IMG/VR virus record: IMGVR_UViG_3300020733_000050
Location: 1-29,509 of that record
Direction: 5' to 3' (one strand)
DNA: 29,509 nucleotides
From: a virus
A program made the translations under genes and the position numbers. Position 1 is the stretch's first letter, and each line of letters opens with the position of its first letter. Shown piece after piece: positions 1 through 29,509 of the stretch. Under the pieces are notes generated by a model, which searched no databases, had not been told where the DNA came from, and worked only from the letters and a program-made list of their open reading frames with translations.

Positions 1-1
1 G

Positions 2-1948
2 GGACTAAACAGCACAGACGGAAAACTTTACTACAACACTGGTTCTGCTATTGCAGTTTTAGCTGGAGCAGGTGGAGCAGGTATTGCAGGTGGTTCTAAT
101 ACCCAAGTTCAATATAACTCTAGTGGCTCATTGGCTGGTTCTGCCAATATGACCTTTAACGGCACTAGCTTAACTTTAGCTAATGACGCTTCTATATCAG
201 GTCTTACTGTTGGTAAGGGTGGTGGTAGTAACGCTAATAATACGGCTGTTGGGGGTAGTGCATTAGCCTCAAATACAACCGCAGTTCAAAACACAGCATT
301 TGGTTATTATGCTTTACAAGGAACAACTTCTGGTGGTAATAACACAGGATTAGGTTTTGGTGTTGCTTTTAGAAATACAACAGGCACAGATTTAGTGGCA
401 ATAGGAAACTATGCCCTTCAAAATAACACTACTGGAAGTTCTAACGTAGGAATTGGTTCAAACGCTTTATCACAAAACACCACCGCATCTAATAACACAG
501 CAGTAGGTTATCAAGCTGGGTACTCCACTACAACTGCTGCAAATAACTTGTATGTTGGTTATCAAGCTGGCTATAATTTAACAGCAACTAGCGGTGGAAA
601 TTCATTTATTGGAAGTGGTGCTGGATTTACATTTAATTCAACAAGCAATGGATTTCATACATTTTTAGGTTTTAATGCAGGATATAGCACAACAACAGGA
701 CTAACTAATACTGGTTTGGGTGCTTATGCTCTTTATTCAAACACTACCGCATCTAACAACACAGCAGTAGGTTATCAAGCTGGTTATAGTAATACTACTG
801 GAGATGTTACAGCTTTTGGTTATCAAGCTGGTTATTCATCTACTACCGCTACAGGCATTACATTTGTTGGTTCTTTAGTAGGCAAAAACAATACAGCAAG
901 CAATAACACTATTGTTGGCGGAAATGTCAATGGTGTATTAAATCCTGCTTTTTACGCCAATACAACAGGAAATGATAATGCTGGTTTAGGGAATGGTGTT
1001 TTATCCAGCAATACTACAGGCGCAAACAATACCGCTATTGGTTCTAGAGCATTAGCATCTAATTCAACAGCATCTAATAACACAGCAGTAGGTTATCAAG
1101 CTGGATATAGTGGAACAGTCGGTAATGGTAATGTATATTTAGGAAACCAAGCTGGTTATTCTAATAACGCTTCAAACGGAAACTACAATGTAATGGTAGG
1201 TTCGTACGCTGGTTATTCTTCTACAGGATACGGAAATACTTTTGTTGGTGGTAATGCCGCAACTGGTAATGGTGCTGGTTATGTCATGACCTCAGGTTAC
1301 AAAAATACTATTCTTGGTGGCTATTCTGGCAATCAAGGCGGTCTAGACATCCGTACAGCAAGTAACTACATTGTGTTATCTGATGGTGATGGTAATCCTA
1401 GGGCGGTGTGGGATAGTTCTGGAAATTTCTTAACATCTGGTGTCGTAGTTGCTGGAACTTGGGGTAATGGTGGTTTTGGTACACAATATAACGGAGGCGG
1501 TTCATTTTCGGTAACAGGTCATGGAAGTGGAACTTCTAGTGGCACAGCTTATGCTTATTTTGACTACAATAATTCACCAATTGGTTCTATTACTCAAAAC
1601 GGCACTACTGCTGTAGCATTTAATACTACTTCAGATTATCGTTTAAAAACTGATGTAGCACCAATTCAAAATGCTTTAGCTACTATTGAAGCACTTAATC
1701 CAGTTAGCTTTACATGGATAGATGGTCGTAAAGATGATGGCTTTTTGGCACATGAAATTCAAGAAGTATTACCTAATTGCGTAACTGGTGAAAAAGATGC
1801 TGTAAACGAAGATGGCACACCTAAATATCAGCAAATGGATAATAGCGGTGTAATTCCATTCCTTGTTAAAGCCGTTCAAGAACTCAACACCTTAGTAACA
1901 ACCCAAGCAGCCGAAATTGCGGCACTCAAAGCTAAATTAGGAGCATAA
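2..1948 (+). CDS. Tail fibre/spike with YadA-like repeats and C-terminal S74 chaperone domain (5' partial)
   Basis: The frame is open from base 2, so the gene begins left of the window; the TTG at 131 and later ATGs are only internal codons. The first two thirds are Gly/Asn/Ser/Thr-rich with repeated NNTAVGYQAGY-type units, as in the left-handed beta-roll heads of trimeric adhesins and phage fibres. The last ~107 residues (from about 1625) match the intramolecular chaperone / peptidase S74 family: SDYRLK at 1631-1648 carries the Ser and Lys of the self-cleavage dyad, five residues apart as in endosialidases, and the end is helical (AEIAALKAKLGA). Inferred role: trimeric receptor-binding fibre whose chaperone folds the stalk and is then cut off before Ser. 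Protein family is clear; the receptor is unknown. Confidence 0.88.
   Translation, partial: GLNSTDGKLYYNTGSAIAVLAGAGGAGIAGGSNTQVQYNSSGSLAGSANMTFNGTSLTLANDASISGLTVGKGGGSNANNTAVGGSALASNTTAVQNTAFGYYALQGTTSGGNNTGLGFGVAFRNTTGTDLVAIGNYALQNNTTGSSNVGIGSNALSQNTTASNNTAVGYQAGYSTTTAANNLYVGYQAGYNLTATSGGNSFIGSGAGFTFNSTSNGFHTFLGFNAGYSTTTGLTNTGLGAYALYSNTTASNNTAVGYQAGYSNTTGDVTAFGYQAGYSSTTATGITFVGSLVGKNNTASNNTIVGGNVNGVLNPAFYANTTGNDNAGLGNGVLSSNTTGANNTAIGSRALASNSTASNNTAVGYQAGYSGTVGNGNVYLGNQAGYSNNASNGNYNVMVGSYAGYSSTGYGNTFVGGNAATGNGAGYVMTSGYKNTILGGYSGNQGGLDIRTASNYIVLSDGDGNPRAVWDSSGNFLTSGVVVAGTWGNGGFGTQYNGGGSFSVTGHGSGTSSGTAYAYFDYNNSPIGSITQNGTTAVAFNTTSDYRLKTDVAPIQNALATIEALNPVSFTWIDGRKDDGFLAHEIQEVLPNCVTGEKDAVNEDGTPKYQQMDNSGVIPFLVKAVQELNTLVTTQAAEIAALKAKLGA
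491..1104 (+). repeat. Three near-identical 29-nt repeats inside the tail fibre gene
   Basis: Copies lie at 491-519, 755-783 and 1076-1104; the first and third are identical and the second has one difference (aataac versus aacaac). All contain GCAGTAGGTTATCAAGCTGG and encode NNTAVGYQAG. A partly conserved CATCTAA stretch precedes each copy. They are in-frame coding repeats of the beta-roll, 264 and 321 bases apart, both multiples of three. Confidence 0.85.
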
Positions 1949-1950
1949 AA

Positions 1951-2289
1951 ATGGCAACAACATACACAACAACTATTAACTCGATGTTCACAGTAAACAC
2001 ACCTAACCCTGATTATGTGGTTAATGTGTTATTTACTGTATCTGGCACAGACGGCACTCACACTGCCTCTATTGACGGCAACATTCAGTTCGCACAAGAA
2101 GCTAAAGAGTCAGGATTTATTCCTTATGCTAACCTCACCGAGCAAATCGTATTAGGTTGGATTAACGAAGCTACTGATAATCAAGCAAATTACTATGCAA
2201 ATATTGATGGTCAAATTGCCTCAATCGTAAACCCACCAGTTAGCCCACAAAACACACCGCTTCCTTGGGCAACACAAACAGCAGCTTAA
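1951..2289 (+). CDS. Small tail-fibre-associated protein, unknown function
   Basis: A 112-aa protein that starts two bases after the fibre stop. AGGAG at 1939-1943, inside the end of the fibre gene, is a good ribosome binding site seven bases before ATG. The N-terminal half is Thr/Val-rich and beta-like (for example VNVLFTVSGTDG), the middle is acidic (FAQEAKESGF), and the C-terminus is Pro-rich. No signal peptide or membrane segment is seen. Position directly after the fibre suggests a fibre partner or chaperone, but I do not recognise a family, so the role is inference only. Confidence 0.75.
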   Translation: MATTYTTTINSMFTVNTPNPDYVVNVLFTVSGTDGTHTASIDGNIQFAQEAKESGFIPYANLTEQIVLGWINEATDNQANYYANIDGQIASIVNPPVSPQNTPLPWATQTAA

Positions 2290-2301
2290 TAGGAAACCAC
2301 T

Positions 2302-2511
2302 ATGTCCCTTACTGAAAATCTCCTTGCATCCATCCAAGCCGAGTTAGATGTGCTCAAAGCCACTGAGGCGGCTCCTGCTCCAACACCCGAGCCAGCACCC
2401 GTAGTAGTCCAGCCAACCCCAACTCCAGCCCCCGCTGTTGAAGATGATGCCAATGTGCCTCCAGTTATTCGTTTTGCTAGAGAACAGGCTCGTAAACTGC
2501 AAGGTAAATAA
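2302..2511 (+). CDS. Small Pro/Ala-rich protein
   Basis: A 69-aa product with an N-terminal amphipathic helix (LLASIQAELDVLKATE), a central Ala/Pro/Thr linker (about residues 23-45) and a short basic C-terminal helix (FAREQARKLQGK). AGGA at 2291-2294 precedes the ATG. It lies between the fibre-linked gene and the lysis cassette. I do not recognise a family; the linker between two helices would fit a small scaffold or adaptor, but nothing proves that. The AT-poor Pro/Ala run also generates long antisense open frames, which I treat as shadows. Confidence 0.65.
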   Translation: MSLTENLLASIQAELDVLKATEAAPAPTPEPAPVVVQPTPTPAPAVEDDANVPPVIRFAREQARKLQGK

Positions 2512-2516
2512 AAACA

Positions 2517-2765
2517 ATGAACGAGATGGACCCAATCAAAACCGCAAGGGAGCTTGCTACCCATGCCAATGACATTGAGCACCTACAAGCCGACATGGAC
2601 AAGATGATTCAGGAGATGAAAGAGATCAAGGAGTGCATCCAAGCCATCCAGAAAACCTTAGCTGAGGCTCATGGTGGTTGGAGACTGCTACTCGGCATCG
2701 GCGGTGCTGCGGCTCTTTTAGGTGCCATTCTGGCCAATCTGTTCCAAGGCTTTTTGAACAAATGA
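2517..2765 (+). CDS. XhlA-like coiled-coil membrane protein (lysis accessory)
   Basis: An 82-aa protein. Residues ~10-50 form a strongly charged heptad-like helix (HANDIEHLQADMDKMIQEMK) and residues ~57-78 a single hydrophobic segment (LLLGIGGAAALLGAILANLF). This architecture, soluble coiled coil then a C-terminal membrane anchor, is that of haemolysin XhlA-type proteins that act with holins. It is the first gene of a holin/spanin/endolysin run. Its TGA overlaps the next ATG (ATGA at 2762-2765), which suggests translational coupling. An alternative start is the ATG at 2526, three codons in. Family assignment rests on architecture, not on conserved residues. Confidence 0.65.
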   Translation: MNEMDPIKTARELATHANDIEHLQADMDKMIQEMKEIKECIQAIQKTLAEAHGGWRLLLGIGGAAALLGAILANLFQGFLNK

Positions 2766-3013
2766 AACGAGTCAGCAAGATCTTTAATGATCTGCTTACC
2801 GGTGAAGACAACAAGACCCACGACATTGGCCGTTGGTCTTGGATGCTCTCACTTTTGGCAGTCATGTTTGGTGCGGGCTATGAAATGATTGAAAACAACA
2901 TGCCAGCACTAAAAGACTTTGCTGAGGCTGTTGGCATCATCGCTGGCGCTCATGGTGCGGCTGTAATGCTTAAACGGGACGCAGAACCTCATGTGGAAAA
3001 CCCTCCTAACTAA
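2762..3013 (+). CDS. Putative holin
   Basis: I start the gene at ATG 2762, which overlaps the previous stop as ATGA; the longer upstream frame (from 2678) only shadows the XhlA-like gene and is Cys/Arg-rich nonsense. The 83-aa product has two hydrophobic stretches, about residues 27-45 (WSWMLSLLAVMFGAGYEMI) and 52-72 (FAEAVGIIAGAHGAAVML), with a charged N-terminus and tail, as expected for a small two-segment holin. It sits immediately before Rz and the endolysin. By position it would set the lysis time by making holes in, or depolarising, the inner membrane. Confidence 0.6.
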   Translation: MKRVSKIFNDLLTGEDNKTHDIGRWSWMLSLLAVMFGAGYEMIENNMPALKDFAEAVGIIAGAHGAAVMLKRDAEPHVENPPN

Positions 3014-3488
3014 CCTCACCAGCCTAGCTGGTGGTATTTACATCTACCTCATTGTGGCTGGCGCATCTAGCATAATTGCTGGATATGGAGCATATAGCTG
3101 GACATCGGACTACTATATTGCTAAAATAGAAAAGTCCAATTTAGAAGCGGAGCAAAAAGTTAATGATATACAACAACAAGGCGACCGTCTGGTTGCAGAT
3201 TACGTTAAGCAAATTGAACAACTGGGTGATGTCAATGCCAGTCTTCAGCAACAAATTTCTAGTACGGTACGTTTTAATAACAACGGTACTTGTGCTATTC
3301 CTAATGCTTATGTTAGGTTGTACAACGCAAGTGCAACTGGTCAAGCCTCAGCCCCCAGCAGCCTTGATGGAGCCCCCACCTCCCTTGACCTTGCTACCAT
3401 CCTCAGCGTCGCAGCTGAAAACAACTCCAAATACCTCAAAGTAGCTCAGCAGCTTAGAGAACTTCAAGCGTTCGAAAACGCCAAGTAA
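2991..3488 (+). CDS. Rz: i-spanin (Rz-like)
   Basis: A 165-aa protein with one N-terminal membrane segment (about residues 15-37, YLIVAGASSIIAGYGAYSW) followed by a long periplasmic helical region rich in Gln/Glu/Lys (KSNLEAEQKVNDIQQQG). This is the inner-membrane spanin arrangement: anchor plus coiled coil. The gene overlaps the holin end by 23 bases and contains an embedded o-spanin in another frame, the classical lambda-type arrangement. Together the pair would bridge the periplasm and fuse inner and outer membranes in the last step of lysis. A single Cys (NGTCAIP) could allow dimer formation. Implies a Gram-negative host. Confidence 0.85.
   Translation: MWKTLLTNLTSLAGGIYIYLIVAGASSIIAGYGAYSWTSDYYIAKIEKSNLEAEQKVNDIQQQGDRLVADYVKQIEQLGDVNASLQQQISSTVRFNNNGTCAIPNAYVRLYNASATGQASAPSSLDGAPTSLDLATILSVAAENNSKYLKVAQQLRELQAFENAK
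3229..3444 (+). CDS. Rz1: Embedded o-spanin lipoprotein (Rz1-like), start uncertain
   Basis: This frame lies wholly inside Rz in a different register. From ATG 3229 (or 3235) it encodes a Lys/Arg N-terminus, a hydrophobic core (VLITTVLVLFLMLML) and a lipobox ending LGC with the lipidated Cys at 3319-3321. After it comes a short Pro-rich tail (KPQPPAALMEPPPPLTLLP). Signal peptide II plus Pro-rich mature peptide of ~41 residues is the signature of outer-membrane spanins such as lambda Rz1. The frame is open back to 3163, but the hydrophobic signal fits the 3229/3235 starts better. No strong ribosome binding site is seen, so translation may depend on ribosomes reading Rz. Confidence 0.82.
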   Translation: MSMPVFSNKFLVRYVLITTVLVLFLMLMLGCTTQVQLVKPQPPAALMEPPPPLTLLPSSASQLKTTPNTSK

Positions 3489-3509
3489 TCCCCTTAAAAA
3501 AGGAGCTGT

Positions 3510-4031
3510 ATGAATAAAAGGCTATTTTTAGCTATTTGGTTGTGCACGTTAATTTGGGTACTGCAAAACACCCCAATAATGCAAAATGTGGAACAACAAA
3601 TCGTGGCTATTACAAAATCAACATTTGACTTTATTACCCATTTTGAGGGTAAGCGCAATCAGGCATATCAAGACTCAAAAGGGCTTTGGACTATCGGAGT
3701 AGGCCACCTCATTAAATCCGATGAGCAATACCTATTGCACGCCACCCTAACAGATCAGCAAGTAGAAGACCTGTTTAAAAGCGATTTAAAGTGGTGTGAC
3801 GAAGCCGTTAATGAATCGATAAGGGCACCCCTTAACCAGCACCAATACGATGCCCTGTACAGCCTATGCTTCAATATTGGGGCAGATAATTTTAAACGTT
3901 CCGAAGTAGTACACCATATTAACAATCTAGACTATATGGCAGCTGGTAATGCCTTTTTAAATTGGAGTAATCCTCCCGTTTTAAAGACTCGCCGGCAAAA
4001 AGAAAGAGAACTGTTTTTAACTGCAATTTAG
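3510..4031 (+). CDS. Endolysin, GH24 lysozyme with N-terminal signal-anchor
   Basis: A T4-lysozyme-type muramidase of 173 aa that cuts peptidoglycan between MurNAc and GlcNAc. The catalytic pattern E-8aa-D-5aa-T is intact: Glu46 (HFEGK), Asp55 and Thr61, followed by GVGH. The C-terminal half has the usual QYDALYSLCFNIG and KTRRQKEREL segments. Residues 5-19 (LFLAIWLCTLIWVLQ) are an uncleaved-looking hydrophobic segment, so this may be a signal-arrest-release endolysin exported by the host Sec system; Cys12 lies in the anchor. AGGAG at 3501-3505 precedes ATG 3510. It is the last gene of the lysis cassette, and its stop overlaps a terminator. Confidence 0.93.
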   Translation: MNKRLFLAIWLCTLIWVLQNTPIMQNVEQQIVAITKSTFDFITHFEGKRNQAYQDSKGLWTIGVGHLIKSDEQYLLHATLTDQQVEDLFKSDLKWCDEAVNESIRAPLNQHQYDALYSLCFNIGADNFKRSEVVHHINNLDYMAAGNAFLNWSNPPVLKTRRQKERELFLTAI

Positions 4032-4052
4032 GGCATTTTTTGCCCTATTTTT
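4030..4052 (+). terminator. Rho-independent terminator after the lysis cassette
   Basis: AGGGCA (4030-4035) pairs with TGCCCT (4041-4046) across a five-T loop, followed by ATTTTT. The hairpin begins inside the TAG stop of the endolysin. It ends the fibre/lysis transcript. The T-run overlaps the first bases of the conserved motif at 4050. Confidence 0.8.
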
Positions 4053-4070
4053 GCATAAGTAGTATTAGGA
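4050..4070 (+). promoter_or_regulatory. Conserved 21-nt motif, copy A (candidate phage promoter)
   Basis: TTTGCATAAGTAG-TAT-TAGGA, oriented with the + genes and directly after the lysis terminator, about 40 bases before the ATG at 4111. The first 13 bases are identical to two other copies in - strand gene boundaries (27165-27185 and 28601-28621), and the TAGGA end is shared at the same spacing with the second of these. It does not fit a sigma70 -35/-10 layout. Position after a terminator and before a gene argues for a promoter. Confidence 0.55.
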
Positions 4071-4110
4071 GCTGATCACTCCCCAATTCAATTAACCTCG
4101 AGGATATATC

Positions 4111-4719
4111 ATGGACGGATTTAAATCATTACCCAAAATGCAATGCTTCAAAGAAGGCAAGCAAGTTAAAGCAATGTGTGGCGGTGGCTCTTACAAAAAA
4201 GGCGGTAAAGCTGAAAAGAGCGACATGGAGCAAGATAAGAAGCTCATCAAAAAAGCATTTAAGCAACATGATGAAGCTGAGCACGACAAAGAGCCAACTG
4301 AGATCAAGCTCAAAAAAGGTGGTCGTTCTAAGAAAGATTGCGGAACCGTTCGTAAGTATAAAGAAGGTGGTGCAATTGGTGTTTATGGCGCTAAGAAAAA
4401 ATCTGGCGATTTAGATAGCATTGAAAAAGCCAAAGACATCAAACCAGCTAAAGCAGACGCTCCTTCCAAAGCAAGCGAAAAGCCAGCGTTGCGTGGCTCT
4501 GATGTAGAAAAAGAAAAGAGCAAACCAGCTGGTCACAAAGACCCATATATTAAAAGCAAAGAATCTGGTAAATCTGCTGATGCCCCATCTGGCGCTAAAG
4601 AAATGCCAAATAAATATGCCGAGGGTAAATCTGTTAACCCATTTGGTGGTACTGATGCAAAAATGGGATCTGGTTTATCTAGCTTAATGAAAAAGAAATC
4701 TGGCAAGAAAGTTTGCTAA
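4111..4719 (+). CDS. Lys/Gly-rich basic phage protein, unknown
   Basis: A 202-aa, very lysine-rich, low-complexity protein. Visible features are short Gly-Gly blocks after aromatic or Lys residues (GGGSYKKGGKAEK, KLKKGGRSKK, RKYKEGGAIGVYGAKKK) and a Lys/Ser/Pro linker in the second half, with Cys at both ends (PKMQCF, KKVC). GAGG at 4100-4103 gives a good ribosome binding site. It is the first gene after the lysis terminator and before the connector genes. Similar KKGG/EGG motifs occur in other virion-type proteins of this window. A DNA-binding or internal head protein is plausible from charge, but no family is recognised. Confidence 0.75.
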   Translation: MDGFKSLPKMQCFKEGKQVKAMCGGGSYKKGGKAEKSDMEQDKKLIKKAFKQHDEAEHDKEPTEIKLKKGGRSKKDCGTVRKYKEGGAIGVYGAKKKSGDLDSIEKAKDIKPAKADAPSKASEKPALRGSDVEKEKSKPAGHKDPYIKSKESGKSADAPSGAKEMPNKYAEGKSVNPFGGTDAKMGSGLSSLMKKKSGKKVC

Positions 4720-4720
4720 T

Positions 4721-4891
4721 ATGCCAAGCAAATCACAATCGCAAGAACACTTGATGGCTGCTGCGGCACACAATTCTAAGTTTGCAAAAAAGGTTGGTGT
4801 GCCAACTAAAGTAGCTAAAGAGTTTAACAAAGCCGATAAGGGCGTTAAATTAAAATCCTTACCTAAGCGTGTCTCTGGCCGCGGGAGATAA
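4721..4891 (+). CDS. Small basic conserved phage protein (56 aa)
   Basis: The ORF starts at the ATG two bases after the previous stop and ends with TAA at 4889-4891. The product begins MPSKSQSQEHLMAAAAHN and continues with KFAKKVGVPTKVAKEFNKAD, a pattern I recognise as a widespread small basic phage protein of unknown function. It is basic throughout and ends in an Arg/Gly tail (KRVSGRGR). It lies between the Lys-rich protein and the connector gene; the GGGAG in its last codons also serves as the ribosome binding site of the next gene. A nucleic-acid-binding virion or packaging role is only inferred from charge. Confidence 0.85.
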   Translation: MPSKSQSQEHLMAAAAHNSKFAKKVGVPTKVAKEFNKADKGVKLKSLPKRVSGRGR

Positions 4892-4893
4892 TT

Positions 4894-5961
4894 TTGGCTT
4901 ATAGTGGAACCACTGGTCAAACACAAATCAATGTTGACCAATTAATCTCATATGCATTTCGTGATGCTGGTAAAACGGCAGAGGAGATGACACCTGAGTT
5001 AATTGGTACAGCTAAGCAAGCTCTGTTTTACAACTTGCAAAATTTGTCTAATCGTGGCGTTAATCTGTGGTTATTGGAAAACCAATTGTACGGCGCTTTA
5101 ACAGCACAACAGCAATTAGTTTTACCAAAAACCACGATTGATGTGCGTGAAGCAAACTGGGTTTATATTATCAATTCTACAGCGGCAGAGTATTTGCCAG
5201 CGGATAATCCAGAATCGCCAGCGGTGTTTGCTCAAAACATTAATTTGGTATCCACTTCAACCGTTAGTGAAAACTATTTTGGACTGCAGTACCAAGGCTC
5301 TAATCCAGTGTTCTATGTTGGCTTTAATGCTTATGCACCCGCTGGTGAAACGGTAACATATAACTTTGCTTACGAAGTATCTAATGATGGGATTAATTGG
5401 ACAACTGTTCAGCAATTCCCATCGATTACCATGACTGATAAGCAGTGGCAGTACTATAACATCAGTACTACGCCTCCTTATCTGTATTACCGTTTGCGTG
5501 AGACTGTAGCTCCTACATTCTCCATTCGTCAGATTGTATTTTCAACTAGCCAACAAGTTATTCCATTAGCTCGCTTAAATCGTGATGACTACTGGAATTT
5601 ACCTAATAAGCAATTTCCATCAGTTCGTTCACTGCAATACTGGTTTGATCGTACGATTGAGCCTTCTATGTATTTGTGGCCAGTACCAAACAATGACTTC
5701 CAAATGTTCCAATTAGTTGTGGAAGTACAGATGCAAGATGTAGGTTCACTAACTAACCAAATTTATGTGCCAGATCGTTGGCTCAATTGTGTACAAAAGC
5801 AATTGTCTCATAGCTTGGCATTACAATTACCACAAGTGGATATGCCACGTATTCAGTATTTGGAGTTGCAAGCTGAAAAAGCATTCTTGCAAGCTAGTGA
5901 AGAAGATCGTGATAAGTCACCAATTTATTTCCAACCCAACGTGTCATACTACACCAGATGA
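4894..5961 (+). CDS. Putative head-tail connector/neck protein (355 aa)
   Basis: Translation from TTG 4894 is favoured because GGGAG (4883-4887) sits six bases upstream and the protein then starts MAYSGTTGQTQINVDQ; the first in-frame ATG is 38 codons later and would remove the conserved-looking N-terminal helices (DQLISYAFRDAGKTAEEMTP). The middle is beta-rich (SNDGINWTTVQQF, YLYYRLRE). The C-terminal part, with PDRWLNCVQKQLSHSLALQL and then a helix ending EEDRDKSPIYFQPNVSYY, resembles proteins found beside adaptor and nozzle genes in podovirus-like phages. I infer a connector or adaptor role from this resemblance and from neighbours. Its stop overlaps the GIY-YIG start as ATGA. Confidence 0.6.
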   Translation: MAYSGTTGQTQINVDQLISYAFRDAGKTAEEMTPELIGTAKQALFYNLQNLSNRGVNLWLLENQLYGALTAQQQLVLPKTTIDVREANWVYIINSTAAEYLPADNPESPAVFAQNINLVSTSTVSENYFGLQYQGSNPVFYVGFNAYAPAGETVTYNFAYEVSNDGINWTTVQQFPSITMTDKQWQYYNISTTPPYLYYRLRETVAPTFSIRQIVFSTSQQVIPLARLNRDDYWNLPNKQFPSVRSLQYWFDRTIEPSMYLWPVPNNDFQMFQLVVEVQMQDVGSLTNQIYVPDRWLNCVQKQLSHSLALQLPQVDMPRIQYLELQAEKAFLQASEEDRDKSPIYFQPNVSYYTR

Positions 5962-6497
5962 ACACTTCTTTGTATTGGATCCACCATAAAGACCATACTG
6001 ACATGTTTAGTCAGGGGTATATTGGTGTTTCTAAAAACATCGAAGCTAGGTGGTTTAGGCATAGCAAATATTCTGATAATCAACATCTTAAAGCAGCGAT
6101 TAAAAAATATGGTTGGGACAACCTTATTAAAGAAGTTGTTTTAATTGGGGAAGAAACATATTGTTACGATTTAGAAACAAAAATTAGACCAGCCAAACAA
6201 ATTGGGTGGAACATTGCTGAAGGTGGTGCAAAACCGCCTGTGTCACAATATCGCGGAGATAATTACGTTAGTCCTCTTAAAAATAAGTCAAGAAAAACTC
6301 CTTGGATGTTCGGACGTAAAGTATCCGATAAAGAAAAAAAACTTGCTTCTGAACGTAAAAAAGTAAAAGTTAAATACAACGGTATTGTTTATGACAGTTT
6401 TACCGCACTGGCCAATTTTTTAGGATTAAAACACGCAACCCTTGCAAATAGGATCTATAGAAATGCCAAAAAATATGGCTATGAGGTTTTAAAATGA
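5958..6497 (+). CDS. GIY-YIG homing endonuclease with C-terminal HTH
   Basis: A 179-aa free-standing endonuclease. The N-terminal nuclease domain shows LYWIHHKDH, then GYIG (the YIG half), the catalytic Arg region (EARWFRHSKY) and the Glu-bearing segment YDLETKIRP followed by GWNIAEGG. The middle has a basic DNA-binding stretch (SRKTPWMFGRKVSDKEKK, NUMOD3-like), and the end a helix-turn-helix of NUMOD1 type (YDSFTALANFLGLKHATLA). It would cut a specific DNA site and spread by gene conversion. It overlaps both neighbours by ATGA (5958-5961 and 6494-6497), so it was inserted without breaking either virion gene. It is more AT-rich than its neighbours, consistent with a mobile origin. Confidence 0.92.
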   Translation: MNTSLYWIHHKDHTDMFSQGYIGVSKNIEARWFRHSKYSDNQHLKAAIKKYGWDNLIKEVVLIGEETYCYDLETKIRPAKQIGWNIAEGGAKPPVSQYRGDNYVSPLKNKSRKTPWMFGRKVSDKEKKLASERKKVKVKYNGIVYDSFTALANFLGLKHATLANRIYRNAKKYGYEVLK

Positions 6498-7108
6498 GCG
6501 TAATCATGACCTACGATTCGCTGGTGCTCAATATCCAGCAATATATGGAGCGGGATGATGCTGACTTTATTGCTCAGATCCCTAACCTCATCGCTTTGGC
6601 GGAGTCATCGATTGCTGCCGAATTAAAAACCTATTTGCAGTTAATTGTTGTAGAAACCAGTTTAGCAACTAACCAAACTATTTTAAATAAACCAGCTCGT
6701 TGGCGTAAAACGGTTTCTATGAAAATTAATGGTGAGCCTATTTTGTTGCGTAGCCAAGATTATGTATCGCAGTATTTGGCTGAGTCTAGTAATGGTCAGC
6801 CCTTATATTATGCTGACTACGATTATAGCAACTGGAATTTTGCCCCAAAACCAGACGCCACTTATCCAGTGGAAATTATTTACTTTGCTGAAATTCAGCC
6901 ATTGGATGCTAATAACCAACAGAACTTGTGGACTCAAATTGCTCCACAAGCAATGCTTTATGGTGCTTTGTTACAAGCCCAAGGTTATTTAAAAGCTTTG
7001 GATAAGTTGCCAGTTTGGAAACAATATTACACTGATGCACTTAACGCACTCAAAAAAGAAGACAACTCTCGTCGTGTGGATCGCAACACTTCGGTTCAGG
7101 AACCTTAA
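6494..7108 (+). CDS. Putative SU10-type adaptor protein
   Basis: A 204-aa mainly helical protein beginning TYDSLVLNIQQYMERDD and continuing IAQIPNLIALAESSIAAELK. It then has a beta region (KTVSMKINGEPILLRSQDY, YPVEIIYFAEIQPLD), and a C-terminal helical segment (WTQIAPQAMLYGALLQAQGY). This helix / beta / helix order and the PNLIALAE..I..EL pattern fit the phage adaptor family that sits between portal and nozzle in short-tailed phages. The gene is flanked on the left by an intact GIY-YIG endonuclease and on the right by a GIY-YIG remnant. Start 6494 has GAGG at 6484-6487; ATG 6506 is an alternative. Name by family resemblance, not proof. Confidence 0.7.
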   Translation: MSVIMTYDSLVLNIQQYMERDDADFIAQIPNLIALAESSIAAELKTYLQLIVVETSLATNQTILNKPARWRKTVSMKINGEPILLRSQDYVSQYLAESSNGQPLYYADYDYSNWNFAPKPDATYPVEIIYFAEIQPLDANNQQNLWTQIAPQAMLYGALLQAQGYLKALDKLPVWKQYYTDALNALKKEDNSRRVDRNTSVQEP

Positions 7109-7109
7109 T

Positions 7110-7181
7110 ATGTCAGTTTGTGTATATTGGATTCGCCATAAAAGCCACAAAGGCTACACATTTAAAAGGTTAGAAAAATAA
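7110..7181 (+). pseudogene. Remnant of a GIY-YIG endonuclease (23 codons)
   Basis: A short frame from ATG 7110 to TAA 7179-7181 encodes VYWIRHKSHKGYTFKRLEK after four residues. Its start, YWIRHKSH, matches YWIHHKDH of the intact GIY-YIG gene at 5958, and the DNA also matches: most of the ~25 bases beginning at TATTGGAT and running through CCATAAA are shared. After this the conserved nuclease body is missing and the frame closes with a basic tail. Its stop overlaps the next ATG as TAATG. I read this as an internally deleted endonuclease that kept both junctions. It may still be translated and couple the two virion genes. Confidence 0.65.
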
Positions 7182-8464
7182 TGTCAACTCCCGTTTTTGT
7201 GAGCCCATTCACTGGGACTGTTGTTACCCCAACGGATGTATCCTATTATGCACTTTCTTTCAGTTCTCCCACACCACTCTATTGGCCATCTATTGTTAAT
7301 CAAGGAGTTGGTGAGATACCTGCTGCTCGTATTATCGATTGCGTTTGTACTAGTGCTAACGCCAATGCTGCTATCATTACTTTACCAGAAGCAGATCAAG
7401 GCACGGTTGGCGCGGATATTTTGTTCCGCAACCTTGGCTCAAATACTTTTACGATTAAAGACTATACGGGCGCAAACTCCGTTAGCGTACCAATGGGCAT
7501 TAGTAAGTATTTTTATCTTACTAATAATACAACTGCCGGTGGTGTTTGGAATAACGTCACATTTGCGGCTGGTACATCTTATGCAGATGCGGCTACTTTA
7601 GCAGGAGCTGGCTTAACTACTTCTAACGGTAAATTGGCCGTAACTGAAAACGTAGTCGATGTAACATCTTCTCCCAATATTACCGATGCAAGCCGTGGCG
7701 CTACTTTTAACTGGGGAGCTGGTGGTGGTACATTTACACTCCCTCCAGTACAAAATTTATCAGCTGGTTGGTGGATTGGTTTTAGAAATAGCGGATCTGG
7801 TTCATTAAACATCTATGCTACGACGCCAAATTTAATTAACGGCAATAGCGAAATTGTTGCTAATCCGGGCGATTCTGGTTTTATTTTTTACGATTCTATT
7901 AGTGGCGGGTTCATTACTGTTGGTTGGGTGGCCCCGTCAGCTGTTACTTTTAACTCAGCAACTTACGATGTTGATACCATAGTTGGCAATACGTTTAGTT
8001 TAGTATCTTATGCACCGATTATTCAGACTTATATTGCGCAATCTGGTACACGCACACAAAGTTTAGCAGTAACATTACCGGCCATTACCCAGATTTATAT
8101 TCTGGTTAATAACACAAACCAAACTGGCTATAACATTACTTTCCAATGTCAAGGAAGTAGTCAGACACCTTTGGTATTGTCCGCTGGTAATATTTCTACA
8201 GTACTAAGTGATGGTACTAATTTATATGTATTAACATCATCAGCAACCGGCTTATTTTATGCTGCTAATGGTTCAGCATCATTGCCAGCATATTCATTTA
8301 ACAATGATGTAACAAGTGGTATGTATTTAGTTGGTACAGGTGTTTTAGGTTTAACTGCAAATGGAACCGAAATTGTTAATATGGATGGTTCTAATCCATC
8401 GACTCCGGCAGTTAATGTGCTTGCTTCATTAAACGCCAAATCAATTGGCGGCGGGACATTCTAA
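7181..8464 (+). CDS. Beta-rich tail/head appendage protein
   Basis: A 427-aa protein, Ser/Thr/Asn/Gly-rich and beta-predicted throughout, with repeated short strands (LFRNLGSNTFTIKDYTG, IGFRNSGSGSLNIYATT, IYILVNNTNQTGYNITFQC) that suggest three related beta domains. The C-terminal 60 residues (AYSFNNDVTSGMYLVGTG) resemble a segment common in phage fibre and appendage proteins, just before where a chaperone or tip would follow. It lies between adaptor and nozzle genes and overlaps the GIY-YIG remnant stop by one base; AAGG at 7166-7169 is its weak ribosome binding site. A fibre-base or decoration role is inferred. No catalytic motif is seen. Confidence 0.65.
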   Translation: MSTPVFVSPFTGTVVTPTDVSYYALSFSSPTPLYWPSIVNQGVGEIPAARIIDCVCTSANANAAIITLPEADQGTVGADILFRNLGSNTFTIKDYTGANSVSVPMGISKYFYLTNNTTAGGVWNNVTFAAGTSYADAATLAGAGLTTSNGKLAVTENVVDVTSSPNITDASRGATFNWGAGGGTFTLPPVQNLSAGWWIGFRNSGSGSLNIYATTPNLINGNSEIVANPGDSGFIFYDSISGGFITVGWVAPSAVTFNSATYDVDTIVGNTFSLVSYAPIIQTYIAQSGTRTQSLAVTLPAITQIYILVNNTNQTGYNITFQCQGSSQTPLVLSAGNISTVLSDGTNLYVLTSSATGLFYAANGSASLPAYSFNNDVTSGMYLVGTGVLGLTANGTEIVNMDGSNPSTPAVNVLASLNAKSIGGGTF

Positions 8465-10645
8465 ATGGCAGCTGATAACGTTCAGCAAGATACATCGCAG
8501 TTTACTCGGATTTATACACTAGCAGTTCCACCGGGTATTAAGCGTGATGGTACTTATTTTGAAACCGATGAGTATACCGATGGTGTATGGTGTCGTTTTC
8601 AGCGTGGCGTACCTAAAAAGATGGGTGGCTATCGCTCAATCTTTACTAGCCTAGTTGGTATTTATCGTGGTATGGTGTCACAGCCATATAACGGTGTTAA
8701 CTATATTTTTGCGGGTAACTATAAAGAGCTCGATGTATTTACCACCGGCACAACTTTTGCAACGGGTAGTGGCCCGTTCCCAGTTACCATTTTACCTGGC
8801 ACAGCATTTGCTAATGTTACCTATGTAAACGCTACTGCATTTACCATTTCTGGAACCAGTAACGCTACATCATTTTCAGCTGGAAATACCGTTATATTCC
8901 AGCAAACCAGTAATGCAACTACATTTACCATCACTAGTTCACGGTATTCTGCAAACGCAAATGCTACAACAGTAACAGTATCTGGTGGCAGTCTTTCAAA
9001 TACAATTAATACTGCATACTTAACTACCAGTGCAGTATTTACACCAGATGAATCTTATGGTCCGTTTACAAACGACTGGCAATTTGATACCCAGTTTAGC
9101 CCACAAGGCGGTCAGTTATCTGTATTTGCACACCCAGGTAAAAACTTAGTTAACATTGATAACGGTGTGCCGAGTCAAGTATTAGTTGGTAATATCACTC
9201 CTGGTGCTAACTACAGCTGGTCATTTACTGGATTATCAGATAGCCAAGGACAAAATCCAACATACAAGCCAATTAGCGTAGATGGTGGTGTTTGTGTATT
9301 GTATCCGTTTATTTTTGTATATGGATCACATGGATTTATTGCCAACAATAATGTCAATGGAACATACACCAATCAAAACTTTTACGATTGGAATGGTCCA
9401 TTAGCCAACCAAGTAAACGTATCGGCATCTAAGATTGTAAAAGGTATGCCAATGCGTGGTGGTACTAATTCACCATCAGGCTTATTCTGGGCAACTGATA
9501 GTTTGATTCGTGTTTCATTTAATTCTGCTGGTTCTGGTGCATCAACTGTACCATCAACTTATTGGAATTACGATATTATTTCTAGCCAAATCTCAATTAT
9601 GTCATCTAATGCTATAGTTGAGATGGACGGGGTTTATTGGTGGATGGGTATTGACCGTTTCTATGCGTATAACGGTAATGTGGTGGTAGTGCCAAATGAT
9701 AAGAATGTAAACTACCTATTTGACAACATCAACTATGAACAGCGTCAAAAAGTGTGGGCAACTAAAGTTCCCCGTTACAATGAGATTTGGTTCTTTTATC
9801 CCCGTGGCACCGCTACAGAATGTACTGATGCTATTATTTATAACACCAAAGATAAAATTTGGTATGATGCTGGTCAAGCAGTAGGGGCGCAACGTTCTTG
9901 TGGATATACCACTGAGTTATTCCCCAACCCTATTTGGATTGATTGGAATTACAACCCCATTTATGGTACTCCACAAATTACCATTCAGCATCCAGCTAGT
10001 TTGCCAGTTGCTAATGCCAATCAGATTTATTTAGCTGGCGATCAAACTGCCACATTTAGTCCCGGCGATAGCTTGACTTTTTCGCAAAACTCAGAAGCCC
10101 CAACATATACAATTACTTCTAGTAAAAATATTTATAACACCACGGTTAAACCACCGGGTGTTACATTAATTACTTGCTCAACTAACTTTTCACCAACGGT
10201 TGTTATTGGTGAGCCGGTGTATTATGTTACTGGCGGATTTAATTTGTGGCAACACGAATACGGTCAAAACCAAATTGCTCTAAATGGTGAAACAGCAATT
10301 TATTCTAGCATTACTACCAGTGACATTAGTTGGATTTCTGGATCACCTGGTGCCAATTCACTGGTTGGTGTTAATCGTCGTATGCATATTCGTCGTATAG
10401 AACCAAACTTCTTGCAATCTGGTGAAATGTCCATGACCATTTTAGGTCGTAAATTTGCCAGTGGAGCTATGCAAGAGGATGAACAAGACTCTGGTCCATA
10501 TTTCTTTAATCCAGATACTGGTAAAATTGACCTTCGTGTTGAGCACCGTTTGATTCAATTAAAGTTTGAGTCAAATACTCTTGACGGCAATTATGAAATG
10601 GGTAAACTGGTAATTACTGCTGAATATGGTGACGAGCGTCCATGA
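8465..10645 (+). CDS. Nozzle/DNA-stabilisation-type tail protein
   Basis: A 726-aa protein. The N-terminal region (DGVWCRFQRGVPKKMGGY, residues ~40-56) is typical of the gp10/nozzle family that closes the tail channel of short-tailed phages. Further landmarks are ANNNVNGTYTNQNFYDW, the WWMGIDRFYAYNGNV segment and PRYNEIWFFYPRG, consistent with a beta-propeller core. The C-terminus (HRLIQLKFESNTLDGNYEMG) is also typical. Two similar Ser/Thr-rich small domains are inserted at about residues 120-175 and 515-565. The gene begins right after the previous stop and ends in an ATGA overlap with the next gene. Confidence 0.75.
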   Translation: MAADNVQQDTSQFTRIYTLAVPPGIKRDGTYFETDEYTDGVWCRFQRGVPKKMGGYRSIFTSLVGIYRGMVSQPYNGVNYIFAGNYKELDVFTTGTTFATGSGPFPVTILPGTAFANVTYVNATAFTISGTSNATSFSAGNTVIFQQTSNATTFTITSSRYSANANATTVTVSGGSLSNTINTAYLTTSAVFTPDESYGPFTNDWQFDTQFSPQGGQLSVFAHPGKNLVNIDNGVPSQVLVGNITPGANYSWSFTGLSDSQGQNPTYKPISVDGGVCVLYPFIFVYGSHGFIANNNVNGTYTNQNFYDWNGPLANQVNVSASKIVKGMPMRGGTNSPSGLFWATDSLIRVSFNSAGSGASTVPSTYWNYDIISSQISIMSSNAIVEMDGVYWWMGIDRFYAYNGNVVVVPNDKNVNYLFDNINYEQRQKVWATKVPRYNEIWFFYPRGTATECTDAIIYNTKDKIWYDAGQAVGAQRSCGYTTELFPNPIWIDWNYNPIYGTPQITIQHPASLPVANANQIYLAGDQTATFSPGDSLTFSQNSEAPTYTITSSKNIYNTTVKPPGVTLITCSTNFSPTVVIGEPVYYVTGGFNLWQHEYGQNQIALNGETAIYSSITTSDISWISGSPGANSLVGVNRRMHIRRIEPNFLQSGEMSMTILGRKFASGAMQEDEQDSGPYFFNPDTGKIDLRVEHRLIQLKFESNTLDGNYEMGKLVITAEYGDERP

Positions 10646-10905
10646 CCAAGCGGGTATCGGTACAACAGTTTTTTCCTTGTGTTCCAGAGTTGATGAGCTG
10701 GGAAGACTGGAATGCAAACATGATTATTTATTATGGTCAAGAAAATGTTATGTTTGCCCCAGAAGAGAATTGGCAAGCGGCAGCTAAAAATATATCAGCC
10801 ATGGAAATGTTTGGTTCTTATCCAGTACCAAGCCCAGATACATACGATGAATGGCAAGCTTGGGCAAAAGACTTTACACAAATAATTAACGGTCCAGCAT
10901 ATTGA
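10642..10905 (+). CDS. Small conserved protein after the nozzle gene
   Basis: An 87-aa acidic, Trp-rich protein (MSWEDWNANMIIYYGQENV, ENWQAAAKNISAMEMFG, DEWQAWAKDFTQIING). It overlaps the nozzle stop by ATGA, so both are translated from one message. The Trp/aromatic helices suggest a small packing or tail-closing component, but I do not recognise a named family. Its last codons run into the TTGACA of the promoter that follows, so this gene ends the connector operon. Confidence 0.75.
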   Translation: MTKRVSVQQFFPCVPELMSWEDWNANMIIYYGQENVMFAPEENWQAAAKNISAMEMFGSYPVPSPDTYDEWQAWAKDFTQIINGPAY

Positions 10906-10930
10906 CAATTTAGCATAAATGTGCTAAGCT
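10902..10930 (+). promoter_or_regulatory. Sigma70-type promoter with internal inverted repeat
   Basis: A perfect -35 TTGACA (10902-10907), a 17-base spacer and TAAGCT (10925-10930) preceded by TG (10922-10923), an extended -10. Within it, TTAGCA (10910-10915) and TGCTAA (10922-10927) form a 6-bp inverted repeat with a 6-base centre, placed like an operator. It fires toward the oxygenase-like gene at 10960. The -10 matches consensus at only three of six positions, compensated by the perfect -35 and TG. Confidence 0.6.
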
Positions 10931-10959
10931 TGAAGTACCCTTAATTATTTTTTGATACC

Positions 10960-11595
10960 ATGGACACATTACAAACATCTTATTATTTTTCTTCGGCAGT
11001 GCATTATATTGACAAGCCCGAATATTTACAAGCTGTTCGTAATGTGTTTAATGCTCATATAGAGCCACAGAAAAAACAAGTTAATGATGTATATCCAGTT
11101 ATTATGACTGGTAATTTAGTACAAGAACCAACGCTTCAAGACTTTTGTAGTTTTACCGTTGGTACAGCGTGGAATATTCTTAGTGCTCAAGGATATGCCA
11201 TGGATCATAAAGAGACTTATTTCCATTCTATGTGGGGTCAGTCACATTATAAGTACTCCAACATGGAAGAGCATATCCATAATGATGGAACGCAGATTGT
11301 TGGATTTTATTTTTTAGATGTTCCAGAGCGTGGATCTAGAGTGGTATTCCATGATCCTAGAACTGGTAAAAAACAAGCTGGTATGCTAGAAGCAGATAAT
11401 AGCAAACCAACAGAAGCAACGGATTCATTGGTATTTGAGCCAAAAGCTGGTAGTTTTTATTTTACTAATGCTTGGCTACCACATTCGTTTACTCGTAATG
11501 GTTCCAATGATCCAGTGAATTTTATTCATTTTAACATTAATGTTCGTGATGTATCGAAGCCAGTTTGCAATAAGAAAGGCCCGATTATCATATGA
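10960..11595 (+). CDS. 2OG-Fe(II) oxygenase-like protein
   Basis: A 211-aa protein of the 2-oxoglutarate/Fe(II) oxygenase superfamily as often found in phages. The metal-binding region EEHIHNDGTQIVGFYFL (His105, His107, Asp109) is followed by a jelly-roll strand and SRVVFHDPRTG. The distal His is in AWLPHSFTRN (His175), and a PKAGSFYF strand precedes it. The family hydroxylates proteins, nucleotides or small molecules; the substrate here is unknown. The 2OG-anchoring Arg usually found after the distal His is not obvious; Arg179 is the only near candidate, so activity is uncertain. It has its own promoter but no clear ribosome binding site before ATG 10960, and leads a three-gene overlapping group. 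Confidence 0.75.
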   Translation: MDTLQTSYYFSSAVHYIDKPEYLQAVRNVFNAHIEPQKKQVNDVYPVIMTGNLVQEPTLQDFCSFTVGTAWNILSAQGYAMDHKETYFHSMWGQSHYKYSNMEEHIHNDGTQIVGFYFLDVPERGSRVVFHDPRTGKKQAGMLEADNSKPTEATDSLVFEPKAGSFYFTNAWLPHSFTRNGSNDPVNFIHFNINVRDVSKPVCNKKGPIII

Positions 11596-11867
11596 AAAAG
11601 TATCTAATTCGTTTTAACCAAAGTAGAGGCACTGCTGGACGTGGTACTAAAAATCATGTTTGGCGTGTATTCGAAGATGGGCAAGAATATTTGTTTAAGC
11701 ACTTCCAGCTTCATGTTCCTTCTTTTAGTGAAAAAGACGAAACCGCAGAAAATTGGAATGTGTGTTGTTACGGCTTGATGGAAATTGATAAAGAAACTTC
11801 TACAGCCATCATTAAACCCGATATGGAACTAACTAATTACGACGCAACTCAAGTATGCAAACCATGA
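11592..11867 (+). CDS. Conserved hypothetical protein next to the oxygenase
   Basis: A 91-aa protein starting MKKYLIRFNQSRGTAGRGTK and continuing HVWRVFEDGQEYLFKHF, then NWNVCCYGLMEID. I recognise the overall pattern from other aquatic phages, including cyanophages, always as an uncharacterised small protein. It is a mixed beta/alpha domain with a Cys-Cys pair and no membrane segment. ATGA overlaps at both ends tie it to the oxygenase-like gene and to the following protein, so the three are co-translated. A partner or substrate role for the oxygenase is only a guess from this linkage. Confidence 0.75.
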   Translation: MKKYLIRFNQSRGTAGRGTKNHVWRVFEDGQEYLFKHFQLHVPSFSEKDETAENWNVCCYGLMEIDKETSTAIIKPDMELTNYDATQVCKP

Positions 11868-12226
11868 CCCCAACACAAATTGTTACAGCATATACTCAAA
11901 AACGAGGAACCGATCCTCGTAAAATTTTGCGTGCCATGAAAAAAGATGTGCATGATGGTACTGGTCTTGTTCTGCACACCAATAATTCAGTACTGTTTGT
12001 TCATCATATTGGTAATCAAGATGCTGAATTACATTTATTTTCTGAAGATTCTCCATTGCAATTAATGCAATCTTTGAAAGAGTTTATCAAACATATTCGT
12101 GATTCACATTTGCGTGCTGTTTATGGTCGTGCAGATAACGAAGGAATTGTTAGATTTTTAAAAAAGGCTGGTGTAGATGTTCAACCATCGGATAAATCAA
12201 CATATAATTGGATGGCTTTAGTATGA
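11864..12226 (+). CDS. Hypothetical protein, possibly acetyltransferase-fold
   Basis: I choose ATG 11864, which overlaps the previous stop as ATGA, over ATG 11855 three codons earlier; all neighbours use this overlap. The ~120-aa product has an N-terminal helical part (MTPTQIVTAYTQKRGTDPRK), two central strands (GLVLHTNNSVLFVHHIG) and a C-terminal segment (AVYGRADNEGIVRFLKKAG) that loosely resembles the last part of GNAT-type acetyltransferases. The acetyl-CoA loop is not visible, so enzymatic activity is doubtful. It is the third member of the oxygenase group and its stop overlaps the start of the next virion-type gene. Confidence 0.6.
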   Translation: MTPTQIVTAYTQKRGTDPRKILRAMKKDVHDGTGLVLHTNNSVLFVHHIGNQDAELHLFSEDSPLQLMQSLKEFIKHIRDSHLRAVYGRADNEGIVRFLKKAGVDVQPSDKSTYNWMALV

Positions 12227-13926
12227 GATTAAAATGTAAATGCCATCCTTCTTTACCCGCTAGAGCATTTCAACCCACTGGTGCTAGAGTTACTAGTCGA
12301 CCTATTCCATTTGCACGTGCTATGACATTACATGGTTGTGGCGGAGGTGGTGGTGGTGGTTGTTGCTTTTTTAGTTGTGTTAGCAATACTGTAACTTGTT
12401 TTGTGTGTAGTGCTGTGAATGCTGTAAGTTGTACTATTTGTACAGTTGCTCAAACAATTGGTCAAGCTGGGGCCGCACTTGACTGTGGTGTTCGCAGTGT
12501 TGTTCCTGGTGGATGGACAACTGTTGCTGCTTTGGCTGCTACAGTATTAACCGCCGGTGCAGCATCGGGTGCATTGGCATCAGATCTTGCTGTAGAAAGC
12601 AGTGTTGCTATGGAAGATGGCTCGGTACTAACTACTTTTTCCGATGGCTCTACGGCCCTTACAGATGCCAGTGGTGCAACAACTTATACTACCGCTGGTG
12701 GTGATACTGTAGCATCAATTGATACTTCTACTTCAGCATTACCAAACGCTGATCCAAATACTGGATTAACTGCCCCATCAACCACATCAACACCAGGTTC
12801 AGATTCTATATTAAATCAACCCGATGTAGGAACTACTACACCAACTACTAGCCCAGTAACTTCTACTGGTGTTGCAACGGGAGCACCTACTGGTACAGTT
12901 GGTTCATTAAATCCAGCGTTGCCTTCTGCTGGATCATTACCAGGCACTAGTGTTGGAATGAATGCTAGTCTACCAGCAGATACTGTTTTAGGAACTGGTG
13001 CAGCAGGTCAAGGTTTGCCCGGAGTTTCATATGAGTTGGGTGCAAATGGTTTGCCAGCAACTAATGCTTTCGGTCAACCTATTGAAGCTAGTTCAGTTGG
13101 TTTGGGTGGTGTTCCAGCAACATCGGGTGGATTACCAACCCCAAGTTTAAATCAAGCCCAACAAGCTGCTAAAATATTAAAATCTGTTTTTGGTGGTGCT
13201 CCAAGTACTACAGGCACAAATACCCCGAAAGGTAATGTAACAGTTAGTGGATACCCAGCAACTTCAACTTCTAGTATCCCCTCTGGTGCATCTGTTGGCG
13301 TTACTCCTTTAGCCGCTGGAACCATGAAAGGCAATCCTACAACTTTAGGTGCTTTAGGTTCATTGGTTCCTTCAAATGAATCTGTTGCTGCAACTGAAGA
13401 TTCTGCTCTATCCACAGCTTACAATCCATTATCTTTGCAAGAAATTCAAAATGCAAACACTGGCGGTCAGATGGTACCTCATTATAGTGAAGGTAGTGGA
13501 GTATGCGAGCCAGTTAAAGGCCCAGGCACATCACATGGTAATCCCAATCCTATTTCCATGAAAGATATGGGTATTAATTTAACTCATGGTTCTACCGCTC
13601 ATCTTTATAAAAAAGGTGGCGAGGTACATGAACACCATCCAGAGTTTTATAGCGAAGGTGGTTTAAAAAATACTTATGTTAAAGGTGCTGGTGATGGTAC
13701 ATCGGATTCCATCCCAGCGATGTTAGCTAACGGGGAATTTGTTATTCCCGCTGATGTAGTATCGTCATTAGGTAACGGCGATAATGACAGTGGTGCCAAA
13801 GTATTGGATGAATTCTTAAAAACCATTCGTCAACATAAGCGTCGTGCAGATGCAAATCATTTACCCCCAGACTCAAAAGGTGCTTTGGGTTATCTATTAG
13901 AAGCTAAAAAGAAGGTGAAAAAATAA
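12223..13926 (+). CDS. Cys-rich internal virion-type protein with IPAMLANGEFVIP motif
   Basis: I start at ATG 12223 (ATGA with the previous gene), not at 12208. The ~567-aa protein has four parts: a short basic N-terminus with CKC; a Gly-run followed by a hydrophobic Cys-rich stretch (CCFFSC, CFVC, CTIC) and then an Ala-rich hydrophobic segment (TVAALAATVLTAGAASGALA); a long Thr/Ser/Pro/Gly low-complexity linker; and a C-terminal region with KKGGEVHEHH, YSEGG and DSIPAMLANGEFVIPADVV, a motif frequent in phage internal virion proteins, ending in a basic tail. It opens the block of internal proteins. A membrane-active ejection role is inferred from the hydrophobic segments; the Cys content is unusual. 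Confidence 0.65.
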   Translation: MRLKCKCHPSLPARAFQPTGARVTSRPIPFARAMTLHGCGGGGGGGCCFFSCVSNTVTCFVCSAVNAVSCTICTVAQTIGQAGAALDCGVRSVVPGGWTTVAALAATVLTAGAASGALASDLAVESSVAMEDGSVLTTFSDGSTALTDASGATTYTTAGGDTVASIDTSTSALPNADPNTGLTAPSTTSTPGSDSILNQPDVGTTTPTTSPVTSTGVATGAPTGTVGSLNPALPSAGSLPGTSVGMNASLPADTVLGTGAAGQGLPGVSYELGANGLPATNAFGQPIEASSVGLGGVPATSGGLPTPSLNQAQQAAKILKSVFGGAPSTTGTNTPKGNVTVSGYPATSTSSIPSGASVGVTPLAAGTMKGNPTTLGALGSLVPSNESVAATEDSALSTAYNPLSLQEIQNANTGGQMVPHYSEGSGVCEPVKGPGTSHGNPNPISMKDMGINLTHGSTAHLYKKGGEVHEHHPEFYSEGGLKNTYVKGAGDGTSDSIPAMLANGEFVIPADVVSSLGNGDNDSGAKVLDEFLKTIRQHKRRADANHLPPDSKGALGYLLEAKKKVKK

Positions 13927-14861
13927 TGGCTGGAACAACATGCTCTTCTGGGTTAAATAGCCTACTGTCGGGCTCAAAAGTCACCCAAACGACTTTACCC
14001 AATTGGTATACAACTGCCCAACAAAATTTAATTAATATGGCTGGTGTTGGTGCAGCAAACGCTCCAGCCAATATTGGACAGACTACTGCTCAAAATGCTG
14101 TAAACAAATTAAATGCTCCAACCAATGCATTTTCAACGGCAACTAATGCATTAGGATCTATTGCTCAAGGTGCTGCTAACCCATTTAGTTTATGTGCTTC
14201 TACTGGTCAAATGACCCCCAATACCAGCACTCCTTTAGGCGGTTTGTTTGCGGCTCAACGCCAACAACTATGTCAGCTATTGCCACAGACTATTGCTCCA
14301 GTTCAAGCTTGTAATATTGGTTCTGGTAACTTTGGTGGTTTGCGTAGTCAAACTGCACTTAATACTGCTAAAACCAATGCGTTTGATACTTTAGCGGCAC
14401 AGCAAATGCAATCAGCATTGCAAAACCAAGCTGCTGGTGCAACCGCTGGTGGTGCTTTAGGTAATGTTGGAGCACAATGTATTGCTGCACAACTTAACAC
14501 AGGTACGGCACAATTGAATGCGCCATTCTTACCAGCTTCAAACTATAGCAGTATTATAAACGCAATTAACGCACCTAAGACTTGCACAACTCAGTGCCAA
14601 TTATCTCCGTTAACTGCAATTAATACTTTAGCTGGGACTCCAGCAGTATTATGTAAACTGGCAACTTCCGTAACTGGAACTGGTCCGGGCACATTGCGTG
14701 GATTATATTGCTCTTTATTTGGAGGTAGTAGTGCTCTTTGCCCAGTTCGTGCTGGTTGTACTGGAGCTGCTGTATTGTCCCCAGATAATGCTCAAACTGC
14801 ACAAACAGCGGCAGACTATTATGGACCATCATATGATCCAAGCGCTGGCTGGTCAATCTAA
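13926..14861 (+). CDS. Ala/Gln/Asn-rich internal virion-type protein
   Basis: A 311-aa protein overlapping the previous stop as TAATG. It is low in charged residues and rich in Ala, Gln, Asn and Thr, with scattered Cys (FSLCASTG, QQLCQLLP, VQACNIGSG, CTTQCQL, LYCSLFGG). Helical stretches such as NTAKTNAFDTLAAQQMQSAL alternate with Gly-rich loops (GAGAANAP-like). Such composition is common in ejection proteins stored in podovirus heads. It ends in an aromatic/Ser tail (YYGPSYDPSAGWSI). No enzyme motif is seen. The role is inferred from composition and from its position between two other internal-type proteins. Confidence 0.7.
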   Translation: MAGTTCSSGLNSLLSGSKVTQTTLPNWYTTAQQNLINMAGVGAANAPANIGQTTAQNAVNKLNAPTNAFSTATNALGSIAQGAANPFSLCASTGQMTPNTSTPLGGLFAAQRQQLCQLLPQTIAPVQACNIGSGNFGGLRSQTALNTAKTNAFDTLAAQQMQSALQNQAAGATAGGALGNVGAQCIAAQLNTGTAQLNAPFLPASNYSSIINAINAPKTCTTQCQLSPLTAINTLAGTPAVLCKLATSVTGTGPGTLRGLYCSLFGGSSALCPVRAGCTGAAVLSPDNAQTAQTAADYYGPSYDPSAGWSI

Positions 14862-14871
14862 GGAATAATAT

Positions 14872-16599
14872 ATGGCAAATGAAACTCCACAAAGCGGATT
14901 AGACGCATTACCAGCAAAACCAAAATCAGCGGCCGAGCGTACAGCTGAAGTATTAGCTGCTGGCCCAAGTACATCCAACATCTTGCAAAAAATGCAAGCT
15001 CGTGTTGACGAGTTAACCAGCCCATGGCATGGCTTTCAAAGTGCTTTGGATGACATGGTTGCTCGTGCCCGTAATAACCCAACGGATGCCCTGCGTCAGC
15101 GTGCTGAGCAAAAACAGCAAGAAGAACAAGAAATCCAAAACCTTGGATTAGGTCTTGCTAATGTGGACATGTTACGCCAGCAGTTAGGTGGCATTCGTGG
15201 TGGTTTACAAGCTAATGCTCCTACGCAAGGTCAACCAATGTCTATGGGGCAGAATCAAGGTCAAGCGCCACAGCAAAGTGAACAGCAAGATCCTAATGCG
15301 TTTAGCGGCTATAACTTTAAAGGTGTTCCATTATCTGTTTACGAATATCAGACATTAAAGAACTATTCTGATCAAGCAGATGTCTCTGGTTTTAACGCGG
15401 CATTTAAGGCAATCTCTGATATCCATAGTCGTGCCCAAGCTGAAAGTGCAGCTAACTGGGGTCGTTATGACACCGTTGATGCTGTAGTTAGCGGTACCGA
15501 CATGAATGGTAACTACAAAAACTTCTCAGTTAAAATTCCTAAAGTGGATTTACAAAACTGGCAAGAAAGAGGAATTGTTCCTCCACAGCTCAAAGGTGTT
15601 TTGCGTGAACCTAAGATTCAGCCAGTTCAAGCTAAAGCTAATGGTGGTGCAATTCGTCAAATGGCTGTTGGTGGTGATCCAGCAGACGCTCCAGTTATGC
15701 CCGGCTCTGGTATGCAAAATAGTGCTTTAGATACTGCATTAAGCTCTATCATGGGTAGTGCAGAAGCCGCTCCTCCAGCACAAGGAAGAGTGAGTGTTTC
15801 CCCAGCCCCATCGATTGATTATTCTATGGATCCAGCGTTCCAAAAACAAGCCCAGCAAAGTGCTCTTCAGCAACAAGAGCAACAAAACCAAGCTGAGCTC
15901 AAATCCAAAGAAAAAGAGCGTGAAGAAGCTGGTCAGTTTGTTGGTAAGATTAGTTCAATGGCATCAAGCTTTGATGAGATTCAGCGTCGTGCTAATGCTA
16001 TTATTGATCATGCTTCTAAGCATCCAGACGAGTTTGCTTACAAACAACAGACTGGCCCATATGCTTATTTGTTAGAGGGTGCTGGAGCTATTCCTTACGC
16101 TGGTAAACCTATTGAGCAAGCTTTGGAAGGTGTAAAAGAAAAAGTTAGCGGTCAAGATACTATTAATCGCCGTCAAGAAACCCAAGGTCATGCTAACTCA
16201 TTAGGTATTGACTACACACAAGAGAAGTTCGGTGGTACTGGTGCTCGTATTGGTCAAGGCTTAACACAGATTGCTCAAAATGCTAAAAACGTTGGTATTG
16301 ATAAGCCAGCGGAAGTTAACCTAGTTAATGCCTATATGATTTATGCAACTGCTGGTAAATATAAAGATTTAGCATCAGCTTGGCAAGATTATCAAAGAGC
16401 TAATCCAAAGAATCCAGATCCATTTGCTTTTCAGCAATCTCCTCAATATAAAGCTGTTGAAGACAAATGGGGTCTATTCTTGGATCAGAAGTTAAATGCT
16501 ATCCGTAATGGTACGCCACCAGATGGCACTAAAGATACGGATGCTAAAGGTAACGAAATTATTTGGCAAAATGGTAAACCAATGCGGGTTAAACAATGA
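14872..16599 (+). CDS. Internal virion-type coiled-coil protein (575 aa)
   Basis: AAGGA eight bases before ATG 14872 marks the start. The N-terminal ~110 residues are helical (DALRQRAEQKQQEEQEIQN), followed by a Gln/Gly/Met linker, a domain around SGYNFKGVPLSVYEYQTLKN, a short motif (ANGGAIRQMAVGGDP), a second Gln/Glu-rich coiled coil (QQSALQQQEQQNQAELKSK) and a C-terminal helical domain containing WQDYQRANPKNPDPFAFQ. Helical, Gln-rich, large and followed by other such proteins, it fits a DNA-ejection or internal core protein. Its TGA overlaps the next ATG. No catalytic motif is recognised. Confidence 0.68.
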   Translation: MANETPQSGLDALPAKPKSAAERTAEVLAAGPSTSNILQKMQARVDELTSPWHGFQSALDDMVARARNNPTDALRQRAEQKQQEEQEIQNLGLGLANVDMLRQQLGGIRGGLQANAPTQGQPMSMGQNQGQAPQQSEQQDPNAFSGYNFKGVPLSVYEYQTLKNYSDQADVSGFNAAFKAISDIHSRAQAESAANWGRYDTVDAVVSGTDMNGNYKNFSVKIPKVDLQNWQERGIVPPQLKGVLREPKIQPVQAKANGGAIRQMAVGGDPADAPVMPGSGMQNSALDTALSSIMGSAEAAPPAQGRVSVSPAPSIDYSMDPAFQKQAQQSALQQQEQQNQAELKSKEKEREEAGQFVGKISSMASSFDEIQRRANAIIDHASKHPDEFAYKQQTGPYAYLLEGAGAIPYAGKPIEQALEGVKEKVSGQDTINRRQETQGHANSLGIDYTQEKFGGTGARIGQGLTQIAQNAKNVGIDKPAEVNLVNAYMIYATAGKYKDLASAWQDYQRANPKNPDPFAFQQSPQYKAVEDKWGLFLDQKLNAIRNGTPPDGTKDTDAKGNEIIWQNGKPMRVKQ

Positions 16600-17444
16600 G
16601 CGGAGAAGTTCAATACGAAGAAGTACCTCAAGAAGATCTACACGACCACCAACGCTTCTTTGTTAATAAAGAAAAAGAAGCACCATCTTGGGAAGGTGGC
16701 GCAACTGCTTTGGCAGCTAAAGGATTTTATAAAGGTGCTCCAGCTGCAACTCGTGCTGTTATAGATCGTATTAAAGGTCCGAGTGCTTCTCAAAGTACAC
16801 AGCCTCAAGCTTCTGTAACTGTTGAAGCTGGTCCAACTGAACCTGCTACGCCATACAGTACTTGGAATCAAAAGTTAGCTGGTAATGCTGCCCCTGGTTC
16901 ACAGATGAACAAGCGTTCATTGGATATCAATCAGCGTATGATGGAAACGATTGGCCCTGGTGGTGAGTTTGCTGGTGGTGAAATTCATGGTAATTCCATC
17001 CTATTGCCACCCAATATGAAACCAGCAACCACTCCAACCCAGATGGCTCCAGAAGTTGCTGAAGAGCTTCGTGGTTTGCTTACCCCAACTGAGCGTGCAC
17101 TGCAAGCTGTTCGTGGCATGGGTAGCAAAGCAATGCCTTATTTAGAAAAGGCAGATCCATATTTAAGAGCGGCTGGTTTGTTTGGTGCTGGTACAACTGG
17201 CATGGAAGCTATGAAGCGTTTCCGTCATGGTGACTATGGTCGTGGTGCACTAGATTTGATTGGTATGGCTGGAGCTACTGCGGCATCTTTACCAGTTAAA
17301 AATCCATTAACGACCATTGGTGGTGCTGGTGTAGCACTATCGGCTGAGGCAATTAATAAACTGTTAGATCAGTACTATGGCCGTGAATATGCGGCTGGTG
17401 GTCAGATTGCAGTTGCAACTGGCGGTTTAGTTTCTCTGGACTAA
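16596..17444 (+). CDS. Internal virion-type protein with C-terminal GG motifs
   Basis: A 282-aa protein with an acidic N-terminus (YEEVPQEDLHDHQRFF), an Ala/Gly-rich hydrophobic segment (ATALAAKGFYKGAPAATRAV), a Pro/Thr linker and a C-terminal hydrophobic region (GAGTTGMEAMKRF, GALDLIGMAGATAASLP, TIGGAGVALSAEAINKLLD) that could enter membranes. It ends YAAGGQIAVATGGLVSLD, a GG motif of the kind seen in neighbouring proteins. It overlaps the upstream stop as ATGA and lies three bases before the 1030-aa gene. An ejection-complex role is inferred only from context. Confidence 0.68.
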   Translation: MSGEVQYEEVPQEDLHDHQRFFVNKEKEAPSWEGGATALAAKGFYKGAPAATRAVIDRIKGPSASQSTQPQASVTVEAGPTEPATPYSTWNQKLAGNAAPGSQMNKRSLDINQRMMETIGPGGEFAGGEIHGNSILLPPNMKPATTPTQMAPEVAEELRGLLTPTERALQAVRGMGSKAMPYLEKADPYLRAAGLFGAGTTGMEAMKRFRHGDYGRGALDLIGMAGATAASLPVKNPLTTIGGAGVALSAEAINKLLDQYYGREYAAGGQIAVATGGLVSLD

Positions 17445-17447
17445 TTC

Positions 17448-20400
17448 ATGGCTGACGATATTGCTAAAATGAGAGCCGCCCTAACGGACGGCGCTTCTGT
17501 TTCTGTAACTGGTGCACCATCTAATTTTGACAATGCTCAAGCAATTGCGCAAAGTCGTTCTTTGCCAGATCTTTCCACAGCATTTAAACCGATTGAGGCA
17601 TTATATCAAAACATGCCTGGAGCTGCTTTAGTTCAAGGTATTATTCCTACTTTAGAGTTTCCGTTTCAAGTAGCTGGGTCAGCTTTATACGGTTTAGGTA
17701 AACAGATTTTTAATCCGTCTGATGCAAATTTTGACCGAGATACAACTAAAGCAATGCAAGCATTGCAATACACCCCTCCTACCCAAGCTGGTAAAAATGT
17801 AGCTAATACTATAGCTCAAGCTCCAGAGGCAATCACTGGCTCTTCTATGCCAATTAGCCCATTACCAGAAATATGGAATAACCCACCTCGTTTTACTCCC
17901 GAAGATTTGCGTGCTGGTGCTACATCAGCTATTGCGGATGTGCGTAATTTCCCTATGGATTATGCTAACGCCAAGATGGGTTTACAGCGTGAGTATCCTA
18001 CACTGGGGTCTCGTGCCGCTGGTGTTACTGATACTGCTACAGCTATGGCTAAACCATTGGCTGAGATAGCTTACAACCAAGTTATGGAAAATGGTAACAT
18101 CAAGATGCCCGGTGGTCTACCAGATATTCCAGTTTATAACTATGCTGTCAAACCAAAGGGTGGTAACTGGCCAACTAACTTGGGAAGCACCATTCCGTTG
18201 TCTGAACAAAGCTCACTTGGTAAACATTTATCTATACTTCAAATAGATGATCCAGTTAAAGCATTTGTAAAACAATTTGAAAAACATCATCCGAGTATTT
18301 TGGATAATTATAGATTGCAACAAGCTTGGGAAGAATTTTTAAATGAATATGGTCTTAAAAAAGATCCTGAATTTAACAATTATGTAGGCAAGAATCCGAG
18401 GGTTTTAGAATTAACAAAAGAAGCTGCTAATGAATTTGCAGAAAAATTTAATATTGGAGCAGAACAAGCTGGTAACAAAAAATTATACACTCCAGCTCAA
18501 ATTGAAGAAATGGCACCGCACTATAATGCTTGGATAATGGGGCCTTATCAAAAATATATTACCAATCAAATGGGTACTGGTCTTGAAACAGATCCTATGT
18601 TAAAAACCCTTGATGAAGCCAATGTTCCAATTTCAAATTTCTTTAATCAAAATGGTCGAGAAATTAAAGGTTTATTTCCAGAAGTTAAACCACTTACCGA
18701 AACACAAGCAAGTATTATTGAACATGGTAGAGAAAGTGCTTTAAGAAAATATAGAGATACTAACCAAAATTTATTAAACACAAATATTGGTAAAGAGACT
18801 GCTTTAACTCCTAGTGGAAAACGCATGGAAGCAGATATAGATAGATCTTTGTATCCTAGAACATTTGCCTATTCTAAATTTGATGATCCAAAATACCCCG
18901 CTGGATCAAAATTAGAAAGATATTCTGTTGTTAATGATTTAAATCATTATGATGTAGAAGAAGGAACTGGTCTTCCTGCTGTTAGAAAAAGAGTACTTCA
19001 TGATTTACTTCAAGGTAAATTACAACCAAAAGATTTACAAAAAGCTTTACCAGCAAATATTCTTCAAAAACTAATTGATGAATACAAATTTGCGCAAAAA
19101 AGCAAAGAAGCTGTTGAACAAGCTAAAGATGATTGGCGTAAATCTCGTTTTGAAAGTATTCAATCTGATGTGCCATATGACGATGGTTCTAAAATGCATA
19201 TTATTAGACCCGAGGATGTTCAAACAGACACTGGTAAAAATTTAGCACTTCGTGATTTAGGTTTAAGTACAATTGATTTAAAACAATGTATTGGTGCTGG
19301 TTGTCGTAATACTCCAGATTATCCAACTCCAGAATATAATCATGGTCCGTATATTGAGCCGCATACTGGTAAAGTAGTTAAGGGTGCTGATCCATATGAA
19401 CAAACTCATGCTAGACGTTATATGGATAGATTGGAAAGGGGTAAAGCTGAAATTGCCCGTTTACTTGATCCTAAAGGTATTGCACAAGCTAGTGTTGATA
19501 TGCACTATGAAACACCTCGTAAATTAAGTGATTCTGACAAAATTCATGCCATCGGTATTTATTTGGAAGACAATAAACCAGAATTTGCAAAAGAGTTTTT
19601 TGATAATTTAGCTAACTTTGGAAAAACTCGAGCTATCGAAAATGCAATTCAATTACATCCAGAAATTGCTGACTTAATTGCTCAAAGGGAAAAACCCTAT
19701 CATAAATATATTGCAGAAATGAAAGGGTATGATAATCAAGAAGTTAAACCAGAATATGTACCACATATGGTTAAATTTCTTAATCAACATGCTGATCAAT
19801 TAACTGATGTTCGTGATTTTAAAAATTTGCCTGGTGCTCATGATATGAATAATGCTTATGACACAGTAGGTAAATTAATTGATAAACATCCTCATTGGGA
19901 TGCAGATACTGTTGAAAATTTCTTCGATGACATCGAAGCTAATAAATTACTTCCAAGGTTTTTTACAGATGAAGATTTTGCTTTAAAAGCAACTGATAGG
20001 GGTATTGATTTATCTGCTCCACCGAAAAAATCAAATAATTCACCAACATTGGCTCAAGAAGCTTACGAAAAATTAAGTTTAGAACTTCGTAGAACATACG
20101 AAGAAGATTATTTACGAGAGTTTGAAAACGGAGATGAAAATGTTATCCAATCTATCATTAATGATGTAGATTATCATCCAGATCAATATGGTTTAGGTAA
20201 ATTTGGAGAACATACTCGCCAAATGGCTATTGATAAATTGGTAAGAGAAGGTTTACATAATCCAAATAATGAACCAGATGAACAAGATCATGTTAATGCA
20301 ATTAGGCAACGTGCTTATGAAAATGCCAGTGAAATGGTTCGTGGATTATATACTACTGATTTTTTAAGAAGATTGTATGAAGGTGATATGGACGCTAGAC

Positions 20401-20540
20401 AATCTATAGTAACCGATATGGTAGCCTCTCCACGAACCTACGGCTTAACAAACTATTCGCCAGCGGCTCGTAATGCTGTTATTGAACGAATAATGCAAGA
20501 AGGGATTTTCTGGCCACACGAAAATCCCCGTGAAGAGTAA
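17448..20540 (+). CDS. Large (1030 aa) virion-associated or polyvalent protein
   Basis: The N-terminal ~250 residues are Ala/Pro-rich like the preceding internal proteins (TAFKPIEALYQNMPGAALVQ) with a hydrophobic stretch near VAGSALYGLGKQIF. From about residue 260 the sequence becomes charged. A segment near residues 600-690 (LRDLGLSTIDLKQCIGAGC, then ERGKAEIARLLDPKG) and the following VKPEYVPHMVKFLNQ and DVRDFKNLPG resemble a domain seen in large uncultured-phage proteins and, loosely, the CVG motif of PcfJ-like proteins. The end is an acidic helical region with two similar units (EEDYLREFENGDENVIQSII and TTDFLRRLYEGDMDARQSIV). Function is unknown. Its stop abuts that of the polymerase gene on the other strand. 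Confidence 0.72.
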   Translation: MADDIAKMRAALTDGASVSVTGAPSNFDNAQAIAQSRSLPDLSTAFKPIEALYQNMPGAALVQGIIPTLEFPFQVAGSALYGLGKQIFNPSDANFDRDTTKAMQALQYTPPTQAGKNVANTIAQAPEAITGSSMPISPLPEIWNNPPRFTPEDLRAGATSAIADVRNFPMDYANAKMGLQREYPTLGSRAAGVTDTATAMAKPLAEIAYNQVMENGNIKMPGGLPDIPVYNYAVKPKGGNWPTNLGSTIPLSEQSSLGKHLSILQIDDPVKAFVKQFEKHHPSILDNYRLQQAWEEFLNEYGLKKDPEFNNYVGKNPRVLELTKEAANEFAEKFNIGAEQAGNKKLYTPAQIEEMAPHYNAWIMGPYQKYITNQMGTGLETDPMLKTLDEANVPISNFFNQNGREIKGLFPEVKPLTETQASIIEHGRESALRKYRDTNQNLLNTNIGKETALTPSGKRMEADIDRSLYPRTFAYSKFDDPKYPAGSKLERYSVVNDLNHYDVEEGTGLPAVRKRVLHDLLQGKLQPKDLQKALPANILQKLIDEYKFAQKSKEAVEQAKDDWRKSRFESIQSDVPYDDGSKMHIIRPEDVQTDTGKNLALRDLGLSTIDLKQCIGAGCRNTPDYPTPEYNHGPYIEPHTGKVVKGADPYEQTHARRYMDRLERGKAEIARLLDPKGIAQASVDMHYETPRKLSDSDKIHAIGIYLEDNKPEFAKEFFDNLANFGKTRAIENAIQLHPEIADLIAQREKPYHKYIAEMKGYDNQEVKPEYVPHMVKFLNQHADQLTDVRDFKNLPGAHDMNNAYDTVGKLIDKHPHWDADTVENFFDDIEANKLLPRFFTDEDFALKATDRGIDLSAPPKKSNNSPTLAQEAYEKLSLELRRTYEEDYLREFENGDENVIQSIINDVDYHPDQYGLGKFGEHTRQMAIDKLVREGLHNPNNEPDEQDHVNAIRQRAYENASEMVRGLYTTDFLRRLYEGDMDARQSIVTDMVASPRTYGLTNYSPAARNAVIERIMQEGIFWPHENPREE

Positions 20541-22481
20541 TCACTTCCGATAACGCTTACCTACCCAACCTTCCGCAGCAAGCGGAAAATCTTTAGCCCA
20601 CTTAGGCGGTGTGGTCATTAGTTTGACCACACGATCTAAGGCGGTTTGCGCCTGATGTTCATCCACCAACATGAGGACTTCATCATGGATCAAGTTAAGC
20701 ACCTCAAAGCCATTCTTTTCCAGCAACAAACAAGCCTCGGCCAGCATGTCACGCGCGGTCGCTTGAACAGCGGATTGAAAGATACTGCTACCAATCAAAC
20801 TATTGCGTCCCCATTTGCGGGTGAAAGTGTTTTGATTAACGACGGTGATGCCTTCTCTCATGTCACCCCATGGTGTCAATTGATCCTCGACCTTGGGATC
20901 CCGCCAGCAAATAAACCGACCACTCGGTAGTTTCATCCACAACACATCTTTAGATACCATAAAGCGAAGCTTACTGACTTCTTGCATTTCATCTGGATTA
21001 CGAATAGCAATGATCGCAGCATCTTGGCATTCGTACCAAAACTCTTTAACTCTAAAGTAATCTGAACGATAAGCGTTCACTGCTTTTTGACTTTGCAGTT
21101 CAGTCAACTCCACACCCATCCCTTCAGCATACGCCACCAATCCCTTAGCACCTTGGCCGAACATACAGCCAAGCACAGCCGACTTGGCTATTTGTCTTTG
21201 TTCTTTGGTGACTTCTTCGTAGGGGACTTGATAAAGCGAGGACGAAGCAAACGCTTTGTATTCATCTAGTCCTTTTCTAAAGAGCTCGACTTTGTCGTTT
21301 TGTCCTGCGAGCCAAACCCCAACTCGGTTTTCAATTGAACTAAAATCCACGTCAACGAAGGTCTTGCCGTCTGGAGCTTTAATTGCTGATCTAACGAGGG
21401 AGGAGAGTTCTGACATAGTCCCCATTCCTTTACCAAATACTTGTGGTATTGCCACCTCAATTGCAGCATCTTCCAAAGTGGGACGCGCAATATTCTGTAA
21501 ATTAAGTCCTCCACGGGACGCCCAGCGGCCAGTACTAGCGCCATGATATACCAGTGTATTCCGAATCTTTCCTTCACATTGTATCTCCAACATTTTAGCG
21601 TACTTAGCCACGCTAGTTTGGCTTCCTTCTTGGCGTAACTCTAAAGCACGCCTTACATTTTTAGATAATAACTCATCAGTTAATTTAGCCGCAACTGTCT
21701 CAGCTGTAAGGTTTGCCATGTCGGCACCTTGGGCATTTAGCCAACCTAACAGCTTGGTTCTTTCTGATGGTTTGCACCCCGTCAAAGCCAGTAATTCATC
21801 GTCTAAAGCACCTTGAGCCCGCTCTACAGCAAGGACAGCGTTTTGGAGCTCATTAGGAGCCACAGGAACGCCTCTTAGGTTGATCCGTTGGGTGAGGTAC
21901 CAGACTTCTTGTTCGTGAGCTGTAAGAGGCTTTAAAACGCTTCCTATAGCCATTTCTGTACGCACGTCTTGGGCACAGTATTCAAACAGCTGTTTTAAAA
22001 GTTCTGGGTCATTATTAAACTCGCCTTTTCTCCCTGGTTTGCATAGCTTTTGGATTAGCTTTTTACCAATGGGGTCTTTCTGATATTGAGCATCTAAAAG
22101 GGCACCAGCGTCATCTAAAGCTTGGGGGATGTTATTGGCTGCTGCTATAGCCATGGTATCAATGCACTGCTCTAGTTTTAGTTCTGGCCAGCCGTACTTA
22201 GGCACACAGACGCAGTTCCAGATGGCGTACTCAAACATGGCGTTCCATGCCTGAATTTTGCCACCGTTTTCAACATAAACTAGCAATTTGTGTAATTGTG
22301 TTGAAAAATTGTCCATTGAGCCTAGTCGGACAGGCTGCGCTTTTACAACTTGTACATTGTCAGGTTGGGTGCCGAACGCAATACACAACACTTCTGTTGT
22401 AGGGTCGTTGGCGTAGATGTCCAAACCTACATCGGGTAGGTTGGCTTTACTGCGGGTCTCCAAATCAATGCTATAAATCAT
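20541..22481 (-). CDS. polA: Family A DNA polymerase with 3'-5' exonuclease
   Basis: A 646-aa replicative polymerase without a 5'-3' exonuclease domain, as usual in phages. Exonuclease motifs: D6-x-E8 (SIDLETR), N80..E84 (WNAMFEYAIW) and Y168..D172 (EYCAQDVRTE). The Exo II acidic residue is Glu rather than Asp. Polymerase motif A: DFSSIENR (Asp379). Motif B: RQIAKSAVLGCMFGQG (Arg429, Lys433). Motif C: HDE (599-601). The O-helix residue equivalent to E. coli Phe762 is Leu437. AGGAG six bases before ATG supports the start. Upstream lie a terminator and a TACAAT box. It would copy the phage genome and proofread; primase and helicase are not in the window. Confidence 0.96.
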   Translation of the reverse strand: MIYSIDLETRSKANLPDVGLDIYANDPTTEVLCIAFGTQPDNVQVVKAQPVRLGSMDNFSTQLHKLLVYVENGGKIQAWNAMFEYAIWNCVCVPKYGWPELKLEQCIDTMAIAAANNIPQALDDAGALLDAQYQKDPIGKKLIQKLCKPGRKGEFNNDPELLKQLFEYCAQDVRTEMAIGSVLKPLTAHEQEVWYLTQRINLRGVPVAPNELQNAVLAVERAQGALDDELLALTGCKPSERTKLLGWLNAQGADMANLTAETVAAKLTDELLSKNVRRALELRQEGSQTSVAKYAKMLEIQCEGKIRNTLVYHGASTGRWASRGGLNLQNIARPTLEDAAIEVAIPQVFGKGMGTMSELSSLVRSAIKAPDGKTFVDVDFSSIENRVGVWLAGQNDKVELFRKGLDEYKAFASSSLYQVPYEEVTKEQRQIAKSAVLGCMFGQGAKGLVAYAEGMGVELTELQSQKAVNAYRSDYFRVKEFWYECQDAAIIAIRNPDEMQEVSKLRFMVSKDVLWMKLPSGRFICWRDPKVEDQLTPWGDMREGITVVNQNTFTRKWGRNSLIGSSIFQSAVQATARDMLAEACLLLEKNGFEVLNLIHDEVLMLVDEHQAQTALDRVVKLMTTPPKWAKDFPLAAEGWVGKRYRK

Positions 22482-22520
22482 AAGTGCTCCTATGGCAACC
22501 GGACGTATCCGTAAGACTCT

Positions 22521-22529
22521 ATTGTATCA
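22521..22529 (-). promoter_or_regulatory. Extended -10 promoter candidate for polA
   Basis: On the - strand TGATACAAT gives a TACAAT -10 with the TG of an extended -10, directly after the terminator hairpin and ~40 bases before the polA ATG. No matching -35 is seen because the hairpin occupies that place. TACAAT also lies after the stop or terminator in two other - strand gaps. Confidence 0.4.
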
Positions 22530-22530
22530 T

Positions 22531-22554
22531 AAAAAAGGGGCACCGAAGTGCCCC
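22531..22554 (-). terminator. Rho-independent terminator after the methyltransferase
   Basis: On the - strand GGGGCAC-TTCG-GTGCCCC is followed by TTTTTT: a 7-bp stem with a stable TTCG loop and a six-T run. It ends the RNR/DUF1289/methyltransferase transcript before polA. Confidence 0.93.
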
Positions 22555-22576
22555 AAACCTACCACCATGTCTACTA

Positions 22577-23149
22577 CTAAATCTTTTGTATTGCAATTTG
22601 GTATCCATCATGCACTACATTAAACTGATCTTTAAAAATATGACTAAATGCATCTACTGCCATTTTAGGTTTTTGCCGATCAGTAAAACCCTCTGGGTTC
22701 CAATGGTAATCATCAAAGAGCATAATGCCGCCGCTCTTTAATAACGGCCATGCCATACAAGCATCGGTAAGAACCGCTGGTGCGGTGTGGTCGCCATCGA
22801 TATAGATAAAATCAAATACCCAATCTTTAGCTATTAAATCTGCTAATCCTTCGTATGATCTGCGTTTGAGTATGGTTAGCTGTTGATCTGGCTTTTTGGC
22901 TGTTGCAACATTAAAAGCAAACTGTTCATAAAGTTCTCTTAAATCCATATCTTTATGTTCCATGCTACCTTTAAATGGATCAACGCAAACCATAATACCT
23001 CGTTCACTTAAACCATTTTGCAAAAACCAGCAAGTACCACGACCCTCGAAGCAACCAATCTCAAGGAATGCTTGTTTCATTGGCAACATCGACATCAACT
23101 GCTCGATGTGTGGAATGTTGTATGTAAACCAATCTTGCGTGAAATTCAT
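22577..23149 (-). CDS. Class I SAM-dependent methyltransferase
   Basis: A 190-aa Rossmann-fold methyltransferase of the Methyltransf_24 type. Motif I is FLEIGCFEGRGT (about residues 28-39), the acidic end of strand 2 is VCVDPF, and FDFIYIDGDHTAPAVLTD plus GGIMLFDDYHW form motif IV and after. Such phage enzymes are thought to act on small molecules or cell-surface sugars; no target-recognition domain for DNA is present. The substrate is unknown. ATG 23149 overlaps the DUF1289 stop as ATGA and AGGA lies eight bases upstream. It is the last gene before a strong terminator. Confidence 0.88.
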   Translation of the reverse strand: MNFTQDWFTYNIPHIEQLMSMLPMKQAFLEIGCFEGRGTCWFLQNGLSERGIMVCVDPFKGSMEHKDMDLRELYEQFAFNVATAKKPDQQLTILKRRSYEGLADLIAKDWVFDFIYIDGDHTAPAVLTDACMAWPLLKSGGIMLFDDYHWNPEGFTDRQKPKMAVDAFSHIFKDQFNVVHDGYQIAIQKI

Positions 23150-23334
23150 ACGAAAATCCTATCTATTATTTGTTGCTTCTCGCCATTTGATAGACTTGAC
23201 CAACTAGCAATCTCATCTCTTGTCCTTTGGCACCCACGACAGACATCCATGACGAGGGCGCAGATTCCAGTGCATGGACTCGCCACGTCCATGCCATGTT
23301 CCAATTGAGTAGATTGAGCGGAGGGCAAGCCCAT
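23146..23334 (-). CDS. DUF1289 small Cys protein
   Basis: A 62-aa protein. SPCTGICALVMDVCRGCQRT followed by RDEIASWSSLSNGEKQQI is the signature of DUF1289, small proteobacterial proteins with four Cys (C-3-C-6-C-2-C) likely binding a metal. The N-terminal ~18 residues are outside the usual domain. It starts three bases after the RNR stop and overlaps the methyltransferase start, so it is an operon member. Biochemical role is not known; next to a reductase whose active site needs thiol reduction, a redox or metal helper is conceivable. A bacterial-type domain suggests acquisition from a host. Confidence 0.85.
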   Translation of the reverse strand: MGLPSAQSTQLEHGMDVASPCTGICALVMDVCRGCQRTRDEIASWSSLSNGEKQQIIDRIFV

Positions 23335-23337
23335 GGA

Positions 23338-25212
23338 TCAGATCTCACAGCTTCCGCCAGTACAGGCAAGCATCTGAGCACCTTCTACGTTGTCGGTTTC
23401 TTCTTGGAGAAGAGTCCAATCAATCTTTGGCATCTTAGCTTTAAGCTCCTCATACTGCTCTTCTGTGCACTCTTCATAAGGCGCCTGCTTGTAACTTCCT
23501 CCATCATGGGGAAGGTAGGAAACTCCGCTGATTTCATCGAAGTTTTCCCATGTCCATGCTCCGACACTTGGCCAGTCTTTTTCTTCGACTGAGATGGTGA
23601 CTGAGGGCTTGTGCTCGCACCAGTGTCTTTGGTAAGTGAGCCAAAGTGCCAGATGGGAAATGGGGGTAACATCAGCTCTTGTAAGTCCGTCCGGAGCTTT
23701 TTTAGCGAAGCTAAATACTGTCGTTTGAGTGGGTTTGTATACGCAGTCCTCCGCAGGTACTCCTTGGGCGACCAAGAATTGTGTAAGAGGGTCCTTTTTA
23801 TCTCCGCGTACTCGTCTAATGTAATATTTGGAATGTCTTGGATGAATTCCTGATGCGCTATCCACCAGTTGTGAAACTGTTCCGGAAGGCTTAACTGCTG
23901 TGATTGCAGTGCTTTCAGGTACTCCAAGTAATGCTGCCCATTCTTTATTAGTCTCTCTGGCGCAGATTCGTAAATCTTGTAAGAGCTCATTTAATTTATC
24001 TCCTTGGGTTGTGAGAAGGGGATTATCATAGATTCCGGTGAGGGAGACACCCAAAAGCCGTTCCTCTTCAGTATTTCTCTGCCACACCTTGCGCAAATAG
24101 GGGAACTTTGTAAAGGTAGACTGGATGGTGCCAAGGATAGTGGCGATGCGCACTTTGCGCATGAGAGTTTCTCTTGTGTCGTCATGTCGTACTACAGCCT
24201 CAGTAAGATTACAGAATTGGTATGGTCGGAGGATAATTTCCGAGCACGGATTAGTTCCGAACTCAAAATTTGGATCTCGATGCCCGTATTTTTCAACCGT
24301 CTTTTTAGCAGCCTCCCGATTAAAAATCCCTCGTTCACCGGAATGGGAGTTGTAAAGTGACAACCACTCCTCCATGAATTTTCCGACAGTAGGTGTTTCA
24401 TTATAGACCGCACTGTTGTTCGCAAGAGCGCGGTGGGGCGCGGTTTCCCACCATGGTCCAGCTTTAGCATGTCGAATCCTTTCATCATCTAAGTCTGACA
24501 AGGATATCATAGCTGAGCGACGAACGCCGCCTACTACAACTACCTCACCAATTTTGCACATTAAATCGTGGCACTCAAGCGAATTGAGGCGACGACCCTT
24601 TGCACCTTTAAAAGTGTTTACAGTAAATTGAAATAAATCAATTAATGGTTCTGGCCCGGAAGCTCTTCCACCAAATGTTTTGAGTCGAGCTCCGGCAGGT
24701 CGGACGGTAGAGACGTCCCACTTAGGTATTTCGCCTGAATATAGGTGGGCGATAAGCAAACGTAATGATTTTGCCCAGCCTTCTTTGGAGTCGTGTACTT
24801 GGATGGTTCCATTGTAATCAAACAAGTTTTCTGGCACTTCGGGCAAACGGTTAATGTACTTGGATTCAACTGAGAACCCAACGCCAGTTCCGCAAAGCAA
24901 AATGAACATGGCTTCGTCAAAACTCTTGGGGTCATCCACTGGGAGATAGCTGCAATTATAGATGCAAGTATTGTCACGATCGGCACTCTTTCCTGCCGTC
25001 ATCATGGCACGCATGGACGGCATTAAATCTAGGTTATGGATAGAATCAAAAATTTCTTTCTTTAATTTGGTGTTGTCTGTAATGGCTGGAATTCTGGTAA
25101 AAATGTAATCTACAAATCGGTTAACTGTTTCTGCCCAAGTCTCTCTTCGTTGTTTTTCGTCTATAAAACGGGCATATCTACTGGCGGCTATATATTCTTG
25201 ATATTGATCCAT
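23338..25212 (-). CDS. nrdJ: Class II (B12-dependent) ribonucleotide reductase, monomeric type
   Basis: A 624-aa enzyme reducing ribonucleotides to deoxyribonucleotides with adenosylcobalamin. Matches to the Lactobacillus-type triphosphate reductase: first redox Cys in YNCSYLPVDD (Cys87), the radical loop GTNPCSEI (Asn321, Cys323, Glu325), second redox Cys in QFCNLTEAV (Cys334, 11 residues after Cys323 as in the model enzyme), VKPSGTVSQLVDSASGIHPR, and the C-terminal shuttle pair CTGGSC (Cys617, Cys622). All radical and redox residues are present. It is shorter than the ~740-aa Lactobacillus enzyme. It provides dNTPs without needing oxygen. No ribosome binding site is seen before ATG 25212. 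Confidence 0.95.
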   Translation of the reverse strand: MDQYQEYIAASRYARFIDEKQRRETWAETVNRFVDYIFTRIPAITDNTKLKKEIFDSIHNLDLMPSMRAMMTAGKSADRDNTCIYNCSYLPVDDPKSFDEAMFILLCGTGVGFSVESKYINRLPEVPENLFDYNGTIQVHDSKEGWAKSLRLLIAHLYSGEIPKWDVSTVRPAGARLKTFGGRASGPEPLIDLFQFTVNTFKGAKGRRLNSLECHDLMCKIGEVVVVGGVRRSAMISLSDLDDERIRHAKAGPWWETAPHRALANNSAVYNETPTVGKFMEEWLSLYNSHSGERGIFNREAAKKTVEKYGHRDPNFEFGTNPCSEIILRPYQFCNLTEAVVRHDDTRETLMRKVRIATILGTIQSTFTKFPYLRKVWQRNTEEERLLGVSLTGIYDNPLLTTQGDKLNELLQDLRICARETNKEWAALLGVPESTAITAVKPSGTVSQLVDSASGIHPRHSKYYIRRVRGDKKDPLTQFLVAQGVPAEDCVYKPTQTTVFSFAKKAPDGLTRADVTPISHLALWLTYQRHWCEHKPSVTISVEEKDWPSVGAWTWENFDEISGVSYLPHDGGSYKQAPYEECTEEQYEELKAKMPKIDWTLLQEETDNVEGAQMLACTGGSCEI

Positions 25213-25221
25213 GGTTTTTTT

Positions 25222-25227
25222 ATTGTA
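25222..25227 (-). promoter_or_regulatory. TACAAT box before nrdJ
   Basis: TACAAT, a five-of-six match to the -10 consensus, lies between the terminator and ATG 25212. A transcript starting here would begin almost at the ATG, giving an mRNA with hardly any leader. No -35 is visible. Weak on its own. Confidence 0.25.
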
Positions 25228-25238
25228 AGGTTAAAGGG

Positions 25239-25267
25239 AAAAATGCCCCACCAAACTTCGGTGGGGC
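25239..25267 (-). terminator. Rho-independent terminator after the DUF2815 gene
   Basis: On the - strand GCCCCACC (25267-25260) pairs with GGTGGGGC (25252-25245) over a seven-base loop, followed by ATTTTT. An 8-bp GC-rich stem with a T-run; it separates the DUF2800/DUF2815 transcript from nrdJ. Confidence 0.93.
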
Positions 25268-25301
25268 TAGGCACTACAGGGGAGGAACTACAATGAAACT
25301 T

Positions 25302-25817
25302 TTAAGCGAAATCAACAGCTGCTGATACACCGCCACCACCAAGACGCTCACCGTCTTCAAGCTTTTGGACATTGCCTAAACCACAAGCAATACCCTTAGA
25401 GCCTTCCATATTGTATGGATAGAACTCAATTGCGGCACGGCCATAGCAACCTGAATAGAATTCATCTGGATCGATGATTGCATTCATATCAGCATCAACG
25501 ATACCTGGCTTCTTAACAGAGTTGGCATTGATGAACATGGAGCCAGCATAGGCTGCATCTTCTTTCTCTAAATCACCATCACGCAAACCACCTTTGAGCA
25601 TCTTTGGAACTGTACCACCAAAGTAGCCAGCGGAGTTTGCTTTAGCTTCTTCAAAAGCTTTGTTTACTTTAGCAATGGTTTCTTTGTCAGACTTAGGAAT
25701 AATGATAGACACAGAATACTTAGGTGTCTTGCCATCGCCTTTGTCTAATGGCGTAAACACATTAGCGTAAGAGAAACGAACTTTACCAGTTACAACACGA
25801 GGATTTTTTGTAGCCAT
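25302..25817 (-). CDS. DUF2815 ssDNA-binding-type protein
   Basis: A 171-aa protein with the DUF2815 layout: TGKVRFSYANVFTPLDKGDG at the N-terminus, YSVSIIIPKSDKETI, then KMLKGGLRDGDLEKE, and a C-terminal OB-like region (EFYSGCYGRAAIEFYPYNME, then CGLGNVQKLEDGERLGGG). The family is related to T7 gp2.5-type single-strand binding proteins and is regularly encoded beside DUF2800 and PolA in phages. It would coat unwound DNA during replication and recombination. The C-terminus lacks a strongly acidic tail (AAVDFA). AAGGA upstream of ATG 25817 is a good ribosome binding site. Confidence 0.88.
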   Translation of the reverse strand: MATKNPRVVTGKVRFSYANVFTPLDKGDGKTPKYSVSIIIPKSDKETIAKVNKAFEEAKANSAGYFGGTVPKMLKGGLRDGDLEKEDAAYAGSMFINANSVKKPGIVDADMNAIIDPDEFYSGCYGRAAIEFYPYNMEGSKGIACGLGNVQKLEDGERLGGGGVSAAVDFA

Positions 25818-25867
25818 CTTGCTTCCTTTTTAACTTAAAATTGATTGGACTTTATCGGTGCCAATCT

Positions 25868-26011
25868 CTACCGTACTGTAAGAAGTATACCACAGTTTCC
25901 AATGGTGTACCCCAAAAACATTATTGCTGGGCCAGTGTGTCCTTTTAACAACTGGTCAACTGCTACGCCTAAGTATATCAGAGTTGAAATAACAATTAAT
26001 GGTGTGCTCAT
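25868..26011 (-). CDS. Small two-segment membrane protein (47 aa)
   Basis: Starts at ATG 26011 in an ATGA overlap with the DUF2800 stop, and ends with TAG at 25870-25868. The product is almost entirely hydrophobic: MSTPLIVISTLIYLGVAVDQ forms a first membrane segment, LLKGHTG a short polar turn and PAIMFLGYTIGNCGILLTV a second. The overlap start, the hairpin topology and similar short proteins that I recall beside DUF2815 genes in other phages support it as real. Function unknown. The remaining bases 25818-25867 hold the DUF2815 ribosome binding site and nothing else I can see. The opposite-strand frame here is a shadow. Confidence 0.75.
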   Translation of the reverse strand: MSTPLIVISTLIYLGVAVDQLLKGHTGPAIMFLGYTIGNCGILLTVR

Positions 26012-27135
26012 CCCGCAAAGTCCTCGATTGAATTATCGGGAACTAATTTAGGTGCTGAATCGGGTCTTACAATTAAATCACCTAACAACCCAACAATCTG
26101 ACCTTTCTTGCCTAACTTTTCAATTTGAGGTACTGACTTTGGTTTTACTTCATATAAGTCTTCTTTGTGAAAACCTTTTTCCAAAAGAATTGTTTCAGCT
26201 AAAGCAAAATCTGAAATCTTTCTGTGACCTTTTGGTACTACCAATTTAAAACCAACGGGTATCACATTTTCGTGTACTGCTTTTTGTGTAGCATATTCTT
26301 CAATATCATTCACATAAGACTTTAATTGTGATGCTTTTGAAAGTACTAGACGGAACTCTTCTTCGTCTAGTAGCGGAGCTGGACGAAAATCCAGTGATGC
26401 TATTTCGTTGACGAAGTCCGAGCGCGCTTTGCACGTGGCTTTGGCGCGGCAGAACTGGCAGTGTTCGCCTGGGACGAATTCGCCCGTGCCTGTCCACGCT
26501 TTTTTGGCTTTTGGGGCAACAAAGTATTTTCCCCACTCGACAAGTTTGGCGATGGTCGTGCCATCGATGCTAATAGAGTCGAGTCTTGGCTGGACAATGA
26601 TTGTGCGAACTTCTTTGATCGTTGGGAATTCTTCTTTATAACGCTCATAGGCACCGAGGGAATAAAGACGGAGTTGTTCGTTGTTAACGGCAGAGACAGG
26701 AATGCCTGCACCAGCTTTAAGATCGATAACTGTAATTGTGTTTTTGTTAAGGATAATGCAGTCCGCAGTTCCAAAACCCTCTGGTATATATTCTGTAAGA
26801 TCGACCCTTGCCTCGATAATAGCCGTGTCTTCGCTACCAATTTGAGAGCGGACATAGTTGACATAGATGTCGGAGATGTCTTCAATTTCTTGGGAGTAGA
26901 GCGGGTTTTGTTTAATGATTTCAAGTTCTGTGCCATATTCTTCACTTTCTATTTTACCTAGTTGATGTTTAAGTTTAATTTCTGATAAAGAATGGGCAAG
27001 AGTTCCTTCTCCAGAATAGTCTTTTTGTCCTTGGCGACGAGGAGGCTCTGGAAGAGTAGCTTCAAGCCTTGGAGATGGGGTACAACGCAACCATCTGTGA
27101 GAAGATGATGCACTTAGTAATGCGTGACTTGTCAT
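26008..27135 (-). CDS. DUF2800 Cas4/RecB-like nuclease
   Basis: A 375-aa PD-(D/E)XK nuclease of the DUF2800 family. N-terminal HALLSASSSHRWLRCTPSPR carries Cys18, and GEGTLAHSLSEI holds the His48 motif. Catalytic residues are Asp125 (FGTADCIIL) and Asp138-Leu-Lys140 (TVIDLKAG), followed by the Gln motif NNEQLRLYSLGAYE. Cys226, 229 and 235 (HCQFCRAKATC) with Cys18 form the four-Cys set that binds an Fe-S cluster in Cas4/AddB-like enzymes. It likely resects DNA ends in recombination or replication with the DUF2815 protein. AAGGAA precedes ATG 27135, and motif copy B lies ~32 bases upstream. Confidence 0.9.
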   Translation of the reverse strand: MTSHALLSASSSHRWLRCTPSPRLEATLPEPPRRQGQKDYSGEGTLAHSLSEIKLKHQLGKIESEEYGTELEIIKQNPLYSQEIEDISDIYVNYVRSQIGSEDTAIIEARVDLTEYIPEGFGTADCIILNKNTITVIDLKAGAGIPVSAVNNEQLRLYSLGAYERYKEEFPTIKEVRTIIVQPRLDSISIDGTTIAKLVEWGKYFVAPKAKKAWTGTGEFVPGEHCQFCRAKATCKARSDFVNEIASLDFRPAPLLDEEEFRLVLSKASQLKSYVNDIEEYATQKAVHENVIPVGFKLVVPKGHRKISDFALAETILLEKGFHKEDLYEVKPKSVPQIEKLGKKGQIVGLLGDLIVRPDSAPKLVPDNSIEDFAG

Positions 27136-27164
27136 TCTGATTTCCTTGTTTAACTGTTTTATTT

Positions 27165-27185
27165 GGGTATATCTACTTATGCAAA
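27165..27185 (-). promoter_or_regulatory. Conserved 21-nt motif, copy B (candidate phage promoter)
   Basis: Reads TTTGCATAAGTAGATATA-CCC on the - strand, between the endonuclease VII stop and the DUF2800 ATG. The first 18 bases are identical to copy C at 28604-28621 and the first 13 to copy A at 4050. Unlike A and C, it ends in CCC in place of GGA. Confidence 0.55.
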
Positions 27186-27198
27186 CTTTAACACAATT

Positions 27199-27615
27199 TT
27201 AGCATGTTTTTGTTTCATCATATGATAAATATTCAATTGCTGATTTAAGTGCTTGAATTGAATCATTAAATAATCCCAAGCCGTGGTTACATTTTTGACA
27301 CAAAAATCCTCTAATTTTTCCAGTTGTGTGGCAATGATCTAAATGTGCTTTATTTCCCATTTCTATACCAATTTTACAAATTGCACATTTACTGTTTTGT
27401 TTTTCTAATATTTTTAATACATCTTCTAATTTTAAACCAAATTTTTTAATATATTTAGTATTTCTACTTTTATCTATATTATTTTCTCGCCATTTTCTTT
27501 TTTGTATGGTATTACAGGATTTACATGTATATTGATATCCGTCCCCTTTTGTGTTATTGCTCTTACTAAACTCAGAGAATGGTTTTTTTGTATTGCAAAC
27601 ATTGCAATTTTTCAT
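27199..27615 (-). CDS. Recombination endonuclease VII / HNH-type nuclease
   Basis: A 138-aa protein with an N-terminal zinc finger (Cys4, Cys7, Cys31, Cys34) and a C-terminal endonuclease VII core: CAIC (77-80), AHLDHCHTTGKIRGFLCQKC (Asp93, His94, His96; Cys106, Cys109) and CNHGLGLFNDS. The T4 homologue resolves branched DNA before packaging; in other phages such proteins act as homing nucleases. The gene is far more AT-rich than its neighbours (about 13% GC in the sampled row 27421-27480), a sign of recent arrival, which favours a mobile nuclease. AGGAG seven bases before ATG 27615 supports the start. Confidence 0.9.
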   Translation of the reverse strand: MKNCNVCNTKKPFSEFSKSNNTKGDGYQYTCKSCNTIQKRKWRENNIDKSRNTKYIKKFGLKLEDVLKILEKQNSKCAICKIGIEMGNKAHLDHCHTTGKIRGFLCQKCNHGLGLFNDSIQALKSAIEYLSYDETKTC

Positions 27616-27645
27616 TGATACTCCTATAAGTAGATTGGTGGACTA

Positions 27646-27665
27646 GCCAATGTATAGGCATTGGC
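27646..27665. repeat. 7-bp inverted repeat in the gap before the endonuclease VII gene
   Basis: GCCAATG (27646-27652) and CATTGGC (27659-27665) with a six-base loop. No T-run follows on either strand, so it is not a standard terminator. It lies in the 85-base gap downstream of the small-terminase-like gene, which also holds a TACAAT at 27695-27700. Confidence 0.55.
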
Positions 27666-27700
27666 AAGGGAGCTACCCGATTCGTCCTTGGTTGATTGTA

Positions 27701-28090
27701 TTACTGTTTTGCTTCTCGTAACTGCTTGATTAAATTAGAAACTTCTCCGGCGAAATCAATCTTAATATCTTGTTTAATTTCTGCTTTAATTTCTCGTGTT
27801 TCTTTGTAATCTTGTGGAAACTGACCTCTTAAAGCAACTTCAACAATACGGCTGTTAAATGCCTTATTACCCACATTGGCGAGCATCTCTCGCTCCCAAT
27901 ATGCTTGTGAGTGTACAAGAGCCATATCAAGAGCATCTTTAAACTCTGGGTACTTTTTTTCCCAGCTTTTAGCTACGTCTTTAGTTATGCCAATATCAGC
28001 CCAAATCATTTTTTGTGAAGCACCTTGCTGACCTAACTCGATCATGCGTTCACACATCTCGGGTTTGAAGGTATATTTTCTAACTGCCAC
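27701..28090 (-). CDS. Small-terminase-like DNA packaging protein
   Basis: A 129-aa protein. Residues ~8-45 form a helix-turn-helix-like region (MCERMIELGQQGASQKMIWA, then GITKDVAKSWEKKYPEF). Next come ALVHSQAYWEREMLANVGNK, SRIVEVALRGQFPQDYKETR and a C-terminal helix (VSNLIKQLREAKQ). The order matches small terminase subunits that recognise viral DNA and load the large subunit. The GTG start at 28090 overlaps the DUF6321 gene; AAGGTGG lies four bases upstream, and ATG 28057 is an alternative. The large subunit is not in the window, so the pair is split. Confidence 0.72.
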   Translation of the reverse strand: MAVRKYTFKPEMCERMIELGQQGASQKMIWADIGITKDVAKSWEKKYPEFKDALDMALVHSQAYWEREMLANVGNKAFNSRIVEVALRGQFPQDYKETREIKAEIKQDIKIDFAGEVSNLIKQLREAKQ

Positions 28091-28343
28091 ACTTCCACCT
28101 TTTCAGTGCTGCTGCTTTGCGTGTTGGTTTACCGTTCTCATCTTTCATGGGTCCGGGCATGCCAGACATGCGGGCACAGAATGATTTCTTGCGTGGTCCG
28201 CCTTCTGGTTGTGGTGCTTTTAAATTGGAGCCAGTAGCCTTATTATAGGCTTTACGACCCGCTTCAGTCATGCCAGCACCTTCTTTGGTGGTAAGGTAAT
28301 GACGGCCTTTACCTTTGGTTGTTTTACTAATTGGGTTTGCCAT
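28080..28343 (-). CDS. DUF6321-like conserved phage protein
   Basis: An 87-aa basic protein: GRHYLTTKEGAGMTEAGRKA, KATGSNLKAPQPEGGPRKKS, then FCARMSGMPGPMKDENGKPT and RKAAALKRWKC. This is a highly conserved signature I recognise from many tailed phages (DUF6321). The KSFCARMSG and ALKRWKC Cys-containing blocks are invariant-looking, possibly metal-binding. Function unknown. Overlaps: the ATG at 28343 shares its A with the previous stop (TAATG), and the end overlaps the small-terminase-like start by 11 bases, so three small genes form one translation unit. Confidence 0.85.
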   Translation of the reverse strand: MANPISKTTKGKGRHYLTTKEGAGMTEAGRKAYNKATGSNLKAPQPEGGPRKKSFCARMSGMPGPMKDENGKPTRKAAALKRWKCGS

Positions 28344-28495
28344 TATTTTTTCTTTGCAGTCTTAGCGGATTCAACAAATGCTTGCTTAGTAGGTGCACCT
28401 TTGGCACCGGGTTTGCGCATCTTTTCGCCAGAGCCAGCTTTTATACGTTCTCTCTTTGCGTTGATGTTGGCGTATAAGCCGGGTTTGGTTGCCAT
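28343..28495 (-). CDS. Small conserved phage protein (GLYANI...MRKPG, 50 aa)
   Basis: Starts at ATG 28495 with AAGGAG six bases upstream and ends in TAA overlapping the next ATG. The 50-aa product contains GLYANINAKRERIKAGSGEK, MRKPGAKGAPTKQAFVESA and a Lys tail, a signature I recognise as a widespread tiny basic phage protein usually found with DUF6321 or packaging genes. It is the first gene after motif copy C and the structured leader. Function unknown; the Gly/Lys-rich sequence suggests it binds nucleic acid or coats the virion interior. Confidence 0.85.
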   Translation of the reverse strand: MATKPGLYANINAKRERIKAGSGEKMRKPGAKGAPTKQAFVESAKTAKKK

Positions 28496-28600
28496 AATAT
28501 CTCCTTGTTAAATAGGGGCCAGTCTTTCCTGGCTGTCAGTTTAAGCGTCCTTAAACAAATGCAGGGCTTCTTTACGCCCGCAGAAGCGCTTCACAGCGAG
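28496..28600 (-). promoter_or_regulatory. Structured 5' leader of the packaging gene cluster
   Basis: About 105 bases between motif copy C and the ATG at 28495 contain no gene. On the - strand there are three hairpins: the palindrome GAAGCGCTTC (28583-28592), which competes with GCTTCT/AGAAGC pairing (28566-28587); a perfect 7-bp stem GTTTAAG/CTTAAAC with a four-base loop (28539-28556); and GCCAG/CTGGC (28518-28533). No T-run follows any of them, so they are not terminators. It ends with AAGGAG before the ATG. Confidence 0.5.
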
Positions 28601-28621
28601 TCCTATATCTACTTATGCAAA
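28601..28621 (-). promoter_or_regulatory. Conserved 21-nt motif, copy C (candidate phage promoter)
   Basis: Reads TTTGCATAAGTAG-ATA-TAGGA on the - strand. It overlaps the last codons and stop of the 28609 gene and lies upstream of the structured leader. Identical to copy B over 18 bases and to copy A over the 13-base core plus TAGGA at equal spacing. Confidence 0.55.
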
Positions 28622-28788
28622 AAACGCTTAATTTTCGCCCAAAGACTAGGTTTCTTCGCTTTCTCTTGTGCAATATGCTCTTTTAACAATGCAATTACAC
28701 CAATTTCCACCAACTTACCATTTGTGTAAGGATTAAGATCTAAGTTGTAAGTTGCTGAACCGTCTTCATGATCCATAGCATGGGTCAT
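28609..28788 (-). CDS. Small conserved-type protein (EDGSATYNLDL), start uncertain
   Basis: The frame is open from 28950, but its first 45-50 residues are a Thr/Lys-rich shadow of the gene at 28805-28978 in another frame. I take ATG 28788 as the likely start, giving 59 aa; a TTG at 28815 is possible. The core AMDHEDGSATYNLDLNPYTN and KLVEIGVIALLKEHIAQEKA resembles small phage proteins with an EDGSA motif followed by a helix, ending in a basic tail (WAKIKRFLHK). The previous stop lies 17 bases upstream, so reinitiation is plausible. Function unknown. Its last codons coincide with motif copy C. Confidence 0.6.
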   Translation of the reverse strand: MTHAMDHEDGSATYNLDLNPYTNGKLVEIGVIALLKEHIAQEKAKKPSLWAKIKRFLHK

Positions 28789-28804
28789 GGTGAACTGGAT
28801 ATCA

Positions 28805-28978
28805 TTACCGTCCAAAAGGTATGCTGGCAAGGATTGTTGCGTGTTCGTTGTCTGCTTCGACTTCAATGTGGATGGTTTCTTCTTTTTTGTTGAAGATCTC
28901 GTCCCAGTTTTTGTCGAATTGGTCTTTGTTACTGATGGGTCGTGGGGCATCGCCTTTTCCTCCGTCGTGGGTTGTCAT
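28805..28978 (-). CDS. Small conserved phage protein (GGKGDAPRP, 57 aa)
   Basis: Starts at ATG 28978, overlapping the previous stop as ATGA, and ends with TAA at 28807-28805. The 57-aa product begins TTHDGGKGDAPRPISNKDQF and continues DKNWDEIFNKKEE. The GGKGDAPRP...F...W..IF pattern is a very common tiny phage protein signature of unknown function. The C-terminal half (IHIEVEADNEHATILASIPF) is beta-like. This frame is shorter than the competing frame on the same strand (28609-28950), but its conserved motif and start overlap make it the real gene. Confidence 0.85.
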   Translation of the reverse strand: MTTHDGGKGDAPRPISNKDQFDKNWDEIFNKKEETIHIEVEADNEHATILASIPFGR

Positions 28979-29256
28979 TTTGGTTCTTTCGCTTTCTTAA
29001 TTCCTAAACCAGCGCGCAGTTCGTGGCTGTACAATTTTTTAACTGGCTTTTTAATTTCGCCAGCTTCCTTTGCCACTTTGGCCGCTTTCTCTCTGCCAAC
29101 AAATTCTTTGTTTGATAGCAAGAAGCCGCGCTTATCGGCGTTCTTTGGTCGATCAGCTTTCTTTTCAATCTCGCTGTGCGAGTATGCTGGTGAGTCGGTA
29201 ATCACTTTGCCAGACTTTTCTTTTACTGCGGGTTTGGTTACTTTTAGTTTTGCCAT
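28975..29256 (-). CDS. Conserved small phage protein with FLLSNKEFVGREKA motif
   Basis: A 93-aa basic protein. The N-terminal ~40 residues are Lys/Glu-rich and likely disordered. The C-terminal half, RGFLLSNKEFVGREKAAKVA followed by AGEIKKPVKKLYSHEL, matches a common phage domain in which FL....F..R.EA...A...GQ. precedes LYSE.L. The usual N-terminal HNxI/Cys part of longer relatives is absent, so this is a short form. Start ATG 29256 overlaps the 20-aa peptide stop (TAATG). Function unknown. Confidence 0.72.
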   Translation of the reverse strand: MAKLKVTKPAVKEKSGKVITDSPAYSHSEIEKKADRPKNADKRGFLLSNKEFVGREKAAKVAKEAGEIKKPVKKLYSHELRAGLGIKKAKEPK

Positions 29257-29318
29257 TATTTATTCCATAATAGTATTAATACAAGTCCGATGATTGCTGC
29301 GTATCCGATGATTTCCAT
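29256..29318 (-). CDS. 20-residue single-span membrane peptide
   Basis: A complete frame from ATG 29318 to TAA 29258-29256 encodes 20 residues: an acidic start (MEII), a hydrophobic run (GYAAIIGLVLILLW) and an NK end. AGGA lies eight bases before the ATG, and both ends overlap neighbours as TAATG. Such chain overlaps on both sides argue that it is translated. The function is unknown; length and hydrophobicity fit a membrane-active micropeptide or simply a coupling peptide. Confidence 0.55.
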   Translation of the reverse strand: MEIIGYAAIIGLVLILLWNK

Positions 29319-29437
29319 TATGCGTTCCTATGGTATGCGTCGTTAGGGTTGGCCAGCATGCTGGCAATGAGTTTGTCAACAGTGGGGAACCACTGGATGA
29401 CTTTGAGGCCGTCTGCTTGGTAGATGGTGAAGCTCAT
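29318..29437 (-). CDS. Small hypothetical protein (39 aa)
   Basis: From ATG 29437, overlapping the upstream stop as ATGA, to TAA 29320-29318, overlapping the next ATG as TAATG. The product, MSFTIYQADGLKVIQWFPTV then DKLIASMLANPNDAYHRNA, is a compact mixed strand/helix peptide without a membrane segment. No family is recognised. Unbroken overlaps on both sides support translation as part of the small-gene chain. Confidence 0.6.
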   Translation of the reverse strand: MSFTIYQADGLKVIQWFPTVDKLIASMLANPNDAYHRNA

Positions 29438-29509
29438 TCTGTTTTAATTGCAAAGTGTTTGCCTACTGTTTCCCACACAATGCCTTTCCAATGTTCGTTA
29501 AACTCTTTC
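29434..29509 (-). CDS. 3' end of a hypothetical gene (partial)
   Basis: The frame is open from the window edge to TGA at 29436-29434 and encodes the C-terminal 24 residues (KEFNEHWKGIVWETVGKHF, then AIKTE). The stop overlaps the next ATG as ATGA. Too little is visible to name it. Confidence 0.55.
   Translation of the reverse strand, partial: KEFNEHWKGIVWETVGKHFAIKTE

Follow-up and report, generated by a model that had tools for sequence, protein, structure and literature searches.

What occupies the 72-base gap between an adaptor gene and the next structural gene of a freshwater phage, and how is it related to the intact endonuclease gene on the other side of the adaptor? The window, a 29,509-bp virus record in IMG/VR analysed here at its full length, carries a 23-codon frame in this gap. 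We found that the frame is an internally deleted GIY-YIG homing endonuclease gene (hereafter the scar). With high confidence, we interpret its 72 bp as what is left, after decay, of a free-standing gene of this family, which was inserted at the junction of the adaptor stop and the next start and then lost its interior. The coordinates of the locus are collected in Table 1. The relatives closest to the window belong to the same collection, and among annotated phages none matched the junction at the DNA level. The bacterial and archaeal genomes scanned contained no relatives of the adaptor gene, so no host was assigned. Elsewhere in the window, an ORF on the minus strand (27199-27615) resembles by eye an HNH/endonuclease VII-type nuclease (CNVCNTKKPFSEFSKSN...CKSCN...CQKCN) and is possibly another mobile endonuclease of the same phage.

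Table 1. Features of the adaptor locus in the window
Feature	Coordinates	Strand	Evidence
Gene upstream of the adaptor, 355 aa	4894..5961	+	ORF
Intact free-standing GIY-YIG homing endonuclease gene, 179 aa, type A, upstream site	5958..6497	+	phrog_314, E=1.3e-15
SU10-type adaptor protein gene, between both insertion sites	6494..7108	+	PF24175 SU10_adaptor, E=3.1e-20; phrog_2941, E=5.4e-31
152-bp block common to scar alleles of two diverged backbones	7076..7227	+	L003 versus L008/L010/L011
Tract differing from scar-less L004/L006	7090..7219	+	Base-by-base comparison
Shine-Dalgarno-like GTTCAGGAA, end of adaptor gene	7094..7102	+	Duplex energy with anti-SD, -4.3 kcal/mol
5' part of scar: first 11 codons of type-A GIY-YIG endonuclease (MSVCVYWIRHK)	7110..7142	+	26/33 bases (L137), 25/33 bases (L077); shuffle control
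3' part of scar: last 12 codons and stop (SHKGYTFKRLEK, stop) of GIY-YIG endonuclease with I-HmuI/NUMOD-like C-terminus	7143..7181	+	Residue identity to L085, L081
Replacement Shine-Dalgarno (AAAAGG) and TAATG overlap for next gene	7161..7183	+	Carried by endonuclease 3' end; duplex energy
Downstream structural gene, 427 aa, right flank of scar	7181..8464	+	ORF

The frame joins two ends of endonuclease genes

The frame starts with an ATG two bases past the adaptor stop (TAA-T-ATG), encodes MSVCVYWIRHKSHKGYTFKRLEK on the plus strand, and ends in a TAA that overlaps the ATG of the downstream gene (TAATG). Its 5' half resembles the beginning of intact genes related to the 5958 endonuclease (Table 1); when the ATG is left out, the best match is 23 of 30 bases, compared with a maximum of 18 among 20,000 base shuffles. 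The last 41 bases of the scar, TAATG included, match the 3' ends of full-length GIY-YIG genes lying in the same gap of relatives at 37/41 (L085) and 36/41 (L081) positions, the shuffle maximum for this half being 24 (20,000 shuffles), and all 12 C-terminal residues are identical to those of both genes. By similarity, the N-terminal region of these same-site genes is of GIY-YIG type; their LEM-3-like GIY-YIG matches are weak and below the cut-off, their NUMOD3 and NUMOD-like motifs are above it, and the L085 gene has a profile match to PF22083 (E=7.1e-9). Six independent IMG/VR contigs (L001, L002, L003, L008, L010 and L011) carry these 72 bases without a difference, and the scar is thus not an assembly artefact.

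Both ends of the scar are homologous to members of the family, in order and in frame. Just 11 N-terminal codons are left and the GIY-YIG nuclease domain is absent, so the scar is a remnant and not a functional member. Nor is the scar a mere duplicate of the 5958 endonuclease, since its 3' end is of another C-terminal type. An earlier note on this DNA had recognized the ATG two bases past a stop and the TAATG junction, both of which are present at 7110-7181, and had equated YWIRHKSH with YWIHHKDH of the 5958 endonuclease. The match holds for YWIRHK and was drawn two residues too far, as SH begins the C-terminal piece. The same note regarded the second endonuclease as eroded to a coupling peptide. 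Eroded it is, although what is left consists of both gene ends fused and not of a start followed by an unrelated peptide, and the coupling is best described as putative.

Occupancy of the two insertion sites in relatives

The initial search gave 80 loci picked by adaptor similarity alone; six of these contained the identical scar, and the others with a readable junction were clean, with a spacing of a few bases. Later searches by the endonuclease, by the scar C-terminus and by a second adaptor brought the set to 145 distinct adaptor-junction haplotypes, in whose counts occupied sites are over-represented because some searches were aimed at endonucleases. The gap was clean in 134 haplotypes, held a full-length GIY-YIG gene in three, the window scar in six and another deletion in one (seven scars in all), and was undetermined in one whose contig ends before the next gene. 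The full-length genes lie exactly in the gap (L081/L119, L085/L280 and L281) and start with another GIY-YIG type, type B (MFYTYAHTKPDG); those of L081/L119 and L085/L280 end with GKRKSHKGYTFKRLEK and a stop that overlaps the next ATG. The other deletion, in L108, arose separately in a type-B gene: MFYTYVHTMPNGKIFYVGKGS is fused in frame to the C-terminal AELMAAGFQNPNVYKCINGKRKSHKGHTFNRVKNI, and the stop again overlaps the next ATG. In clean relatives the 427-aa gene is directly 3' of the adaptor gene. The next gene also starts a few bases past the adaptor stop in annotated phages whose adaptors are homologous (MW202545, OR260089 and MT375522), and the clean junction is therefore probably the ancestral state.

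At the upstream site, the left flank is formed by the 4894..5961 gene, which is kept in nearly all relatives and whose end, TACACCAGATGA, overlaps the start of the 5958 endonuclease. The endonuclease itself is missing from most relatives. It is assigned to the GIY-YIG homing endonucleases by phrog_314, and its match to the Pfam GIY-YIG domain (E=0.0022) is under Pfam's cut-off. The site is occupied in 33 of the 145 haplotypes, by at least three endonuclease architectures: type A like the 5958 gene of the window, type B (L080, L085, L281 and L312), and a type-A nuclease with another, NUMOD-like C-terminus (L123 and L322). The window endonuclease differs from the L017 copy at only 7 of 536 bases (1.3%), compared with 93 of 615 bases in the adaptor gene and 91 in the preceding 600 bases (15% in both flanking genes), and the upstream gene thus looks mobile. 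Several further observations concern these endonucleases. Genes with different nuclease domains (window and L085) end with YGYEVLK, the codons of which contain the GAGG Shine-Dalgarno sequence of the adaptor gene. In the phage contig L128 (3001-4937), about 1.6 kb separates a pair of type-A GIY-YIG genes, with no adaptor match nearby. The closest annotated relative of the 5958 endonuclease (45%) is found in the marine Methylophilales phage MEP301 (MW452941.1; L423, 2477-3058), also between tail genes.

Both sites are occupied in L081, L085 and L281, the only three phages whose downstream site holds a full-length gene; the window combines the upstream gene with the scar; L008, L010 and L011 have the scar without the upstream gene; and 26 haplotypes have the upstream gene and a clean gap. 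The two sites are occupied independently, and the 5958 endonuclease is a separate insertion from the ancestor of the scar. The view in the earlier note of an adaptor gene flanked by an intact and a decayed endonuclease is thereby borne out, as is its expectation that some relatives would have a full-length GIY-YIG gene in the gap and others a clean junction; the contrary outcome that it named, relatives that never have an endonuclease there, is not what the haplotypes display. Of the two independent homing events that it proposed, the independence stands, and homing is the activity that we presume to lie behind both.

Formation, spread and persistence of the scar

We propose that a free-standing GIY-YIG gene was inserted, presumably by homing, between the adaptor stop and the first codon of the structural gene that follows, and that a single internal in-frame deletion then fused codon 11 to the last 12 codons. 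Some 150 codons, with the nuclease among them, would have been lost in this deletion, whose ends probably lay at a short AAA repeat; AAA is found on both sides of the joint. The ancestor would have joined a type-A nuclease and a NUMOD-like C-terminus in a single gene. L322 and L123 at the upstream site are natural genes that combine a type-A nuclease with an I-HmuI/NUMOD-like C-terminus (PF22083, the L123 match being just under the curated cut-off), and when 11 residues from the start of L322 are put together with 12 from its end, the resulting 23 residues are colinear with the scar. Given that these genes combine this nuclease with this C-terminus and match the scar colinearly, one deletion would suffice. 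They also argue against a fusion of two endonuclease genes, in which a type-A start and a type-B end would have been joined by recombination between tandem or successive occupants. This fusion is the strongest competitor, since none of the full-length genes located at the site starts as the scar does: all are type B, and a targeted scan of viral contigs for a full-length gene with the type-A start at the downstream site gave only scar copies among adaptor-bearing loci. In addition, both endonuclease types occur about 1.2 kb apart elsewhere in some phages (L147 and L150-L152). We consider such a fusion possible and rather unlikely, and favour the single deletion.

The scar has not stayed in one backbone. 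Between the window and L006, the adaptor genes differ at 18 of 600 bases and a stretch further into the next gene is identical. Base by base, the window differs from the near-isogenic scar-less L004 and L006 over a 130-bp tract (the scar with at most 19 bp to its left and 39 bp to its right), and the adjoining sequence is identical on both sides. A one-sided tract separates L008 from L013 and L014: the adaptor genes of L008 and L013 differ at 1 of 615 bases, after which come the scar, in L008 only, and 17 differences in the opening 60 bases of the next gene. These tracts show local recombination, in which short flanks were co-converted along with the insert, and they say nothing on which enzyme caused it. 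Furthermore, the adaptor genes of L003 and L008 differ at 88 of 615 bases (about 14%), whereas the 152-bp block with the scar has zero differences between L003 and L008, L010 or L011; the window has a single base change from L008 within the block, which falls in the second codon of the downstream gene. An identical block in two backbones so diverged means that the dead element has spread by recombination: a local exchange brought the scar into at least one backbone, either once it had decayed or as it did so. As a separate observation on the right flank, the downstream gene of scar alleles opens with 13 codons (7181-7219; MSTPVFVSPFTGT or MPTPVFVSPFTGT) that match no clean allele above 26 of 39 bases, and CCA at codon 2 is found only in occupied alleles, including L085 with its full-length gene.

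The translation signals suggest why both ends have persisted. In clean alleles, the Shine-Dalgarno sequence of the downstream gene lies in the last codons of the adaptor gene (CAGGAACC..., e.g., CAGGAACCCTAATAAATG; median duplex energy, -4.3). The endonuclease gene would have been inserted between this signal and the downstream ATG. The ATG of the scar, 7 bases past the Shine-Dalgarno-like sequence at the adaptor end, would now be served by the adaptor-encoded signal, and the last codons of the endonuclease would give the structural gene a new Shine-Dalgarno sequence (AAAAGG, -3.4 kcal/mol) and the TAATG overlap. The same type of arrangement is found in L085 (-3.2) and L281 (-3.3) and is weaker in L081 (-0.9). 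The replacement signal is weaker than the clean-allele median, and that of L108 is weaker still (-2.4). Upstream-site endonucleases likewise supply the adaptor gene with GAGG (median, -6.3). To judge from these motifs, translation may use the new signals. Because such genes split the Shine-Dalgarno sequence from the start codon and bring their own replacement, both ends would be hard to lose, which suggests that decay at such a site leaves scars rather than a clean excision. More tentatively, and doubtfully in our own estimate, the dead element may still be spreading across lineages by recombination, perhaps provoked in trans by the neighbouring live endonuclease, the scar being tolerated or favoured for its complete replacement translation start.

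It could also be argued that the peptide is kept as a functional leader that passes ribosomes from the adaptor gene to the downstream gene, the scar being domesticated and not drifting. Both known scars are in frame and keep the stop-start overlap, and the 72 bases are identical in six haplotypes from the two backbones. However, the identity reaches into both flanks over the whole 152 bp and therefore reflects a recent block transfer and not selection on the peptide; 134 haplotypes lack the peptide; and the scar copies have no variation from which selection could be measured. We regard a functional leader as improbable. Lastly, the frame has just 23 codons and alone gives no Pfam or PHROG match, but an unrelated short ORF with a chance likeness to endonucleases is ruled out, since neither half was equalled in any of 20,000 shuffles and the same gap in relatives holds a full-length gene or another deletion.

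Comparison with known systems

The locus presents the empty, the occupied and two differently decayed states of one homing endonuclease site, beside a second, apparently live site, and all states of the site occur within one environmental phage group. A decayed parasite is a known kind of thing, here in unusually clear intermediate states. For annotators, tiny coupled ORFs in phage structural operons should be considered as possible endonuclease scars before new small proteins are named.

Few relevant papers came up when the literature was searched for endonuclease remnants between phage genes. In lactococcal Skunavirus phages, 56 of 268 HNH endonuclease genes are described as incomplete; they sit at insertion locations that recur and seem to be remnants left by partial deletion (PMC12724721). 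Like the scar, these remnants vary between related phages; they are HNH genes, whereas the scar is of GIY-YIG type, and an exact fusion of gene ends between two structural genes, as in the scar, is not among the features given for them in the available portions of that report (PMC12724721). Phage T4 offers further parallels (PMC2988022). Its I-TevIII was inactivated by a large deletion, is functional in RB3, and is mobilised in trans by MobE, so that, as with the scar, a defunct element with a functional copy in a relative still spreads; unlike the scar, I-TevIII is an intron-encoded HNH enzyme, and trans homing, reported for I-TevIII, is a mere possibility for the scar (PMC2988022). The SegA-G genes of T4 resemble the present case in that they are free-standing, belong to the GIY-YIG family, lie between genes in related phages and show co-conversion of flanks, and for T4 mobE, which has the stop-start overlap UAAUGA, translational coupling has been proposed (PMC2988022). 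In contrast to the T4 seg genes, two sites here flank one small structural gene, and one of them is in decay. The scar is a new, well-resolved example of a known phenomenon, represented by I-TevIII and the Skunavirus remnants.
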